The notes beneath the pieces were generated by a model. It did not search any database. It was not told where the DNA came from and was given only the letters and a program-made list of their open reading frames with translations. A program made the translations under genes and the position numbers. 64,000 bases of DNA from Muribaculaceae bacterium (GTDB lineage: Bacteria > Bacteroidota > Bacteroidia > Bacteroidales > Muribaculaceae). Positions 1 to 64,000 of this stretch are shown here, piece after piece. The DNA lies in NCBI GenBank assembly GCA_017651515.1, contig JAGCCU010000067.1:25998-89997 (forward strand). The letters run 5' to 3'. Within the stretch, counting starts at the first letter, position 1; each line of letters opens with the position of its first letter.

Positions 1-246
1 AAATTTGGAGTTCTAATCTCGGACTCAGCAGAGTTTGGTCGAGAGATAAGAGAATTAATTAGGCAAGATGAAGCTGATGAGTTAGAAAAGGAGAAATCAG
101 AAAAGAAAGAGAAGCAGAAAACCGAAGTGGAGGATACGAAAGCCAAGGGGATCATGGACCTCTTAGACAAGATGACAGATGCGGAAGTGAACGTGGTGAA
201 ACTCAGGGAAGTAGAAAAGGAGCAGGATCTTGAGTTCCTAAGGTAA
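1..246 (+). CDS. C-terminal end of an unidentified protein (partial)
   Basis: An open frame runs from the first base of the window to a TAA at 244-246, giving 81 residues with no start visible. The fragment is very rich in Lys and Glu in its middle third (residues about 24-50) and has the heptad-like spacing of a coiled coil; the last 30 residues are acidic and end in a leucine/arginine tail. No family is recognisable. It reads on the plus strand toward the tRNA-Arg gene and belongs to the accessory block at the left edge. Whether it is a mobilisation, phage or unrelated chromosomal protein cannot be told from this part. Confidence 0.55.
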   Translation, partial: KFGVLISDSAEFGREIRELIRQDEADELEKEKSEKKEKQKTEVEDTKAKGIMDLLDKMTDAEVNVVKLREVEKEQDLEFLR

Positions 247-325
247 AAGAGTATAATATCCAGTTTAGAGTAGACGATTTCTCGGAGCGTGTATAATCAA
301 ATAATTTTTATAACTTTGCAGTGAG

Positions 326-355
326 ATGGAAGAAAAGCCGAGTAAACAACAATAA
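326..355 (+). repeat. Direct repeat copy A, encodes a 9-codon mini-ORF
   Basis: This 30-base stretch is almost the same as 1055-1085: after one single-base gap only about three bases differ. Read from its ATG it encodes MEEKPSKQQ and stops. A TAnnTTTG-like element (TAACTTTG, 311-318) ends 7 bases before the ATG, so a transcript could begin right at the mini-ORF, although no matching TTTG box is present upstream. It may be a leader peptide, a recombination site or a duplicated scrap of a gene start. Confidence 0.55.
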
Positions 356-384
356 AATCAATGCTGGTATTACATTCGTATAGA

Positions 385-467
385 CACAAAAGAAAGGTCC
401 TGAGCCTTATCGACAGTCTACGGACTAATCCCGCTGAGTCTGTACGCATCGGTAGGACCTTAATAGT
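385..467 (-). ncRNA. Candidate small structured RNA (about 80 nt)
   Basis: Bases 394-401 (AAGGTCCT) and 454-461 (AGGACCTT) form a perfect 8-bp outer stem. Inside it, on the minus strand, CGTACAG can pair with CTGTCG with one bulged base, and GACT/AGTC pairs lie in the apex. A minus-strand promoter (473-503) would start a transcript at about 467, six bases before the outer stem, and the 3' arm is followed on the minus strand by the U-rich tail TTTCTTTTG. Promoter, closed stem and U-rich tail together look like a complete small RNA unit. It matches no family that I recognise; a recombination site is the alternative. Confidence 0.45.
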
Positions 468-472
468 ATTTG

Positions 473-503
473 CAAATTTAGTGAGAGTTTTTCCAAATCC
501 AAA
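473..503 (-). promoter_or_regulatory. Bacteroidetes-type promoter for the candidate small RNA
   Basis: On the minus strand TTTG (503-500), a 19-base spacer and TAAATTTG (480-473) match the Bacteroidetes sigma factor consensus at both boxes and in spacing. No protein gene follows on that strand, only the palindromic block at 394-461. Confidence 0.55.
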
Positions 504-569
504 CATTAAGGTCAAAAAAAGATACAAATTTCCTCACTTTTTTCGTATTCTTGAACTAAAGCGTAAATT

Positions 570-1052
570 ATGAATGAGCAGTTTGTGAATTATTTTGAAA
601 CTATAGCCGAATTTCACAGGCTCGGCTATGAGCGCTTTCGTGTTTGTGCATACATCAGCCCAAATGGTTTGGGCTATCGCTGTTGGCTTACCGTAAGGCA
701 AAACACATGGAACAAATGTGGTTTGTTCTGCGACATAGAAGACCACGAGTTGGCAATTTTGACACACAACTGCAACCTGCCGTGGGACTATTCCGACATG
801 ACACCACATGAAAACGCTCTGCGTATCATTGAGGAGTATCGGGAACTCTCACGCTTCGCGCTCGGTAGAGATCCAGAATATGTTGAATGGTTCAAGCTCG
901 TTCTTGATGAATGCCGAAAAGGTCATTACATATACGCTTTTGATGAATACACCAATGCGCTTAGTGATAGCTACACTCCGCTAACAATGGTTAGCGGACG
1001 AGGCATCCCATTACCGCCAGTTGGCGATTGCGAAACACAAACGATGTATTAA
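570..1052 (+). CDS. Hypothetical protein, accessory region
   Basis: A 160-residue soluble protein without signal peptide or membrane segment, rich in Tyr, Cys, Trp and His for its size. The N-terminal half (about 18-75) has alternating hydrophobic residues that look like beta strands, including a CGLFCD pair of cysteines near residues 49-53; the middle (about 78-120) is helical and acidic. No catalytic motif or known family is recognised. The ATG at 570 follows an AT-rich stretch and is the only sensible start. The gene is framed by the two copies of a 30-base repeat (326-355 and 1055-1085), the second copy beginning 3 bases after its stop, which gives it the look of a cassette. Its neighbour downstream is an HD hydrolase in the same direction. 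Confidence 0.6.
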   Translation: MNEQFVNYFETIAEFHRLGYERFRVCAYISPNGLGYRCWLTVRQNTWNKCGLFCDIEDHELAILTHNCNLPWDYSDMTPHENALRIIEEYRELSRFALGRDPEYVEWFKLVLDECRKGHYIYAFDEYTNALSDSYTPLTMVSGRGIPLPPVGDCETQTMY

Positions 1053-1054
1053 GT

Positions 1055-1085
1055 ATGGAAGAAATGCCAAGTAAACAACTAATAA
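1055..1085 (+). repeat. Direct repeat copy B, encodes an 11-codon mini-ORF
   Basis: Second copy of the repeat at 326-355, 729 bases downstream. Its ATG opens a mini-ORF, MEEMPSKQLII, that stops at 1090, 44 bases before the HD-domain gene at 1135. Sequence similarity ends abruptly on both sides of the repeat. Confidence 0.55.
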
Positions 1086-1134
1086 TCTAAACTAGCTATG
1101 AGGACATCAACATCGGATAAATCAAAACAATAAG

Positions 1135-1671
1135 ATGGAGAAGATTATAGCAGACATTAGAGAATATGCAAAATCAAGGTGGATTTTTGGAGAATTGCAT
1201 GGCATCGCGCATTGGGATAGAGTATATGAAAATGGCCTAATGCTTATAACTCCGGAGGTCAACAAAACAGTCGTAGGACTATTCGCATATCTTCATGATT
1301 CTTGCCGATATGATGACAGTGAAGACATCGATCATGGCGCAAGAGCGTCAGAATGGTTGAATTCTCTCAGAGATTCGCTGTTGAGAAGTTTAAACGATGA
1401 TGAATTCAACTTATTGAAAGAGGCTTGCCGACTGCATACTATTGCACACAAAACGGGTAATCCCACCATTGACGCATGTTTTGATGCCGATAGGCTTGGC
1501 CTATGGCGATGTGGCATAATTCCTGATCCCAAACGGATGGCAACTGAGAAAGGGAAATATATTGCTGCCACAACAAATTATGAATCTCTCACTGGCATCA
1601 AGTACACTTTCAAACAACGAATGTATCTCAGTCTACGAAGATTGAAGTATAAATCAACCCTATACCCCTGA
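1135..1671 (+). CDS. HD-domain phosphohydrolase family protein
   Basis: This 178-residue protein has the metal-binding pattern of the HD superfamily: His22/His26 in the first helix, the HD pair His54-Asp55, His101 and His105 in a later helix, and a final DADR motif at residues 117-120 that supplies the last metal ligand. HD proteins of this compact size are usually metal-dependent phosphomonoesterases or phosphodiesterases; the substrate cannot be predicted. It lacks a fused nucleotidyltransferase or RelA/SpoT domain. It follows repeat copy B by about 45 bases and is the last gene before the tRNA-Arg gene, which is on the other strand. A role as cargo of an integrated element is an inference from position only. 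Confidence 0.8.
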   Translation: MEKIIADIREYAKSRWIFGELHGIAHWDRVYENGLMLITPEVNKTVVGLFAYLHDSCRYDDSEDIDHGARASEWLNSLRDSLLRSLNDDEFNLLKEACRLHTIAHKTGNPTIDACFDADRLGLWRCGIIPDPKRMATEKGKYIAATTNYESLTGIKYTFKQRMYLSLRRLKYKSTLYP

Positions 1672-1681
1672 CTATCAGCAC

Positions 1682-1706
1682 AAAAAAAGACGGCATCCCT
1701 GCCGCC
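1682..1706 (-). terminator. Rho-independent terminator of tRNA-Arg
   Basis: GACGGCA (1689-1695) and TGCCGCC (1700-1706) form a hairpin with a TCCC loop and one mismatch; on the minus strand it is followed by seven T (1688-1682). It lies 5 bases beyond the 3' end of the tRNA. Confidence 0.8.
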
Positions 1707-1711
1707 CCCAG

Positions 1712-1785
1712 TGATTCCGTTGGGATTCGAACCCAAGACCCACAGCTTAGAAGGCTGTTGCTCTATCCAACTGAGCTACGGAACC
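1712..1785 (-). tRNA. tRNA-Arg, anticodon TCT
   Basis: Read on the minus strand, the 74-base sequence folds into a full cloverleaf: acceptor GGTTCCG/CGGAATC with discriminator A, D arm GCTC/GAGC, anticodon stem ACAGC/GCTGT around the loop CTTCTAA, and T arm TTGGG/CCCAA with TTCGAAT. The anticodon TCT (plus-strand 1749-1751) reads AGA codons. CCA is not encoded. The 3' end faces the accessory block at 1-1671, the side on which integrative elements that use tRNA genes usually insert. Confidence 0.97.
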
Positions 1786-1949
1786 AAGCCTTGTTTTAAA
1801 ATTCGCGGCAAAATTACTAAATTTATGGCAAATAACAAGGCACGTTGGCAATTAATTTCGCATGCAAATCGTAGTAATAATAATTTGGGTGTGTTATGAA
1901 GAGTTATGACTAAAGGTCTAAAATATTTTTTGCAATTATAGAAAGGCCG

Positions 1950-2648
1950 TCAGAAGTTTACTCCGATATTTATTGTCAGGCATCCTGTGTGGGTGTCATC
2001 GAAAGTATCTTGTCCCACGTTGGCAAGTCCGATATCATATGCCACCTCGGCATAGCCGATGCCGTAGCTAACACCGCATCCAAGCTTTATGCCTGCATCG
2101 AACCTGTTAAAGTAACCATTGCTGTAGCTGCTAAATGCTTGACGCTCGCCGTAATCTTTAATATCACCCGAAATGCCGCAAGCCAGGAACGGGCCGGCAA
2201 AAGGTTCTATTGACAATCCTGTCCGTGTGAAGTGTTTGTATTTGAGCAGAATGGGTAGTTCCATATAGCCAAGGTCATAGGTGAACTTGCCTCCATTTTC
2301 AGCAATGTTGTTGCTTTTTCCGCCCTTTTGTGAAAAATATAGTCCGCTTTCCAGAAAGATGGGGGTATATCGACTAAGTTGTGTGCCAACGGCAACGCCA
2401 ATGTTGAGACCGGTTTTCAAGCTGCTGCCGTCAAGTGCCGGTGCATCGCTGCGAACGCTGCCTGCATTGAGTCCCAGACGCAGGCCGTAATAGGTGTTGT
2501 GCCACGAATAGTAATCATGTGGGTTACCACGGAAGTTAAGTCCCGGTTGCCGCACGACTACGCGGGTACGTGGACGTCCTCCATACATCTGTGCCATTCC
2601 GCTAAGTGCGACAATTGCACAAATAGCCAATGTGAAAATCTTTTTCAT
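1950..2648 (-). CDS. Outer-membrane beta-barrel protein (porin family)
   Basis: A 232-residue exported protein. The ATG at 2648 is chosen because it opens a classical signal peptide (MKKIFTLAICAIVALSGMAQ) with cleavage about residue 20. After a basic linker, the rest is a series of amphipathic strands with alternating aromatic and polar residues, ending in a hydrophobic strand that closes in Phe (NIGVNF), as in small barrels of the PF13568 outer-membrane protein family. These proteins sit in the outer membrane with no defined substrate. It is transcribed alone; a weak TGACTTTG element lies upstream at 2738-2731. Terminal Phe and length fit an intact gene. Confidence 0.8.
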   Translation of the reverse strand: MKKIFTLAICAIVALSGMAQMYGGRPRTRVVVRQPGLNFRGNPHDYYSWHNTYYGLRLGLNAGSVRSDAPALDGSSLKTGLNIGVAVGTQLSRYTPIFLESGLYFSQKGGKSNNIAENGGKFTYDLGYMELPILLKYKHFTRTGLSIEPFAGPFLACGISGDIKDYGERQAFSSYSNGYFNRFDAGIKLGCGVSYGIGYAEVAYDIGLANVGQDTFDDTHTGCLTINIGVNF

Positions 2649-2957
2649 AGTGATATGCATTTATAGTTTTTTCATCGCATTTGACCTATGTTGAATAAAA
2701 ATGTTTAGCAGTCGCGAATACTTAATAGACCAAAGTCATTAAAATATCGACGAATTTTCATACAGGATGTTTTTTAGGCAATGTAAAATAAAAAGACGAT
2801 TGAAAAAATGCTTTGATTGAATTAATGAAAAATGTTTCTATGTTGAGTCATGTCGTCTTCAAAAATAAACTTTGACTCAAGAAAATACTTAAACAAGTTT
2901 GTTTTTTCACTCGGCTTGCTCTAATTTTGCATTTCAGAAAGCTATGTGTCGTAAGTA
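2649..2957. other. 309-base divergent intergenic region with an 8-bp inverted repeat
   Basis: The gap separates the barrel gene (minus) from the cation efflux gene (plus). It holds a perfect inverted repeat, TTGAGTCA at 2843-2850 and TGACTCAA at 2873-2880 with 22 bases between, which ends 18 bases before the promoter of the efflux gene, and a looser pair AAGACGA/TCGTCTT around 2791-2859. No open frame of note. Confidence 0.55.
2898..2929 (+). promoter_or_regulatory. Promoter of the cation efflux gene
   Basis: TTTG at 2898-2901, a 20-base spacer and TAATTTTG at 2922-2929 match the Bacteroidetes consensus; the ATG follows 29 bases later. Confidence 0.75.
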
Positions 2958-3875
2958 ATGATTAACCGTGAGCGTGAAATATATCGCGTGACTGTGATAG
3001 GTGGCTTGGTGAATGCCGTGCTGCTTGTCGCGAAATTTGCAGCCGGCGTTCTTGGTCACAGTGCCGCAATGGTTGCCGATGCCATGCATTCGCTGTCTGA
3101 CTTTGTTTCTGATGTAGTGGTGCTCGCATTTGTACGTATCAGCAACAAGCCTCAGGACTCGTCGCATGACTATGGTCACGGCAAATATGAGACAGTGGCA
3201 GCGACGATTATTGGAGTAGCATTGCTTGTAGTGGCGTTGGGCATCATATGGTCGGGTGTTGAGCGCATCGTGTCATGGTGGCACGGAGAGGAACTGGCCG
3301 CACCAGGTATGATAGCCCTGTGGGTGGCATTGTTGTCAATAGCTCTTAAGGAAATTACTTACTGGTACACGTTGCGAAAGGCTCGGCAATGCGATTCATC
3401 GGCTCTGGAGGCCAATGCATGGCATCATCGCAGCGATGCATTGTCATCGGTGGGTACTACCATCGGTATCGGAGGTGCCATTTTGCTTGGACGTCGCTGG
3501 ACGGTACTCGACCCGATAGCATCTGTCATAGTGGGCGTTGTGATTGCCTTTGTTGCTTTCAGAATAATCAAGTGTGGCTTAGACGACTTGACAGAGCATA
3601 GTCTTCCAGACTCGACCGAAAAAGAAATACTCGACATCGTGATGCAATATCCTGACGTGAGTAATCCTCATAATTTGCGTACGCGTCGCATCGGCAACAG
3701 TTTTGCCATCGAGCTTCATCTGCGCATGGACGGTGCAATTTCGTTGGCATCTGCGCATAAGCGTGCATCGGCTATTGAGCGCGATCTGCGCAATCGTTTC
3801 GGAGCTGCAACCCACATTACTTTGCACCTTGAGCCGGTCAAAAAAGTCGAAGATATTTTTGTCGAGAAAGAATAA
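2958..3875 (+). CDS. Cation diffusion facilitator family transporter
   Basis: A 305-residue inner-membrane antiporter that exports a divalent metal (Zn, Fe, Mn or similar) in exchange for protons. It has about six hydrophobic segments in residues 10-205 and a soluble C-terminal domain (about 210-300) rich in His, as in the CDF family. Metal-site residues are visible: Asp41, His44 and Asp48 in the second helix, the HDYGHGKYE loop at 70-78, and HHRSD at 156-160 in the fifth helix. Length is typical of FieF-like members. It has its own promoter at 2898-2929, and the promoter of the riboswitch transcript starts inside its last codons. The metal carried cannot be read from the sequence. Confidence 0.93.
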   Translation: MINREREIYRVTVIGGLVNAVLLVAKFAAGVLGHSAAMVADAMHSLSDFVSDVVVLAFVRISNKPQDSSHDYGHGKYETVAATIIGVALLVVALGIIWSGVERIVSWWHGEELAAPGMIALWVALLSIALKEITYWYTLRKARQCDSSALEANAWHHRSDALSSVGTTIGIGGAILLGRRWTVLDPIASVIVGVVIAFVAFRIIKCGLDDLTEHSLPDSTEKEILDIVMQYPDVSNPHNLRTRRIGNSFAIELHLRMDGAISLASAHKRASAIERDLRNRFGAATHITLHLEPVKKVEDIFVEKE

Positions 3876-3888
3876 ATCTGTAATTTTG
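3858..3888 (+). promoter_or_regulatory. Promoter of the cobalamin-riboswitch transcript
   Basis: TTTG at 3858-3861, a 19-base spacer and TAATTTTG at 3881-3888. The -33 box lies inside the end of the upstream cation efflux gene. Transcription would start near 3895, about 35-45 bases before the riboswitch core. Confidence 0.8.
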
Positions 3889-3929
3889 CATCGTGATAAT
3901 GAGGTGGTCGTCATGAGTATTCGCTCCAC

Positions 3930-4085
3930 TGACGGCTGAAAAGGGAACCAGGTGAGAATCCTGGGCAGAACCCGCTGCTGTATTATCCATTTTTGTCGTT
4001 TGCCGTTTAAACGGTCACTGTCGGGACTACCGATGGGAAGGCTAAGGCAAACAACCGGATTAAGCCAGAAGACCTGCCGCGTTAT
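3930..4085 (+). promoter_or_regulatory. Cobalamin (B12) riboswitch
   Basis: The conserved core of the cobalamin aptamer is present in order: GGGAA at 3943-3947, GGTG with AATC at 3951-3960, CAG-aa-CCCGC-tg-CTGT at 3966-3982, GTCACTG at 4014-4020, GATGGGAAGGC at 4032-4042, and the B12 box AAGCCAGAAGACCTGCC at 4062-4078. Family knowledge says binding of adenosyl- or other cobalamin lowers expression of the gene downstream, usually B12 uptake or B12-replacing functions. Here the only gene downstream is the 2169-residue secreted protein at 4295. No TonB receptor or corrinoid gene follows. Confidence 0.93.
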
Positions 4086-4294
4086 CGAAAGATTTTCGCG
4101 CTCTCGTGGAATTAGAGCCGGAACACGACATGTTTTCTGCCGTTATTGCGACACGAATAATGCAGTGGTAACTCTGTGCAAAGTGGAGTTGGGTATATTG
4201 CATTTGTAGGGGAACAATATATATTGTGTTTCGTCCATTCCAGCGTGAGCCAGGAATGGATATTATTTATTAATTAACCTATAATTACTAACAA
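4086..4294 (+). promoter_or_regulatory. Long leader behind the riboswitch, with palindrome and hairpin
   Basis: About 210 bases separate the B12 box from the ATG at 4295. They hold a perfect 14-base palindrome ACAATATATATTGT (4214-4227) and a perfect hairpin TCCATTCC/GGAATGGA (4234-4241 and 4253-4260, 11-base loop), 34 bases before the start codon. No run of T follows the hairpin, so it is not a standard terminator; it could act on translation as the switching part of the riboswitch. No SD sequence is present. Confidence 0.5.
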
Positions 4295-7200
4295 ATGAAA
4301 CACTTAAGATTGTTCTTCAAATCAATTGTACTGCTCATGGCATTCATCGTGCTTGCCGTGCCGGCTCACGCCGACCGCGTGGTGAAGCAGTTGCAATTCG
4401 GTAAGCAGACGATTGAAGTAGGTGCAGACGAAGTAATTACGTTCCAGGATATGAACGGATATACAGGAATATCTTCGTCGAGCAGCAACAACTCTCAATC
4501 GCTCACGGTGTTCAAGCCCGCCGAGGGTATGGCGATACAAATTACTTTTGCCAACCTTGACGTGCGTAATGACGGCACCAACTGGCCTGCTTACGTTAAT
4601 GTGTATGCAGGTGACCCCGATCCCGATGGGACCTTTGCCTATGCTCCCTCAACAAGTGGTGTCACAGCTTCCTCCACGCTGCCTGAAGGCAATGTGCTTG
4701 AGAAACTTGATGGTACTTATGAGAACCTGACTTACACGGCCACCGATGCTAGTGGTATCATCTCGGTAGGCTACTTGTACCGTTATGCAAAGGCTATTCA
4801 AGGGTGGAATGCGACGGTGAAGTGCATCACTCTCGAAGATATGGTTGTGACAGGGGCGGCAAGTAATTACGAAAATGTAGAAGCTGCTACCACATCCACC
4901 GAGGCTATCAATTTCGCCACGGCACAAATTACATCCACTGGGGTAATGAATGCTGATAATGTGACTGGCATTACCTTTAAAACAACTACCAATGAGAATG
5001 CAATTGATCCATTACAGATGCGGCTCTATGCTGGATCGCAACCTTCGTTCAAGGGAGCAACGGCTCTTGATGCCATAGTGGCTGCTGATGGTGACGGCTA
5101 TACGTTCAGCCTCAACCAGCCGTTGAGTGAAGGTCTCAATCAATTCTCAATTGCTGGCGAATTCCTTGGTGACGCTGTTCCTGGAACCAAAGCTGCCATC
5201 GCAATCACTAAGATTGCAACGACAGGTATGCCTGACGGCGTTACGCCTTTTACCGCTGGCACTCCTGTTGAGGTGGCAAAACCTGCCATTGCATTGATTT
5301 CTACTATCCCTCAAGTCATCACTGTGGGTGATGTGCCATACAACTTCTACGATGATGGTGGAAATGATGGTAACATCACGCAAGGCTTCGAAGGACAGAT
5401 AACATTCGTACCGGCAACTGAGGGTATGGCAATCAAGGTGGATTTCTCCATACTTGACCTGTTCAATACATCGACAGTTGGGTATAACGACGTATTTAAG
5501 TTCTATAATGGTCGCGAGGTAAATGAGGCAAACCTAATCACTACTTTGCTTGATGAACCAGAAATAGTGAAATCGACTGCCGAAGATGGTTCAATGACTG
5601 TTTACCTAAAGAGCACAGCCGGTTATCCTAAGAGTGGTTGGGAAGCCGTTGTGAGTCAGTTCCTGCCTGGTGACATGACATTCAGCGGCTTGGAAGTGAC
5701 TGCAGCATCTACCGAGACTGTCTCGGCAGGCGACACAGATGCCCAGATGCTTCTGATAGATATCCAGACCGATAATACCGCCAATCCTCTTCATCTCAAT
5801 GGCATTAATCTGAGCACTCTCGACACGAAGAATATTGCCAAGGTCCGTGCCTATTACTTAGGCAATAAGAGTGATTTCGTGACCACCAATCCATTGGGTG
5901 AGACTCAGGTCAATGGATTAAGCATTGCCATTTCATGTGATAAGGAACTCATTGAGGGCCATAACTATGTAGCGGTGGTATTGGATCTGAATGAAGAAGG
6001 TGTCAATGATGAAATCGTAAGTCTGTCGCTCAATGGTGTCATCCTTGGAGAGACGGCACATGCGCCTATAGTCACGATGACTGCTAATCGCACTATTTAC
6101 AATCTGTGCCGAGCCACTCAGGGCAGTCATGGCCATAATATCAAGAGTGCTTGGGCGTTCACTAACACTGAAGGCTACAACGGCAAGTATGAGACTGTCG
6201 ATACCGACTACATCGTGACATTCACTCCTGTTGAGTCGGGCTATATGGCCGAAATTGACTTCTCGAGTTTTCACGTTTACTATGCAAGTTCAAGCAATGG
6301 TACACACGCTGTCTTTGAAATTTACAGTGGCACCGAGGTGAATAGTGCTAACTTGTTATGGAATCTCAAGGACAATAGTGAGCAGGATGTGGGCCCCGGC
6401 CATAAGATTCGTTCTACTGCTGCCGATGGCTCGTTGACAATAAGATTCAATCCCAAGACAACAAGCAGCTACTATGCTCTTGCTGGATGGATGGCAACAG
6501 TGACTCCATTCAAGAATCATGATATGGAGATTAAGGACATTACTGTCAATCAGACAAGCACTGCTGAACTTGCTCCTGGTTCAACCAATGCGCAACTCAT
6601 CGACTTCGTTGTTAAGACCGAAGGAACTCTCACCACTAAGGTGCTCAATAAGGTTAACATCGACCTCAAGGGCAGCGAGGCCTCGGTAAGCAAAGTAAAT
6701 ATCCTTTATAATAATGTGAATGAGTTTGCCAGTGCAATAGCTTTTGGCAGTGTAGAGAACCCTGCCGCGAGCGAGGTAGAAATCACTGGCGAGCAGGCTC
6801 TTGCCGAGGATGCCAACTACTTCTGGGTGACTGTTGATGTGAAGGGTGATGCCGCAGCCGAGGCACAGGTTGATGCCAAGCTCCTCAGTGTTACCGATGC
6901 TAATGGAGTTGTCACTACCGTTGAGAATGGCGATCCCGATGGCGCGCGTGTGGTTAAATACATCTTCTTGATGCAACCCGACACAACCGTCATTACCATC
7001 ACCAACCCGCTTATGTTCTATGACGATGGCGGTGCTGAAGGCAAATTGTCGGCCAATCTCAGTGGCGTTGTAATCTTTGTTCCAGGAGTCGAGAACTCGG
7101 CTGTCCAGATTGATACCAAGGGAACTTTCTCGATTGGCTCGGGCAAAATGATGATTTATAGTGGACAAGGGGTTGATGCCAACAACATACTTGGAACCGT

Positions 7201-10200
7201 TACTGGCTATTCAACTACCAATGGCCCTGTGGGGTTGATAAGCAAGGCCGAGGATGGTGCGATTACCATCGAGTTCAAGGGTAACTCGGCCGCTACTCTC
7301 GATGGTTGGGCTATTGAAGTTAGTTTGCATGAGAAGACTCCTTATACCATTGAGTCGGTTACAGCAACCAACACTACAGATGATGTAATGCGCAATTCTA
7401 CGGACAACGTGATGCAGAAACTCAAACTGGAGGTTAGCGGTGACAAGGATCCTATCACTGTCAACAGCGTGAAGTTCAACACTGTCGGTACTTCCAGCAT
7501 AAGCGACATCACCGCTGCTAAACTCTACTATACCGAGCATAGTGACATCTTCAACAACGAGCACTTGCTTGCTACAACCACTATTGCCGATGGTGAGAAT
7601 GTCATAACTCTTGATGAGCCATTGCAGATTGCTGACAATGGCGACTATTACTTGTGGCTCACTTACGATATCGCCGAGGATGCTGTTCTGGGCAATGCTG
7701 TTGCCGCTCAGACTGTATCTTTCAACAATGGTGAGGATATTGCCGTTACTGGTGATGTTGCTTCACGCAATATCAAGGGTGGTATTAAGGGTAACTTTAT
7801 CATTGGTGACAGCGATAATGCAAACTATCACAGCTTTGCCGAGGCTATTGCTGCCCTGCAAGGTGGTGTTGAGGGTGCAGTGACCTTCCAGGTCGAGGAC
7901 GGCACCTATGCCGAAAATATTTGGTTCTCTTCAATTCCAGGTGCAGGCGAGCAGAACACAATCACATTCACTAGTCTCAGCGGCAACCGTGGCAATGTGA
8001 CAGTTGCAGGATCTGGCAGTTCAGAATATATGCCAGGTTCTTCGGCATATAAAAAGGGCGTGGTATTCATTGAGAACACTCCATACGTCACTATCGAGAA
8101 GATGAACTTCATCCCCGCACGTGAGAGTGAGTATAACTATGTGGTACAAATCTATGACCGCAGTCGTCACTTTACTTTGCGTGACTGCTATGTTAAGGCC
8201 ACTCCTGTGACCAGTGGTTATAGCGGCATTTACTTGGTGAAGACTTCTGCTGGTAGCGAAGACAAGACCAACAATGACTATGCAACATTTGAGAACAACA
8301 TTCTCGAGGGCGGTTACATGGGCTTTGCACTTGGCGGCACCAACTATGTGGCTCTTACCCGTGAAAAAGGCCTCGTGGTGCGTGGCAATACAGTCAATGA
8401 AGGTTCTAAGGGTATCTATGTCTATGACGAGGATGATATGGTGATAGAGAATAATACTATCTATCAGTCCACTCTTCAAAAGACAGGTTATTGGGGTATT
8501 GACCTTGCTCGAGTACGTGGCAACGTAGTTGTTGCTGGCAATAAGGTGACAAGTGCCACGACTTATTATAGTGGCGGTATTCAGTTGCGTGGCGAGAGCT
8601 ATGGCACTGCTGAGCAACCTATCCTTGTTTACAATAACGTGGTGAACATAACCAATTCACCAAGTGCAAGCAGTGCGGGTATTGAGATTGACGGCGACAA
8701 TTCTTATATAGCCCTCTACAACAATACTGTACGCTTGGCTGGCAATGGGGGTTACTGCTACTATACTGCTACTCGCAACCCGAGAACCTACAATGGCATC
8801 AGCCTGCAGAATAACTTGTTCCAGAACTTGACGTCAAGCCCTGTAATGTTCATCCACAGCAACTTTAGCGGAATGGCAAAGTTCACCAACAACGCATTCT
8901 GGGGTGAGAACGTGTTTGACGGTACTTCTGTTGCTGCTCTTAATGAGATGGAAGGTAACAACGGCAACATTGTCGAGCAGGCACAGTTCCTGAGTGATAC
9001 CGACCTGCACTTGTTGGAAGCAGGGAACCTGAATATGGGTCTGCCTGTTGACTTCATCACCACCGATGCCGATGGTGTTGAACGTAATGCTGAAACACCT
9101 ACAGTTGGTGCTTATGAGTATGCCGAGGTTGTTGTTGAAAAACCTGAGATTGCCGAGGGCTATCCAACGGTCACCGATATAACTGAGACTACCGCTGTCG
9201 TAAAGAGCAAGTGGAGTACGAGTGGCAAACTTTACACATTGGCTAAGCTTAGTGAACCGACCCGTGAAGACGTTGCTCCTTCTGTCGAGGAATTGTTGGC
9301 TACCACTGGTCAGGACATCAATGCCGATACTGAGCTTTCGACAACTATTTCTGATTTGACACCAAATACCACCTACAAGGTTTATATGCTTGCAGTGAGT
9401 GCTCTGGAGGTTGAGAGTGACGTTATTGAGACCGAACCCTTCACCACTTTACGTCATATTGAGCCTCTAATCGTTACCGTCAACAAGGTGGCAGCTACTG
9501 TCAATGCCGGTGAGAGCGCAACAATTGCTCCGGTAATCGCTGGCGGAGATGAGCCTTACACCTATGAGTGGCGTGACCAAATGAATGAGGTAGTGGGCAG
9601 CGAGGCCGTACTCGAGGTGTCACCTGAATATTCTTATGGCTATCGCTTGACTGTGACAAGTGCCGATGGACAGACCGTGACGGCCAAGACTGGTGTGCGC
9701 GTAATTGGTGATGCAGTCACTGCTTCGATTGATGACAACTACCTCGCAGAAGAAAGTCACTGGGCATACGACCCGACCACCGAAGCAATGGTTGAAGATG
9801 GTTTCTACAGTGGTTCTTATTACTTTAATACAGATGCATGGCCAAGCTACAATTATTGGTACGGCTATTCATTCAGCAATGAGACAGCAACAACCTATGC
9901 AAGCCTTGTTGACCAATGGCACAGCGCAGTAGGCGAGGGGCATAATGGTTCATCCAACTTTGTGGTTGCTTTCCCCGAAGGCCAGTTTGTGGAAATAACC
10001 AATAGCGAAGATGGTGACGTGCTCCGAGGTGTTTATGTTAGCAACAACGCCTATGCTTACAATGGAATGGCAAACGGTGACGGCTTTGCTACAGCCTTTA
10101 CTCAAGGCTCATGGTTCAAGCTCACCGCTGTGGGCTTCAACGGCAACGAGCAGACAGGGACAGTGTCGAAGTATCTTGCAGATTACCAAAGCCAGAACGC

Positions 10201-10804
10201 TCTCGACCACTACATCCTTGACACTTGGCAGTGGATGGATCTCCGCCCGTTGGGCAAGGTTACCAAGGTGCGTTTCACGCTCGATGGCAGCGACAAGGGG
10301 GACTACGGCTTGAATACCGCTGCTTACTTTGTCATGGACGACTTCAACTGCGAACGTGACATGACCGAGGAATCAGTAACAGTACCGATGGGTGAATCGA
10401 CCATTAATCTTAGCGATTTCTTCACTCTCGTTAATGATGGCAGCACAATCATTTACGATATGGAGGAGGTTGCCGAAGGAAATGGACGAGACACTTCAGT
10501 AGGGACTAATTTAGTGTTGACCTTGACTGATGAGGGCACTATTAATGTGAACGCTATAGAAGATGATGGCGATCAAGCCGTGATAGTGTCAGCCACTCAG
10601 AAGGGTCAGACTCAATATGTTAAACTTGCAGTCTCAGTAGGTATTAATACGAATGTAAATACTCTCAATGCAGAAGGAAACGTGGAGAGCATCACATACT
10701 ATGATGTGTCAGGTCACAGTAGCGACAAACCGTTCGATGGTGTTAATATTGTTGTTACGCATTATAACGATGGCAAGGTATCTACTGCCAAGGTTATTCG
10801 TTGA
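4295..10804 (+). CDS. Giant secreted multidomain protein (CUB-like, BNR-associated, beta-helix, FN3, DUF4465-like, type IX sorting signal)
   Basis: The 2169-residue product starts with a signal peptide ending AHA-D near residue 27 and has no lipobox. Four CUB-like modules (about 30-178, 346-456, 610-745, 896-1012; FYDDGG openings and GW(E/M/A) endings) alternate with four domains like the neuraminidase N-terminal domain BNR_assoc_N (about 180-335, 458-600, 750-885, 1013-1160). A right-handed parallel beta-helix fills about 1167-1612 (repeated NNTI/NNVV turns), then an FN3-like (1615-1722) and a PKD/Ig-like domain (1723-1805). Residues 1805-2020 match DUF4465 (YVSNNAYAY, MANGDGFA, DTWQWMDL, AYFVMDDFN). 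The last 50 residues (YYDVSG...DGVNIVVTHYNDG...KVIR) look like a type A C-terminal sorting signal of the type IX system. It is monocistronic, behind a cobalamin riboswitch and before a strong terminator. Function is unknown; binding of a corrinoid or glycan at the cell surface is inferred. Confidence 0.9.
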   Translation: MKHLRLFFKSIVLLMAFIVLAVPAHADRVVKQLQFGKQTIEVGADEVITFQDMNGYTGISSSSSNNSQSLTVFKPAEGMAIQITFANLDVRNDGTNWPAYVNVYAGDPDPDGTFAYAPSTSGVTASSTLPEGNVLEKLDGTYENLTYTATDASGIISVGYLYRYAKAIQGWNATVKCITLEDMVVTGAASNYENVEAATTSTEAINFATAQITSTGVMNADNVTGITFKTTTNENAIDPLQMRLYAGSQPSFKGATALDAIVAADGDGYTFSLNQPLSEGLNQFSIAGEFLGDAVPGTKAAIAITKIATTGMPDGVTPFTAGTPVEVAKPAIALISTIPQVITVGDVPYNFYDDGGNDGNITQGFEGQITFVPATEGMAIKVDFSILDLFNTSTVGYNDVFKFYNGREVNEANLITTLLDEPEIVKSTAEDGSMTVYLKSTAGYPKSGWEAVVSQFLPGDMTFSGLEVTAASTETVSAGDTDAQMLLIDIQTDNTANPLHLNGINLSTLDTKNIAKVRAYYLGNKSDFVTTNPLGETQVNGLSIAISCDKELIEGHNYVAVVLDLNEEGVNDEIVSLSLNGVILGETAHAPIVTMTANRTIYNLCRATQGSHGHNIKSAWAFTNTEGYNGKYETVDTDYIVTFTPVESGYMAEIDFSSFHVYYASSSNGTHAVFEIYSGTEVNSANLLWNLKDNSEQDVGPGHKIRSTAADGSLTIRFNPKTTSSYYALAGWMATVTPFKNHDMEIKDITVNQTSTAELAPGSTNAQLIDFVVKTEGTLTTKVLNKVNIDLKGSEASVSKVNILYNNVNEFASAIAFGSVENPAASEVEITGEQALAEDANYFWVTVDVKGDAAAEAQVDAKLLSVTDANGVVTTVENGDPDGARVVKYIFLMQPDTTVITITNPLMFYDDGGAEGKLSANLSGVVIFVPGVENSAVQIDTKGTFSIGSGKMMIYSGQGVDANNILGTVTGYSTTNGPVGLISKAEDGAITIEFKGNSAATLDGWAIEVSLHEKTPYTIESVTATNTTDDVMRNSTDNVMQKLKLEVSGDKDPITVNSVKFNTVGTSSISDITAAKLYYTEHSDIFNNEHLLATTTIADGENVITLDEPLQIADNGDYYLWLTYDIAEDAVLGNAVAAQTVSFNNGEDIAVTGDVASRNIKGGIKGNFIIGDSDNANYHSFAEAIAALQGGVEGAVTFQVEDGTYAENIWFSSIPGAGEQNTITFTSLSGNRGNVTVAGSGSSEYMPGSSAYKKGVVFIENTPYVTIEKMNFIPARESEYNYVVQIYDRSRHFTLRDCYVKATPVTSGYSGIYLVKTSAGSEDKTNNDYATFENNILEGGYMGFALGGTNYVALTREKGLVVRGNTVNEGSKGIYVYDEDDMVIENNTIYQSTLQKTGYWGIDLARVRGNVVVAGNKVTSATTYYSGGIQLRGESYGTAEQPILVYNNVVNITNSPSASSAGIEIDGDNSYIALYNNTVRLAGNGGYCYYTATRNPRTYNGISLQNNLFQNLTSSPVMFIHSNFSGMAKFTNNAFWGENVFDGTSVAALNEMEGNNGNIVEQAQFLSDTDLHLLEAGNLNMGLPVDFITTDADGVERNAETPTVGAYEYAEVVVEKPEIAEGYPTVTDITETTAVVKSKWSTSGKLYTLAKLSEPTREDVAPSVEELLATTGQDINADTELSTTISDLTPNTTYKVYMLAVSALEVESDVIETEPFTTLRHIEPLIVTVNKVAATVNAGESATIAPVIAGGDEPYTYEWRDQMNEVVGSEAVLEVSPEYSYGYRLTVTSADGQTVTAKTGVRVIGDAVTASIDDNYLAEESHWAYDPTTEAMVEDGFYSGSYYFNTDAWPSYNYWYGYSFSNETATTYASLVDQWHSAVGEGHNGSSNFVVAFPEGQFVEITNSEDGDVLRGVYVSNNAYAYNGMANGDGFATAFTQGSWFKLTAVGFNGNEQTGTVSKYLADYQSQNALDHYILDTWQWMDLRPLGKVTKVRFTLDGSDKGDYGLNTAAYFVMDDFNCERDMTEESVTVPMGESTINLSDFFTLVNDGSTIIYDMEEVAEGNGRDTSVGTNLVLTLTDEGTINVNAIEDDGDQAVIVSATQKGQTQYVKLAVSVGINTNVNTLNAEGNVESITYYDVSGHSSDKPFDGVNIVVTHYNDGKVSTAKVIR

Positions 10805-10865
10805 TTATAAAAAATGATGAATTAAATCTAATCCTTAATAATATTATATAGTAACAACTTGCGGG

Positions 10866-10901
10866 AGCCACTCTGATGAGATATCAGGGTGGCTTGGTTT
10901 T
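10866..10901 (+). terminator. Strong terminator after the giant secreted protein
   Basis: AGCCACTCTGAT (10866-10877) pairs over all 12 positions with ATCAGGGTGGCT (10883-10894), one pair being G-T, with a 5-base loop, followed by TGGTTTTT. Confidence 0.9.
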
Positions 10902-10975
10902 TAATACGCTGCACGATATAGATGAATGCTAATTGAAATCCAAGAAACGATACTGCCAACTCATTACTGGAATTA

Positions 10976-11007
10976 TTTGCTTTTTATTATAATCCTGTGT
11001 AAATTTG
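10976..11007 (+). promoter_or_regulatory. Promoter of the LRR/dockerin protein
   Basis: TTTG at 10976-10979, 20-base spacer, TAAATTTG at 11000-11007, 85 bases before the start codon. Confidence 0.7.
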
Positions 11008-11092
11008 CAGATACTTATAAACATTATACTTGTAAAATGTTTTGGTGAGTATTTTAGAAACATCTTTGAATAACCCACATAAACCGCTGAAA

Positions 11093-13150
11093 ATGAATAA
11101 ATCATTTATCTCGTTATTTACACTGTTGATAGCATCATTACTAATGCAAGTCTCCGCTTACGACTTTATGGTTGATAGCTTGGCTTACAATATCAATAGC
11201 GATGGCACTAGTGTTACTTTAACTTATACTGAATACTATTACAATTATTCTTCGAATTATTCTGGCTTAAGTGAAGCCAATATACCGGAAACGGTGACTT
11301 TCAATGGTCAGACTTACTCCGTCATATCAATCGACCGCTATGCCTTTTCAGGCTGCGGCATGTTGACGAGCGTCACCATCCCTAACTCCGTCACTTCAAT
11401 CGGCAACTATGCATTCTTTGAATGCAAAAGTCTGACGAGCGTGACAATCCCGAATTCTGTCAATTCAATCGGCAACGGGGCGTTCCGGGATTGCAAATGC
11501 TTGACGAGCGTAACCATCCCAAATTCTGTAACCTCAATCGGAAGTGCTGCGTTTCGTAGCTGCACTAACCTGACGACAATTACTGTAGATACCAATAACA
11601 CAAAATATGATTCACGGAATAATTGCAATGCCATTATTGAGACTGAGACAAATACGTTAATTGCTGGTTGTATGAATACCATCATCCCGAACTCCGTCAC
11701 ATCAATAGGCGAATATGCGTTCTATTATTGCAGCGGTTTGACGAACGTATGCATCCCGAAATCCGTCTCGACAATCGGCAATAATGCATTTTCTGGCTGC
11801 TCGGGTCTAACGACAATTACTATAGATGCCGATAACATTAAATATGATTCACGGGATAATTGCAATGCCATTATTGAAACTGAAACAAATACGTTGATTG
11901 ATGGTTGTATGAATACTGCCATTCCGAACTCTGTTACTGCTATTGGCTACTGTGCGTTCTCTGGCTGCACTGGTCTGACGAGCGTCACCATCCCTAACTC
12001 TGTCATTACCATTGGCGACTATGCGTTCTTATTCTGCAAAGGCCTGACGAGCGTGACCATCCCTAACTCTGTCATTACCATCGGCGACTATGCATTTGGT
12101 GGCTGCTACGGCCTAACGAGCATTACTATCCCGAATTCTGTCACATCAATAGGCAATAGTTCATTCATTGACTGCGGCGTCCTGACTAGTGTGACTCTAA
12201 CCGGTAGCGGCAGTTGGAATGAATGGAAACTAAATAGAATTTCGGCAGCACAAATAAAGACGCTGAACGTTGGCAGCAAAGTGACTGAGTTGGGTGATTT
12301 CGGATTCAATCCCGATGTAGTGAAAAGTTATGCCGAGACACCGCCCACATGCGCAGAAAACACCTTTGCCACCTACAATGCACCATTGCATATTCCATCG
12401 GCCTCTACAGTAGCTTATTTCACTACTCCCTATTGGCAGAACTTCAGCAATCTAGTTAATGATATCAACGAGAAGGTGTCGCTCGACAAGACATCGGTTG
12501 ACCTGAAAGTCTTTAGTGAAGTACAACTGAATTCAACTGTCAGTCCTGCAAGCATGGCTGACGATGTGCTGTGGTGCTCGACAAATCCTGCCGTGGCAAA
12601 GGTTGACGAGAATGGAAAGGTTACGTTGGTAGGTACGGGAGAATGTGACATATTTGCCTACCTGTCATCGATACCAGCCGTATATGCATCATGTCTTATC
12701 TGCTCACATTCAGGTATCACACTAGACAAGACCGAAGCTGTAGTTGCACCCAACAAGATTATTACCCTTACGCCAAGATATGACTTGGCAGTAACCGATA
12801 TCGTGGCTACATCGAGCGACACCCATGTGGCGATTGCTCGCGTGGTGACAATTGACGACGTGAAGAAAGTGCAGGTAGTTGGTGTTAATCTTGGCACAGC
12901 CACCATCACCGTGGCGAGTGCTGACGGTAATGCTGAGCCGGCCACCTGCGAGGTGACAGTGCGGAACATCGGTGACGGCGACCTGGACGGCAACAGCATT
13001 GTCGATGTGGAGGATGTGAATGCTGCTATTAATGTCATTTTGAAACTGAAAACCGTAAGTGACTATCCTGGCAACGGCGACATGGATGGCAATGGGATTA
13101 TCGATGTTGAAGACGTGAACTCAATTATTAATATCATCTTGAAACTTTAA
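11093..13150 (+). CDS. BspA-type leucine-rich repeat protein with Ig-like domains and C-terminal dockerin repeats
   Basis: The ATG at 11093 is preferred to an in-frame TTG at 11042 because it opens a signal peptide of about 22 residues. Residues about 50-400 are LRR_5 (BspA) repeats with the recurring core TSVTIPNSVTSIG-(N/D)-AF-C. Two blocks near 160-210 and 240-290 are near copies of one another (KYDSR-NCNAIIETETNTLI). Residues about 460-615 form one or two bacterial Ig-like (Big_2) domains. The C terminus (about 627-685) has two dockerin-type calcium loops, GDGDLDGNSIVDVEDV and GNGDMDGNGIIDVEDV, each followed by an INVILKL-like helix. LRR_5 proteins are surface adhesins or sensors; dockerins bind cohesins, and none is encoded nearby. 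No type IX signal or lipobox is seen. The M13 peptidase starts 32 bases after its stop. Confidence 0.92.
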   Translation: MNKSFISLFTLLIASLLMQVSAYDFMVDSLAYNINSDGTSVTLTYTEYYYNYSSNYSGLSEANIPETVTFNGQTYSVISIDRYAFSGCGMLTSVTIPNSVTSIGNYAFFECKSLTSVTIPNSVNSIGNGAFRDCKCLTSVTIPNSVTSIGSAAFRSCTNLTTITVDTNNTKYDSRNNCNAIIETETNTLIAGCMNTIIPNSVTSIGEYAFYYCSGLTNVCIPKSVSTIGNNAFSGCSGLTTITIDADNIKYDSRDNCNAIIETETNTLIDGCMNTAIPNSVTAIGYCAFSGCTGLTSVTIPNSVITIGDYAFLFCKGLTSVTIPNSVITIGDYAFGGCYGLTSITIPNSVTSIGNSSFIDCGVLTSVTLTGSGSWNEWKLNRISAAQIKTLNVGSKVTELGDFGFNPDVVKSYAETPPTCAENTFATYNAPLHIPSASTVAYFTTPYWQNFSNLVNDINEKVSLDKTSVDLKVFSEVQLNSTVSPASMADDVLWCSTNPAVAKVDENGKVTLVGTGECDIFAYLSSIPAVYASCLICSHSGITLDKTEAVVAPNKIITLTPRYDLAVTDIVATSSDTHVAIARVVTIDDVKKVQVVGVNLGTATITVASADGNAEPATCEVTVRNIGDGDLDGNSIVDVEDVNAAINVILKLKTVSDYPGNGDMDGNGIIDVEDVNSIINIILKL

Positions 13151-13182
13151 ATATTGAAATAACTATTAACCAAAATACTATA

Positions 13183-15192
13183 ATGATGCGTAAATTTTTG
13201 CTTATGTCACTTTTGGTGACCATGACTATGAATGCAGGTAACCTCAAGGGCGTGGATCGTTCAAACCTCGACCCTTCGGTTTCGCCTGGTGAGAATTTCT
13301 ATCAGTATGCGTGCGGAGGCTGGATGAAGGCAAATCCGCTTGATCCGCAGTATGCCCGTTTCGGTACATTCGACCAGCTTGCCGAGAACAGCCGAGAACA
13401 GTTGAAGGACATCGTCACTTCGTTGGGTACTGGCCATCGCCATGGCTCTATTGAGCAGAAGGTGGGTGATTTGTATAATATGGGTTTAGACTCAGTACGC
13501 CTGAACAATGATGGTTTTAATCCGTTGATTGCAGACCTGGATATGATTGCTAAGAGCAGTAAAAAAGATTTTGTGAAGCTGATAGCCTGGATGCACAACG
13601 GCATAGCAGCGCCGTTCTTTAATAGCGCAGTGATGTCGGACCTAAAAGACTCTAACAACAACCTGTTCTACCTTATGCAAGGCGGACTTGGTATGGGCGA
13701 CCGTGATTACTATCTGGAGAGTGACGCAAATACTGTCAAGGTTCGCGCGGCATATACTGCTTATATAGCCAAGATATTCCAGCTGCTGGGTTACAAGAAG
13801 GGAAATGCCACTAAGGCAGCAAAGAATGTGATGGCAATCGAGACTGAGCTTGCACGTGTGGCAATGTCACGTGAGGAAACCCGCGACTATTCTCGCCTGT
13901 ACAATATGCGCACCATCGAACAGATTCGAAACGACTATCCAAATATCAACTGGGATGAATACTTCGGAGAACTGAACTTGCACAATGTTGAGAAAGTGTG
14001 CTTGTTCCAGCCTAACTCTCTGGCCAAGGTAAACGAACTGCTGGGCAAGCTGAAGGAAGAGCAGATCAAGCAGTATCTAACGTTCAAGTATGTTGATGCA
14101 GCGTCCGAATTTCTGAGCGACGATTTCGTTCAGGCAAATTTCGATATGTACAGCCGTGCCATGAGTGGCAAGCAGGTGATGCAACCACGCTGGAAACGCG
14201 CTCTGAATGTACCTAACTACTTGTTGGGTGAGGCTGTAGGACAACTATATGTAGAGAAATATTTCCCAGCTGATTCCAAGAAGAAAATGCAGAAGTTGGT
14301 AGACAACCTGAAAGTTGCTTTGGGTGAGCATATTCAAGGTCTGACGTGGATGAGTCCAAAGACCAAGGTTAATGCACTGGTGAAACTCAACAGTTTCACT
14401 GTGAAAATCGGTTATCCCGATAAATGGCGCGACTACAGCGGCATTGACATTGATACGTCAAAATCGTATTGGGATAACGTGAAAGCTGCACGTCAGTTTG
14501 AGGCTGCTTACGAATATGGTCAGCTCGGTAAGCCGGTAGATAAAGATCGTTGGCAGATGACTCCTCAGACGGTTAATGCATACTATGACCCATCAACTAA
14601 CGAGATTTGCTTCCCGGCAGCCATCCTGCAACCGCCATACTTTGACCCGACTGCTGACGAGGCTTGCAACTACGGGGCAATCGGCGTTGTTATCGGTCAC
14701 GAGATGACTCACGGTTTTGATGATCAGGGCCGTAACTTCGACCATACTGGCAACATGGAGGACTGGTGGACAAAGGAAGACGCTGACCGTTTCCAAGAAC
14801 TTGCCGACAAGTTGGGTGAACAGTACAGCGCCGAAATCGTTGCTGACGATGTCCATGCCAATGGCAAATTCACTATGGGTGAGAACATTGCCGACCACGG
14901 TGGACTGCGCGTGTCTTACAGCGCTTTCAAGAAAACCGATCAAGGCAAAGGCAACGAACTCATTGACGGTTTTACGCCTGACCAGCGTTTCTTCCTGAGC
15001 TATGCCAATGTTTGGGCAAACAACATCACCAAGGAGGAAATCCTACGCCGCACCAAGGTTGATCCGCACTCGCTGGGCATTAATCGTGTGAACGTTGCTA
15101 TCCGCAACTTGGAGCCATTCTTCAAGGCATTTGATATTAAGAGCGGTGATAAGATGTACCGCGAGCCAGCTGATAGAGTGGAGATTTGGTGA
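13183..15192 (+). CDS. pepO: M13 family zinc metallopeptidase (neprilysin/PepO type)
   Basis: A 669-residue secreted endopeptidase of the neprilysin family, which cuts oligopeptides in the cell envelope. A signal peptide of about 20 residues is followed by the M13 N-terminal domain (DPSVSPGENFYQYACGGW at about 30-47) and the catalytic domain: zinc site HEMTH at 506-510, third ligand Glu567 in GENIADHGG, and the closing tryptophan motif REPADRVEIW at the C terminus. Length and all key residues are intact. No lipobox is seen, so it is probably periplasmic. Two ATG codons stand in a row at 13183 and 13186. It lies 32 bases after the LRR protein with no terminator between, so the two may share a transcript. 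A terminator follows at 15244. Confidence 0.95.
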   Translation: MMRKFLLMSLLVTMTMNAGNLKGVDRSNLDPSVSPGENFYQYACGGWMKANPLDPQYARFGTFDQLAENSREQLKDIVTSLGTGHRHGSIEQKVGDLYNMGLDSVRLNNDGFNPLIADLDMIAKSSKKDFVKLIAWMHNGIAAPFFNSAVMSDLKDSNNNLFYLMQGGLGMGDRDYYLESDANTVKVRAAYTAYIAKIFQLLGYKKGNATKAAKNVMAIETELARVAMSREETRDYSRLYNMRTIEQIRNDYPNINWDEYFGELNLHNVEKVCLFQPNSLAKVNELLGKLKEEQIKQYLTFKYVDAASEFLSDDFVQANFDMYSRAMSGKQVMQPRWKRALNVPNYLLGEAVGQLYVEKYFPADSKKKMQKLVDNLKVALGEHIQGLTWMSPKTKVNALVKLNSFTVKIGYPDKWRDYSGIDIDTSKSYWDNVKAARQFEAAYEYGQLGKPVDKDRWQMTPQTVNAYYDPSTNEICFPAAILQPPYFDPTADEACNYGAIGVVIGHEMTHGFDDQGRNFDHTGNMEDWWTKEDADRFQELADKLGEQYSAEIVADDVHANGKFTMGENIADHGGLRVSYSAFKKTDQGKGNELIDGFTPDQRFFLSYANVWANNITKEEILRRTKVDPHSLGINRVNVAIRNLEPFFKAFDIKSGDKMYREPADRVEIW

Positions 15193-15243
15193 GCTCGCTT
15201 TAATGCGGCAAGATAAACCGTTCGTAAAAATTACTTAAAAATT

Positions 15244-15274
15244 TGTCGGTGGAGTAATCCGCCGACATTTTTTT
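15244..15274 (+). terminator. Terminator after the M13 peptidase
   Basis: TGTCGGTGGA (15244-15253) and TCCGCCGACA (15258-15267) pair over 10 positions with a 4-base loop, followed by seven T. Confidence 0.9.
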
Positions 15275-15297
15275 GCGTTTATGTGGAAATAATTTTC

Positions 15298-15305
15298 TAA
15301 ATTTG
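15298..15305 (+). promoter_or_regulatory. Probable -7 box of the dnaN promoter
   Basis: TAAATTTG at 15298-15305; a TTTG stands at 15272-15275 but the 22-base spacer is longer than usual. About 65 bases before dnaN. Confidence 0.5.
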
Positions 15306-15369
15306 TAGGTTAAATAGGAATAATAGGGAATTATTATAGCAAGACAAAAATAATTTAAACTCTAAAGAT

Positions 15370-16539
15370 ATGAAATTCAACATTCAAAGTAAATTGCTTC
15401 TGTCGCATCTGACAGCTGTGAGTAAGGTTATCAGTAACAAGAATGCCTACGCTATTCTTGACAATTTCTTGTTCGAGCTCGAGGGCGAGCGTCTGGTTGT
15501 GACAGGCAGTGATATGGAGACTCGCATGACTACGACCATCGATGTGCCTGGAGCTGAAGGCAGTGGTCGTTTTGCTATCGATGTAAAGCGTATGCTCAAC
15601 CTGCTCAAGGAATTGCCTGATGCAGGCTTGACAATCGAAGTAGATGAATCAACCCTCGACGTGTCCATTACCTATCTAAACGGTAGTTTCAACATCGTTG
15701 CACTCAATGGTGATGACTATCCACTGAAGGCTCAGTCTGACGGCGAGACTCAGGTTTTGAAGTTGTCGTCTAAGGATGTCTGCGACGGAATACTTCACAC
15801 GTTGTTTGCAGTCGGTACCGATGAGATGCACCCACAGTTTATGGGTATTTTTTGGGACATCAAGGCCGATGGAATCACGTTTGTTGCTAGTGATTCGCAC
15901 AAGTTGGTACGCTATCAGAAGAATAATGTTACACCAAACATGGAGCGCACTTTCATTTTGCCAGCGAAGCCTGCATCCATTCTTAGCAACGTACTCGACA
16001 AGGCCGGCAAGGACGAAGTGGTGATAACCATCGAAGATACGAGCGCAACTTTCGAGTCGGGTGCTTATCAGCTCACATGCCGATTTATCAATGGCCGCTA
16101 TCCTAACTATAACAGTGTTATTCCACCCGACAATGACAAGGTGGTAGTAGTCGATCGTTTGACATTGCTCAATGCTCTGCGTCGCGTGGCAATTTTCGCC
16201 AATGTTGGTGGGCTGGTAAAACTTGACATCAATCCAAACGAAATCCTGCTCAATGCTCAGGACCTTGATCACTCAACCCGTGCCGAGGAGCGCATACAGT
16301 GCGAACTGGAAGGCAATTTCTCTACAGAGCCACAGTCATTCATGGGCGTTGAAGACAAGAAGGCCAGCCTGTTGACAATGGGCTTCAAGCACAGCGACGT
16401 GATTGAGGTGCTGAATAACATCGAATCTGACTCAGTGAATATCAAGCTGAAGGATTCAGCTCGTGCTGGTGTATTCTTGCCAAGCACTCAAGTTGAAGGT
16501 GAGGAATTGCTTATCCTGCAGATGCCAATGATGATTTAA
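15370..16539 (+). CDS. dnaN: DNA polymerase III subunit beta (sliding clamp)
   Basis: The 389-residue product forms the ring-shaped dimer that tethers DNA polymerase III to DNA. Three repeated clamp folds of about 120-130 residues each are visible; conserved stretches include the N-terminal KLLLSHL and NAYAILDNFLF, SDMETRM near residue 50, SDSHKLVRY near 175-183, RFINGRYPNY near 237-246 and the C-terminal LQMPMM. The length fits Bacteroidetes clamps. It heads a run of six genes on the plus strand to rlmB (22033), with a DnaQ-like exonuclease 25 bases downstream, so two replication genes are linked. It is not next to dnaA here, which is usual for Bacteroidales. Confidence 0.97.
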   Translation: MKFNIQSKLLLSHLTAVSKVISNKNAYAILDNFLFELEGERLVVTGSDMETRMTTTIDVPGAEGSGRFAIDVKRMLNLLKELPDAGLTIEVDESTLDVSITYLNGSFNIVALNGDDYPLKAQSDGETQVLKLSSKDVCDGILHTLFAVGTDEMHPQFMGIFWDIKADGITFVASDSHKLVRYQKNNVTPNMERTFILPAKPASILSNVLDKAGKDEVVITIEDTSATFESGAYQLTCRFINGRYPNYNSVIPPDNDKVVVVDRLTLLNALRRVAIFANVGGLVKLDINPNEILLNAQDLDHSTRAEERIQCELEGNFSTEPQSFMGVEDKKASLLTMGFKHSDVIEVLNNIESDSVNIKLKDSARAGVFLPSTQVEGEELLILQMPMMI

Positions 16540-16564
16540 TATTTCAATTCAAAACACAGCATAA

Positions 16565-17383
16565 ATGGAACTAAACCTGACGCGCCCAATCATCATCTTC
16601 GATGTGGAGTCTACGGGTTTGAATATTACGAAAGACCGAATTATTGAGTTGAGCTATATAAAGGTCTTTCCCGATGGTCATGAGCAGGAGCATACCTATC
16701 GTTTTAATCCAGGTATGCCAATTCCTGAGCAGGCTATTGCGGTTCATCACATTACCGATGATGATGTGCGCGATTGTCCCACGTTCCAACAAATGGCTCC
16801 GGAAATCGCGGCATTGTTTGAGGGTTGTGACATTGCAGGCTTCAACAGCAATCACTTTGATATTCCAATATTGGCGCAGGAGATGGCAAATGCCAACGTG
16901 AAATTTGATGTCAAGAGTTGTAAGTTCATAGATGTGCAGACCATCTACCACAAGAAGGAAAAACGCGACCTTGCCGCTGCATGCCTGTTCTATTGTGGCG
17001 TTGAGATGGAAAACCATCATGCCGCTGTCGCCGATACCCGCACAACGCTTAACGTCCTCAAGGCTCAGCTTGACCGTTATCCCGATCTTGAGAACAATGT
17101 CGATTTCTTGTCAAACTATTCGTCTTATTCGCGAAATGTGGATTTGGCAGGCAGGGTAGTGCTTAATGACGAGGGAAAACCTACGGTGAACTTTGGCAAA
17201 TACAAGGGTCAGGTACTTGACGATGTGTTGGAGAGAGACTGGGGATATGCCGGATGGGTGTTGAACAGTGATTTCTCGGAGGATACCAAGCAGGTATTCC
17301 GCGAAGCAAAGCAACGTGTTGATGAACGTCGTAAGATGAATGCCAAGCTTGAGAACCTCAAGGACAAGTTCAATGGCAAGTAA
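16565..17383 (+). CDS. DnaQ-like 3'-5' exonuclease (PolIII epsilon-like)
   Basis: A 272-residue DEDDh exonuclease. The three motifs are present: Asp13-Val-Glu15 in the first strand, the NHFDIPIL stretch near residues 98-105, and His152 with Asp157 (HHAAVADTRT). The exonuclease fold ends about residue 175; the C-terminal 80 residues contain a small module with NFGKYKGQVLDDVL and WVL, like the C-terminal extension of many Bacteroidetes epsilon homologues, then a charged helix. The likely role is proofreading together with PolIII or trimming of DNA ends. It is 25 bases behind dnaN and is probably cotranscribed. Confidence 0.9.
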   Translation: MELNLTRPIIIFDVESTGLNITKDRIIELSYIKVFPDGHEQEHTYRFNPGMPIPEQAIAVHHITDDDVRDCPTFQQMAPEIAALFEGCDIAGFNSNHFDIPILAQEMANANVKFDVKSCKFIDVQTIYHKKEKRDLAAACLFYCGVEMENHHAAVADTRTTLNVLKAQLDRYPDLENNVDFLSNYSSYSRNVDLAGRVVLNDEGKPTVNFGKYKGQVLDDVLERDWGYAGWVLNSDFSEDTKQVFREAKQRVDERRKMNAKLENLKDKFNGK

Positions 17384-17457
17384 CAGTCTGTTTTTTGCTA
17401 TTGGTTTTAAGTTCTTAGATATTTTATTCTTGTAATAGTGACGTAACTTCTGTATTC

Positions 17458-18666
17458 ATGCTTAAAGGGAAACATATAATTGTGGGCATTACTGGTGGAA
17501 TAGCTGCCTATAAGACTGCATCGCTTGTAAGGCTTTTTGTGAAAGCGGGCGCCGAAGTGCAGGTCATCATGACACCTAATGCTCGTGAATTCATCACTCC
17601 AGTTACTCTTTCCACTCTCAGTGGCAAGCCCGTAATAAGCGAGTTTTTTACTGCCAATACTGGACAATGGAACAGTCATGTGGATTTAGGCCTTTGGGCT
17701 GATGCGATGGTGGTTGCGCCAGCTACAGCCTCAACGATAGCTAAGATGGCAACTGGCGTTGCTGACAATATGCTCGTCACTACCTATCTTTCGGCTAAGG
17801 CTCCTGTATTTGTTGCTCCAGCTATGGATCTTGATATGATGCGTCATCCAAGCACGGTACGCAATATAGAGTTGCTGCGCAGCTATGGAAACCACATTAT
17901 TGAGCCAGCGGCCGGCGAACTTGCCAGTCACTTGATAGGCAAGGGTAGAATGGAGGAACCGGAGAATATTTTCAAGGTTCTTGACCGCTTCTTCGAACAG
18001 GCACAAGATCTTTCAGGCAAGAAAGTATTAATCACAGCTGGCCCTACTATCGAGCGTATTGACCCCGTGCGTTTCATCAGCAATTTTTCCAGTGGTAAAA
18101 TGGGCTTTGCCCTTGCTCGGGAATGTGCATGTCGTGGTGCTCAGGTGACTCTTGTTGCCGGACCGGTGAATCTAAAGGTGACACATCCGTCAATTGAACG
18201 TATTGACGTAGAAAGTGCCGTGCAGATGCATGATGCTGTGATGTCACGTTTTCCTGATACCGATGTTGCAATACTCTGCGCTGCAGTTGCCGATTATCGT
18301 GCTAAAAATATTGCAGATAAGAAGATTAAGCGTGAACACACCGATGTGCCTACTATTGAACTTGAGAAGAATCCAGATATCGCAAAGGCTACAGGTGAAG
18401 CAAAGCGTGATGGTCAAATTACCGTAGGGTTTGCTCTTGAGACCGATAATGAGCAGGTGAATGCTCAGGAAAAACTTGGGAAAAAGAACTTGGACATGAT
18501 TGTTCTTAATTCGTTGCGTGATCCGAATGCAGGTTTCGCCGTCGATACCAATAAAGTCACAATCATAAAACGCAATGGGAAAGTTGATGAATATGACTGC
18601 AAACCTAAAAGTGAGGTGGCTGTAGATATCGTCAACGAAATAGTTGAATTATTCAACAATAAGTGA
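17458..18666 (+). CDS. coaBC: Bifunctional phosphopantothenoylcysteine decarboxylase / phosphopantothenate-cysteine ligase
   Basis: A 402-residue enzyme for two steps of coenzyme A synthesis. The CoaC flavoprotein domain (about 1-185) has GITGGIAAYK near residues 9-18, the catalytic His74 in NSHVDL and the PAMDLDMM motif of the substrate lid. The CoaB domain (about 188-400) has TAGPTIERIDPVRFISN at its start, AAVADYR, and the EKNPDI motif with Lys304, all conserved in the family. Its stop overlaps a GTG of the next gene, and the DUF4835 and recN genes follow at once, an order common in Bacteroidales. The last enzyme of the same pathway, coaE, is at 24533. Confidence 0.97.
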   Translation: MLKGKHIIVGITGGIAAYKTASLVRLFVKAGAEVQVIMTPNAREFITPVTLSTLSGKPVISEFFTANTGQWNSHVDLGLWADAMVVAPATASTIAKMATGVADNMLVTTYLSAKAPVFVAPAMDLDMMRHPSTVRNIELLRSYGNHIIEPAAGELASHLIGKGRMEEPENIFKVLDRFFEQAQDLSGKKVLITAGPTIERIDPVRFISNFSSGKMGFALARECACRGAQVTLVAGPVNLKVTHPSIERIDVESAVQMHDAVMSRFPDTDVAILCAAVADYRAKNIADKKIKREHTDVPTIELEKNPDIAKATGEAKRDGQITVGFALETDNEQVNAQEKLGKKNLDMIVLNSLRDPNAGFAVDTNKVTIIKRNGKVDEYDCKPKSEVAVDIVNEIVELFNNK

Positions 18667-18671
18667 AAAAC

Positions 18672-19601
18672 ATGATTAAGAGAATATTATTAGCATTCAT
18701 ACTAGCGACGATGTCAATAGTTTCCTGGGCCCAGGAAGAAGCTCAGGAATTGAACTGCACCGTTGAGGTAAATGCCGGTAAGGTGTCAAATGCCAATAAG
18801 GAGGTATTCAAAACCCTTCAAGAAGCACTTAACGAGTATATGAACACCACCAAGTGGACCGATGCACAGTTTGGCTACAACGAGCGCATCGTGTGCAAGC
18901 TGTTCTTTACAATATCTGAATATGACGATGCAACTGGCCAGATGAAGGGAGATCTCCAGATACAATCGCAGCGTCCTGTATATAACAGCAACTACTTGAC
19001 TACATTGATTAACTTTAAAGACACCAAGATTGATTTCTATTATATGCCGAATGACCCATTGGTATATAACGAGACTGAAATGCAGAACAATCTCACCGCG
19101 ATTCTCAACTTCTATGCGTTTTTGATAATTGCTATCGATTTCGATTCATTTGCTCCTAATGGCGGAGATCCTTATTATGAAAAGGCTGCAAATGTAGTGA
19201 GAATGGCGCAAAGTACTGGCGAGACGGGCTGGAAGGCTTTTGAGGATTCAAAAAACCGTAGTGCCGTTCTGAGTGCTTATACTGACAAGCAGACATCAGG
19301 AATAAGGGAACTTATATACAATTACCATCGTCAAGGGCTAGACCAGATGGTGGTGAGTGTTGATAAAGGCCGTGCAACAATTACTAAGAATTTGGAAATA
19401 TTGAAGCAGATATACGATGTAAACTCAATGAGCGTCTGCCTATCGATGTTCAAGGATGCCAAGATGGATGAGTTGGTCAATATCTACAGCAAGGCAGGAA
19501 CAACTGAAAAAGAAAATGTTTTTGACCTTCTTTATCCTATTTATCCCACAGAACTAGACCGCCTGAACAAAATTAAAAAGGAGGAAGAGATATCTTTCTG
19601 A
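18672..19601 (+). CDS. DUF4835 family exported protein (PorD-like)
   Basis: A 309-residue exported protein. The ATG at 18672 begins a clean signal peptide (MIKRILLAFILATMSIVSWAQ); an in-frame GTG at 18663 overlapping the coaBC stop is an alternative start. The mature part has the DUF4835 pattern: LNCTVEVNAGKVSNANKEVF near the N terminus, NEYMNTTKW, FFTISEYD and a helical C-terminal half. The family is found in Bacteroidetes beside coaBC and recN. Some annotations call it PorD, a component linked to type IX secretion; I give this from memory and the sequence shows no catalytic motif. Two or more exported proteins in this window carry or may need such a system. Confidence 0.85.
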   Translation: MIKRILLAFILATMSIVSWAQEEAQELNCTVEVNAGKVSNANKEVFKTLQEALNEYMNTTKWTDAQFGYNERIVCKLFFTISEYDDATGQMKGDLQIQSQRPVYNSNYLTTLINFKDTKIDFYYMPNDPLVYNETEMQNNLTAILNFYAFLIIAIDFDSFAPNGGDPYYEKAANVVRMAQSTGETGWKAFEDSKNRSAVLSAYTDKQTSGIRELIYNYHRQGLDQMVVSVDKGRATITKNLEILKQIYDVNSMSVCLSMFKDAKMDELVNIYSKAGTTEKENVFDLLYPIYPTELDRLNKIKKEEEISF

Positions 19602-19608
19602 TGAGTGC

Positions 19609-21270
19609 ATGCTGAAATCACTGTTCATATCAAATTACGCCCTTATCGATGAACTTGAAATCAACTTCGACAAGGGCTTGAATATTATTACGGGAGAGAC
19701 AGGTGCTGGAAAGTCGATAATACTGGGAGCGTTGTCTCTAATTTTAGGAGAACGTGCTAACTTGCAGGCAATGCGCGATGAAAAGCGTAAGACAATAGTA
19801 GAGGCGGTATTTGACCTTAAAGGTTATAATTTGGAAAAGTTCTTCACCGAAAATGAAATAGATGACAATGGCAACGAGTGTATATTGCGTCGTGAAGTGA
19901 ATGCTAATGGACGTTCCAGGGCTTTTGTCAACGACTCGCCAGTGCAGTTGTCATTGCTGAAAGAACTTGCTACCAGACTGATTGATATCCATTCACAGCA
20001 CAGCAATATGCTACTTTCAAGCGAGCCGTTTCAACTCGCCATTCTAGACAATATTGCTGGAAATCAACAACTGTTGGAACAATACGAGGTCAAATATCGT
20101 GAATTGCGTATCACAGAAAACGAATTTGCTGAATTGCAAAAGTCACTGGCTCAATCACGTTCCGACGAAGACTACCTCCGTTTTCAGTACAATCAGCTTA
20201 ATGAACTAAACCTTGTGGAAGGTGAGGATGAAGAGCTTGAAAAGAAGCAGAGTCGATTGGCTAATGCATCTAGCTTAAAGGAACATCTGTGGAAGGTGCA
20301 GTCGTTGCTTGATGGAGAGAATGCCCCGGTAATAGAGTCTTTGAAACAAGCAGCACACCATATCGAGGCAGTTGAGCAGTCTTTGTCCGAACTTGAAGGA
20401 GTTGGTGACCGCTTGAACACTTCGATTATTGAACTTAAAGATATTTCCAGCACAGTGGCTCAGTTAACTGATGCTCTCAATGATGATCCCCAAGAGTTGG
20501 AGCGTGTTGAAAACCGTCTGAATGCTATATATACTCTTGAGAGAAAGCATAACGTGGATTCAGTTAATGCACTGATGGAATTACGAGATGAGTATGCTCA
20601 GAAACTATCAGCCATTGACAATAGTGATGTGAAGTTACAGGAAATCGAGTTAAGACTTCGTGAGTATCGTGACGAAGCTCTCGATATTGCCAATAAGCTT
20701 TCTCAATTACGCCGTAAGGCTGCAGTTGCTTTCGAGAGTCAACTAAAGAATCTGGCTATAAAATTAAGTCTAAAGAATCTCAATTTCATAGTCAATTTCA
20801 AGACGATAGATCTGAATACATCGGGATGCGACCATGTGGCGTTCCTTGTTTCGTTCAATAAGAACCAATTGCCGATGCTCGTTCGAGATACGGCTTCTGG
20901 TGGTGAGATTTCTCGCCTGATGTTGTGTATAAAAGCTATTGTGGCACAGAATATGAATCTACCAACCATGATTTTTGATGAGGTGGATACTGGTGTCTCT
21001 GGCGATACTGCAAGTATGGTGGGAGAGTTGATGAATGATATTTCACGTACAATTCAAGTTATTGCTATCACTCATCTTCCCCAGGTTGCAGCGCATGGAA
21101 ATATTCATTTCAAGGTATACAAGACCGATACGGCAGATGCCACAATCACTGGCGTGAAGTGTCTTGATGCAGAAGAGCGCATCATGGAGATTGCTCGCAT
21201 GCTCAGTGGACGTGAGCTAAATGATGCAGCCATTGAGAACGCAAAATCGCTGATAAATCAAAATAAATAA
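19609..21270 (+). CDS. recN: DNA repair protein RecN
   Basis: A 553-residue SMC-like ATPase for double-strand break repair. Walker A is GETGAGKS at 29-36; two coiled-coil arms fill about 155-385 and are rich in Glu, Leu and Gln; the signature SGGEISRLML and Walker B TMIFDEVDTGVSG lie near 430-470, followed by ITHLPQVA, the RecN-type switch. The length matches E. coli RecN (553). The ATG at 19609 is 7 bases after the stop of the DUF4835 gene. rlmB starts one base after its stop, so the two are almost certainly cotranscribed. Confidence 0.97.
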   Translation: MLKSLFISNYALIDELEINFDKGLNIITGETGAGKSIILGALSLILGERANLQAMRDEKRKTIVEAVFDLKGYNLEKFFTENEIDDNGNECILRREVNANGRSRAFVNDSPVQLSLLKELATRLIDIHSQHSNMLLSSEPFQLAILDNIAGNQQLLEQYEVKYRELRITENEFAELQKSLAQSRSDEDYLRFQYNQLNELNLVEGEDEELEKKQSRLANASSLKEHLWKVQSLLDGENAPVIESLKQAAHHIEAVEQSLSELEGVGDRLNTSIIELKDISSTVAQLTDALNDDPQELERVENRLNAIYTLERKHNVDSVNALMELRDEYAQKLSAIDNSDVKLQEIELRLREYRDEALDIANKLSQLRRKAAVAFESQLKNLAIKLSLKNLNFIVNFKTIDLNTSGCDHVAFLVSFNKNQLPMLVRDTASGGEISRLMLCIKAIVAQNMNLPTMIFDEVDTGVSGDTASMVGELMNDISRTIQVIAITHLPQVAAHGNIHFKVYKTDTADATITGVKCLDAEERIMEIARMLSGRELNDAAIENAKSLINQNK

Positions 21271-21271
21271 T

Positions 21272-22033
21272 ATGAAAACCGACGACCGACAATACATATT
21301 CGGTATTCGCCCAATTATCGAGGCAATTCAAGCCGGCAAGACAATAGACAGGCTGTTTGTCAGTAAGACTCTAAAAGGTGAGTTGATTGGAGAACTTCTG
21401 GAGGCAGCTCGTGCAGCTGAGGTACCTGTACAACGTGTGCCCGTTGAACGCATTGACAGAATAACTCGCAAAAACCATCAGGGTGTGCTGGCCACACTAT
21501 CGGCTGTTGAATACTATAAACTTGAGCAATTAGTGCCGATGTTTTATGAAAATGGTGAGAATCCTTTTGTAGTTGTGCTTGATGGCGTGACCGACGTGCG
21601 CAACTTCGGAGCAATTTCTCGTACTTGCGAATGTGCTGGTGTAAGCGCTATAGTTATTCCCGAGCGAGGAAGTGTGAGTGTAAATGCCGATGCCGTTAAA
21701 ACCTCGGCTGGAGCATTGAATTACCTGCCAGTGTGTCGCGAGAGTAATCTGGTGAGTGCTGTAAAATATTTGCGTAACAGTGGATTCAAGGTGGTTGGCA
21801 CAAGTGATCATAATGCTAGCGATTATACAAGCGTTGATTATACTGGCCCAGTAGCACTTATTATGGGCGCTGAGGACAGCGGCATTTCGGAGCCGATGAT
21901 GAAGTTGTGCGACGATAGAGTAGTGATTCCTGAATATGGTAACATACGTTCGCTGAATGTATCGGTTGCCGCAGGTGTAATGATATATGAAGTTGTGCGT
22001 CAGCGTAGAAATGACAACCAGGAAGTGGTTTGA
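21272..22033 (+). CDS. rlmB: 23S rRNA 2'-O-methyltransferase RlmB (SpoU/TrmH family)
   Basis: A 253-residue knotted methyltransferase, probably modifying a guanosine of 23S rRNA (G2251 in E. coli). The N-terminal substrate-binding domain (about 1-75) is followed by the SPOUT domain with its three motifs: DVRNFGAISRTCECAG near 110-125, ALIMGAEDSGIS near 190-201, and IPEYGNIRSLNVSVAAGV near 215-232. Target assignment rests on the family; other TrmH-family enzymes look alike. The start is one base from the recN stop. A promoter for nusB follows. Confidence 0.88.
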   Translation: MKTDDRQYIFGIRPIIEAIQAGKTIDRLFVSKTLKGELIGELLEAARAAEVPVQRVPVERIDRITRKNHQGVLATLSAVEYYKLEQLVPMFYENGENPFVVVLDGVTDVRNFGAISRTCECAGVSAIVIPERGSVSVNADAVKTSAGALNYLPVCRESNLVSAVKYLRNSGFKVVGTSDHNASDYTSVDYTGPVALIMGAEDSGISEPMMKLCDDRVVIPEYGNIRSLNVSVAAGVMIYEVVRQRRNDNQEVV

Positions 22034-22134
22034 TTTGTGTTAAGTTTACATTATTGTTGAATCCTGGATATTTCGAAATATGATTGCGGCTTAACAAAAT
22101 CATAATAAATCTTGCTTTTGTGTTTGCCTTTCAC

Positions 22135-22142
22135 TAATTTTG
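22135..22142 (+). promoter_or_regulatory. -7 box of the nusB promoter
   Basis: TAATTTTG at 22135-22142 with CTTG at 22111-22114 (20-base spacer) as a near match of the -33 box; ATG 22 bases downstream. Confidence 0.55.
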
Positions 22143-22164
22143 CACTGAAAATATTAGAAAGATA

Positions 22165-23091
22165 ATGATTAACAGAATACTGATAAGGGTTAAGGTGCTG
22201 CAGAATCTCTACAGCTATGTGCTGACACGTCCCGAACGTACGTTCTCACAGGCTCTTAAAGAACTTGACAAGAGTTTTGAAAAGTCTTATGAACTATATT
22301 TCTATATACTTAAGCTCATTGTTGAGCTTACCGATCTTCAAGAACGTAGATTGGATGATGCGAAGCACAAGTTTCTACCTACCGAGGAGGATTTGCATCC
22401 CAATCCTCGTTTCATCTACAACAGGCTGGCTCAGGCTTTGCGTGAAGACGAAACTTTTAACAAGTTCTGTAGAGATCACAATGTCAGTTGGCAAGATGAT
22501 GCCATTTTCCTGCGCATGATGCTTGAGAAGGTTCTCCAGAGCGATATATATAAAGAATATATGAATGGCGACATGGGAACAATCGAGGATGATTGTGAAG
22601 TGTGGCGTAAGCTGCTCAAGAATGTAATCCTTGAAGATGCCGATTTCGAGGAGAAGATTGAATCCATGTCTGTACACTGGAGCGTAGAGGATATCGACAT
22701 TATGGGACAGTTTGCCATCAAGACAACACGTCGCTTTCAGGAAAACTATGAGGGAGAAAAGTATGGTTCGCCCATACTGCCCATGTTCCACAACGATGAT
22801 GACCAGGAATTTGGAGAATTGCTATTCAGGTATTCAGTCGAGCAGATGGATGAAAATAATGAATTGATAGATAAGTTTGTGCGAAGCGACAAGTGGGACG
22901 CCGAACGCATTGCTCTTATGGATAGGCTCATAATGTGCATGGCAATAAGTGAGTTTAAGAGCTTTGTGCAGATTCCCGCTAATGTCACGATGAACGAATA
23001 CATTGAACTGGCAAAGGTGTTCAGTTCACCCAATAGCAGTGCGTTTGTCAACGGCATTCTCAATGCAGCTATCAAAAGTTTACATAGATAA
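22165..23091 (+). CDS. nusB: Transcription antitermination protein NusB (long Bacteroidetes form)
   Basis: A 308-residue protein, twice the length of E. coli NusB. The C-terminal part (about 170-305) is the NusB helical fold, with VRSDKWDAERIALMDRLIMCMAISEF and the closing VFSSPNSSAFVNGILNAA motif. The N-terminal 160 residues, starting MINRILIRVKVLQNLYSY, are a family-specific extension seen in Bacteroidetes. NusB binds boxA RNA with S10 and helps rRNA transcription. It heads the cluster nusB-yajC-ybbR-coaE. Confidence 0.92.
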   Translation: MINRILIRVKVLQNLYSYVLTRPERTFSQALKELDKSFEKSYELYFYILKLIVELTDLQERRLDDAKHKFLPTEEDLHPNPRFIYNRLAQALREDETFNKFCRDHNVSWQDDAIFLRMMLEKVLQSDIYKEYMNGDMGTIEDDCEVWRKLLKNVILEDADFEEKIESMSVHWSVEDIDIMGQFAIKTTRRFQENYEGEKYGSPILPMFHNDDDQEFGELLFRYSVEQMDENNELIDKFVRSDKWDAERIALMDRLIMCMAISEFKSFVQIPANVTMNEYIELAKVFSSPNSSAFVNGILNAAIKSLHR

Positions 23092-23170
23092 GAGTAAACA
23101 GATAATAGTTTGTCTAACTACTATGGCTATGTTGATTCATTACGGAATAAAAACTTTAAAATATTAATTT

Positions 23171-23497
23171 ATGATTTTATTACAAGCAGGAGCAGCCGCA
23201 GGAAGCGGCATGAGCAGTATATTGATGATTGTGGCCCTTATAGCCATCTTCTATTTCTTCATGATTCGTCCACAATCGCAGAAACAGAAGAAAATCAACA
23301 ATTTCCGTGCTGGATTGTCGAAAGGTGACAAAGTGATGACAGCCGGTGGTATTTACGGAAAGATCCGTGAAATAAAGGAAAAAACCGTGGTTTTGGAAAT
23401 TGCTGATGGTGTCCGCATTACAATCGACAAGGGTTCTATTTACGAGTCGATGCAGGATGTAGCTGATACGGGTAACGATCCTCAGGCTAACAAATAA
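23171..23497 (+). CDS. yajC: Preprotein translocase subunit YajC
   Basis: A 108-residue membrane protein that accompanies SecD/SecF. It has a Gly/Ala-rich N terminus, one membrane helix (about 16-36, MIVALIAIFYFFMIRP) and the cytoplasmic YajC domain with QSQKQKKI, KGDKVMTAGGIYGKI and the closing VRITIDKGSI. The signature FYFFMIRPQ is typical. It lies 79 bases after nusB and 61 before the YbbR-like gene. A frame-shifted open frame from 23110 over the same bases is a shadow. Confidence 0.95.
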   Translation: MILLQAGAAAGSGMSSILMIVALIAIFYFFMIRPQSQKQKKINNFRAGLSKGDKVMTAGGIYGKIREIKEKTVVLEIADGVRITIDKGSIYESMQDVADTGNDPQANK

Positions 23498-23558
23498 ATT
23501 TAGAAAAAATACAACTCCTATTCTTAGGTAGTCGTTTTCCTGATGCTGTTCAATTGCA

Positions 23559-24533
23559 ATGGGATTTATAGCCGATAAGATCAGGCAGTTGAAGCTATTC
23601 AGAATTGAATCGAGCAGGACGCGTTCCATCTTGCTCTATTCGGTTTTTGTGCTGATTTCTACTATTCTTTGGTGCTTTCTGACGTTGAACAACAGCATCA
23701 CCGTGGAATATGAACTGCCGGTAAAGATAATCAAGCCGGCAAACGTGAGATTCCTTAGTGAACTGCCTGATACTATCACTGTCACAGTGACCGATAAGGG
23801 GTCATCGTTGGTAAAACGCATACTCATGCCAAACCCTAAGCTTGAATTGCGTTTTGATGAATATACCGATGGTGAAAATACGTTCAAGGTAGACGCTGCC
23901 CAGTTGCGTCGTCTTATAGCACGCCAATTTGGAAGAACTGCTACATTTCAGACAATTCTTCCAGAGAACATAAATGTGCGTTATACCGACCAGCCCGGAA
24001 AGCGCGTGCCGGTTGTTCTTGATGTGGAAGTGGAACCCGCCTTGCTGCATACTCGCAATGGGGTGATTGAACGTGACCATGACTCGGTACTTGTCTTTGC
24101 TGACTATAAAACACTGAAAGATATAACTGAAGTTTATACTTATCATGTTAAAGAGACAGGGCTTACCGATACCTTGCGGCGGCGTGTGGCTATTTCTCCC
24201 ATTAGGGGGGCAGTCATGGAGCCACGCAGTATTGAGATTACTATCCCAATTGAAAAGCTAGTTACACGCTCTCAACGTGTGCCCATATCGGTACGAAATG
24301 CCCCAAATAATATCAATGTGGTGTTGTTTCCATCAAATGTTGATGTTACTTATCGTGCACCAATGAGTGAGATTCACAAAGAAGGTGTGCTTACTGTTGT
24401 CGTAGATTACAACAATATCAATTTAACTACCCCAGGCAATAAAGTCCCCATACAGGCTGGTGAGGTGCCAGGCGTTTACGAAGACGTGCGTCTGGCTATG
24501 GATAGTGTGGAATACATCATTGAAAAACACTGA
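23559..24533 (+). CDS. YbbR-like domain protein (CdaR-like)
   Basis: A 324-residue protein with one membrane helix at about 27-48 (SILLYSVFVLISTILWCFL) and a large extracytoplasmic part made of repeated YbbR beta domains of about 80 residues (about 50-125, 130-215, 235-310). In Firmicutes YbbR proteins (CdaR) regulate a diadenylate cyclase; in Bacteroidetes they sit between yajC and coaE as here, with unknown role. The stop codon shares bases with the ATG of coaE, implying translational coupling. No signal peptidase site is visible, so the helix probably stays as an anchor. Confidence 0.88.
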   Translation: MGFIADKIRQLKLFRIESSRTRSILLYSVFVLISTILWCFLTLNNSITVEYELPVKIIKPANVRFLSELPDTITVTVTDKGSSLVKRILMPNPKLELRFDEYTDGENTFKVDAAQLRRLIARQFGRTATFQTILPENINVRYTDQPGKRVPVVLDVEVEPALLHTRNGVIERDHDSVLVFADYKTLKDITEVYTYHVKETGLTDTLRRRVAISPIRGAVMEPRSIEITIPIEKLVTRSQRVPISVRNAPNNINVVLFPSNVDVTYRAPMSEIHKEGVLTVVVDYNNINLTTPGNKVPIQAGEVPGVYEDVRLAMDSVEYIIEKH

Positions 24534-25111
24534 TGAAACTCATAATCATCACCGGAGGCATAGGGAGTGGGAAAAGCGTGGTGTCGCGACTTGTAGGCGT
24601 TATGGGGTATCCCACTTATGACTGTGACAGTGAGGCAAAACGACTTATGAACGAGTCGCCGATTCTCAAGGCACAATTGCGTGAATTGCTGGGGCATGAG
24701 ACATATGACGATAAAGGAAAACTGAACAGATCATATGTGGCATCACGTATTTTCAGTGATAAGAACCTCTTGCAGCAGATGAATGCAATCGTACATCCTG
24801 CCGTGCGTGAAGATCTCAAGAATTGGCTTGCTGAATCTGCTGCACCCATTGCATTCGCCGAAACGGCTTTGCTCGAAGAAAGCGGGTTAGGAGAGGAAGC
24901 TCAGAGAATATGGGTGGTGGATGCCCCGATGGAACTGCGCATTGAGCGAGTGATGCAGCGTAGCGCACTCAATCGCGAGCAAGTGAGCGCACGCATTGCT
25001 TCCCAGGCAGCGCAGTTTAATTTTCCTGACGCAGTTCACATCTTAAATGACAATGTAAATTCGCTCATTGAGCAGATTACTGCTTTGCTCAATGAAAGTA
25101 ACAAGATGTGA
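24533..25111 (+). CDS. coaE: Dephospho-CoA kinase
   Basis: The 192-residue enzyme phosphorylates dephospho-CoA with ATP, the last step of CoA synthesis. The P-loop GGIGSGKS covers residues 8-15; the DCDSEAKRLM segment near 30-40 and IVHPAVREDL near 85-95 are the conserved substrate regions, and the lid has RVMQRSALNREQVSARI near 140-157. The ATG overlaps the stop of the upstream YbbR-like gene by one base. Length is usual for the family. Confidence 0.95.
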   Translation: MKLIIITGGIGSGKSVVSRLVGVMGYPTYDCDSEAKRLMNESPILKAQLRELLGHETYDDKGKLNRSYVASRIFSDKNLLQQMNAIVHPAVREDLKNWLAESAAPIAFAETALLEESGLGEEAQRIWVVDAPMELRIERVMQRSALNREQVSARIASQAAQFNFPDAVHILNDNVNSLIEQITALLNESNKM

Positions 25112-25150
25112 TTTTTTGACTGATAGAGAGTCGTATTCAGAAAAATTGCC

Positions 25151-25158
25151 TAATTTTG
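25151..25158 (+). promoter_or_regulatory. -7 box upstream of the DUF5606 gene
   Basis: TAATTTTG at 25151-25158, 52 bases before the start; no good TTTG at the proper distance. Confidence 0.5.
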
Positions 25159-25210
25159 CATCTGCAATTAAATAAAGAACAATTATTAATATTAGATTTT
25201 TGAATTGATT

Positions 25211-25636
25211 ATGTTGAAGAAAATTCTATGCATCTCGGGTCGTTCGGGATTATATGAACTGAAGTCTTATGGTAAGAATATGGTGATTGTTGAGAGTCTG
25301 AAAGACCATAAGCGTTCACCGGCTTATTCTCGTGACAAGATTATTTCGTTGGGAGATATCGCAATCTATACAACTAACGAAGAAGTCCCTCTGGGAAAGG
25401 TATTCGACATCATCTTCGTTCAGCAAGAAGGCAAGACATTGGTTGCCGATGACTATAAGACCAACGAACAGATAGATGCATTCTTCGCGAAGGTTCTTCC
25501 AGACTATGACGTTGACCGTGTTTATCGTGCCGATATAAAGAAGGTGATTAACTGGTATAACATCCTTGTCGAAGCTGGATTTACCAAGTTTTTTGAAGAA
25601 GAGAAAGCCGAAGAGGAATCAGTCGAAGAAAAATAA
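25211..25636 (+). CDS. DUF5606 domain protein
   Basis: A 141-residue cytoplasmic protein. The ATG at 25211 gives the family-typical start MLKKILCISGRSGLYEL; an in-frame TTG two codons earlier is unlikely. The fold has two parts: a beta-rich N-terminal domain (about 1-65) with SGRPGL-like turn and RDKIISLGDIAIYT, and a helical second domain (about 75-130) with DVDRVYRADIKKVINWYNIL. The tail is very acidic. The family is common in Bacteroidetes and has no known function. It has its own promoter element and a perfect-stem terminator behind it, so it is likely a single-gene unit. Confidence 0.85.
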   Translation: MLKKILCISGRSGLYELKSYGKNMVIVESLKDHKRSPAYSRDKIISLGDIAIYTTNEEVPLGKVFDIIFVQQEGKTLVADDYKTNEQIDAFFAKVLPDYDVDRVYRADIKKVINWYNILVEAGFTKFFEEEKAEEESVEEK

Positions 25637-25650
25637 TTTAAACATATATA

Positions 25651-25697
25651 ACATGCAGCAATGCAAGCTAAATACTTGGGTTGCTGCATGTCTTTTA
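25651..25697 (+). terminator. Terminator after the DUF5606 gene
   Basis: ACATGCAGCAA (25651-25661) and TTGCTGCATGT (25681-25691) form an 11-bp perfect stem with a 19-base loop, followed by CTTTTAT. Confidence 0.75.
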
Positions 25698-25706
25698 TAG
25701 AATCGG

Positions 25707-26291
25707 GTGAGGCGTCTTTTGCAATTATTGATGGTGGCGTGCCTGTCGCTAATGATAGTGATGGGTAATACCTCATGTCATAAGGATGGAAGTGTGAAGA
25801 ATCGTCGTGACTACAAGCGGGAGTCTCGACACGGACGTGATAAGAAATCCGATAAAGATATTTCCAAGAGCGAAGATGATGCATGGAAGACACTGACAAT
25901 TAAATTGTCTCGCCATGACAATAAGATGCTATACGAAGAATTGCGTTCATGGCTAGGCACACCTTACCAGTATGCTGGAAATACCAAAGGTAAGGGTGCC
26001 GATTGCTCTGGAATGGTGATGGAGGTCTACAAAAAGGTTTACAATAAGCAGCTGGAGCGCAATTCGGCAATGATTTATGAGAATAATTGCAAGACAATAG
26101 ACCGAGAGAATCTCCGTGAGGGAGATCTTGTGTTTTTTATCACGGGGAAATCGGGGCGCATAAGCCATGTTGGCATATATCTGAAAGAAGGTAAGTTTGT
26201 CCATGCGTCCTCGTCGCGAGGAGTGATGGTGAGCGACCTACAGGACAAGTATTGGCGTGAGCATTATGCAGCCTCGGGTCGTGTAAAGTGA
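25707..26291 (+). CDS. NlpC/P60 family peptidase, probable lipoprotein
   Basis: A 194-residue envelope hydrolase that should cleave peptide cross-links of peptidoglycan stems. A GTG at 25707 gives a longer signal peptide; the ATG at 25731 is an alternative. The signal ends at a cysteine near residue 24 (NTSC) that may be lipidated, although the lipobox is loose. A basic linker (25-55) precedes the NlpC/P60 domain (about 75-194): catalytic Cys100 in GADCSG, His154 in SHVGIY and His166 as third polar residue. All three are intact. It stands alone behind the terminator of the DUF5606 gene and converges with the nuclease gene at 26310. Confidence 0.92.
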   Translation: MRRLLQLLMVACLSLMIVMGNTSCHKDGSVKNRRDYKRESRHGRDKKSDKDISKSEDDAWKTLTIKLSRHDNKMLYEELRSWLGTPYQYAGNTKGKGADCSGMVMEVYKKVYNKQLERNSAMIYENNCKTIDRENLREGDLVFFITGKSGRISHVGIYLKEGKFVHASSSRGVMVSDLQDKYWREHYAASGRVK

Positions 26292-26309
26292 TGGTATGAT
26301 TTTTCAGAA

Positions 26310-29300
26310 TCAAATCTTTTTGTCAATTTTCCTGCGACAGAAGTCATTGAAACGACAGTAGGTGCAGTTCTCTTTATATGGTGTCTGCTTGAACGGCTCA
26401 TCAACACTCAGCAACTTATCGATTGAAGCTTTTATTTGTTGCAGGAACTCCTTGTTAACGTCATCGTCAGGATGATATATATAGGTTTTGTTGTTTTTTT
26501 CTGTGCCAATCTTTACACCAGTGCTTTTCATGTCCGACAGCTTGTAGATTACAGGTTGAATGCAGTCTGCATCCTCATCTATGGCTCGCCACGCGTTACA
26601 GTAAAGCAAAAGTTGAAGTATGGCATGTGGTCGTTCAAAACCTTTTTGGGAATTGAACAGTTGTTCGACATTACCGAATATGGTTTTGTCAGAACCGGTT
26701 TTATAATCTACCACACGAAGCGTGTTTCCCACTTTGTCGAGCCGGTCAATCTTGAAGAAAAAATGGAATTTAGTACCCATTATATCAAGGTCTGTTTCGT
26801 GTGGTTTTTCGCATTCCAGAATTGTGATGTTGCCATGTTCAGCTATTAAGGCTTTGTCGTAGTTGAGCGCATTTTCAACGTAAGTGTTGATGCTTTCTTG
26901 CAGTATGTAGGCATCACCAGTGAGTGGCCGATCGATTTGTTCTTCTGGAAGATGATTGTATTCTTTGTTTATCTCCCTTATTACAACTTTGTTGAGGTTG
27001 TTCTTTTTGAAGTCGTCTATCATCTGACTGGTAATAATCCTGGGATTATCGTCTTTGATTTGTTCGGGATAATAGAATGCTTGAAGTGAGTTGTGGACTA
27101 TAGTGCCGAAAGTAGCAGCGTCCATGAAGTCGCTTGTATTGGAGTCATTGCTAAAACCTTGTATGCGTTGGAAATAGAACCGCATCGGGCAGTCGATAAA
27201 GCCGTTAATGGCACTTGCCGACAAATATTTTTTGTTTTCACTGTCTGAAATATATCGTTCAACCATTTCGGTGGATTTCTTGACTTCGAAATCCAGTTCT
27301 GTTGCCGGAGTAATTGAAGTTTTAATATTTATCTTGTTTACAGGTATGTTGTAGATCTTTTCAAGCTGACCAATGTAACGTGAAGCTTCGCTTGTGCCGA
27401 AACTCTGTGTGTTGCTGTTGTAGATTAAAAAGGCATATTTAGAGTGGCTCAGCAGCCGATAGAAATAATAAGTTGTAGCAGCATCGTTGAACGAGTTTGT
27501 AGGCATGGAATGTGCGTTTCTAATCATCTCTGGAATAAATGAGCTTATTGACCGCCTTGAAGGGAACACCCTTTCGTTCATCGACAGCATGATGATGTTG
27601 TCAAAATCAAGACTTCGCGTTTCAAGCATTCCCATCACCTGCAATCCTTCCAGCGGTTCACCGGTGAAAGGTATTGTTATGTTGCTTGTGGCACGGTCAA
27701 TAAGATAATAGATGGAGGAATCTACAGAGGGAAGATGAGAACTGTTTTCAATTACCGTACGTATTTGTTTGAGTGAGTCGACGTAATGCATGTTGAATGC
27801 ACTTTGCAGCGGAAGAAGGTTCTGATCGGCATCTTCGGGCAAAGTGGCATTATCGCTTTTACGAGTATGGGCATCAATTATCTTAGTGAATGCTATGAGT
27901 CTGTCCAGATATGCTATTATTCCGCTCTTGTCGTTTGTGTTTTGAACTGAGGTGAAAATCATTTCAAGAGGAGTGTCTTGGAACAATTCCTCACTCACAT
28001 TGAATTCATTGTTGGATTCTATGGCTTGCTGGAGCTTGATTACATGACTAGTGAATGTTGATTTCACCATGGGATGTGACAGGATATCGAGCACGATGTC
28101 GCGAAAATACATAATGTGTCCATGCGACAACGTGGCCTGTTGTTGTGCACGCGCTACCAGATGCATGAGTGAAACTATGCTGGCATTACGCATGGAATAG
28201 CCCATGGTTACATTCATGCGCTTTATTTCTTGTGGTACCGAGTTGACAATTGGTACAAATAGTTTTTCATCGGGAATGACAATAGCTGAATTGATGGCAT
28301 TGTTAAGGTTGATGACAGGAAATTGAAAGTCTGCTTTGTCAAGCAGCATTGAGAGCGCACTGAAGATATGGGAATACTGCCCAATGGTCTTGACCATGTA
28401 CATTGCCCATTTTGCCTGTCCGACCGCTGATGGCACTGAGAAAGTGAAAACCTGCGGTTGTCTTTGGATCTCTTCTTCTTCAGGATGCACAGGTGAAGGG
28501 AAACGTTTGTTGAAGTATTCCACTAGATTTATTCCGCTGTTGCCTCTTGAACTGAAGGCCTTTGAGCAACAATCCCACCAAAAGTGACCATCCATTTCCT
28601 TTATTGCTTTGAAAATGCGGTCTTCGCTATTAGTAAGCCCGGCAAAGCCTACCATAACGAGGCGTTTGTAACGCCATTTCATAGCGCTGGGGTTTAATGC
28701 CGCATTGCGATAAAGCTGCCCCTGTGTCGTGAGGTTTTTTGCATTGAGCAGTTCATGGTATCTATTGTATATGTCGGCAAGTCGTTCCCACAGAGTAAAA
28801 TATATATTCTCGGCAGATTCTTTATTGTCATTGCGAACATCGTGTCTCCAGAAGCTGTTGTTCTCTGAAAACTGAATGTTAAATATTCGTTGTATTTCCT
28901 TCTTTAAGTCATTGTCTATGTAGTCGGTGGAAATGTTTCGTAGGTCACTTACGTTGGCATAGACCTTTACAGGATCGGCAAGTGCCATGTCTATGTCATT
29001 GAAATCGTTAAGAATGATATTAGCCCAATAGATAAAACTATCCATGCTGCTCGCTTTGTCAGCAAAGACATCGGAATAAGCTTGATATAGTATGAAAATG
29101 GCATCTATCTGGTCTGTGGCTACTTTTGGTGTCAGTTCTTGTAACAGTTCAGTCAGCGTGCTGATGCTAGGCATCATTCTAGGTGATGTGAAGCATTCGG
29201 CAAGCTCTTTTTCGAAAAATTGTCCGCTGCGACGGTTGGGAAATACAAAGCAGTAGTCTTCAATGTCATTGATATCTTTATAATAACTGGCTACTTTTCG

Positions 29301-29315
29301 GAGAAATGATTTCAT
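26310..29315 (-). CDS. AddB-like PD-(D/E)XK nuclease/helicase-fold protein
   Basis: A 1001-residue cytoplasmic protein of the AddB/RexB-like group that resects DNA ends. Residues 1-600 are a degenerate UvrD-like helicase fold beginning FPNRRSGQFFEKEL, without a clear Walker A lysine. The C-terminal nuclease domain (about 690-1001) has VVDYKTGS as PD-(D/E)XK core, and four cysteines that would hold an iron-sulphur cluster: Cys709 (DCPMRFYF), Cys984, Cys987 and Cys993 (CTYCRFNDFC). This layout is that of AddB. The expected partner AddA is not next to it; delta prime (holB) is 25 bases upstream on the same strand, so the two may share a transcript. Confidence 0.88.
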   Translation of the reverse strand: MKSFLRKVASYYKDINDIEDYCFVFPNRRSGQFFEKELAECFTSPRMMPSISTLTELLQELTPKVATDQIDAIFILYQAYSDVFADKASSMDSFIYWANIILNDFNDIDMALADPVKVYANVSDLRNISTDYIDNDLKKEIQRIFNIQFSENNSFWRHDVRNDNKESAENIYFTLWERLADIYNRYHELLNAKNLTTQGQLYRNAALNPSAMKWRYKRLVMVGFAGLTNSEDRIFKAIKEMDGHFWWDCCSKAFSSRGNSGINLVEYFNKRFPSPVHPEEEEIQRQPQVFTFSVPSAVGQAKWAMYMVKTIGQYSHIFSALSMLLDKADFQFPVINLNNAINSAIVIPDEKLFVPIVNSVPQEIKRMNVTMGYSMRNASIVSLMHLVARAQQQATLSHGHIMYFRDIVLDILSHPMVKSTFTSHVIKLQQAIESNNEFNVSEELFQDTPLEMIFTSVQNTNDKSGIIAYLDRLIAFTKIIDAHTRKSDNATLPEDADQNLLPLQSAFNMHYVDSLKQIRTVIENSSHLPSVDSSIYYLIDRATSNITIPFTGEPLEGLQVMGMLETRSLDFDNIIMLSMNERVFPSRRSISSFIPEMIRNAHSMPTNSFNDAATTYYFYRLLSHSKYAFLIYNSNTQSFGTSEASRYIGQLEKIYNIPVNKINIKTSITPATELDFEVKKSTEMVERYISDSENKKYLSASAINGFIDCPMRFYFQRIQGFSNDSNTSDFMDAATFGTIVHNSLQAFYYPEQIKDDNPRIITSQMIDDFKKNNLNKVVIREINKEYNHLPEEQIDRPLTGDAYILQESINTYVENALNYDKALIAEHGNITILECEKPHETDLDIMGTKFHFFFKIDRLDKVGNTLRVVDYKTGSDKTIFGNVEQLFNSQKGFERPHAILQLLLYCNAWRAIDEDADCIQPVIYKLSDMKSTGVKIGTEKNNKTYIYHPDDDVNKEFLQQIKASIDKLLSVDEPFKQTPYKENCTYCRFNDFCRRKIDKKI

Positions 29316-29340
29316 GGCTTGAGATTTTATTCATGTGAAG

Positions 29341-30462
29341 TTAAACCTTGATAAGTATGGTAATTTGGATTGCCATGTCGAAAAGGATTATTCTGGCATT
29401 TCCGTTTCCTTGAATGTCTGTTTCGGCTTGGTTCAATTCGTTGTAGATGCGTTCAACATTAAGTTCATTGATGAATGGAGAGAAACGTGAACTGAATTTT
29501 TCTTCGTCACGAGTGAGGTAGTTGAGTTCTGGAATGTGCAGATTGTAGAAGAAATTTTCTCTTATCTGCCTAGCAGAGTAGGCGAGAAATCGTCTTGATT
29601 TTTCGCGTTTCATGTCGGCTATGTTTTCGCTCCATTGCTTGAGAGCTGGTATGTTGCGTGAGTATGCCAGACGCATAAGTTCCATGAAGTACTTGTGGAA
29701 TTCTGCATTCTCATTGTTTTCTTTCAGTGTACGTTCGGCTTCCATCACATTGCCGTCAAATGGTGCTGCCATTGCTACGGCGTCTTGGTGATCAAGTTGG
29801 TATTTTGATACTAGATAATTAGCTACATCTTCAGTAGAGAGTCGCTTAAGTTCTACTTGCTGTGTGCGTGAATATATGGTTGTAAGAATGTCTTGAGAGT
29901 TATCGCTCACAAGAATGAACTTGCAGTCATCGTAAGGCTCCTCTATAAGTTTAAGAAGCTTATTGGCGCAGTCTTCGTTCATTTTCTCAGGCAGCCACAT
30001 GATGAGTATCTTGTAGCGTTTTGCCATTGATGTGAGGCTCATCTTGTGAATAATGGCATCGCTCTCATTGACGTAGATTTTGGGCTGGGAATTGTCGTTC
30101 TTTAGTAGTCTCAGCCAGTGATTGTAATCTTCAACAATGGGACAGTCATCAAGTAATTCACGCCATTCGTCAATATAGTCATCGCACACGAGCAATTTAT
30201 CTTTCTTAATATATGGGAAAGAGAAGAAAAGGTCAGTATTGTTGTGACTCTGATGCTGCCTGCATGATGGACATTCTCCGCATGGCTCCCCATTATGGCG
30301 GTTGGTGCAATGTATGTATTGAGCCATGACGCGAGCCATGGCAAGTTTTGGCACACCTGGTTGTCCGTGGAGCAGAATGGCATGCGGCAGACGATTGGTG
30401 TCAATGAGCCTTCTTATTCTGTTAATTGCTTGTTCGTTTCCGAGTATGTCACTGAACTTCAT
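29341..30462 (-). CDS. holB: DNA polymerase III subunit delta prime
   Basis: A 373-residue clamp-loader subunit. The ATG at 30462 starts with MKFSDILGNEQAINRIRRLI, the family N terminus; an upstream in-frame extension to 30552 is unlikely because it runs through a 51-base inverted repeat. The AAA+ P-loop is degenerate (GQPGVPKL, residues 33-40), as in delta prime, which does not hydrolyse ATP. A zinc module has Cys52, Cys61, Cys64 and Cys67. The sensor region SDNSQDILTTIYSRTQ near 185-200 is typical. The AddB-like gene follows 25 bases after its stop. Confidence 0.9.
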   Translation of the reverse strand: MKFSDILGNEQAINRIRRLIDTNRLPHAILLHGQPGVPKLAMARVMAQYIHCTNRHNGEPCGECPSCRQHQSHNNTDLFFSFPYIKKDKLLVCDDYIDEWRELLDDCPIVEDYNHWLRLLKNDNSQPKIYVNESDAIIHKMSLTSMAKRYKILIMWLPEKMNEDCANKLLKLIEEPYDDCKFILVSDNSQDILTTIYSRTQQVELKRLSTEDVANYLVSKYQLDHQDAVAMAAPFDGNVMEAERTLKENNENAEFHKYFMELMRLAYSRNIPALKQWSENIADMKREKSRRFLAYSARQIRENFFYNLHIPELNYLTRDEEKFSSRFSPFINELNVERIYNELNQAETDIQGNGNARIILFDMAIQITILIKV

Positions 30463-30521
30463 GTGCGATGTTTTGTGATTATTGGATATATTTATAGCCA
30501 GGCTAGGTGAGGTTGAATAGT

Positions 30522-30572
30522 GGGCTTTTAGGTTCAAGGTGAGTAGTTTCACTCACATAATCCTAAAAGCCC
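30522..30572. repeat. Nested inverted repeat upstream of holB
   Basis: GGGCTTTTAGG (30522-30532) and CCTAAAAGCCC (30562-30572) pair perfectly over 11 bp, with an inner perfect stem GTGAGT/ACTCAC (30539-30544 and 30551-30556). No T run follows on either strand, so it is not a plain intrinsic terminator. It lies in the 136-base gap between the HerA-like gene and holB, both on the minus strand. Confidence 0.75.
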
Positions 30573-30598
30573 CCTAAATGATTCTGATAAAACCAGAA

Positions 30599-32176
30599 TT
30601 ACTTAATCAAATTGCCCAAAATATCTCGCGTAATGGTGCGGGTAACGGCACTGGTTGTATTCTTGGTGATTTTTTCAGTTACACTGGTCTTTGACTTGGT
30701 TTTCTTTCCAGTAATCTTGTTAGAGATGCTTGTTCCGACAATTGTAGCCAAGGCACCTGTAACAGCCGTGACGACAGCCTTAAGAATTTTTCTGAAGAGG
30801 CTGGGCTTCTTGGCTTTTTCTTTCTCGAGTTTTTCTTTCTCTTTTTCTGCAAGGGCTTCCTGTTCGGCTCTTTCGGCTTCAGCACGTTCTTTTTCTGTTT
30901 CTATAAGCAATTTCTCAAAGGCCGATTCGCGCTCTTGAAGTGTGTCATATTTACCATAGATGCGAGACTGCTTAATAAGATCCAGACGTTGGCCTTCAGT
31001 GATAGCGCCTATCTGGCTGAGTGGGAAGAGCATCTTAGCACGTTCAACGATTGTTGGAGCTCCCTTTTCATCAAGGAATGATACGAGAGCTTCACCAGTC
31101 TCTAGATTCATGATTGCTTCATCAGTCTTGAACTCTGGATTTGGTCTGAATGTATCGGCGGCGGTCCTTACTGCTTTCTGGTCTTTGGGCGTGTAGGCTC
31201 GCAAAGCATGTTGCACGCGGTTGCCAAGTTGCCCTAGGATGATTTCAGGTATGTCGGTAGGACTCTGGGTTACGAAGTATATACCTACGCCTTTACTGCG
31301 GATGAGTCTTATTACTTGCTCTATCTTGTCTACCATGGCTTTGCTAGTACCGTCGAAAAGCATGTGGGCTTCATCGAAGAAAAATACCAGCTTTGGAAGT
31401 TCCATGTCGCCAACTTCAGGCAGTGAAGAGTAAAGTTCGGTGATAAGCCATAACAGGAAGGTAGAATAGAGTTTTGGCTGCAGCATTAGCTTGTCGGCTG
31501 CAAGTACGCTCATTACGCCTTTTCCGCCTTCTTGCTGCATAAGATCGTGAATGTCGAACGATGGATTGCCGAAGAATTTGTCGCCACCCTGATTCTCCAG
31601 TTGAAGCAAAGAGCGTTGAATAGCGCCGATGCTGGCACTGGAGATGTTTCCGTAGGTGGTAGTATATTCTTTGGCATGCTTAGATATGTAGTCAAGCATC
31701 GAACGTAGGTCTTTGATGTCATCAATGAGCAGGCCACGTTCATCAGCAATGCGGAACAGGATGTTCAGCACTCCTATCTGAGTATCGTTGAGCTCAAGGA
31801 TGCGTCCAAGCAGGTCTGGTCCCATCTGAGATATTGTTGCACGCATGGGATGTCCTTGCTCTCCATATACATCGTAGAATCTAACGGGACATGCTTGAAA
31901 CTGCGGATCGGTAATACCGAACTCAGGAAGGCGTTTTTCAATGAATCCGCTCAGTTTGCCGGGTTGACTGATGCCGCTTAGGTCACCTTTCATGTCGGCC
32001 ATGAAGCACGGAACACCCACTTGGCAGAAACTCTCTGCAAGAACTTGAAGACTCACCGTTTTTCCGGTTCCCGTTGCTCCGGCAACAAGACCATGTCGGT
32101 TTGCCATATTGCCATTTATACTAATTGCGCCTTTGGGGCCATGCGCTACATATAGCCCGTGTTCTTGTGTATACAT
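30599..32176 (-). CDS. HerA-like ATPase (DUF853/YjgR family)
   Basis: A 525-residue P-loop ATPase of the HerA/FtsK group. Walker A is GATGTGKT at 33-40; Walker B is LVFFFDEAHMLF near 275-286, followed by a sensor with FVTQSPTDIPE. The DUF853 domain ends about residue 420; a Lys/Glu-rich helix (about 420-470) and a basic tail with a Gly/Ala hydrophobic stretch (about 475-495) follow. Close relatives (YjgR of E. coli) have no proven role; the fold suggests DNA translocation. A -7 like TAACTTTG lies on the minus strand at 32209-32202. No NurA-type nuclease partner is adjacent. Confidence 0.9.
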   Translation of the reverse strand: MYTQEHGLYVAHGPKGAISINGNMANRHGLVAGATGTGKTVSLQVLAESFCQVGVPCFMADMKGDLSGISQPGKLSGFIEKRLPEFGITDPQFQACPVRFYDVYGEQGHPMRATISQMGPDLLGRILELNDTQIGVLNILFRIADERGLLIDDIKDLRSMLDYISKHAKEYTTTYGNISSASIGAIQRSLLQLENQGGDKFFGNPSFDIHDLMQQEGGKGVMSVLAADKLMLQPKLYSTFLLWLITELYSSLPEVGDMELPKLVFFFDEAHMLFDGTSKAMVDKIEQVIRLIRSKGVGIYFVTQSPTDIPEIILGQLGNRVQHALRAYTPKDQKAVRTAADTFRPNPEFKTDEAIMNLETGEALVSFLDEKGAPTIVERAKMLFPLSQIGAITEGQRLDLIKQSRIYGKYDTLQERESAFEKLLIETEKERAEAERAEQEALAEKEKEKLEKEKAKKPSLFRKILKAVVTAVTGALATIVGTSISNKITGKKTKSKTSVTEKITKNTTSAVTRTITRDILGNLIK

Positions 32177-32241
32177 AATTCCAATGTTTAGGTTTATATG
32201 GCAAAGTTACGCATTTATAATCAAATATCCAATATAGGTGC

Positions 32242-32280
32242 AAAAAAAGACGCGACTTAATTAAAAGAAATCGCGTCTTT
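32242..32280 (-). terminator. Terminator of the methylmalonyl-CoA decarboxylase operon
   Basis: AAAGACGCGA (32246-32255) and TCGCGTCTTT (32271-32280) form a perfect 10-bp stem; on the minus strand it runs into seven T. It lies 22 bases beyond the stop of the beta-subunit gene. Confidence 0.92.
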
Positions 32281-32301
32281 GTAACTATATGCTAGAATTT
32301 G

Positions 32302-33453
32302 TTATCCGAGGAAGCCGAGCAGTACACCTGCAGCCACTGCCGAGCCAATCACGCCAGCCACGTTCGGGCCCATGGCGTGCATAAGCAGATAGTTGGTGGG
32401 GTCGTACTTCAAACCTTGGTCGTTGCTGATACGGGCAGCCATAGGCACGGCGCTCACACCTGCATTGCCGATAAGCGGGTTCAACTTCTTGTGCTTGGGT
32501 AACAAAAGATTGAAAATCTTAACGAAGAGCACGCCCGAGCAAGTGGCGATAACGAAAGCACAGAATCCCAGGAAGAAGATGAAGATAGTCTCCTTGGTGA
32601 GAAATTCGGATGCCTGTGTCGATGCACCTACTGTCATACCTAGAATGATGGTCACAATGTCGGTCATGGCGTTGCTGGCAGTCTTTGCAAGGCGGGTGGT
32701 TACACCGCTCTCACGCAGCAGATTGCCGAAGAACAACATACCCAACAGAGGCAGACCACTGGGAACAACGAAGCAAGTGAGCAAAAGACCGAAGATTGGG
32801 AAGAGAATCTTCTCGGTCTGCGACACCTTGCGTGCCGGCTTCATGCGTATCAACCGTTCTTTCTTAGTAGTAAGCAGTCTCATCACTGGTGGCTGTATGA
32901 CAGGCACCAGTGCCATGTAGCTATAGGCGCATACCGCGATAGCACCCATCAGGTTAGGTGCCAGCTTACCCGAAAGGAAGATTGCCGTTGGACCATCGGC
33001 ACCACCGATGATTGCAATAGCACCTGCCTGGTCGGGCATGAAACCTAAAGCAAGGGCAATGATATAGGCACCGAAGATACCGAACTGTGCTGCTGCGCCC
33101 ACAAGCATGAGTTTGGGGTTAGCGAGCAGCGACGAGAAGTCGGTCATTGCACCGATGCCCAAGAAGATGAGTGGTGGATACCACCCTTGTCGCACACCTT
33201 GATACAAGATGTTCAGCACCGAGCCTTCCTCGTAGATACCGATTTCGTTACCTGGCTGGAAAGGAATGTTACCAATCAGAATACCGAAGCCGATGGGCAC
33301 GAGCAGCATGGGCTCAAAGTCGTGCTTGATGGCCAGATAGATGAAGAAAAGGCCTACGCACAACATGATTACGTTAGTAATCTCAACGTTGGCGAATCCG
33401 GTAAACTGCCAGAATTCGTTCAACTTGCTGAGTAGGAATTCAGTCTGTGACAT
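32302..33453 (-). CDS. mmdB: Sodium-pumping decarboxylase subunit beta (methylmalonyl-CoA decarboxylase)
   Basis: A 383-residue integral membrane protein, the ion channel and carboxybiotin decarboxylase of the sodium-translocating decarboxylases (OadB/MmdB/GcdB). About ten hydrophobic segments are visible; the conserved GGADGPTAIFLSGKLAP near 148-164 holds the Asp that binds Na+, and NAGVSAVPMAARI near 343-355 is the second re-entrant motif. Proton release from carboxybiotin drives two Na+ out of the cell. It is the last gene of the cluster mce-mmdA-oadG-mmdC-mmdB, 10 bases after the biotin carrier, and a strong terminator follows. The adjacent epimerase favours methylmalonyl-CoA over oxaloacetate as substrate. 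Confidence 0.93.
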   Translation of the reverse strand: MSQTEFLLSKLNEFWQFTGFANVEITNVIMLCVGLFFIYLAIKHDFEPMLLVPIGFGILIGNIPFQPGNEIGIYEEGSVLNILYQGVRQGWYPPLIFLGIGAMTDFSSLLANPKLMLVGAAAQFGIFGAYIIALALGFMPDQAGAIAIIGGADGPTAIFLSGKLAPNLMGAIAVCAYSYMALVPVIQPPVMRLLTTKKERLIRMKPARKVSQTEKILFPIFGLLLTCFVVPSGLPLLGMLFFGNLLRESGVTTRLAKTASNAMTDIVTIILGMTVGASTQASEFLTKETIFIFFLGFCAFVIATCSGVLFVKIFNLLLPKHKKLNPLIGNAGVSAVPMAARISNDQGLKYDPTNYLLMHAMGPNVAGVIGSAVAAGVLLGFLG

Positions 33454-33463
33454 ATTGCATCAG

Positions 33464-33901
33464 TTAAGCGATTACCATGATTGTAGTACCTTCAAGCACT
33501 GAGTCTTCCTTAGCGACGTTGATGGATTTTACCACACCGTCCTTGCCGGCATGAATCTCGTTGCCCATCTTCATGGCTTCGAGAATGCACACCACATCGG
33601 AAGCCTTGACTTGCTGGCCTTCCTTAACGTTGATTTCCTTGATTACGCCAGGTAGTGGCGAAGCAATGACGAGATCGCCGGCAGCAGCCTTAACAACGGG
33701 CTTTGCAGCAGGAGCGGCAGCAGCCACGGGAGCAGCACTCGACGTTACGGCGCGCTTGATTACAGGAGCAGCGTGTTTCACTTCGGGAAGCTCAACGCTG
33801 TAGGCCACGCCATTCACTTCTACCTGAGCGATATTATTCTCAATGTTACCAATGCCAACCGTGTAGTCGATGCCATTGATCTTGTATTTATATTCTTTCA
33901 T
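33464..33901 (-). CDS. mmdC: Biotin carrier subunit of the sodium-pumping decarboxylase
   Basis: A 145-residue protein that carries the carboxyl group between the alpha and beta subunits. The N-terminal part (1-45) is a small beta domain; an Ala/Pro/Val-rich flexible linker covers about 48-72; the biotinyl domain (about 74-145) has the EAMKM motif with Lys111 as the biotin site and the symmetric VVKSINV repeat. It is 10 bases before mmdB and 23 after the OadG-family gene. Confidence 0.95.
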   Translation of the reverse strand: MKEYKYKINGIDYTVGIGNIENNIAQVEVNGVAYSVELPEVKHAAPVIKRAVTSSAAPVAAAAPAAKPVVKAAAGDLVIASPLPGVIKEINVKEGQQVKASDVVCILEAMKMGNEIHAGKDGVVKSINVAKEDSVLEGTTIMVIA

Positions 33902-33924
33902 TGATCTAATTGTTGGTTAAACGG

Positions 33925-34911
33925 TTATTGTTCCTTGTGAATGGGCATGCGACCCATAGCATTCAGCTTTGAGATCCATGCGCTGTTTGCTTCATGAGCG
34001 TGATCGATAGTGATGATGCCGCTTTCCTGGTCATGGGCATTGAGGTGCTGGAACAGCGCCATGCCGATGGCAGCTATAGCTTCATCGTCGCCGTTGCCAG
34101 CAGCAATTGCTGGCGTAGGCTCATCAGAGACCACTGCAGCATTTTCGGCTTCCTGCTTGCGTCCAAAGAATTTTCCAAAGAGTTTAAAGCAGAGGAAGAG
34201 GATGAGCAGTGCGCTGAACACAACGCTCATTGCCATCAGAGCGATGATGACACCGTAAGGGTCACGCACGTGGAAGGCTTCGATGTTGTCGTTCTGGTCA
34301 GCAAGGTTGAACTTGCCCGGAGTAATGGCCTGTTCAACGTCAGTTCCGTCACGCATACTCCAGTCATTAGCATTGAACACGGCCTGCTCGCTGGAACCAT
34401 CGACCTTGAGGGCGAAAGTGTTGTTGGCTTTCATGCCTGCTGGGATTTCCAACACGTCAACGAGGTCTCCGTTCACGTCGTAGAGATAGAGCTTGTTGAC
34501 AACGGCCGGGTTAAGTTTGTATGACAGGTGCAAAGCACCTGCGGCCGGGTTGCCATCGGCATAAAATACGATGTGTGTGCGTGGAGCAACTTTTGTTGCA
34601 CGGTCGCCACGTGGTATTTCATAGCAGATATTGGGATTTTTCTTTGAGAAGTCATTGAGAAAATCCTTGGGTTTCATCCCATTATCAGGAATGTCGATAG
34701 GCTGGTTGGAGATGAACATCTGCTCCATGCCCACCGTTCCATAAGAACGGTTGAATATCTCTACCCATGGCAAGCGTTGTCCACACTGGTCAATATAGCT
34801 GCTGTCGTTCACCATCATCACCTCGTTGAATCTCAGTTCCTTACGTCCCTGAGCGAAGATGGTGGTAACAGTCAACGCAGTCAGCAGAATGATAAATATT
34901 CTTTTTTTCAT
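33925..34911 (-). CDS. OadG-family subunit with an N-terminal lamin-tail-like domain
   Basis: A 328-residue protein, three to four times longer than classical OadG/MmdD. The ATG at 34911 opens a signal peptide (MKKRIFIILLTALTVTTIFAQ). Residues about 25-170 look like a lamin-tail (LTD) domain: FNEVMMVND, LPWVEIFN, YEIPRGD, HIVFYADG, LHLSYKL and DLVDVLEIP are the usual landmarks. A linker leads to one membrane helix (about 222-246) and a cytoplasmic Ala/Glu-rich tail with IAAIGMALF, the OadG hallmark. OadG anchors and assembles the decarboxylase. The periplasmic domain is a Bacteroidetes feature of unknown purpose. It lies between mmdA and mmdC. Confidence 0.88.
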   Translation of the reverse strand: MKKRIFIILLTALTVTTIFAQGRKELRFNEVMMVNDSSYIDQCGQRLPWVEIFNRSYGTVGMEQMFISNQPIDIPDNGMKPKDFLNDFSKKNPNICYEIPRGDRATKVAPRTHIVFYADGNPAAGALHLSYKLNPAVVNKLYLYDVNGDLVDVLEIPAGMKANNTFALKVDGSSEQAVFNANDWSMRDGTDVEQAITPGKFNLADQNDNIEAFHVRDPYGVIIALMAMSVVFSALLILFLCFKLFGKFFGRKQEAENAAVVSDEPTPAIAAGNGDDEAIAAIGMALFQHLNAHDQESGIITIDHAHEANSAWISKLNAMGRMPIHKEQ

Positions 34912-34924
34912 TGTGCAGAGGTCT

Positions 34925-36538
34925 TTACAGAGGTATATTGCCATGTTTATTGGCAGGATTGGTATATTTCTTGGTCTTTAGCTGCTCAAGTGCGCGGATG
35001 ATGCGGAAACGAGTGTTTCGAGGCTCAATCACGTCGTCAATATAGCCATACTTAGCAGCGTTGAACGGAGTGCAGAAGAGTTTGTTGTATTCTTCTTCTT
35101 TCTCCTTGATATACTCCTTGTAATTGTCCATGATTTCCTTTGCCTTTGCCTCGTCGCCTGCTTCCTTGGCAGCAGCGGCTTCGGTCTTAGCAGTCTTGCC
35201 GTCCTTGGCATAGAGGATGCTGGCAGCACCAGCGGCACCCATCACGGCGATTTCAGCGCTTGGCCAAGCATAGTTCATATCGCCACGCAGCTGCTTGCAG
35301 CTCATCACGATGTGGCTACCGCCGTAACTCTTGCGCAGAGTGACGGTCACCTTGGGCACTGTGGCTTCTCCATAGGCGTAAAGCAACTTGGCACCATGCC
35401 AAATCACGGCATTATACTCTTGTCCTGTGCCAGGCAGGAAGCCAGGAACGTCAACCAGAGTAACCAGAGGAATATTGAAGGCATCGCAGAAGCGTACGAA
35501 ACGAGCACCCTTACGCGAAGCGTTGCAGTCGAGCACACCGGCCATATACTGAGGCTGGTTGGCGATGATACCAACGCTCTGTCCGTTGAAGCGGGCGAAG
35601 CCTACGATGATGTTCTTGGCAAAGTCTTTGTGTACCTCGAGGAACTCTCCGTTATCAACGATTGCACCGATAGCCTCATACATATCGTAAGGATCGTTGG
35701 GACTTTCGGGGATGATTTCGTTCAGCGAGTCTTCCATTCGGTCAACAGGGTCATTGCACTCTACGCGAGGTGCTTCTTCCATGTTGTTCTGGGGCATGTA
35801 GCTCAACAGTTGCTTGATGATAAGCATTGCATCTTCTTCGGTCTCGGCAGCAAAGTGTGCCACACCCGACTTGGTTGCATGAACTGTTGCACCACCAAGT
35901 TGCTCCTGGGTTACATCTTCGCCGGTAACAGTCTTCACAACGTTAGGACCGGTAAGGAACATGAACGAGATGCCCTTTGCCATGATGATGAAGTCGGTGA
36001 GGGCAGGAGAGTAAACTGCTCCACCTGCGCAAGGACCTAGTATAGCAGAAATCTGAGGCACTACACCCGAAGCGTCGATGTTGCGCTGGAAAATTTCGGA
36101 GTAGCCAGCCAGAGCGTTAATGCCTTCCTGGATACGTGCACCACCAGAGTCGTTAAGGCCGATGCAAGGTGCGCCCTGCTTCATAGCCAGATCCATAACC
36201 TTACACATCTTGAGTGCCATGGTCTCACTCAGTGAGCCACCGAACACTGTGCTGTCCTGTGCAAAGATATAAACCAGGCGGCCGTTGATTGTACCGTAGC
36301 CGGTTACCACACCGTCGCCCATGAAGGATTTCTTCTCTTGGCCGAAGTTGGTACAGCGATGGCGTACAAACATATCGAGTTCTTCAAAACTGCCTTCGTC
36401 AAGGAGCATGTTGATGCGCTCGCGTGCAGTGAACTTACCTTTCTCATGATGCTTGGCAATAGCCTTTTCGCCACCACCAAGACGAGCCTCGGCACGCAGT
36501 GCGATAAGCTCCTGTATTCTTTCGAGTTGTTTGCTCAT
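34925..36538 (-). CDS. mmdA: Methylmalonyl-CoA decarboxylase subunit alpha (carboxyltransferase)
   Basis: A 537-residue carboxyltransferase that moves the carboxyl of methylmalonyl-CoA to biotin, giving propionyl-CoA. It contains the two crotonase-like halves of the acyl-CoA carboxylase beta family: GGARIQEG near 130 and [15 protein letters not shown] near 175 in the first, and the second half with [14 protein letters not shown] and [14 protein letters not shown]. The same fold serves propionyl-CoA carboxylase; the neighbouring OadG, biotin and OadB subunits show that this one is part of a decarboxylase. Start ATG is 30 bases after the epimerase stop. A Lys/Glu/Ala-rich insertion sits at about 445-490. 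Confidence 0.93.
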
Positions 36539-36568
36539 AGTGTTTGAGTTGTTGGTGTGTGAGAAAAA

Positions 36569-36988
36569 TTATTTGTTGGGGTCTTCACAGAGTTCAACTA
36601 GAGCGCCGCAAGTGGTCTTTGGGTGAAGGAATGCGATGTTCAGGCCTTCGGCACCCTTGCGTGGTTCCTTGTCAACTACGCGACCGCCCTTCTCTTGTAC
36701 TTCTGCAAGAGCGTTTGCAACACCGTCTTCAACAGCAAATGCGATGTGCTGGATGCCGCCACGACCGCCGTTCTTCTCGATGAACTTAGCGATAGCGCTG
36801 TCAGGACTTGTAGCCTCGAGGAGCTCAATCTTGGTTTGTCCTACACGGAAAAATGCGGTCTTTACGTGCTGATCTTCAACTTCTTCTATAGCGAAGCACT
36901 TGAAACCCAGTAAATTCTCGTAGAATGGGATAGCCTCTTCAAGACTTGTAACGGCTATGCCCACATGTTCGATGTGTGAAATCTGCAT
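36569..36988 (-). CDS. mce: Methylmalonyl-CoA epimerase
   Basis: A 139-residue VOC-fold enzyme that interconverts (2R)- and (2S)-methylmalonyl-CoA. The ATG at 36988 fits the family start (MQISHIEHVGIAV); the open frame extends further upstream but into AT-rich non-coding sequence. Metal ligands are in place: His8, Glu55, His81 (IQHIAFAV) and Glu132 (LVELCED). It is the first gene of the decarboxylase operon, linking methylmalonyl-CoA mutase (B12-dependent, not in this window) to the decarboxylase. Confidence 0.95.
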   Translation of the reverse strand: MQISHIEHVGIAVTSLEEAIPFYENLLGFKCFAIEEVEDQHVKTAFFRVGQTKIELLEATSPDSAIAKFIEKNGGRGGIQHIAFAVEDGVANALAEVQEKGGRVVDKEPRKGAEGLNIAFLHPKTTCGALVELCEDPNK

Positions 36989-37116
36989 AATTGTAGAAAA
37001 TTTAGAGTTATTTATTGATTGAAAATTGTATTCAAAATTTTGAACAGCGAAAGCAGAGAAAATTTCATTTTCTTTGCTGAGTCGCGAAATAATTAAGACG
37101 AAGTCAAAATATCGTG

Positions 37117-37124
37117 CAAAGATA
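37117..37124 (-). promoter_or_regulatory. -7 box upstream of the mce-mmd operon
   Basis: TATCTTTG on the minus strand (37124-37117), about 128 bases before mce; no clear TTTG box at the expected place. The leader between is AT-rich. Confidence 0.45.
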
Positions 37125-37225
37125 CTAAAAATAATCATTTTAGCCCCATGTTTTCGGTATAAACTTTGTGAAAAACAGAGTCAAACTTGAAAATAGGGCC
37201 AAACTAATCTGTTTGAAGTGTTTGA

Positions 37226-39739
37226 TTAAAGGAGCTCTGTGAGAGAGACAAACTTGTAGCCGCGTTTTTGAAGTGTGGTGATGAGCTTAGGCAGTAGATT
37301 GTAAAATTTCTCTGTGCGTCGTGGGTCGGTGCCTAGGTGAACCATCAGCAGGTGTCCGTTCAGTCCTTTGGCTTTCTCGCATTGCATTATGCGGTCGAAG
37401 AGCCATTGGTTGCTGCGATAGATGGCACCGGTTTCCTGTTCTATACCTGGCCATGTGTAATCGTCGCTACTGGCTGTTCCTGGTGTGAAATTGACGATCT
37501 GTAATCCAAGTTGCTTTGCCCACGAAGCATTGTAGTCATTATACCATTCATATGGAGGAATGAAGAATGGTGCATTCTGAGGTGTGATGCCAAAAGTTGC
37601 CAGTTTCTCATAGGCCTGTATTAGATCGGCTGTGAATTCTTCTTTATTTACTATACAAGAGTCGCGGTTTTCCCATGGTGCATAAAGCAGGTGACCATTG
37701 CTGTGGGTACTCACGTAATGACCATCGGCAATGAGTTGACGCACCACGTTGGGGTACATTTCGAGAAACTTTCCGGTGAAGAAAAACGCTCCTTTAATGC
37801 CATGTTTCTTGAGAGTAGCGATGATGCTTTGGGCACCGTCGGCCTGGTCGTGAGCGGTGAAAACAAGTGTTATTTGTTTCTTGGTGGTGTCGCCTCTCAC
37901 TATGCCGCCGTGGTCGTAAACCACCGAGTTGCAATGGCTGTGTGTCTGCGACCGTCCTTCGGCCTCGTAGGCGGCGAGCGGGAAGGTGAGCGAGGCAGTT
38001 CCGTCCATTGTTGGCTCATTGGTGCTATAGTCGTGAGTGTTGTCGTGATATACCACGTCACCGGGCTGAACTTCGTGATAGGCATTGCTTGTCACATGAG
38101 GCATGTCGTCGGTTATATTTACTCCTTTCAAGCTGCTGAATATGGATGAGTAAACCGGGCCATCAACAAGTCCTCCTGTCGGGAATCCCACTTTTTCAAA
38201 CACCCAGTTGCTATGTGTTGCACGAGGATAGTTACCGCCTATTGGCAGTTCCACAACCATGCTCGTTCCCCAAGGGTTGCAGCCGAAGAGCCAGTCGCGC
38301 AAAGAGGCTTCCATCTCTTCGTAGGTGTTGTCGTTGGTAAGTTGTCGGTATGGGATGCACTGAGTGAGCAGTGCTGTGGTGAGATTGTTGCTGCACCAAA
38401 TACCTGGCACACCCCACATGAATGGGTGATCAGCTGCACGCTCACGCACACGACTGATACCGGCGCGCAAATTGCGAATAAACTCGTTACGCACCCTAGT
38501 GTTGCCTTCTTGTGCTACGCGGTAGTGCCCCATGTTCATGAATGGATACCACTGATAGTGGCGGGCACTATCGGCTCCCATCCATGGCGTGACTGGCTCG
38601 CGACGACCGTATTCAATCGCTTGGGTTAGGTAACGCTCGTCACCTGTCATACGATAAAGCTCGATAGCACCAAGTTCCATGTCATCCACCCAGTTGTCTT
38701 CTTCATAGATATATGGAGATACTACCGATACTGTTTGCGCATTGCCTGGCATATCGATACCTACTTGATAGGCGTCGGCGGCCTTATTGCCAATGTGGGC
38801 TGCAAAGTCGGGATAAAAAGGAGCGAGCACATGGCTACCCATAGCAAAGTCACTTGCAAATTTCCCAGCAGTACTGGCTGCGCCCATCGTGGCGTTGAGG
38901 AATTTGCTGCGTTGTTGTGGCTTGCCGTTGATGAAATATACTGGTCGTCCGCCGCCAGGGCCGCGTCCATAGTCAGCAGGGTCGTCTTTCGGCATTTTCA
39001 TGCCTATGTGATCTCGGTCGTCAGCAATCTGGTTATAAAGTTCGCCCTTGCGTGGGTTCATCTTGTCGAGCCAGTCAAGCCCCCACTTGATTTGGTCAAC
39101 GATATCGGGGATTCCATTGCTTTCCTTCAAACCATTTGCTTGAAATCTGTCGCCAAATACTTGTGGATATTGTTTATAGGCAAACATGAGCTGATAGATG
39201 GCGTTAGCGCTCGTAGTGGTATACTGCAGCAGGTCGGCAGCATCGTGCCATACTCCTCGCACGTCGATATGCTGCCCTTCAAGAGTAGGGTGGTATCGCA
39301 CAAAGGCATCGAGTGTGTGGCAACTGTCGTTCTGGAACGGATTAAAGCCGCACTGCTGCTGTCTCATGTAATTGAGCAGGAAATCGGCCGTGCCGTCATA
39401 GACGTGGCAGTTGATCGGGAAGGTTGGCGACTCCGTATCACCAACCTTTATGCGGTATGCGCCTGTTGTGGTGAAGTCGCTGAAATTTAGTCGATAGGTG
39501 GATGGCATAAATTGCAGCGGCCGTGTTGAGGTAATGTTGCTGCTACGATAGACTGTCTTGCCGGTAAAGGCATCAATCAGTTGGAATTCATTCAATTGTA
39601 CTTTGTCGTTCGACATGAATACCGCAACCTTGGTCGATTGTGGTAGATAGCCCAATTGATTGATGCGTATATAAGTCTCACCACAAACACTTAAATTGGA
39701 TATTACGACTATTATTGTAGCATAGAGTAATTGTTTCAT
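37226..39739 (-). CDS. Glycoside hydrolase family 9 protein fused to a polysaccharide-deacetylase (CE4-like) domain
   Basis: An 837-residue exported enzyme. ATG at 39739 opens a signal peptide of about 20 residues; a cysteine at 19 could be lipidated. Residues 21-110 are the Ig-like CelD N-domain (INQLGYLPQSTKVAV). The GH9 (alpha/alpha)6 barrel spans about 113-595: GVWHDAAD (162-169) carries the catalytic Asp pair and NEPTMDGTASL has Glu575 as acid. Residues 625-837 are a NodB-like domain with THSNGH (678-683) metal histidines and FIPPYEWY (726-733), but the first motif is HDQADG (630-635) where TFDDGP is usual. GH9 enzymes act on beta-1,4-glucans or related chains; the paired domain suggests an acetylated or amino-sugar polymer, which is inference. 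It is monocistronic. Confidence 0.92.
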   Translation of the reverse strand: MKQLLYATIIVVISNLSVCGETYIRINQLGYLPQSTKVAVFMSNDKVQLNEFQLIDAFTGKTVYRSSNITSTRPLQFMPSTYRLNFSDFTTTGAYRIKVGDTESPTFPINCHVYDGTADFLLNYMRQQQCGFNPFQNDSCHTLDAFVRYHPTLEGQHIDVRGVWHDAADLLQYTTTSANAIYQLMFAYKQYPQVFGDRFQANGLKESNGIPDIVDQIKWGLDWLDKMNPRKGELYNQIADDRDHIGMKMPKDDPADYGRGPGGGRPVYFINGKPQQRSKFLNATMGAASTAGKFASDFAMGSHVLAPFYPDFAAHIGNKAADAYQVGIDMPGNAQTVSVVSPYIYEEDNWVDDMELGAIELYRMTGDERYLTQAIEYGRREPVTPWMGADSARHYQWYPFMNMGHYRVAQEGNTRVRNEFIRNLRAGISRVRERAADHPFMWGVPGIWCSNNLTTALLTQCIPYRQLTNDNTYEEMEASLRDWLFGCNPWGTSMVVELPIGGNYPRATHSNWVFEKVGFPTGGLVDGPVYSSIFSSLKGVNITDDMPHVTSNAYHEVQPGDVVYHDNTHDYSTNEPTMDGTASLTFPLAAYEAEGRSQTHSHCNSVVYDHGGIVRGDTTKKQITLVFTAHDQADGAQSIIATLKKHGIKGAFFFTGKFLEMYPNVVRQLIADGHYVSTHSNGHLLYAPWENRDSCIVNKEEFTADLIQAYEKLATFGITPQNAPFFIPPYEWYNDYNASWAKQLGLQIVNFTPGTASSDDYTWPGIEQETGAIYRSNQWLFDRIMQCEKAKGLNGHLLMVHLGTDPRRTEKFYNLLPKLITTLQKRGYKFVSLTELL

Positions 39740-39792
39740 TGTGAGAAATGGGTTGTGGTGAATGAGTCTATAAGAAAAAGTATTTGCTTTAG

Positions 39793-39829
39793 GAAAAAAA
39801 TATAGAGAGTATGCTGACATACTCTCTAT
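39793..39829 (-). terminator. Terminator of the bamD-rpoZ unit
   Basis: ATAGAGAGTATG (39802-39813) and CATACTCTCTAT (39818-39829) pair perfectly over 12 bp with a 4-base loop; on the minus strand the hairpin is followed by ATTTTTTT. It lies 34 bases after the rpoZ stop and also insulates the GH9 gene. Confidence 0.93.
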
Positions 39830-39863
39830 TGTAGGTTACAAGCTTCTCATTTTGATGAGATCA

Positions 39864-40196
39864 TTAGAGCTCGTCGCGTTCCTTGCTAAGGTTGCGGTAA
39901 GCAAGCTTGTTTTCGGTGTATTCCTGAGTTGCAATAAGCGTTGGCTTTGGCAACTTTTCGTAGTAGCGCGAAATCTCAATCTGCTCGCGGTTTTCCGAAA
40001 TTTCCTCAAGGTTATCGGTCATAGTGGCAAACTCTTGAAGTTTCTTCTCAAGGTCGTTCTTCATCTCGGCAGAGATTTGATTAGCTCGCTTGCCGATGAT
40101 GCACACCGTTTCGTAGATGTTGCCCGTAGGTTCAGCCAGTTCCACCAAGTCATGAACGGTGGTTGTCTGGGGTGCGTTTGACTTTTTGTAATCCAT
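39864..40196 (-). CDS. rpoZ: RNA polymerase omega subunit (Bacteroidetes type)
   Basis: A 110-residue protein. ATG at 40196 is chosen because it gives the family start MDYKKSNAP; the frame upstream lies within the bamD gap. Landmarks are TGNIYETVCIIGKRANQIS near 24-42, which is the omega core that clamps the beta-prime C terminus, and REQIEISRYYEKLPKPTLIATQEY near 68-91, typical of Bacteroidetes. It is 31 bases downstream of bamD, and the pair ends at a strong terminator. Confidence 0.92.
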   Translation of the reverse strand: MDYKKSNAPQTTTVHDLVELAEPTGNIYETVCIIGKRANQISAEMKNDLEKKLQEFATMTDNLEEISENREQIEISRYYEKLPKPTLIATQEYTENKLAYRNLSKERDEL

Positions 40197-40227
40197 TGTA
40201 TTATAATTGATTTGATTTTTAACGAAA

Positions 40228-41031
40228 TTAATTACCATTTATAAACTTATTCGCTACCTTAAAGATGCCGTCAGCTTCCTTTCGGTGGCTGCTATTGGGA
40301 TAGTCGTTGATGAATGCATAATACTCGTCAATCACTGTGCGGAATCGTTCTTCCTTTTTCTCGTCGACGCTTTCCGAGGCTTCGCGGTAGCGGGCCTTGA
40401 GTACTAGCATCTCAAGTTCTTCTTTGTACTTGCTGTAAGGATATTCCTTGATTGCGTTCTTGGCGGTGATGACGGCACTCTCGTAGTTGTTGCCCATGTA
40501 ATTGCCAAGGTTATAGTAGAGCTGGGCATTCTCAAGTTCTTTCTGTACCAGTTTGTCTTGTAGCTCGAAAATGCAATTCTGGGCTATCGCAACCTTGTCG
40601 CTTGTAGGGAAGTAATCCAGGAATCCCTGCAACTCCTCAATGGCCTTTCGAGTCTCGGTCTGGTCAAGCTGAGAGTCAGGAGAGTCAAGATAGTAGCCAT
40701 AGCCCGCATAGTAACGTGCCAGCTCAGCATACTGTCCGCGAGGATAGTGCTGATAGTAATTCTTGAAGTATGTACCAGCAGTCAAGTAGTCTTTATTCTC
40801 ATAGTAGCTCAAACCTAACAGGTATAGCGACTCCTCAGCTTTGTCCGTACCCTTGAAGACAGTCACCACATTCTCAAGAAGCGTAGCAGCCTGATTGTAT
40901 TGACCAGCCTCAAAAGCCTTCTTGGCATACTCGAACTTATAATTGTAATCGCTGCTCTTCAGTACCTTGTTATACTCGCCGCAACTGGTGACTACAACAA
41001 CGAGAGCAAGCAATGTGAGGATTTTCTTCAT
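40228..41031 (-). CDS. bamD: Outer-membrane assembly lipoprotein BamD
   Basis: A 267-residue lipoprotein of the BAM complex. The ATG at 41031 gives a lipoprotein signal with Cys17 in VTSC. The mature part is five TPR-like helix pairs (about 35-255); YNQAATLLENVV, AEESLYLLGLSYYENKDY and the repeated Y-P-S-Y/H spacing are characteristic. BamD recruits barrel precursors to BamA. It has its own consensus promoter (41086-41056) and is followed by rpoZ. Confidence 0.92.
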   Translation of the reverse strand: MKKILTLLALVVVVTSCGEYNKVLKSSDYNYKFEYAKKAFEAGQYNQAATLLENVVTVFKGTDKAEESLYLLGLSYYENKDYLTAGTYFKNYYQHYPRGQYAELARYYAGYGYYLDSPDSQLDQTETRKAIEELQGFLDYFPTSDKVAIAQNCIFELQDKLVQKELENAQLYYNLGNYMGNNYESAVITAKNAIKEYPYSKYKEELEMLVLKARYREASESVDEKKEERFRTVIDEYYAFINDYPNSSHRKEADGIFKVANKFINGN

Positions 41032-41055
41032 CGGTCTAAAATCAATTTGAGCCTG

Positions 41056-41086
41056 CAAAGTTACGAATAAGTGAGAACAGGACAAA
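41056..41086 (-). promoter_or_regulatory. Promoter of bamD
   Basis: On the minus strand TTTG (41086-41083), 19-base spacer, TAACTTTG (41063-41056); start codon 24 bases downstream. Confidence 0.8.
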
Positions 41087-41300
41087 AAGAAAAACGAAGT
41101 TTTTTATTTTTTAATGTAGAAATTGAATAATTTTGACTGAATGTTAACGTCGCGAATAAGTAGAATGGCAAAAAAGAAAATCTGGTATAATCGCAAGTAT
41201 TGCGAGAAGTGGAATTGAGAGAATTTTTCATGAAAACACCCATAGATGTGGTACTATAAGCATCATTTTTGATTAAAAATTGTGAATAGGGCAAAAAAAT

Positions 41301-41331
41301 TTTGCACATTCAAAAATCACCGATAAATTTG
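41301..41331 (+). promoter_or_regulatory. Promoter of the helical lipoprotein gene
   Basis: TTTG at 41301-41304, 19-base spacer, TAAATTTG at 41324-41331. Confidence 0.8.
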
Positions 41332-41386
41332 CCGCGATTTTCGGATCGATAACAAATGTTTTATTAACTACTTAAATGTTTTAATT

Positions 41387-41944
41387 ATGAAAAAGTTATT
41401 GTTTTTGTTTGCTGCAGTAGCAGTTATGGCTTTCGTTTCGTGCGATCCTAATGCTAACAAGACTCAGGAAAATGCCGATAGTACTGCTTTCAGCATTGAG
41501 AACTTTACCGAACAACTTGCTAACGTTAATGATAGCGCAGCTGTTGTAGGTCTTATGGATCAGGCTAACGCCGAAGTTCAGGCTCTCTTTGAGAAGGGTG
41601 ACACCGTTGCTGCCCAGACACTCATTGAGAAAATTAAAGAGGTTATCAACACCAATAAGGAAAAGCTTGCTGCCATCGCTCCAAGTTTCGCAACTCTTGC
41701 TAACGATGCAATCAAGTTGCCCGAAAGCCTTAAGGAGGTTGCCGAGGCTGCTGTCGACAGTACAAAGGCTGCTGTTGCTGACAAGGCTAACGAAGTAGTT
41801 GACGCTGCAAAGGCAGAGGTTGAGAAGAAAGCCAACGAGGTAGTTGACAAAGCTGCCGAGAAGGTTAACGAAGGCGTTGACAAGGCTAAGGACAAAGCTG
41901 CTGATGCAGCCAAGGATCTTGCCAACAAGCTTGGCGGCAAATAA
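41387..41944 (+). CDS. Small helical lipoprotein, Ala/Lys/Glu-rich
   Basis: A 185-residue protein with a clear lipoprotein signal: Cys19 in FVSC followed by Asp20. Residues 20-110 are a helical domain with no recognised family. Residues about 115-180 are a run of 11-residue-like amphipathic repeats (ADKANEVVDAAKAEVEKK, EKVNEGVDKAKDKAADAAKD), low in aromatic residues, resembling LEA or apolipoprotein-like helices. It may lie along a membrane or form a coiled coil in the periplasm. It has a consensus promoter, and a terminator follows, so it is a single-gene unit. Codon use (GCT/AAG, CTT) looks like that of a highly expressed gene. Function unknown. Confidence 0.75.
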   Translation: MKKLLFLFAAVAVMAFVSCDPNANKTQENADSTAFSIENFTEQLANVNDSAAVVGLMDQANAEVQALFEKGDTVAAQTLIEKIKEVINTNKEKLAAIAPSFATLANDAIKLPESLKEVAEAAVDSTKAAVADKANEVVDAAKAEVEKKANEVVDKAAEKVNEGVDKAKDKAADAAKDLANKLGGK

Positions 41945-41972
41945 TTGCCTTTAGTATTAACTTATAAAGAGG

Positions 41973-42006
41973 GTGGGGTGCCAATTATGTGGTATCCCAT
42001 CTTTTA
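41973..42006 (+). terminator. Terminator after the helical lipoprotein gene
   Basis: GTGGGGTGCC (41973-41982) pairs with GGTATCCCAT (41991-42000) over 10 positions including G-T pairs, 8-base loop, followed by CTTTTATTT. Confidence 0.7.
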
Positions 42007-42060
42007 TTTGAATTAACTTGTTTGCTACGATTGTCATTTCTCAAAGATTTCAAGTTATTT

Positions 42061-42091
42061 TTTGCGTTATAAGAAAAATGCCGTACTTTTG
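42061..42091 (+). promoter_or_regulatory. Promoter of the fructose-1,6-bisphosphatase gene
   Basis: TTTG at 42061-42064, 19-base spacer, TACTTTTG at 42084-42091; ATG 35 bases downstream. Confidence 0.8.
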
Positions 42092-42126
42092 TAGCACATA
42101 TCGAAATATTCTACAAAACTAATATT

Positions 42127-44154
42127 ATGACGACAAAGAAAAACCAAAAGCATCGCTTCACCACTGATGAGATTCACTTCTTGCGTCTATTGTCGCGCAG
42201 CTTTCCCAACGTGGCCACAGCAAGCACCGAAATCATTAACCTCGAAGCTATTCTTAATCTTCCTAAAGGAACGGAACACTTTCTTGCCGACCTCCATGGA
42301 GAGTATGAGGCATTCCAGCATGTGCTAAGAAATGCATCAGGTACTATCAAGCGTAAGGTTAATGAAATATTCAACGAGACACTGAGCATCAGAGAGATAA
42401 AAGAGCTGTGTACTCTGATTTATTACCCTCGTGAGAAACTTGAACTAGTCAAAGCAAAATATAATGATGAAGAGGAACTGAACGACCGCTATTTTATTAC
42501 TATCAACCGACTGGTGCGTGTGTGCCGTAACGTGTCGTCTAAATACACCCGCTCAAAAGTCCATAAAGCGTTGCCAAATGATTTCTCCTATATAATTCAA
42601 GAGCTGCTGCATGAAAGTTCGTCCGACCCAAACAAACAGGCTTACGTGGATGGTATCGTCCATTCAATCATAGGTACAGGAAGAGCCGACGAGTTTATCA
42701 TAGCCATGTGCAATCTTATACAGCAACTCACTATTGACGTTTTGCACATTCTGGGCGATGTGTTTGATCGTGGTCCTAGCCCCGATAAAATTATGGATAT
42801 CTTGTGCAACTATCATAACTTTGACATACAATGGGGCAATCATGACATACTGTGGATGGGAGCTGCTGCCGGCAACGACTGCAGTATAGCCAACGTGTTG
42901 CGTATTGCTTTGCGCTATGGCAACCAGAGTGTGCTTGAGAACGGTTATGGCATCAACCTTCTGCCATTGGCAACAATGGCCATGAATGTCTATGCCGATG
43001 ATGAATGCAAAATGTTCATGCCTAAAGGTCTTGTGCCAAACAATCCCGATGAAGAGCGCGAAGCGCATCTCATAGCACAGATGCACAAGGCTATCAGTAT
43101 TATTCAATTCAAACTCGAGGCCGCGACCATAAAGCGCCGTCCAGACTTTGAAATGGATGACCGTCTTTTGTTACACTGTGTAGATTTTGATCGTAAGGTA
43201 ATCACAATCGACGGTGTTGAATATGAGATGACCGATGCCAACATGCCAACTGTTAATCCTGCCGATCCATATGCCCTTTCTCCAGAAGAGGAAATGGTAG
43301 TTAACAGGCTTCATGATTCGTTTGTGGGATCTGAAAAACTGCGCAAGCACATTTCCTGCATGTTCCGCAACGGCTGTATCTATAGCGTAACGAACGGCAA
43401 TCTGCTATACCATGCATCTATACCTCTGAATGATGACGGAACCCTTAAAGACGTGAAAATCCAAGGGAAGAAGTATCATGGCGAGGCACTCCTGAAGAGA
43501 GCTGGTGCGCTGATACGTGAAGCCTACTTTGGTGCCGAGACACCAGAGCAGTATGAGTTTGCTCTCGACTATGTGTGGTATTTGTGGTGCGGGCCCGATT
43601 CGCCTGCTTTTGATAAAGATAAGATGGCAACCTTCGAGCGTTACTTTATTGCTGACAAGGCTACGCACAAAGAGAAAAAAGGCAATTATTATGCGATGCG
43701 CGATGATCCTCAGGTATGTGAAATGATACTCGATGAATTCGGCGTTAAAGGTCAGTTCCGTCACATTATAAACGGACACGTTCCCGTGAAGACCATAAAG
43801 GGTGAGAATCCAGTGAAAGCTGGCGGACGGCTTATGGTGATTGACGGAGGCTTCAGCAAGGCGTACCAGCCTGAGACGGGTATAGCAGGCTATACGCTGG
43901 TTTATCACTCTCGTGGCTTCCAGCTGGTACAGCACGAGCCGTTCGAATCGATTACCAAGGCTATCGAAGAGGGACAAGACATCAAATCGACACATCAACT
44001 TGTGGAATTAGCCGACCATCGCATGCTTGTAAAAGATACTGATATGGGTGAGGAGTTGCGACAACAGATAGATGATCTCAAGCTTCTGCTCCTTGCATAT
44101 CGAGAAGGCGAGATTAAGGAAAGAGCATGGAACCCAATCACCAATAAAAGATAA
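42127..44154 (+). CDS. fbp: Class III fructose-1,6-bisphosphatase
   Basis: A 675-residue enzyme that removes the 1-phosphate of fructose-1,6-bisphosphate in gluconeogenesis. It belongs to the Firmicutes/Bacteroidetes class III (PF06874), built on a metallophosphoesterase core: ADLHGEYEAF near 57-66, LGDVFDRGPSPDKIMD near 214-229, WGNHDILWMGAAAGN near 238-252 and NGHVPVK near 553-559 carry the metal ligands. Length is usual for the class. Own promoter; the S4-domain gene starts 43 bases after its stop. Confidence 0.96.
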   Translation: MTTKKNQKHRFTTDEIHFLRLLSRSFPNVATASTEIINLEAILNLPKGTEHFLADLHGEYEAFQHVLRNASGTIKRKVNEIFNETLSIREIKELCTLIYYPREKLELVKAKYNDEEELNDRYFITINRLVRVCRNVSSKYTRSKVHKALPNDFSYIIQELLHESSSDPNKQAYVDGIVHSIIGTGRADEFIIAMCNLIQQLTIDVLHILGDVFDRGPSPDKIMDILCNYHNFDIQWGNHDILWMGAAAGNDCSIANVLRIALRYGNQSVLENGYGINLLPLATMAMNVYADDECKMFMPKGLVPNNPDEEREAHLIAQMHKAISIIQFKLEAATIKRRPDFEMDDRLLLHCVDFDRKVITIDGVEYEMTDANMPTVNPADPYALSPEEEMVVNRLHDSFVGSEKLRKHISCMFRNGCIYSVTNGNLLYHASIPLNDDGTLKDVKIQGKKYHGEALLKRAGALIREAYFGAETPEQYEFALDYVWYLWCGPDSPAFDKDKMATFERYFIADKATHKEKKGNYYAMRDDPQVCEMILDEFGVKGQFRHIINGHVPVKTIKGENPVKAGGRLMVIDGGFSKAYQPETGIAGYTLVYHSRGFQLVQHEPFESITKAIEEGQDIKSTHQLVELADHRMLVKDTDMGEELRQQIDDLKLLLLAYREGEIKERAWNPITNKR

Positions 44155-44197
44155 GTTTCAAGCATTTGGTTTTTAGTTGATTGTTATCCAGATAGGC

Positions 44198-44671
44198 ATG
44201 ACTGAAGTTAGAATTGACAAGTGGCTATGGGCTACGCGTATTTTCAAGACGCGTACCATAGCCACCGATGCATGTAAGTTGGGCAGAGTAACAATGAATG
44301 GCATGAATGTGAAGCCATCGCGGCTAATCAAGGCCGGTGACGTTATATCAGTGAAGAAGCCGCCAGTTACTTATACTTTTGAGGTTCTCAACGTGTTGCA
44401 GAACCGTGTTGGCGCAAAGCTTGTACCAAATTATCTGCGCAACATTACCACTCGTGACCAACTCGAACTGTTGGAGATGGTGAAGATTGACGGTTTTGTC
44501 AACCGGCAGAAAGGACAAGGTCGTCCCACCAAGAAAGAAGGGCGTGAGATGAAGGAATTCACCGATGATGCATTCTTCGGATTTGACGACGATTTTGACT
44601 GGGATGACGATACCAATCCACTTTGGACCGCTGAAGACGAAGCTAATCTGAATAACGAAAAAGCAAAATGA
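44198..44671 (+). CDS. S4-domain RNA-binding protein (Hsp15-like)
   Basis: A 157-residue protein; the ATG at 44198 (MTEVRIDKWLWATRIFKTRTIA) is preferred to an upstream in-frame TTG. The S4 domain covers about 4-65 with the typical LWATRIFKTRTIATDACKLGRVTMNG and an IKAGDVISV turn. In E. coli the homologue HslR (Hsp15) binds 50S subunits that carry stalled peptidyl-tRNA. The C-terminal 40 residues are strongly acidic (FGFDDDFDWDDD), an extension that E. coli lacks. The stop overlaps the MFS start by 4 bases. Confidence 0.88.
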   Translation: MTEVRIDKWLWATRIFKTRTIATDACKLGRVTMNGMNVKPSRLIKAGDVISVKKPPVTYTFEVLNVLQNRVGAKLVPNYLRNITTRDQLELLEMVKIDGFVNRQKGQGRPTKKEGREMKEFTDDAFFGFDDDFDWDDDTNPLWTAEDEANLNNEKAK

Positions 44672-46041
44672 AAGAGACTATTGTAAGAAAACTCAACGAA
44701 TCAGCTGCAGCACGATGGATTGTGTTGATGATTGTGGCGTTTACAATGATGACTGGTTATGTTGTCGCCAAGGAAATGTCTCCTCTACAGTACCTGCTAG
44801 AGTTGCCCACTTCAAGTGGTGGAATGGGATGGACAAGTAGTGAGTTCGGACTTTTTGCTGGTTCGCGAGGCTTCTTCAATGTGTTCTTATTGATGCTCTT
44901 CGTGGGAGGAATAATCCTAGATAAAACCGGTGTGCGTTTTGCCGGAACATTGTCTTGTGTGCTAATGCTTGCCGGTACGGCCATTGATTACTATGCCATA
45001 GCCTTTGCGTCTCCTCTTGCTACTTCGAACGTATATTTTCCGCTATTAGGACTCAATGGCGCCCCGATTAAGAATCAGGTACTGCTGGCTGCCTTTGGAT
45101 TTGCCCTTTTTGGGATTGGATATGAATTGTGTGGTATAACAGTTTCCAAGGTAATTGTCAAGTGGTTTACAGGCCATGAAATGGCACTTGCCATGGGTAT
45201 CCAGGTGGCTTTGGCTCGATTGGGTACTGCGCTGGCACTTGCTGGCAGCCCGGCCATTGCACAGCACTTCGGAATATCAATCCCTATCTTGGTTGGGTTG
45301 CTCTCGGTGGGCATAGGTCTGATATCCTATCTGTGCTACTGCGTGATGGACGTGCGTCTTGACCGTGAATTGGGCACTACCGACAATGGAAGTTCTGAAG
45401 ATGAGAAATTCCATTTTTCCGATATGAAGGAGACAATAAAGAATCCAGGTTTTTGGCTCATCACGCTGCTTTGTATGCTATATTACTCGGCATTGTATCC
45501 GTTCCTGGATTTTGCTACCAAGCTAATGATTGCGAAATATCATGTACAACCTGATTTGGCTGGCACAATACCGGCCATACTGCCATTTACAAGCATCATT
45601 CTGACTCCGCTATTCGGTGGGATGTTTGACCGTGTGGGGCGTGGAGCCACAATCATGATTGCCGGCACGATAATGCTTACTTTGGTGCTTATGGTTTTTG
45701 CCTTGCCGCTTAATTCAAGTTGGATAGCCGTGGCGGCAATGTTGGTGCTGGGCATCGCTTTCTCATTGCTACCTGCAGTGTTGTGGCCTGCTGTACCGCG
45801 CATCGTACCCATGAAGCAATTGGGTACTGCTTATTCTATAATCTACTATATACAAAATATTGGCTTGATGGTCATTCCTATACTTATTGGAAGCGTACTT
45901 CAACGCAATACTGCGACCGATGGATCGGTTGATTACACTTCGGCAATGTGGATTTTCACCGCTATTGGTGTCGCATCAATAATTGTGGCAATACTACTAC
46001 GTCAGGTAGACCGCCGCAACAACTACGGCTTAGAGAAATAG
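44668..46041 (+). CDS. Major facilitator superfamily transporter
   Basis: A 457-residue membrane protein with about 12 hydrophobic segments and a hydrophilic central loop at about 225-255 (GTTDNGSSEDEK). The motif between helices 2 and 3 (GGIILDKTGVR, about 87-97) and its counterpart in the second half (GGMFDRVGRG, about 316-325) are MFS signatures. The substrate cannot be predicted. The ATG overlaps the stop of the S4-domain gene (ATGA), so translation is coupled. Its last 12 bases overlap the end of feoAB on the other strand. Confidence 0.88.
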   Translation: MKETIVRKLNESAAARWIVLMIVAFTMMTGYVVAKEMSPLQYLLELPTSSGGMGWTSSEFGLFAGSRGFFNVFLLMLFVGGIILDKTGVRFAGTLSCVLMLAGTAIDYYAIAFASPLATSNVYFPLLGLNGAPIKNQVLLAAFGFALFGIGYELCGITVSKVIVKWFTGHEMALAMGIQVALARLGTALALAGSPAIAQHFGISIPILVGLLSVGIGLISYLCYCVMDVRLDRELGTTDNGSSEDEKFHFSDMKETIKNPGFWLITLLCMLYYSALYPFLDFATKLMIAKYHVQPDLAGTIPAILPFTSIILTPLFGGMFDRVGRGATIMIAGTIMLTLVLMVFALPLNSSWIAVAAMLVLGIAFSLLPAVLWPAVPRIVPMKQLGTAYSIIYYIQNIGLMVIPILIGSVLQRNTATDGSVDYTSAMWIFTAIGVASIIVAILLRQVDRRNNYGLEK

Positions 46042-48564
46042 ACTTCCAATTTGGTATACCAGTGCCGACACGCACCATGCTACGGCTGTGGTATATATTG
46101 CTGCAATCAGAGCCCATCGCCATCTCCCTGTCTCGTTCTTTATGGCTACAATCGTCGCAATACAAGGGAAGTAAAGCAATATAAACATTAAGTAACAGTA
46201 GGACGATAGAGGCGTAATGCCTTCAGACTGCATCTGCTGGTTTAGACGAGTGTATTTATCGGTGTCTTCGCTGTAGCTGTCGTCATCGGCAAAGCTGTCA
46301 TCGTCACTGTAGAGCACGCCTATAGTTGATGCTACGATTTCTTTGGCGCCAACACCAGCTATCAAGCTCACATCAAGTTTCCAGTTAAAACCTTGTGGTT
46401 TGAATACAGGCTCTATTGTCTTTCCTATACGACCAATATAACTTTGCTCCTGTTGTTGCTGACGAGTGAGTGAGTCATTATGGGGAAAGTATCCCAATGC
46501 CCAGACTATTATACTTGCGACCAAAATGATACCCCCCATTTTCTTAAGGTATTCCTTGCCTTTCTCCCATGTGTGGCGGCCTATGGCTTTGCCGGTAGGC
46601 ATACGGTATGGTGGAAGCTCCATTACGAATGGCGTGTCCTCACCTTTCAGAAAAACTGATGAGAGCAATTTACTAACAATCACGGCCATGATTACTCCTA
46701 CCACATAGAGCGATAACATTACAATGCTGCGGTACTGCAAGGCAAAGAACGTGCCAGTAATCATTATATAAATGGGTAGGCGGGCTGTACAGCTCATGAA
46801 AGGCAGAATAAGCATGGTTATTAGACGACTGCGACGACTCTCGATGGTGCGTGTAGCCATAACGGCTGGCACGTTACAGCCGAAACCCATGATGAGAGGA
46901 ATGAACGACTTACCGTGAAGCCCCATTCGGTGCATGAGCTTGTCCATGATGAAAGCTGCACGAGCCATGTAACCGCTGTCTTCCATAAATGATATAAAGA
47001 AGTAGAGGATGAGGATTTGTGGAAGAAATACAATCACTGCTCCTACACCACCTATAATTCCATCTACTATCATATCTTTAAGCGGACCTCCTGGCATCGT
47101 GGAACCCACCCAATCACCTAGCCATGCTACACCGGCGTCAATCCAGTCCATGGGGTACTGGCCAAGTTTAAAGGTTACTTCAAACATTACGAACAGCACC
47201 AGAAAGAAGATTGGGAATCCTAAAAAACGGTTCGACAGAATGCGGTCAAGGATGTGAGTAGTGCGATAAATGTCGTGATCCTCGCCAAGTGTGAATCCAG
47301 ATTCCTGAAGTGCACCATTGATAAATGCATACTTCGCATTCATGATAGCAGTCTCGCTGTCTTCCTGGGTGTCGGCATTGATGCGCTTTGCTGCACGTTT
47401 CGCTGTTTCCTCAATTTCTTCGGCATGAGGTAGTGAATGTACAAGATCTAGTGCGTCCTTGTCGTTCTCAAGCACTTTGATGGCAAGGTAGCGAGTGGAG
47501 TATTTATGGCGGATGTCGCCTTCTTGCTGGATTGCTTCTTTTACGGCGTCAATGCCAGCTTCCACATATTGGCCATGATTGACGTGAATATGGCGGAAGT
47601 AATTCTTCACGGGTTTGTCGCCGGTAGCAAAGTCTTCTTGATGATGCTCAGGTGTGCTTTTTGCGTAATTGTCGTGCCACTGTTTGATGTCGCGGGCAAC
47701 CTCGGGGCGCATACGGCCTTTTTCGTCAAGGAAATCAACGCCCTCATACATGTTGATTATTACATGAAACAGCAGGTCAACGCCCATGCCCGTTTTGAAC
47801 GATGCCGGCACCATTGGCACTCCAAACAGAGTGCTCAATGTGTCAAGGTCCAGTTTGTCGCCGCGTTTCTCGAACTCATCCCAGAAGTTCAGAGCACATA
47901 CCATGCGCAGGTTCATATCGATGAGTTGCGTGGTCAAGTAAAGATTCCTTTCTAGGTTGCTGGAATCAATCACGTTGATGATGATATCTGGTGTCTTCTC
48001 GATTATCTGCTTTCGCACGTACAGCTCTTCAGGACTGTACGCCGACAACGAATATGTTCCAGGTAAGTCTACAAGGTTGAACTCATATCCCTCGAAGTGT
48101 GCCTTTGCTTCGGTTGCATCAACCGTTACACCACTATAATTACCCACGCGCGCATGAGCACCACTGGCGAAGTTGAACAACGATGTCTTACCGCAGTTGG
48201 GGTTACCTACCAGAGCCACATTGATCACGCGGCGGCGCTTGCGAGCTGCCTCGCGCAGACGTTCGTTGGTGATAGTGACTTCTTCCACCTCCGATTGTTG
48301 AGAGTAGTCTGCAGCATCTGTCTCAAGACTCTTTATCTCGTTAACCGACACTATTTCAATCATCTCGGCCTCATCGTGTCGCAACGACACCTCGTAGCCC
48401 ATCAGCTTGTATTTTACAGGATCTTGAAGGGGCGCGTTCAAAAGCACCTCCACCACCTTGCCTCGAATAAAGCCCATCTCCACGATGCGCTTGCGGAAGC
48501 CTCCATGGCCTGTCACCTTGACAATGACGCCCTTTTCGCCGGTTTTAAGTTCAGATAACTTCAT
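46030..48564 (-). CDS. feoAB: Ferrous iron transporter, FeoA-FeoB fusion
   Basis: An 844-residue protein for Fe2+ uptake. The ATG at 48564 starts a complete FeoA domain (1-75; MKLSELKTGEKGVIVKV). After an acidic linker the FeoB G domain begins near 113: G1 GNPNCGKT at 120-127, G3 VDLPGTYSL near 165-173, G4 NFWD near 232. Its GDI-like helical part runs to about 440, and the membrane domain (about 450-840) has two Gate motifs with about eight to ten helices. The G4 motif is unusual in having Phe-Trp between Asn and Asp. FeoA-FeoB fusions are usual in Bacteroidetes. A palindrome and promoter lie upstream (48591-48639). Confidence 0.95.
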   Translation of the reverse strand: MKLSELKTGEKGVIVKVTGHGGFRKRIVEMGFIRGKVVEVLLNAPLQDPVKYKLMGYEVSLRHDEAEMIEIVSVNEIKSLETDAADYSQQSEVEEVTITNERLREAARKRRRVINVALVGNPNCGKTSLFNFASGAHARVGNYSGVTVDATEAKAHFEGYEFNLVDLPGTYSLSAYSPEELYVRKQIIEKTPDIIINVIDSSNLERNLYLTTQLIDMNLRMVCALNFWDEFEKRGDKLDLDTLSTLFGVPMVPASFKTGMGVDLLFHVIINMYEGVDFLDEKGRMRPEVARDIKQWHDNYAKSTPEHHQEDFATGDKPVKNYFRHIHVNHGQYVEAGIDAVKEAIQQEGDIRHKYSTRYLAIKVLENDKDALDLVHSLPHAEEIEETAKRAAKRINADTQEDSETAIMNAKYAFINGALQESGFTLGEDHDIYRTTHILDRILSNRFLGFPIFFLVLFVMFEVTFKLGQYPMDWIDAGVAWLGDWVGSTMPGGPLKDMIVDGIIGGVGAVIVFLPQILILYFFISFMEDSGYMARAAFIMDKLMHRMGLHGKSFIPLIMGFGCNVPAVMATRTIESRRSRLITMLILPFMSCTARLPIYIMITGTFFALQYRSIVMLSLYVVGVIMAVIVSKLLSSVFLKGEDTPFVMELPPYRMPTGKAIGRHTWEKGKEYLKKMGGIILVASIIVWALGYFPHNDSLTRQQQQEQSYIGRIGKTIEPVFKPQGFNWKLDVSLIAGVGAKEIVASTIGVLYSDDDSFADDDSYSEDTDKYTRLNQQMQSEGITPLSSYCYLMFILLYFPCIATIVAIKNETGRWRWALIAAIYTTAVAWCVSALVYQIGSLFL

Positions 48565-48590
48565 CTTGATTTTTAGTTTCTTTCTGCCTG

Positions 48591-48639
48591 CAAAATTATT
48601 TACGTCATAACAACCAGACAATCCCTACTTTTAGGGATT
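48591..48639 (-). promoter_or_regulatory. feoAB promoter with an upstream palindrome, candidate operator
   Basis: On the minus strand the -7 box TAATTTTG lies at 48598-48591, 26 bases before the start codon. AATCCCTA (48620-48627) and TAGGGATT (48632-48639) form a perfect 8-bp palindrome with a 4-base centre, placed over and just upstream of where the -33 box should be; no TTTG is found there. The position suits a metal-responsive activator or repressor. On the plus strand it is followed by six T, but no gene precedes it there. Confidence 0.5.
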
Positions 48640-48678
48640 TTTTCAAACGCGGATATTACATTGCTGTTATATATAAAC

Positions 48679-48707
48679 AAAAAAGGGTGAGTCATTATGA
48701 CACACCC
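48679..48707 (-). terminator. Terminator of the nitroreductase gene
   Basis: GGGTG-A-GTCA (48685-48694) pairs with TGAC-A-CACCC (48698-48707) across one mismatch with a 3-base loop; on the minus strand six T follow. Confidence 0.85.
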
Positions 48708-48733
48708 TCATGTAGTGAGTAATGGACTCAAAA

Positions 48734-49354
48734 TCATTTGTAGGTGACATTCTCAGGTTTCCATTTGTCCTTCGGTTCGGGGTTTTCATTTGGATAACCT
48801 ATAAGAATTACACAAAGTGGCACAAGGTTTTCGCTCAAACCCAAAGCTTCCTTGATGCCATTCACACGCTCTGTGATGGGATATGCTCCTGTCCATACGG
48901 CGCCCAATCCAAGTGCATTGGCAGCGAGCAAAATGTTTTCGGTGGCAGCCGAAGCATCCTGTACCCAAAACTCTTGAGCGGGTCCTTCAAGAGCCTTGTT
49001 CATGTCGCCGCACACTACGATGGCAAGAGGAGCCTTGCGAACCATGCCTCCGCCACGGCCAGTGGCGAGCAGGTCAATGCTCTCACGCTTGATAAGAACA
49101 ACGAAGTGCCATGGCTGACGGTTGACAGCTGTGGGAGCTGCCATGCCAGCGCGTACGAGCATTTCAACTTTGTCTTGTTCAACTGCCTTGTCTTTCCACG
49201 AACGGATACTTGTACGGGTCATGATGTTCTGGTAAGCGGCCTGCTGTTCAGGCGTGAGGGCAACACCTTCGCCTTCGGGCTGAGCCGTTGCACTGCATGC
49301 ATACATAGTAATTCCTGCCATAAGCATTAATAATTTTTTCATCGTCTTTTTCAT
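48734..49354 (-). CDS. Nitroreductase family protein, exported
   Basis: A 206-residue FMN-dependent nitroreductase-fold enzyme. The start at 49354 opens a signal sequence with Cys20 (MYAC), so it is probably a lipoprotein; a second ATG at 49342 is possible. FMN contacts are visible: RTSIRSWKDK near 46-55, AAPTAVNRQPWHFVV near 69-83 and GLGAVWTGAYP near 146-156, then the closing CVILIGYPNE. Members reduce nitro compounds, quinones or dehalogenate with NAD(P)H, and most are cytoplasmic; an export signal is less common and is seen in gut Bacteroidales. It is monocistronic. Confidence 0.88.
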   Translation of the reverse strand: MKKTMKKLLMLMAGITMYACSATAQPEGEGVALTPEQQAAYQNIMTRTSIRSWKDKAVEQDKVEMLVRAGMAAPTAVNRQPWHFVVLIKRESIDLLATGRGGGMVRKAPLAIVVCGDMNKALEGPAQEFWVQDASAATENILLAANALGLGAVWTGAYPITERVNGIKEALGLSENLVPLCVILIGYPNENPEPKDKWKPENVTYK

Positions 49355-49383
49355 ATATAAATTATTTAATATCTTATCATTGG

Positions 49384-49391
49384 CAAAATTA
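49384..49391 (-). promoter_or_regulatory. -7 box of the nitroreductase promoter
   Basis: TAATTTTG on the minus strand (49391-49384), 29 bases before the start; -33 box unclear. Confidence 0.5.
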
Positions 49392-49437
49392 CAAAATATT
49401 CTCAACTGCATATAACTCCTAATCCATTAATTATTAT

Positions 49438-49445
49438 TAATTTTG
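49438..49445 (+). promoter_or_regulatory. -7 box of the exonuclease promoter
   Basis: TAATTTTG at 49438-49445, 41 bases before the start of the DEDDy exonuclease gene; divergent from the nitroreductase promoter. Confidence 0.5.
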
Positions 49446-49486
49446 CAACGAATTAGCAAAACCGACTCGTCATAACATGGGAAGTT

Positions 49487-50110
49487 ATGTATAAGATATC
49501 GATTGAGAAGGAACAAATCAACCAACTGCCGGTCGTTTCGTTCGACGGACAGATTATTGTGGTAGATTCCATGGCTACTGTTAATGCTGCCGTCTCAACC
49601 TTGCGCCGTTATCCCATAGTTGGATTTGATACCGAGACACGCCCGTCTTTCCGACGTGGCGTTCTTCATAAAATGGCTTTGATGCAAATATCTGCTCCAG
49701 ACATATGCTTCCTTTTCAGACTCAATAAAATAGGTCTGCCAGTCAAGTTGAAACAATATCTCGAAGACCCCTCTTGCTTGAAAGTAGGTCTTTCGCTGCA
49801 CGATGATTGGAACGTGTTGCATAGGCAGCATGATGTCCATCCCGAAGGGTTTATCGATGTCCAGACAATGGTTAGCCAATTCCATATCGCCGATACTAGT
49901 TTGCAGAAACTGTTTGCAATACTTTTCCAGCAGAAGATCAGCAAGAGTCAGCAACTGTCAAACTGGGAAGCTCCTACATTGACCGATGCTCAGCAGCGAT
50001 ATGCTGCCACCGATGCTTGGGCATGCATAAAGATTTTTGAATGTCTTTCTGGATCAATTTTCAATCCCGATTTGTCTCCTTATAAAACTGAAATTTTAGA
50101 TGAAGAATAG
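49487..50110 (+). CDS. DEDDy 3'-5' exonuclease (RNase D / WRN type)
   Basis: A 207-residue single-domain exonuclease. The four acidic residues of the DEDDy class are visible: Asp48 and Glu50 in VGFDTETRP, Asp106/Asp107 in LSLHDDWNVL, and Tyr172 with Asp176 in RYAATDAWA. There is no HRDC domain, so it resembles the exonuclease domain of WRN rather than full RNase D. Substrate (RNA or DNA) is uncertain. Its end overlaps the next gene by 11 bases. Confidence 0.9.
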   Translation: MYKISIEKEQINQLPVVSFDGQIIVVDSMATVNAAVSTLRRYPIVGFDTETRPSFRRGVLHKMALMQISAPDICFLFRLNKIGLPVKLKQYLEDPSCLKVGLSLHDDWNVLHRQHDVHPEGFIDVQTMVSQFHIADTSLQKLFAILFQQKISKSQQLSNWEAPTLTDAQQRYAATDAWACIKIFECLSGSIFNPDLSPYKTEILDEE

Positions 50111-50330
50111 ATTTACACGCACCGCCGTACTGCCACTGGCACTGCTCATCTACCTTGCCGTGTTGGCATGGATATCAAGGGGACGTTTCTACAGTGGCGA
50201 ATACCTCTATTACTTCGGTGTAATAGGGGGGTCATTAGTAATTATAGTTTTATTGTATTTGGTGCTTCGAAAACGTGACCGACTGCGTAGCAGGCAAGAG
50301 GAGGAACTCTACGGCACTTACGATGATTAA
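50100..50330 (+). CDS. Small two-helix membrane protein
   Basis: A 76-residue protein beginning 11 bases inside the exonuclease gene. It has two predicted membrane helices (about 9-25 and 39-58), separated by a short polar loop rich in Tyr, then a basic and acidic cytoplasmic tail (RKRDRLRSRQEEEL). No family is recognised with confidence; similar small proteins follow this exonuclease in other Bacteroidales as far as I recall. The overlap implies coupled translation. Confidence 0.7.
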   Translation: MKNRFTRTAVLPLALLIYLAVLAWISRGRFYSGEYLYYFGVIGGSLVIIVLLYLVLRKRDRLRSRQEEELYGTYDD

Positions 50331-50354
50331 ACTGATTCTGATTCTTAGCCTTGG

Positions 50355-52187
50355 TTAAACGAGACTGAGTCGCATCTCGCATTTAGCACAGTCACATTCC
50401 ACACGCATCAGCACATTGCCGGAATGCAAGAACAGCGATTCTGGCAATTTCCGTGCATCAGCAGCACGGCGACATGCACCCAATTCACGGCGAAGGCAGT
50501 AGCGTGTGGTCATAACTACTCCGTCGTTTCTAGGTCGCACCTCAATAGCAGACTCTATTTTTTCTACCCCATGACTTTTATAAAACTCGCAAGCAAGGTG
50601 GTTCGCTACGTTGTCGGCACTTGTCAGAACATTTGTAAAATACTTGACATCGTGAAGCTCTGGCCTGCGCATTTCGACAGGGCGTATGATGCGCCATGCG
50701 CGGTCTAGATACTCTACCATCTCATGCCGTAGCTGAGACAATACCGATGCAGGGATGAAATATTCGCCCAGCAATTTAGCCTCATTTAAAATATAAATGG
50801 TATTGCCTAGTTTTGCCAATTCGGCTCGCTGACGCTCTGTCTGTGGTGAACGTGATTTTTCTAATGTCGGTACTTCCATGCTATGAGTTACTTGGCATCC
50901 GCGTTCATCAATAGCATCTATGCATAGCAGATTTCCAACGATGCGCAATGACACATCTACCCCGATGCGCCTATGCGCTGATGGTTTAGATAGCACATCG
51001 TTAAATTGCTTGTCAAAGGTGCGATATACCATCGTCCCACGCTTGATGGGGGTGGAGGAGTTAAGAACAATGTCGTTGCCGTGTACCTCGTTTATGCGTA
51101 CACCCGAAAATAATCCATCGGCGCCCATGAAACTCAATCCGTCACCATTGGAGATTGCTAATCCGCTCTCAAGCCTCAATATCGTTCCACGCACTTCGCG
51201 AACGCGCCCTAAAGGCTCACCAAGTGACTTTGGAGTGTCGAGCGAAGCCATGGTCAACGACTGTGGCGCAGGATGACCATCTAAAAAGTAATTGGTGAAC
51301 GAACGATTAAAACTACGTTCCAGCCTTGGCTCAAAAGTGAACGAAGACATGCCAAAGGATGAGCGCTTTAAATTTCTGCCACTACCGGCAATAATGCCGT
51401 CGAGCACTTGCCGATAGTATGCCACCACGTTTTTCACATACCCTACGTCCTTCAGACGGCCTTCAATTTTGAACGAACTGACGCCGGCATCAATCATTGC
51501 CTTCACACGGTCGCTCTGGTTCAGGTCTCGCAGAGAGAGCAGGTGTTTATTTGAAATGATTTTGTGGCCATTTGAATCTTCTAAATCATACGGCAAGCGA
51601 CATAATTGGGCGCACTCACCACGGTTGGCACTTCGGCCTTTGAACGCATAACTTGCCTGGCAACGGCCACTATAGCACACGCACAGTGCGCCATGAACAA
51701 ATGCCTCTAGAGGCACTTTCACAGCAGAATGTATTGCATTGATTTCATCTAGTGATAGTTCGCGTGCAAGCACCAATTGCGAACACCCTGCAGCTTCAAG
51801 AAATCTGGCTTTTTTAGGAGTGCGTATGTCACATTGAGTACTGGCATGAAGTGCTATGGGTGGTAGGTCAAGACGCAGCAATCCCATGTCTTGGATAATC
51901 AGTGCATCAACTCCGACTCGATACAAGCTATGCACAAGTCTTTCAACCTGTTTCAGCTCATTATCATAAACTATGGTGTTTACGGTGGCATAGATGTGGG
52001 CATTATATTGGTGGGCATAGTCGCACACTCGAGCTACATCGTCAATGCTGTTGCCCGCTTGTGCACGTGCTCCAAAACTTGTCGCACCCATATACACGGC
52101 ATCTGCGCCATGATTGATTGCTTCAATTGCTACATGAGCATCACGTGCAGGAGCCAATAACTCAATTTCTCTGATTTCTTGCTTCAC
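50355..52187 (-). CDS. Peptidase U32 family protein with C-terminal DUF3656 (RlhA-like)
   Basis: A 610-residue cytoplasmic protein. The U32 core (about 1-300) starts ELLAPARDAHVAIEAINHGADAVYMG and has the cysteine cluster HGALCVCYSGRC with RGECAQLCR near 165-195, which in this family holds an iron-sulphur centre. The DUF3656 domain follows (about 380-500). In E. coli the U32+DUF3656 protein RlhA hydroxylates C2501 of 23S rRNA; that role is likely but not proven here, and older annotations call it a collagenase-like protease. It starts with GTG (52187-52185). The -7 box ends only 5 bases upstream, so the mRNA may be leaderless. Confidence 0.88.
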   Translation of the reverse strand: MKQEIREIELLAPARDAHVAIEAINHGADAVYMGATSFGARAQAGNSIDDVARVCDYAHQYNAHIYATVNTIVYDNELKQVERLVHSLYRVGVDALIIQDMGLLRLDLPPIALHASTQCDIRTPKKARFLEAAGCSQLVLARELSLDEINAIHSAVKVPLEAFVHGALCVCYSGRCQASYAFKGRSANRGECAQLCRLPYDLEDSNGHKIISNKHLLSLRDLNQSDRVKAMIDAGVSSFKIEGRLKDVGYVKNVVAYYRQVLDGIIAGSGRNLKRSSFGMSSFTFEPRLERSFNRSFTNYFLDGHPAPQSLTMASLDTPKSLGEPLGRVREVRGTILRLESGLAISNGDGLSFMGADGLFSGVRINEVHGNDIVLNSSTPIKRGTMVYRTFDKQFNDVLSKPSAHRRIGVDVSLRIVGNLLCIDAIDERGCQVTHSMEVPTLEKSRSPQTERQRAELAKLGNTIYILNEAKLLGEYFIPASVLSQLRHEMVEYLDRAWRIIRPVEMRRPELHDVKYFTNVLTSADNVANHLACEFYKSHGVEKIESAIEVRPRNDGVVMTTRYCLRRELGACRRAADARKLPESLFLHSGNVLMRVECDCAKCEMRLSLV

Positions 52188-52191
52188 ATTG

Positions 52192-52222
52192 CGAAATTAG
52201 TGCAAGTTGAGCGAAATACAAA
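52192..52222 (-). promoter_or_regulatory. Promoter of the U32 family gene
   Basis: On the minus strand TTTG (52222-52219), 19-base spacer, TAATTTCG (52199-52192, one base off the consensus). Transcription would start about at the GTG codon. Confidence 0.6.
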
Positions 52223-52427
52223 ATTTTGAGCAGCAAATACAGAGAAAATCTGTGCAAACCGAATACAAAAGCAAGGTTACTTTGTTTTTTACATTTTTGT
52301 TTCTATGACACTGCCCATAACTTGCGGAATTGTGTTTATTTGGTGCTAGCCATGTTGACAGCAGATGTTAAACTTTATTAAAACGATGCTTTAATGGCTA
52401 TTTATCAATATTTGAGGACAAAGCAAG

Positions 52428-52459
52428 TTTGGTCAATCCAACTAAAAGCAGTACTTTTG
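52428..52459 (+). promoter_or_regulatory. Promoter of rplM-rpsI
   Basis: TTTG at 52428-52431, 20-base spacer, TACTTTTG at 52452-52459; leader of about 105 bases before the GTG start of rplM. Confidence 0.8.
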
Positions 52460-52570
52460 CACGCCGATTATATCCAGACAATCAGCCAGAGCAGTGCAAA
52501 AGCGGTATTTGGCCATATCGTCATGCAAGCGCAAAGGCTATTTAGTTAATTATTAATCAGAGAATTAAAA

Positions 52571-53050
52571 GTGGATACTTTAAGTTACAAAACCATCTCG
52601 GCTAAAGCCGAAACAGTACAAAAAGAATGGGTCGTGGTTGATGCCACCGACCAGGTTCTTGGCCGCTTGTGCTCGAAGGTTGCGAAAATCTTGCGAGGCA
52701 AGTACAAACCATGCTACACTCCTCACGTGGACTGTGGCGACAACGTGATCATAATCAATGCTGACAAAGTCGTGCTCACCGGCAACAAGTGGACTGACAA
52801 GCAGTATGTGCGTTACACAGGCTATCCCGGTGGACAGCGCTTTGCTACCCCATTGGTGCTTAAGCAGAAGTCTCTCAAGAAGGACCTCAAGCAAGGTATG
52901 CACCCACTGTTTATCCAGACTATCAAGGGTATGCTTCCCAAGAACCGTCTGGGCGCTCAATTGCTGAAGAATGTTCGCATCTACAATGGTTGCGAGCATC
53001 CACATGAGGCACAGAATCCAAAATTAATTGATATCAACACTCTCAAATAA
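52571..53050 (+). CDS. rplM: 50S ribosomal protein L13
   Basis: A 159-residue ribosomal protein that binds early in 50S assembly. It starts with GTG at 52571; no ATG is available, and MDTLSYKTISAK matches other Bacteroidales L13. Landmarks are WVVVDATDQVLGRLCSKVAKILRGK near 21-45, the GDNVIIINADKVVLTGNK segment and the C-terminal GCEHPHEAQNPK. rpsI follows 8 bases downstream, the usual L13-S9 pair. Confidence 0.97.
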   Translation: MDTLSYKTISAKAETVQKEWVVVDATDQVLGRLCSKVAKILRGKYKPCYTPHVDCGDNVIIINADKVVLTGNKWTDKQYVRYTGYPGGQRFATPLVLKQKSLKKDLKQGMHPLFIQTIKGMLPKNRLGAQLLKNVRIYNGCEHPHEAQNPKLIDINTLK

Positions 53051-53058
53051 TTGGAATT

Positions 53059-53445
53059 ATGGAAAGAATTAATGCAGTAGGTCGTCGTAAAGCCGCAGTT
53101 GCCCGTGTTTATTTCACCGAAGGCAACGGCCAGATCACAATCAACAAGCGTACACTGGATGAGTACTTCCCCAATCCAATTCTGCAATACATCGTCAAGC
53201 AGCCGCTTAATACGCTGGAAGCAACTGAGAAGTATGATATCAAGGTCAACCTGATGGGTGGCGGTTACAAGGGACAGGCCGAGGCTCTGCGTCTTGCCAT
53301 CGCCCGCGCACTGGTGAAGATCAACCCCGAAGACAAGAGCGCATTGCGCAAGGAAGGTTTCATGACTCGCGACCCACGTGCCGTAGAGCGCAAGAAACCA
53401 GGTCAGCCCAAGGCTCGCAAGCGTTTCCAGTTCAGCAAGCGTTAA
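53059..53445 (+). CDS. rpsI: 30S ribosomal protein S9
   Basis: A 128-residue protein with the family start INAVGRRKAAVARVYF, the central GGGYKGQAEALRLAIARAL and the conserved basic C-terminal tail ending RKRFQFSKR, which reaches the ribosomal P site. Cotranscribed with rplM. rpsB follows after a 171-base gap with two hairpins. Confidence 0.98.
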   Translation: MERINAVGRRKAAVARVYFTEGNGQITINKRTLDEYFPNPILQYIVKQPLNTLEATEKYDIKVNLMGGGYKGQAEALRLAIARALVKINPEDKSALRKEGFMTRDPRAVERKKPGQPKARKRFQFSKR

Positions 53446-53490
53446 TCTATTTACACATTATTTATATAATAGATTTCAACAAACGTCTTG

Positions 53491-53577
53491 CTCTAAGCTG
53501 TTACCAAGCAGCATAAAGAGTTTAGTATCCAAATCTCATAGACTCACACTGGGAACTGCGGTGGCTACTATGAGATT
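53491..53577 (+). promoter_or_regulatory. Structured leader of rpsB, candidate autoregulatory element
   Basis: Two hairpins stand in the gap before rpsB. The first pairs CTCT (53491-53494) with AGAG (53517-53520) and GCTG (53497-53500) with CAGC (53509-53512). The second has a perfect 10-bp stem, AATCTCATAG (53532-53541) with CTATGAGATT (53568-53577), and a 26-base GC-richer loop with the purine bulge GGGAACTGCGG. No T run follows. Ribosomal protein leaders that bind their own product look like this; S2 is known to regulate rpsB-tsf in proteobacteria. Confidence 0.5.
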
Positions 53578-53616
53578 GATTAAGTTGAATGTAAACTAAA
53601 AAACAAAACAATTAAA

Positions 53617-54486
53617 ATGCAAACACCAACTTTCGACCAGATGCTGGAGGCAACCTGCCACTTTGGTCACCTTAAGCGCAAATGGAACCCTGCTATGGCT
53701 CCCTATATCTTCATGGAGCGTAACGGTATCCACATTATTGATTTATATAAGACTCAGGCCAAACTTGAAGAGGCTGCAAACGCACTGAAGAACATCGTGA
53801 AGAGCGGTAAGAAAGTGCTTTTCGTTGCCACTAAAAAGCAAGCCAAGCAGGTCGTTGCCGATCGCGCTACTTCTGTCGGTATGCCTTACGTTATCGAACG
53901 CTGGCCCGGCGGTATGCTCACTAACTTCCCCACTATCCGTAAGGCTGTGAAGAAGATGGCTTCCATCGACAAGATGGAGAAGGACGGCACATTCGACAAC
54001 ATGTCGAAGCGTGAGAAACTGCAAATCACTCGTCAACGTGCTAAGTTGGAGAAGAACCTTGGTTCTATTGCCGACCTCAATCGTCTGCCCAGCGCACTGT
54101 TCGTTATCGACGTGATGAAAGAGCACATTGCCGTAGCTGAAGCTAACCGTTTGGGTATTCCTGTGTTCGGTATCGTTGATACCAACAGTGATCCCGACAA
54201 CATTGACTTCGTAATCCCTGCAAATGACGATGCTTCAAAGTCTATCGATCTGATTCTTGCAACTGTATGCGAGGCCATCAACGAAGGCATTGAGGAACGT
54301 AAGATTGAGAGAATCGACAACAAGGACGAGGAAGCTCCCGCTGAGGAAGAAAAGCCACGCCGCGCTCGTGTACGCCGTCGCGTAGCTGAAGAAGCTCCTG
54401 CTGAAGAGGCACCTGTTGCTGAAGCTCCAGTAGAAGAGGCTCCTGCAGAGGCTCCTGCAGAAGAAGAGGCTCCCGCCGCTGAATAA
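53617..54486 (+). CDS. rpsB: 30S ribosomal protein S2
   Basis: A 289-residue protein. The S2 domain (1-228) has QMLEATCHFGHLKRKWNPAM near 8-27, the family ERWPGGMLTNFPTI near 100-113 and the C-terminal DTNSDPDNIDFVIPANDDASKSI near 188-210. A low-complexity tail of about 50 residues made of Ala, Glu and Pro with a basic RRARVRRRV island follows (about 238-289); such tails are common on Bacteroidetes S2. tsf is next, as in nearly all bacteria. Confidence 0.97.
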   Translation: MQTPTFDQMLEATCHFGHLKRKWNPAMAPYIFMERNGIHIIDLYKTQAKLEEAANALKNIVKSGKKVLFVATKKQAKQVVADRATSVGMPYVIERWPGGMLTNFPTIRKAVKKMASIDKMEKDGTFDNMSKREKLQITRQRAKLEKNLGSIADLNRLPSALFVIDVMKEHIAVAEANRLGIPVFGIVDTNSDPDNIDFVIPANDDASKSIDLILATVCEAINEGIEERKIERIDNKDEEAPAEEEKPRRARVRRRVAEEAPAEEAPVAEAPVEEAPAEAPAEEEAPAAE

Positions 54487-54508
54487 GCCGAAGAGATTCA
54501 AACCATAC

Positions 54509-54574
54509 CGCGAATTTCACGAGTTTCAGCAATGCGGGGCTCTTATAAATCAAGTCCTGAATGGAGAATTCGCG
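54509..54574 (+). repeat. Inverted repeat between rpsB and tsf
   Basis: CGCGAATT (54509-54516) and AATTCGCG (54567-54574) are perfect inverse copies 50 bases apart in the 135-base gap. With the inner hairpin they could form an intercistronic structure. No T run follows, so transcription probably continues into tsf. Confidence 0.5.
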
Positions 54575-54621
54575 AAATTTGTGGTAATTTTTAAACAATA
54601 ACAATTAAAACAATCATTACA

Positions 54622-55614
54622 ATGGCTGTAACAATTAATGACATAAAGAAACTGCGCGACATGACCGGTGCAGGTCTGAGCGACTGCAAGAAGGCTCTTA
54701 TCGAAGCCGAGAACGACATGGACAAGGCAATGGAGCTTATCCGCAAGCGTGGCCAGGCTATCGCTGCAAAGCGTGAAGACCGTAATGCTGCACAGGGTAT
54801 CTCTATCGGTAAGTCTGTTGGTGACTTCGCTGCTATCGTTGCACTGAAGTGCGAAACCGACTTCGTTGCTAAGAACGAGAAGTTCGTCACTTTGGCAAAG
54901 AACATTCTTGAAGCTGCTGTGGCAGCACGTGCCAAGAATGTGGACGAAGTAAATGCACTTACTATCGACGGCAAGAACGTTCCTGAGGCTATCACTGCTC
55001 TGAGTGGTATTACCGGTGAGAAGATGGAACTTGGTGCATATGAGTGCCTCGAAGCTCCCGCCACCGTATGCTACAACCACTTCAACGGCATGCTGGCTGC
55101 TATCGTTGCCTTCAACAAGGAACTCGACGGTGAAGTAGCTAAGGGTATCGCCATGCAAGTGGCTTCGATGAACCCGATCAAGGCTACACGTGACCAGATT
55201 CCACAGGAGACAATCGACAACGAGCTTCGTCTGGCTATTGACAAGACCAAGGCTGAGCAGGTTCAGAAGGCTGTTGAAGTTGCCCTCAAGAAGGCAGGTT
55301 TCAATGCTTACTATTGCGCTACCGAAGAACACCAGGAAGAGGCTGTTCGCAAGGGTTACATGACCGAGGAGCAACTCGCTGAGGCTAAGAAAATCATGGC
55401 TGACACAGCTGCTGCAAAAGAGGCTAACATGCCCGAGCAGATGATTCAGAACATCGCACAAGGTCGTCTCAACAAGTTCTATCAGGAGAACGTGCTCATG
55501 GAGCAGGTTTACGAAGCTGGTGAGAACAAGGAGACCGTGGCTCAATTCCTCGCCAAGAGCGACAAGGAACTCAAGGCTATCGACCTGAAGCGTGTAAATC
55601 TTAACGTTGACTAA
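54622..55614 (+). CDS. tsf: Elongation factor Ts
   Basis: A 330-residue nucleotide-exchange factor for EF-Tu. The N-terminal UBA-like domain has IKKLRDMTGAGLSDCKKAL near 7-25; the core begins with the conserved ALKCETDFVAKNEKF near 74-88. The chain is about 50 residues longer than E. coli EF-Ts, the extra length lying in the second half, as in relatives. A strong antisense open frame over the gene is an effect of its codon bias. A terminator follows at 55644. Confidence 0.97.
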   Translation: MAVTINDIKKLRDMTGAGLSDCKKALIEAENDMDKAMELIRKRGQAIAAKREDRNAAQGISIGKSVGDFAAIVALKCETDFVAKNEKFVTLAKNILEAAVAARAKNVDEVNALTIDGKNVPEAITALSGITGEKMELGAYECLEAPATVCYNHFNGMLAAIVAFNKELDGEVAKGIAMQVASMNPIKATRDQIPQETIDNELRLAIDKTKAEQVQKAVEVALKKAGFNAYYCATEEHQEEAVRKGYMTEEQLAEAKKIMADTAAAKEANMPEQMIQNIAQGRLNKFYQENVLMEQVYEAGENKETVAQFLAKSDKELKAIDLKRVNLNVD

Positions 55615-55643
55615 GTATTTAGGGAGTTAATAATGTTTGTATG

Positions 55644-55682
55644 GAGAGGAGACTGCCGAAATGGCAATCTCCTCTCTTTTTA
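55644..55682 (+). terminator. Terminator after tsf
   Basis: GAGAGGAGA-C-TGCC (55644-55657) pairs with GGCA-A-TCTCCTCTC (55663-55677) across one mismatch, then five T. Confidence 0.93.
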
Positions 55683-55729
55683 ACTTATATGCTATGGATT
55701 CTCAACCCGAATCGATTATTCGATCGTGT

Positions 55730-57418
55730 TCAGACATCTTTATGAATCATCAGCCTTGCCTCAACAACGTTAAGAACATAGTCTGCAAGTCTCTCACACT
55801 CACTAATCAAGTCTATATACATAGTGCTGATTCGATATGAATATACCTTATTGTCAACATCTGAAACATTCTTATCTTTCAGATTATTGCGCATCGTGTT
55901 GATTTGCGTTTCGATTTCAGCAGTACGGTCTATAGTCAAATCTTCACGTTCTATATTCATCATCGAGTTCATCTCGGTTAGAGCATCATCAGTAAGAGCC
56001 ATCATTTTTCGCACGTTATCATACTGTTCTTCGGTGAAGTCTTCCTTTCCTGAATGACGGTGCTTTATTGTACGTGCCAGATTGTAACATGAGTCGCCAA
56101 CGCTCTCTATCTCGCTAATCATTCGCATCATAGAGCGTACCTTTGCCTTGGAGTCATCGCTCAGGTGAGAATTACTTACATCTTCCAGATAGCGTGCGAT
56201 TTCCATTTCCATCTTGTCGGAACGATCCTCTAGTTTCTTGATGTGTTCAAACGCCTTGTCAAACTTGTCGTTATCGGTCTCATCAAGCAGATTGCGCACC
56301 AATCCGAACATGTTCTGCGTGCGTTCTCCATATTGCCCGATTTCCCGCTGTGCCTGAAGAACGGCAATTTCAGGTGTACGTATAATACCTCCTTGTATAT
56401 AGCGCAATGTGAAGTCTTCCTCTTCTGATTCATTTTTAGACTTGATTACCCAGCATACGACTCGCTCAATCAACGGAATAAACCCAATTAGTATTGCAGT
56501 ATTGATCACGTTGAAAGCTGTGTGAAATGCCGCTAATGCAAAAGAAAGTCGAGCCGGACTCTGAGATGAAGCCGCAGGATCAAGACCCACAAGCCCACAT
56601 GCAAAATTGATGAATGGTTTGAATATAATCAGAACCCACACCACGCCGAATACGTTAAAGAACATGTGAGCTAATGCTGCACGGCGTGCCTGAGTGTTGG
56701 CACTGAGTGCAGCAAGATTAGACGTAACCGTTGTACCAATGTTCTCACCAAGCACCAACGCTATACCCTGATAGATAGGTAACACGCCAGTAGAACACAG
56801 TATCATTGTGATAGCCATAACAGCTGCCGATGATTGAACGCAGAATGTTAGCACACCACCAAGCAACAGGAACGTTATGGTAGTCAGGAACGAATCGGGA
56901 CTAAACGATGAAAAGAAATTAAGCACCGCCTGATTTTCCCCAAGCTGCATTTCCACTCCAGTCATGCGAAGTGTGCCCAATCCCAAAAGTAAGAATGACA
57001 AACCAAATAGAAAATCGCCTATGAAACGATATTTCTTCAGGTAGATGAGTACTATACCCAACAGGAATGCAGGATAGACACAGTTTGTTATATCGAATGA
57101 GAAACCGGCCGACATAATCCATGCTGTGAGCGTCGTACCAATATTCGCACCCATTATCACAGAAATAGCCTGTGCAAGCGTCAATAATCCAGCATTGACA
57201 AACGACACAGTCATCACCGTTGTAGCAGTACTAGACTGAACAGATGCCGTGACAAGCATGCCGGTAAGTACTCCAGTAAAGCGGTTGGTGGTCATTGCGC
57301 CAAGCACATGACGCAACTGGGGACCCGCCATCTTCTGCAAACTATCACTCATAGATTTCATACCGAACATGAGCAAAGCCAGAGACCCCAGTAACTTAAG
57401 TATTATCCAAATAGACAT
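55730..57418 (-). CDS. Na/Pi cotransporter family protein with PhoU-like domain
   Basis: A 562-residue inner-membrane protein for sodium-coupled phosphate movement (NptA/YjbB group). ATG at 57418 is preferred because it starts the first membrane helix; the frame upstream overlaps the promoter. The duplicated transport core has two QSS motifs: QSSTATTVMTVSF at 61-73 and QSSAAVMAITMIL near 205-217, plus a GANIGTT/GENIGTT pair. Residues about 345-555 are a helical PhoU-like cytoplasmic domain (EQYDNVRKMMALTDDALTEMN). Own consensus promoter at 57480-57449. Confidence 0.93.
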   Translation of the reverse strand: MSIWIILKLLGSLALLMFGMKSMSDSLQKMAGPQLRHVLGAMTTNRFTGVLTGMLVTASVQSSTATTVMTVSFVNAGLLTLAQAISVIMGANIGTTLTAWIMSAGFSFDITNCVYPAFLLGIVLIYLKKYRFIGDFLFGLSFLLLGLGTLRMTGVEMQLGENQAVLNFFSSFSPDSFLTTITFLLLGGVLTFCVQSSAAVMAITMILCSTGVLPIYQGIALVLGENIGTTVTSNLAALSANTQARRAALAHMFFNVFGVVWVLIIFKPFINFACGLVGLDPAASSQSPARLSFALAAFHTAFNVINTAILIGFIPLIERVVCWVIKSKNESEEEDFTLRYIQGGIIRTPEIAVLQAQREIGQYGERTQNMFGLVRNLLDETDNDKFDKAFEHIKKLEDRSDKMEMEIARYLEDVSNSHLSDDSKAKVRSMMRMISEIESVGDSCYNLARTIKHRHSGKEDFTEEQYDNVRKMMALTDDALTEMNSMMNIEREDLTIDRTAEIETQINTMRNNLKDKNVSDVDNKVYSYRISTMYIDLISECERLADYVLNVVEARLMIHKDV

Positions 57419-57448
57419 AAAAAAGTAAGAATAGTGATATTTGATTTG

Positions 57449-57480
57449 CAAATGTAATAATAGAAAAGCAATTACACAAA
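57449..57480 (-). promoter_or_regulatory. Promoter of the Na/Pi cotransporter gene
   Basis: On the minus strand TTTG (57480-57477), 20-base spacer, TACATTTG (57456-57449). Confidence 0.8.
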
Positions 57481-57536
57481 CTATTTCATCATATTATTAT
57501 TAACAATCATTTAATTTACACACAATGGTGAAGTTT

Positions 57537-57568
57537 CTTGCTTTATTGCAAAAATATCACTAACTTTG
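57537..57568 (+). promoter_or_regulatory. Promoter of the DUF5063 gene
   Basis: TAACTTTG at 57561-57568 with CTTG at 57537-57540 (20-base spacer); ATG 24 bases downstream. Confidence 0.6.
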
Positions 57569-57592
57569 CACAACTCAGCAATAATAGTTACA

Positions 57593-58123
57593 ATGAGTGA
57601 AAATGACATCAAACTTGAGCCGAATGAATTGGCATTCATTGCATTGACTAATGAGTATTGCCAAACCATTGAAAAGGCCGCCGAAGGCATCGATCGTGAC
57701 ACGTTTGTAAAAACGATGACGAAACTGCTGCCACGCATCTACATTAGTGCGAATGACATTGATATGAACCCCATGGCCAATGTCTATATCGACTCTGCTC
57801 TTGATGAGACTGCCTACGAACAGATACGAGATACAATTTCACAAGTGATGGCCGATGAAGACATCTATCTTGAAGTTTTCCTCGATGACATGAAGTACAG
57901 CGACACTCCTATTTCGGCAAGCATCTCTGAAAACCTTGCCGACTTATATCAAGAGTTCTACAATCTGGTTAATGCCGTACAATATGCTACCACCAGCGAC
58001 CAGTCCGACCTGCTGGGACTGTGCTATGAGAATTTCACTGACTACTGGGGCCAAACTCTTGTCAATGTGCTGCGCGCCTTGCACAATGTGCGATATACGG
58101 CAATCTATAACAATGACTTTTAA
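57593..58123 (+). CDS. DUF5063 domain protein
   Basis: A 176-residue acidic, all-helical cytoplasmic protein. The ATG at 57593 (MSENDIKLEPNELAFIALTNEYC) fits the family better than the start 27 bases upstream, which would lie in the promoter. Typical stretches are TFVKTMTKLLPRIYISA near 39-55 and the C-terminal LCYENFTDYWGQTLVNVLRALH. The family is common in Bacteroidetes and has no known activity; no catalytic motif is visible. The M18 aminopeptidase starts 18 bases after its stop, so the two are likely cotranscribed. Confidence 0.85.
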   Translation: MSENDIKLEPNELAFIALTNEYCQTIEKAAEGIDRDTFVKTMTKLLPRIYISANDIDMNPMANVYIDSALDETAYEQIRDTISQVMADEDIYLEVFLDDMKYSDTPISASISENLADLYQEFYNLVNAVQYATTSDQSDLLGLCYENFTDYWGQTLVNVLRALHNVRYTAIYNNDF

Positions 58124-58141
58124 CCTCTAAACAATAAATAT

Positions 58142-59443
58142 ATGATTAAGACCCACCCATACGTCAAATCACTGATGCAATTCATGGATGCAAGTCCGTG
58201 CAACTTTCTTGCTGTACAGAGCATGAAAGATATTCTTATTGCCAACGGTTTCACTGAGCGTCGCCTTGATGATAAACTTGCGTGGAAAGTCGGTGATAAG
58301 TTTTTCATTACCAAAAATGATTCGGCTCTCTTTGCTTTCAAATTAGGCAAGAAGAAACCAGACGAGACTGGCTTCAAGATTATTGCTGCACATAGTGACT
58401 CGCCTTGCTTCCGCATCAAACCTCATGCCGAAATGCACGGTGAGGGGGGAATTGTCCGCCTTAATACCGAAGTATATGGTGGTCCTATTCTCTACACTTG
58501 GTTTGATAGGCCGCTGTCAATTGCTGGCCGAGTGATTATCAAGGGTAAGGATGCACTACATCCCAAGACTATGCTAATAAAGATCGACAGGCCGCTGATG
58601 AGCATATCTCACCTTGCTATTCATTTTAATCGTGCAGTGAATGATGGCAACAAACTGTCGAAACAAACCGATATGCTTCCCATTATAGCTAAGGTTAATG
58701 ACAAGCTTGAAAGTGAGAATATGCTGTTAAAGCTTGTTGCCAGTGAATTGAAAATCAAGATTGATGAGATTCTCGATTTCGACTTGATGCTTTATGATAC
58801 CGAAAAGGCTTGTCTGTTTGGGTTAAACAACGAGTTTATATCATGTGGTCGTCTCGATGACCTGAGCATGGCACATGCAGGCATAACAGCCATTATAGAA
58901 GCTAAAGACGACAAGGCAACCTGCGTTACAGCCATCTTTGATAATGAGGAAACCGGTAGTGGCACTAAGCAAGGTGCCGGCTCTCCAGTGCTTGCCAATA
59001 TCCTGCTCCGGCTCACCGTGGCATCAGGTGGCAATTATGACGCATTCAGTCGAGCAATAGCCAAATCGTTCATGATTTCGGCCGACAATGCACACGCTTT
59101 CCACCCCAACTATGCATCCAAGTATGATCCAACTAATCACCCGGCTCTGGGCGACGGACCTTGCATCAAAATCAATGCCAATTGCAAGTATATGAGTGAT
59201 GCTCATTCTGCAGCCATTTTCCGAAGTCTGTGCGAAGCTGCCGGGCAACCGTTCCAATACTTCGTCAACCATAGCGACGTGGCCGGCGGATCAACTCTAG
59301 GCAACATCCTTACTGGACAAATGGACATTGAAGGAGTAGACGTTGGTAATCCATTGCTCGCCATGCATTCGGCACGCGAAACAGCATCAGTTGCCGATCA
59401 CATAGCAATGATTGAGGTAATGAAGAAATTCTTTGATAAATAA
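58142..59443 (+). CDS. M18 family aminopeptidase
   Basis: A 433-residue cytoplasmic metallopeptidase that removes N-terminal (often acidic) residues from peptides. Metal and catalytic residues stand in the family order: AAHSDSP near 81-87, IFDNEETGSGTKQGAGS near 263-279, SADNAHAFHPNY near 310-321 and NHSDVAGGSTLGNI near 373-386. Length is typical for the dodecameric M18 enzymes (aspartyl aminopeptidase, ApeB). It lies between the DUF5063 gene and the phosphohexomutase. Confidence 0.94.
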   Translation: MIKTHPYVKSLMQFMDASPCNFLAVQSMKDILIANGFTERRLDDKLAWKVGDKFFITKNDSALFAFKLGKKKPDETGFKIIAAHSDSPCFRIKPHAEMHGEGGIVRLNTEVYGGPILYTWFDRPLSIAGRVIIKGKDALHPKTMLIKIDRPLMSISHLAIHFNRAVNDGNKLSKQTDMLPIIAKVNDKLESENMLLKLVASELKIKIDEILDFDLMLYDTEKACLFGLNNEFISCGRLDDLSMAHAGITAIIEAKDDKATCVTAIFDNEETGSGTKQGAGSPVLANILLRLTVASGGNYDAFSRAIAKSFMISADNAHAFHPNYASKYDPTNHPALGDGPCIKINANCKYMSDAHSAAIFRSLCEAAGQPFQYFVNHSDVAGGSTLGNILTGQMDIEGVDVGNPLLAMHSARETASVADHIAMIEVMKKFFDK

Positions 59444-59465
59444 AATCCTATAAAATATTACCACT

Positions 59466-61223
59466 ATGACAGACCAATTATTATTGCAACAAGTAACCGA
59501 AAAGGCTAAAACCTGGCTCGGAGAAGGTTATGACGAACAGACAAAGGCGCAAGTGCGTGCCATGCTGGAGAATGAAGACAAGACTGACCTTATTGAGTCG
59601 TTTTACAAAGACCTGGAATTTGGTACAGGCGGACTTCGCGGTATCATGGGTGCCGGCAGTAACCGCATGAACATCTACACAGTAGGCTCGGCCACACAAG
59701 GTCTAGCCAACTATATGAAGGAGGCTTTCAAAGATCTTGACCAGATTAAGGTTGTTGTGGGCCATGATGTACGTAACAACAGCCGTCTGTTTGCTGAAAC
59801 TGTAGCTAATATATTCTCGGCAAACGGCATCAAGGTCTATCTCTTTGAAGGACCGCGCCCAACTCCTGAAGTGTCTTATGCTATCCGTTTGCTCGGATGC
59901 CAGAGCGGCGTAAACATCACCGCATCTCACAATCCAAAGGAATATAACGGCTACAAAGCCTATTGGGACGATGGCGCACAGGTGGTTTCACCTCACGATG
60001 TCAATATCATCAAATACGTCAACATGATAAAGGATGTGCGTGAAATAAAGTTTGAGGGCAATCCCGATCTTATTGAAATCATCGGCGAGAACATCGACAG
60101 CCAATATATCGAACAGATTCACACACTTTCACTCAGTCCTGATATCGACAAACGTCAGCACGACCTGAAAATCGTCTATACTCCAATTCACGGCGTAGGA
60201 TGCCACATCATTCCTCGTTCCATTATGCGCTGGGGTTTCGACAATATCATCCATGTGCCAGAACAGGACGTTATGAGTGGTGACTTCCCAACCGTTGACT
60301 CACCCAACCCAGAGAATCGCAGTGCAATGGAAATGGCCATTGCCAAGGCCGAAGAGGTTCAAGCCGACATCGCTCTTGCCAGCGATCCCGATGCAGACCG
60401 CATTAGCGTTGTGTTCAAGAACAACAAAGGTGAATACGACCTTGTAAACGGCAACCAGATTCAGCTCATCTTCCACTATTACCTTATTACTAGAAATGCT
60501 GAACTGGGCAAGCTTGACCGTGAAAACGACTACATCGTCAAGACCATAGTCACCAGTGAGAGCATTGCCAAGATTGCCAAAAAGCAAGGCATAAAGCTTT
60601 ATGACTGCTACACTGGCTTTAAGTGGATTGCTTCGGTAATGCGTGAACTTGAGGGAACCAGCGCTCGCTACCTAGGTGGTGGAGAAGAGAGCTATGGGTT
60701 CTTGCCACAAGACTTTGTGCGTGACAAAGACTCTGTTTCATCAATCCCTCTGATGTGTGAAATCGCTGCTTGGGCCAAGGATCGCGGACAGTCGATGAAT
60801 GACATGCTCATTGATCTCTACATGACTTACGGTTACTCTAAGGAGCGCGGCATATCGGTTGTTAGGCCTGGAAAGTCGGGTGCAGAAGAGATTGTCAACA
60901 TGATGAAGAACTTCCGTGAGAATCCTCAGAAGGAAATCGACGGCAGCCCCGTTGTTCTCATCAAGGACTTCCTTTCACTCGAGCAGAAGGACATGACAAC
61001 AGGCCAGGTCACAAAGCTCGACATGCCTGCTACAAGCAATGTGTTGCAATACTTCACTGCCGACGGAACAAAGGTTTCTATCCGTCCTAGCGGCACTGAG
61101 CCTAAGATCAAGTTCTATATCGAGGTTCATGACACTCTTGACAGCGCCGACCAATACGATGCCAAGAACGAATGGGGCGATGCCAAGATGCAGCGCATTG
61201 CCAAAGATCTAGGAATCGAATAA
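59466..61223 (+). CDS. Phosphohexomutase (phosphoglucomutase/phosphomannomutase family)
   Basis: A 585-residue four-domain enzyme that moves phosphate between C1 and C6 of a hexose phosphate. The phosphoserine loop is TASHNPKEYNGYK with Ser154; the Mg loop is DPDADR at 307-312; the sugar loop is GGEESYGFL near 400-408; the phosphate-binding loop is RPSGTEPKIKFY near the C terminus. The length and the order of loops match the long PgcA-like subgroup. Substrate is probably glucose phosphate, but mannose phosphate cannot be excluded. It is 22 bases after the M18 gene. Confidence 0.94.
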   Translation: MTDQLLLQQVTEKAKTWLGEGYDEQTKAQVRAMLENEDKTDLIESFYKDLEFGTGGLRGIMGAGSNRMNIYTVGSATQGLANYMKEAFKDLDQIKVVVGHDVRNNSRLFAETVANIFSANGIKVYLFEGPRPTPEVSYAIRLLGCQSGVNITASHNPKEYNGYKAYWDDGAQVVSPHDVNIIKYVNMIKDVREIKFEGNPDLIEIIGENIDSQYIEQIHTLSLSPDIDKRQHDLKIVYTPIHGVGCHIIPRSIMRWGFDNIIHVPEQDVMSGDFPTVDSPNPENRSAMEMAIAKAEEVQADIALASDPDADRISVVFKNNKGEYDLVNGNQIQLIFHYYLITRNAELGKLDRENDYIVKTIVTSESIAKIAKKQGIKLYDCYTGFKWIASVMRELEGTSARYLGGGEESYGFLPQDFVRDKDSVSSIPLMCEIAAWAKDRGQSMNDMLIDLYMTYGYSKERGISVVRPGKSGAEEIVNMMKNFRENPQKEIDGSPVVLIKDFLSLEQKDMTTGQVTKLDMPATSNVLQYFTADGTKVSIRPSGTEPKIKFYIEVHDTLDSADQYDAKNEWGDAKMQRIAKDLGIE

Positions 61224-61240
61224 CAGTATCACGACCTTAA

Positions 61241-61275
61241 GGAGGGTCGGCACTCGATACGATATGCCGTCCCTT
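61241..61275 (+). terminator. Hairpin between the phosphohexomutase and DAHP synthase genes
   Basis: GGAGGG-T-CGGCA (61241-61252) pairs with TGCCG-T-CCCTTC (61264-61275) across one T-T mismatch with an 11-base loop. The following sequence TCTATTTC is only moderately T-rich, so termination may be partial. Confidence 0.5.
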
Positions 61276-61292
61276 CTCTATTTCAGTATATC

Positions 61293-62369
61293 ATGTCAGG
61301 ATTAAGCCACTTACTTCCACTTCCCCAACAATTCTATTGCAACGGCACCATTATCGTTGCAGGGCCTTGCAGCGCTGAGAGTTGTCAACAGGTTTCTACC
61401 ATAGCCCAGAAGCTCAAACTGTTAGGAATAGGAGCGTTGCGAGCGGGTCTGTGGAAACCTCGCACTCTACCTGGTTGTTTCGAAGGAGTGGGAGCTACAG
61501 GTCTTGACTGGCTTGTGCAAGCAAAGCATGAGACAGGTATGCTCACTGCTACCGAAGTGGCTTCAAAAAGTCATGTCGAGGCTTGCCTTGATGCCGGTAT
61601 CGACATACTGTGGATTGGAGCCCGCACTGCAGCCAACCCCTTTGCCGTTCAGGAGATTGCTGACGCCCTTGAAGGTAACAATGATGTCATTGTGCTGGTA
61701 AAGAATCCTATCAGCCCTGACTTGGAACTGTGGATTGGTGCGCTTCAACGCATCTACAACGCTGGAATAAAGTGTCTGGGGGCCGTGCATCGAGGTTTTG
61801 TCAGCACTGCCGACACTTCCTATCGAAATGCACCCATCTGGCAACTTCCCATCGAACTCAAACGCCGATTCCCGGCCTTGCCGGTGCTTGTTGATCCGTC
61901 ACACATTACCGGAAACAGGGCACATGTAACAACCGTTGCCCAACAAGCCCTCGACATGGGGTTCGACGGATTGATGATAGAAGTACACGACAAGCCTGAA
62001 ACAGCACTGAGCGACAGCGAACAGCAAATCACGCCTATAATGCTTGAATCTTTCCTGAACACGATGACTGTGAGGCGAGGCAAGACATCTGGCGATGAGT
62101 TGAATGTTCTGAGACAGATAATCGACCAATGTGATGACGACATACTTGCTGCTCTTGCTCACCGCATGGATGTGGTCCGGCAAATCGGTCAATTGAAACG
62201 AAAGGCAGGGATGCAGGTCGTTCAGCATGGTCGTTTCAACGAGATACTTGAAAAACGCAAATCCCAAGCCTCTGGACTCCATTTGAGCGACCGATTCATA
62301 ACACAGCTCATGAAGCTAATTCACGAAGAGGCGGTCACTCAGCAATTATCGGAATCGACTGAAGAATAG
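61293..62369 (+). CDS. Bifunctional DAHP synthase / chorismate mutase
   Basis: A 358-residue enzyme with two activities of aromatic amino acid synthesis. Residues about 1-262 are a type I-beta (KDO8P-like) DAHP synthase: IVAGPCSAES near 23-32, RAGLWKPRT near 50-58, GIDILWIGARTAANPF near 107-122, VKNPISPDLELWIGAL near 136-151, HRGF and VDPSHITGNR. Residues about 270-350 are an AroQ chorismate mutase helix bundle (DVLRQIIDQCDD-like start, AHRMDVVRQIGQLKRKAGM). The mutase domain at the C terminus is the arrangement usual in Bacteroidetes and may give feedback control. No other aromatic gene is adjacent. Confidence 0.92.
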   Translation: MSGLSHLLPLPQQFYCNGTIIVAGPCSAESCQQVSTIAQKLKLLGIGALRAGLWKPRTLPGCFEGVGATGLDWLVQAKHETGMLTATEVASKSHVEACLDAGIDILWIGARTAANPFAVQEIADALEGNNDVIVLVKNPISPDLELWIGALQRIYNAGIKCLGAVHRGFVSTADTSYRNAPIWQLPIELKRRFPALPVLVDPSHITGNRAHVTTVAQQALDMGFDGLMIEVHDKPETALSDSEQQITPIMLESFLNTMTVRRGKTSGDELNVLRQIIDQCDDDILAALAHRMDVVRQIGQLKRKAGMQVVQHGRFNEILEKRKSQASGLHLSDRFITQLMKLIHEEAVTQQLSESTEE

Positions 62370-62372
62370 TTT

Positions 62373-63611
62373 CTACTTGCCTTCCAGAGCATCAAGTTTC
62401 TTGGCATCTCCCAACTTATAATAGATAGTTCGCAAAGCATTGCGGGCATCATCATTTGATGGGTCTAATTTATATGACTTTTCCAGATAAGGTAACGCCT
62501 GCTGATAAAGCGGGTTGACTTTTCTAGCCAAAGCTCTGGCGCTCATACGGGAGTTGGCTTCAGCCACTCGTGTGGCCTCATTATAGTAGTATCTTCCCAG
62601 GTTGAAAAGGCCCGAAGCGTTATCTTCGTCAAGTTCAACGCTCTTCTTGAAATAAAGAAATGCCTTATCAAGGCCGTCCTTTTGCTCTACTACAAGCCCT
62701 TTGAGGTTCTGCAGTTCGGCATCATCCGGTTCAATGTCAATCACTTCGTCAATCAGCCGTGCTGCTTTGTCGAGTTGCTTGAGATTAATATAATTGTTAA
62801 TCAGTATTCGAGCATACTGCACGTCGGCAGTTCCATACAGGTCGTAGGCTTCCCTGGCTAGTGCTACGATGCCCTGATCGTCATTGATTGCCGACAGACA
62901 TACCAAAGCATAGTCGAAGGCCTCCTTCTTAGTATAGCCAGAGTTTCTTGCCATGGCAAAATGTTCGGCAGCCTGAGCGTTATCGCCTTTCTGCCACAAG
63001 GCAATGCCTTGATAGTAACGAGTCTGCCCTAACACTTCGTTGGTTGCCGCTACAGTGGATATGCGTCGGTCTTGAAGTATGTCAAGATATACCTGCCAAG
63101 CCTTATAGGCATCATTCCACTCCTTGATGTTGTAGAGTTCGCCACCTGCAACATTGAACTCCTCGGCATGCTTTGAAATCTGATCTACAATATCACCAGA
63201 GAAACGAGTCTTAACACGCTGTTGACGTGTATTCTTATCGATGCGAGGCTTGCCTTTGCCATCAACTTCTCTTATCGTGTCGAGACTCATTGCGTGCAAG
63301 TAGCTGTCATAGCCGGCCAGCAATGCGTTGCACATGGCATGTGTATCGACTTTCTTGCCTATCATCTTCGTGTCTTTGTACTTGTCATACAGACCGAAGT
63401 AGGCCTTGCCAGCTACATACCAAGCCTCAGGGTCGCTTTTAGTCTCATCGTTTACCAGTGCGGGCTTAATCTTATTGATTGCAGCCTGATAGCTTGTTAC
63501 CGACATCGACAGCTGGTTGATGCTTTTCTTGGCGTCAGCCACGACACGATGCTGAGCCGTCATGGCAACCGCAAATAATAACAATATTGATACTGAATAT
63601 AATCGCCTCAT
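62373..63611 (-). CDS. Exported tetratricopeptide repeat protein
   Basis: A 412-residue protein with a signal peptide (MRRLYSVSILLLFAVAMTAQ), so the ATG at 63611 is preferred to one 14 codons upstream. The mature chain is a TPR solenoid; repeats are clear at about 205-240 (YQGIALWQKGDNAQAAEHFAMA), 265-300, 300-335 (LQNLKGLVVEQKDGLDKAFLYFKKS) and 335-395. TPR scaffolds bind other proteins; the partner is unknown. It converges with the DAHP synthase gene, with 3 bases between the stops. Confidence 0.88.
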   Translation of the reverse strand: MRRLYSVSILLLFAVAMTAQHRVVADAKKSINQLSMSVTSYQAAINKIKPALVNDETKSDPEAWYVAGKAYFGLYDKYKDTKMIGKKVDTHAMCNALLAGYDSYLHAMSLDTIREVDGKGKPRIDKNTRQQRVKTRFSGDIVDQISKHAEEFNVAGGELYNIKEWNDAYKAWQVYLDILQDRRISTVAATNEVLGQTRYYQGIALWQKGDNAQAAEHFAMARNSGYTKKEAFDYALVCLSAINDDQGIVALAREAYDLYGTADVQYARILINNYINLKQLDKAARLIDEVIDIEPDDAELQNLKGLVVEQKDGLDKAFLYFKKSVELDEDNASGLFNLGRYYYNEATRVAEANSRMSARALARKVNPLYQQALPYLEKSYKLDPSNDDARNALRTIYYKLGDAKKLDALEGK

Positions 63612-63634
63612 AATATTATAGTCTAGATTTTTTG

Positions 63635-63642
63635 CAAAATTA
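63635..63642 (-). promoter_or_regulatory. -7 box of the TPR protein promoter
   Basis: TAATTTTG on the minus strand (63642-63635), 23 bases before the start codon; -33 box not clear. Confidence 0.5.
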
Positions 63643-63757
63643 CAATTATGCAAGAGTATAATAAAATGTAATACTAAGTTTTATAATTTTTTATACCGAC
63701 CGGTGAGTCCCACACACAGATTAAGACTATAAGATACATATTGGCTGGCGCATTAGG

Positions 63758-63788
63758 AGTTTTCAGTTTTCAGTAATCAGTTTTCAGT
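63758..63788. repeat. Four tandem 7-base units AGTTTTC
   Basis: AGTTTTC, AGTTTTC, AGTAATC, AGTTTTC follow head to tail at 63758-63785, then a partial AGT. Directly after comes a GC-rich stretch (63789-63855) with three related pieces, GTGGGGCTGAC, GTGGGCTGAC and GTGGGGCCGCC, and the near-palindrome CCGGCGGGCCGCCGG. Composition differs sharply from both flanks. Confidence 0.7.
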
Positions 63789-63855
63789 GGGGCTGACACC
63801 GGCGGGCCGCCGGGCCCAATGTGGGCTGACGCACGTAGCAGTGGGGCCGCCTTAA

Positions 63856-63902
63856 AGTGTGTCTTTGCCTGAAAAAAGTTGACTCATAAAAAGAGTCAAG
63901 AA
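63856..63902 (+). mobile_element. Possible left end of an insertion element
   Basis: Behind the GC-rich block the sequence changes to AGTGTGTCTTTGCCTG, then a perfect 7-bp inverted repeat TTGACTC/GAGTCAA (63879-63885, 63893-63899) directly before an ATG. This resembles an IS terminus followed by its transposase gene. The other end is outside the window. Confidence 0.35.
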
Positions 63903-64000
63903 ATGGACAAGAGATTAAGACAAAGAAAGTGCGAAGAAGCTGCCGAAATGCGCATGCAGGGCAAGTCTCTGCAATCCATCGGCGAAAAACTCTCTCTGAG
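63903..64000 (+). CDS. N-terminal start of a helix-turn-helix protein, probable transposase or integrase (partial)
   Basis: An ATG at 63903 opens a frame that runs off the window after 32 complete codons. The fragment, MDKRLRQRKCEEAAEMRMQG and then KSLQSIGEKLSLS, has the basic start and the helix-turn-helix rhythm (EAAEMRMQGKSLQSIGEKL) common to OrfA-type transposase subunits and resolvase-like tails. The preceding inverted repeat supports a mobile origin, but the family cannot be named from so short a piece. Confidence 0.45.
   Translation, partial: MDKRLRQRKCEEAAEMRMQGKSLQSIGEKLSL

Follow-up and report, generated by a model that had tools for sequence, protein, structure and literature searches.

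Among the closest described systems are BtuJ1 and BtuJ2 of Bacteroides thetaiotaomicron (DUF4465; PF14717, IPR027828), to which the giant protein described here is related by a DUF4465 domain recognised from sequence and by aligned B12-contact tyrosines, and which it also appears to resemble in being exported and in lying behind a Cobalamin riboswitch. The best-scoring solved DUF4465 chain is D5EK51 (9HMU, E 3.4e-29) of Coraliomargarita akajimensis, an organism that presumably falls outside Bacteroidota. Other B12-binding surface proteins of similar loci are 7BIZ, which we take to be BtuH2, and 8BLW, presumably a protein of the BtuG-BtuH type (named Cell surface protein and YncE family protein, respectively, in the PDB search), but their binding domain differs from that of the giant. 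BtuH2 is described with Ig-like domains ahead of its binding domain (PMC8941943), an arrangement that the giant seems to share. BtuJ1 and BtuJ2 are described as lipoproteins of btu operons, located on vesicles (PMC12751083), whereas the giant shows no lipobox, stands alone behind its riboswitch and, at 2169 aa, adds CUB, BNR and beta-helix modules. D5EK51, reported to bind B12 (PMC13398666), is a chain of 250 residues only.

In vitro binding of B12 has been shown for eight DUF4465 proteins (PMC13398666), and a Kd of 0.15-0.85 nM is given for BtuJ1 (PMC12751083). Among 824 proteins of the family, 33% were classed as lipoproteins and 38% as carrying C-terminal targeting motifs (PMC12751083), unlike the figure of >70% lipoproteins in PMC13398666. 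The earlier note on this DNA had named the locus as a candidate for an undescribed system; DUF4465 B12 binding, riboswitch-controlled BtuJ genes and C-terminal export tails in part of the family are already in print (PMC12751083, PMC13398666), and it is the architecture of the giant that was found to be undescribed. None of the literature matches listed, from a search mainly of openly accessible published main texts, points to a giant multidomain DUF4465 protein. No paper was found for Muribaculaceae with BtuG or for cobalamin riboswitch with Bacteroidales and T9SS, and the one match listed for a cobalamin riboswitch together with type IX secretion is a Flavobacterium psychrophilum transcriptome paper (PMC9723704). 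The main text of PMC13398666 nowhere uses multi-domain, fusion, type IX, Muribaculaceae or sorting, and "fused" and "larger proteins" are absent from PMC12751083.

Promoter, riboswitch and leader of the locus

The window, a stretch of 64,000 nucleotides from a Muribaculaceae bacterium, carries on its forward strand a single open frame of 2169 codons (4295-10804) which, by its extent and its Pfam match, encodes a giant BtuJ-type protein of 2169 aa and is the sole gene behind the riboswitch; the next listed ORF opens with a TTG at 11042 and has an ATG near 11093. The Cobalamin riboswitch aptamer (RF00174) at 3885-4095 (+) was matched over the complete model (positions 1-189) with 95.8 bits against a gathering score of 31.5 (E 1.3e-22). 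It is preceded by TTTG (3858-3861), 19 nt and TAATTTTG (3881-3888), a two-part promoter at 3858-3888 (+) whose form we take to be of the Bacteroidetes type. An intrinsic-terminator-like stem of 14 pairs with a T-rich tail after it is located at 10865-10895 (+); since the scan of the locus returned 6 terminator-like sites against 5.4 in shuffles, this call rests on the length and the place of the stem. The complete aptamer, for which an Rfam check had been proposed, the promoter of its own and the stand-alone unit with one gene were all read correctly from the sequence in the earlier note.

Promoter elements were counted from 60 bases ahead of the aptamer start to 20 bases into the aptamer, in the window and in all riboswitch-linked loci (30 of 31) except L047, which was omitted for its broken frame. 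The -7 element TAnnTTTG was present in 29/31 loci versus 2.4% of random 80-base stretches drawn from the fetched loci, and the full two-part motif in 20/31 versus 0.36%. Between aptamer and gene at the window locus there is no TAnnTTTG, and a sigma-70-type scan gave one site there (4257-4285), the total for 3700-11200 being 19 sites against 12.2 in shuffles.

Within the leader, GTGTTTCGT at 4226-4234 (+) may act as the 5' arm of a helix which would occlude the start codon by pairing with ATGAAACAC at 4295-4303 (p 0.025, against 200 mononucleotide shuffles). By the same measure the best occluding pairing reached p<0.05 in 23 of 31 loci with a linked riboswitch, but in neither of the 2 giants that lie inside an operon. 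The loop of this helix holds, at 4235-4259 (+), a CCATTCC/GGAATGG hairpin with a T-rich stretch behind it, and comparable hairpins ahead of the start codon were seen in several relatives among the folds listed. The expression platform looks like an upstream arm that occludes the start codon, perhaps plus a terminator hairpin.

Domain architecture, predicted B12 pocket and export

A signal peptide was judged by eye at about residues 1-27 (4295-4375, +), and no lipobox, as would mark an outer-membrane lipoprotein like BtuJ1 or BtuJ2, was seen by eye in the window protein. Residues 28-1150 (4376-7744, +) are made of CUB-like and BNR_assoc_N-like modules, about four by our own estimate of their number and borders: BNR_assoc_N (PF14873) matched the whole protein at E 1.2e-24, with three stretches at E<=1, two at E<=0.01 and the best at 1021-1144, and was present in 21/21 giants, while the CUB match (residues 374-451, E 0.0015) lies below the cut-off. 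Residues 1151-1615 (7745-9139, +) correspond to a right-handed parallel beta-helix (NosD E 7.5e-7) with an Asn ladder and with conserved columns in a 27-sequence alignment, D1403 and R1432 being kept in 26 sequences and K1372 and Y1375 in 23; beta-helices from outside families share 22-41% identity with it. Kinship of this helix with a solved enzyme was considered and rejected, a 24-sequence profile giving no PDB match at E<=0.01. FN3-like and Ig-like domains follow at residues 1616-1805 (9140-9709, +), where fn3 (E 0.0087) is below the cut-off and we infer the Ig label for part of the region. Median identity to the window protein across the giants is 58% for the M2 CUB-like module, 54% for M3 CUB-like, 49% for Ig-like and 46% for DUF4465. 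A Shiga-toxin-B family match on one of the 21 giants (E 0.0037) is regarded as chance.

The DUF4465 domain of B12-binding type occupies residues 1806-2022 (9710-10360, +), with the Pfam match at 1851-2017 (E 1.6e-49; 169 bits against a curated cut-off of 25 bits). It is found in 21/21 giants, as expected for proteins collected by DUF4465 or by the giant. In the PDB this part matched solely 9HMU, 4JQR, 4E9K, 9FCT, 9QPM and 9I2L at E<=0.01, BtuJ1 (9FCT) at E 1.3e-9 compared with the value given above for 9HMU. Tyr1920 (codon 10052-10054, +) aligns with the B12-contact Tyr146 in the DE helix of BtuJ1, and Tyr2011 (codon 10325-10327, +) with Tyr245 of its HI loop; at position 1920, 14 of the 21 giants have Tyr, 6 have Trp and 1 has Met, and the HI-loop tyrosine is kept in 20, with its loss in L068. 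A BtuH identity of the domain was rejected, 7BIZ being unmatched at E<=0.01 with the DUF4465 part and at E<=1 with the whole protein; the BtuH-like protein of the genome, encoded by a separate gene, matches 7BIZ at 1.7e-47. Of what the earlier note had said of the protein, the DUF4465 domain at residues about 1805-2020 and the CUB-like/beta-helix build were recovered, the latter with NosD above and CUB below the cut-off, and its assignment of DUF4465 to the BtuH type was wrong, the family being that of BtuJ (PMC12751083, PMC13398666).

The C-terminal domain (residues 2106-2169; 10610-10801, +) is T9SS-tail-like and is matched at 13 other places of the genome. The giants resemble T9SS type A cargo in carrying the TIGR04183 tail in 10 of 21 cases (PF18962 in 9 of 21) and in the presence of SprA in the window's genome (TIGR04189, 2718 bits, the sole machinery model searched), but the window protein's own tail gave no match to a curated T9SS tail model. 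The giant is probably exported via the type IX system, as previously suggested, judging from the tails of relatives and from SprA.

Recurrence in relatives and linkage to B12 uptake genes

The survey of the riboswitch-DUF4465 pairing proposed in the earlier note shows that it recurs. Of 38 homologous loci, 31 have the riboswitch immediately ahead of the gene; five of the other seven (L030, L043, L045, L050, L052) hold a gene cut short by the end of its contig, and in the remaining two (L031, L046) the giant is the fourth gene of an operon. In the family sample, 24 of 25 additional large DUF4465 genes have an upstream riboswitch, 7 of the 25 genomes overlapping the 38-locus set; G224 has none in its whole 71%-complete genome. 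Large DUF4465 genes from other families are riboswitch-linked in 11/13 cases across eight families, and for that of G375 no riboswitch was found on its contig. Across the order as sampled, the riboswitch stays with the giants in the window's own family and in eight more.

The L031 and L046 operons read riboswitch, TonB receptor (btuB), propeller protein (btuG), BtuH-like gene and then giant, and the first three products share 73%, 70-71% and 50% identity with the genes tested from the window's genome. Their giants are 99% identical and, therefore, this btuBGH operon counts about once. One locus in another family has the order riboswitch, BtuH-like gene, giant. In the window's genome, one of the two other B12 riboswitches precedes a 326-aa DUF4465 protein and the other a set of TonB receptor, BtuG-like and BtuH-like genes. 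Full-length metH was not found in this genome (87% complete, a weak negative), nor was cobB, the sole corrinoid-synthesis marker searched.

The modules around DUF4465 vary. A form of 1333 aa is without M1-M3 and keeps M4, the helix and DUF4465, its tail match being just below the cut-off, and in three genomes from outside the family large proteins (L074, L075, L076) combine DUF4465 with a T9SS tail and give no BNR_assoc_N match. Genus g111 (family f82) has, between the CUB/BNR modules and DUF4465, a clostripain (C11) domain in place of the beta-helix (E 6.2e-51 in L070 and 1.3e-53 in L069, the third genome, G314, being left out); aligned to clostripain 9CIP, it retains HGGG and a DVCL/DACL stretch, which are presumably the sites of the catalytic His and Cys.

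Proposed function and alternative readings

The best explanation, to which we assign a probability of roughly 0.7 from sequence evidence, is that the giant is a modular, probably type IX-exported B12 capture protein of the BtuJ (DUF4465) class made when B12 is scarce; the corrinoid scavenger of the earlier note thereby remains the best reading, given a riboswitch and a DUF4465 match far above chance and a pairing that recurs. Low cell cobamide would lift the riboswitch block on expression, and the protein would leave by Sec and then, judging from the relatives' tails and SprA, through the type IX system. Its C-terminal pocket would capture cobamide through tyrosine-lined loops like those of BtuJ1, as homology suggests, and the CUB/BNR modules and beta-helix may together make a long arm on which the pocket is presented, or by which it is docked to a surface or substrate. 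Captured B12 could then pass to a BtuG/BtuB-type receptor of the same riboswitch regulon, a handover proposed because of the operon linkage in two near-identical relatives.

The varying modules also bear on a tentative and rather unlikely reading, in which DUF4465 takes cobamide freed from a B12 holder (a carrier protein, cell debris or a glycan particle) that is bound or cut by the N-terminal and middle modules. The clostripain domain of L070 and L069, with both stretches kept, and the conservation of D1403, R1432, K1372 and Y1375 despite 22-41% identity argue for it; against it, a single genus showed the protease form, conservation in the helix may reflect a structural role and the helix has no PDB relative by sequence. 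In its general form, which we would also put at low odds, Bacteroidales under B12 starvation would export giants in which swappable substrate modules, either a clostripain-type protease or a conserved beta-helix with a possible ligand or catalytic site, are fused to the B12 domain, so as to strip and take cobamide held by carriers, cells or particles. If B12 is bound, the protease-bearing form would make active stripping of B12 from carriers by bacteria testable.

T9SS type A cargo is often surface-attached, and a soluble released cobalophore in place of a surface-anchored trap is on that ground improbable, even if the lipobox is absent by eye and vesicle-borne BtuJ is described as giving siderophore-like B12 delivery in B. 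thetaiotaomicron (PMC12751083). The bulk of the protein mass is CUB/BNR/Ig/beta-helix, and three such segments outrank DUF4465 in conservation, as would suit a B12-repressed adhesin or surface-layer protein with a riboswitch that tunes attachment or niche choice, and not uptake, when B12 is limiting and a pocket of secondary importance. This is very improbable, since operons join the giant to btuBGH-like genes and, in another family, to a BtuH-like gene, and since DUF4465 is retained in the 1333-aa form and in L074, L075 and L076.

With B12 capture as the preferred reading, the BtuJ class would come to include giant, modular proteins for export besides its small lipoproteins, and these gut and rumen bacteria, if B12 is indeed bound, would spend 1000-3000 residues on catching one vitamin. 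In a quick tree built without BtuJ1 and BtuJ2, the DUF4465 domains of the large proteins (25 giants and 4 proteins of 634-1438 aa) clustered with one small row (SH-aLRT 97), while 21 of the 22 small DUF4465 domains stood apart from this group.

The riboswitch-giant unit and its conservation

A complete Cobalamin riboswitch lies at 3885-4095 of the window (+ strand; cmscan 95.8 bits, E 1.3e-22), and at its 5' edge stands TTTG-N19-TAATTTTG (3858-3888), which we take to be the Bacteroidetes promoter form. The riboswitch is followed by the gene of the giant, a single open frame of 2169 codons (4295-10804), with a terminator-like stem of 14 pairs 3' of it (10865-10895). The gene preceding this unit encodes a cation-efflux transporter and the one 3' of the giant a BspA-like LRR protein (11042-13150) with Big_2, whose C terminus is dockerin-like by eye and whose true start is probably 3' of the listed TTG (ATG at about 11093). 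Between aptamer and giant gene, a promoter scan gave a sigma-70-like site (4257-4285), and a search for TAnnTTTG gave none.

Related loci numbered 38, and their MAGs bear the names Muribaculaceae, Sodaliphilus, Prevotellaceae, Porphyromonadaceae or Bacteroidales. In 31 of them the giant's strand carries a riboswitch no more than 1200 bases upstream, and ten of these were confirmed directly on the locus sequence. In five of the seven loci lacking a direct riboswitch the gene is incomplete; the DNA 5' of it spans 3-85 bases in L030, L043, L045 and L052 and 767 in L050, which covers residues 1680-2168 only. Loci L031 and L046 show the order riboswitch, TonB receptor (685 aa), propeller (381 aa), BtuH-like protein (397 aa) and giant (2146 aa), the first three proteins being 73%, 70-71% and 50% identical to their counterparts in the window's own genome; as the two giants are 99% identical, this operon linkage is nearly one observation.

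DUF4465 was present in 127 of 198 sampled genomes of the window's family. Among the matches listed, 25 genomes besides the window's own had DUF4465 in a frame of 1000 aa or more, and in 24 of these a same-strand riboswitch precedes DUF4465 by 3.2-10 kb; seven of the 25 are also sources of the related loci (identical places). The exception, G224, has its large gene cut by a contig end and gave no riboswitch match anywhere in its 71%-complete genome. An order-wide sample of 295 genomes added 13 outside the family (nine families) with DUF4465 in a frame of 1000 aa or more; in 11 of them, from eight families, the riboswitch was upstream when places were compared by eye. One of the two misses (G505) is cut by its contig, and in the other (G375) the riboswitch is absent from the contig with the large gene.

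A helix can form between 4226-4234 (GTGTTTCGT) and the start of the giant gene, 4295-4303 (ATGAAACAC); in its loop lies a hairpin (4235-4259) whose 3' flank is rich in T. Scored with 200 mononucleotide shuffles per locus, the best pairing of this kind reached p<0.05 in 23 of the 31 riboswitch-linked loci (eight failed) and in neither of the two operon-internal giants. The arms co-vary, with TGCCTCATAGTTG facing TAACTATGAGGTA in L044 and GTCTCATAA facing TTATGAGAC in L041. These results support start-codon occlusion as the platform mode, with the caveat that the related rows have a common ancestry and that the shuffling scheme is a simple one.

Domain architecture and the predicted B12 pocket

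Pfam places DUF4465 at residues 1851-2017 (E 1.6e-49) and also matches BNR_assoc_N (E 1.2e-24; three stretches at E<=1) and a NosD/beta-helix stretch (E 7.5e-7), the CUB and fn3 matches falling below their cut-offs. Borders estimated from an alignment of 21 giants (the window's and 20 relatives) give a signal peptide (1-27), about four CUB-like plus BNR-like modules (up to 1150), a beta-helix (1151-1615), FN3-like and Ig-like domains (up to 1805), DUF4465 (1806-2022) and a tail (2106-2169). DUF4465 and BNR_assoc_N were found in all 21, Beta_helix in 15, CUB in 10 and Por_Secre_tail in 9, and a TIGR04183 tail in 10 of 21. By segment, the median identities to the window protein were 58% and 54% (CUB-like parts of the second and third modules), 49% (Ig-like domain), 46% (DUF4465), 39% (beta-helix) and 22% (tail). 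The frame is broken in L023 (9001-15473; after 91 codons) and L047, by assembly error or as a pseudogene, and the giant of L040 (8779-14961) ends in letters that look dockerin-like.

Six PDB sequences match the DUF4465 part at E<=0.01, namely 9HMU (E 3.4e-29), 4JQR, 4E9K, 9FCT (E 1.3e-9), 9QPM and 9I2L, which include both BtuJ1 (9FCT) and BtuJ2 (9I2L). Since 7BIZ, which we take to be BtuH2, is absent from these matches, the BtuH type assigned to this domain in the earlier note is wrong.

In the published work, BtuJ1 binds B12 tightly (Kd 0.15-0.85 nM), the BtuJ2 value is tabulated as "not determined", eight divergent DUF4465 proteins bind B12, and Tyr245 in the HI loop and Tyr146 in the DE helix make contacts (PMC12751083, PMC13398666). 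These tyrosines align with Tyr2011 and Tyr1920 of the window protein. The former is retained by 20 of the 21 giants, L068 having Leu instead, and the latter position is Tyr in 14, Trp in 6 and Met in 1. A quick phylogeny of 51 DUF4465 domains, with weak inner forks and L073 as a long branch, united all 25 giants, all four mid-size proteins and one of 22 small ones (L091) with SH-aLRT 97. The other 21 small domains fall outside this group, which suggests that the giant/small split is old rather than a recent local fusion.

Proposed role, export and variants

The window's genome holds three Cobalamin riboswitches, the giant's included, the second preceding a 326-aa DUF4465 protein. The third precedes genes for a TonB receptor, which its context marks as BtuB-like, for a propeller lipoprotein with a match to 8BLW (2.8e-41) and for a BtuH-like protein with a match to 7BIZ (1.7e-47). 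The latter (L015 791-1993, - strand) ends in dockerin type I (PF00404, E 9.5e-6). Neither metH nor cobB was matched in this 87%-complete genome. SprA is present, ten other proteins pass the TIGR04183 cut-off, and the giant's tail matches 13 other places in the genome; since that tail matches no curated tail model, the type IX assignment rests on the relatives.

In the best-supported reading, the giant is probably a BtuJ protein that would be expressed under B12 starvation, exported, probably via the type IX system, and displayed at the surface, where its DUF4465 would capture cobamide and pass it to a BtuG/BtuB-type receptor. What the sequences establish directly is the riboswitch, the homology to DUF4465 including the alignment of the contact tyrosines, the conserved pairing and the operon linkage.

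A bolder and less probable reading, in which the extra modules would release B12 from bound sources, draws on conserved residues of the beta-helix and on a peptidase variant. All 27 beta-helices compared (21 giants and six from outside the family) share N1387, N1416, N1448, N1477, N1507, N1533, D1591 and R1597; D1403 and R1432 occur in 26, and K1372 and Y1375 in 23. In beta-helices of this type an Asn ladder has a structural role, and the clustered K/Y/D/R residues may form a site; sequence search gave no solved relative of this beta-helix. The variant, seen in one genus of family f82 (L070 1478-10549; L069 4-6927), carries a clostripain-family C11 domain, flanked by the CUB/BNR modules on one side and by DUF4465 on the other; the domain scan matched no beta-helix in it. 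Aligned to clostripain 9CIP, it retains HGGG and the DVCL region, presumably the catalytic sites. A riboswitch lies upstream in G417 (L070) and G314, L069 being cut by a contig end.

Stretches from eight of the 13 large genes outside the family were analysed. Besides the C11 chains, BNR_assoc_N and DUF4465 are joined by CUB in L071 and by a weak beta-helix match in L072 and in L073, where the order is riboswitch, BtuH-like gene, giant; a T9SS tail accompanies DUF4465 in L074 (1060 and 634 aa) and L076 (1216 aa). In L075 (2144-6457) a beta-helix accompanies two DUF4465 in tandem, and frames with two DUF4465 matches also occur in G407, G285, G484, G392, G464, G274, G373, G504 and G313.
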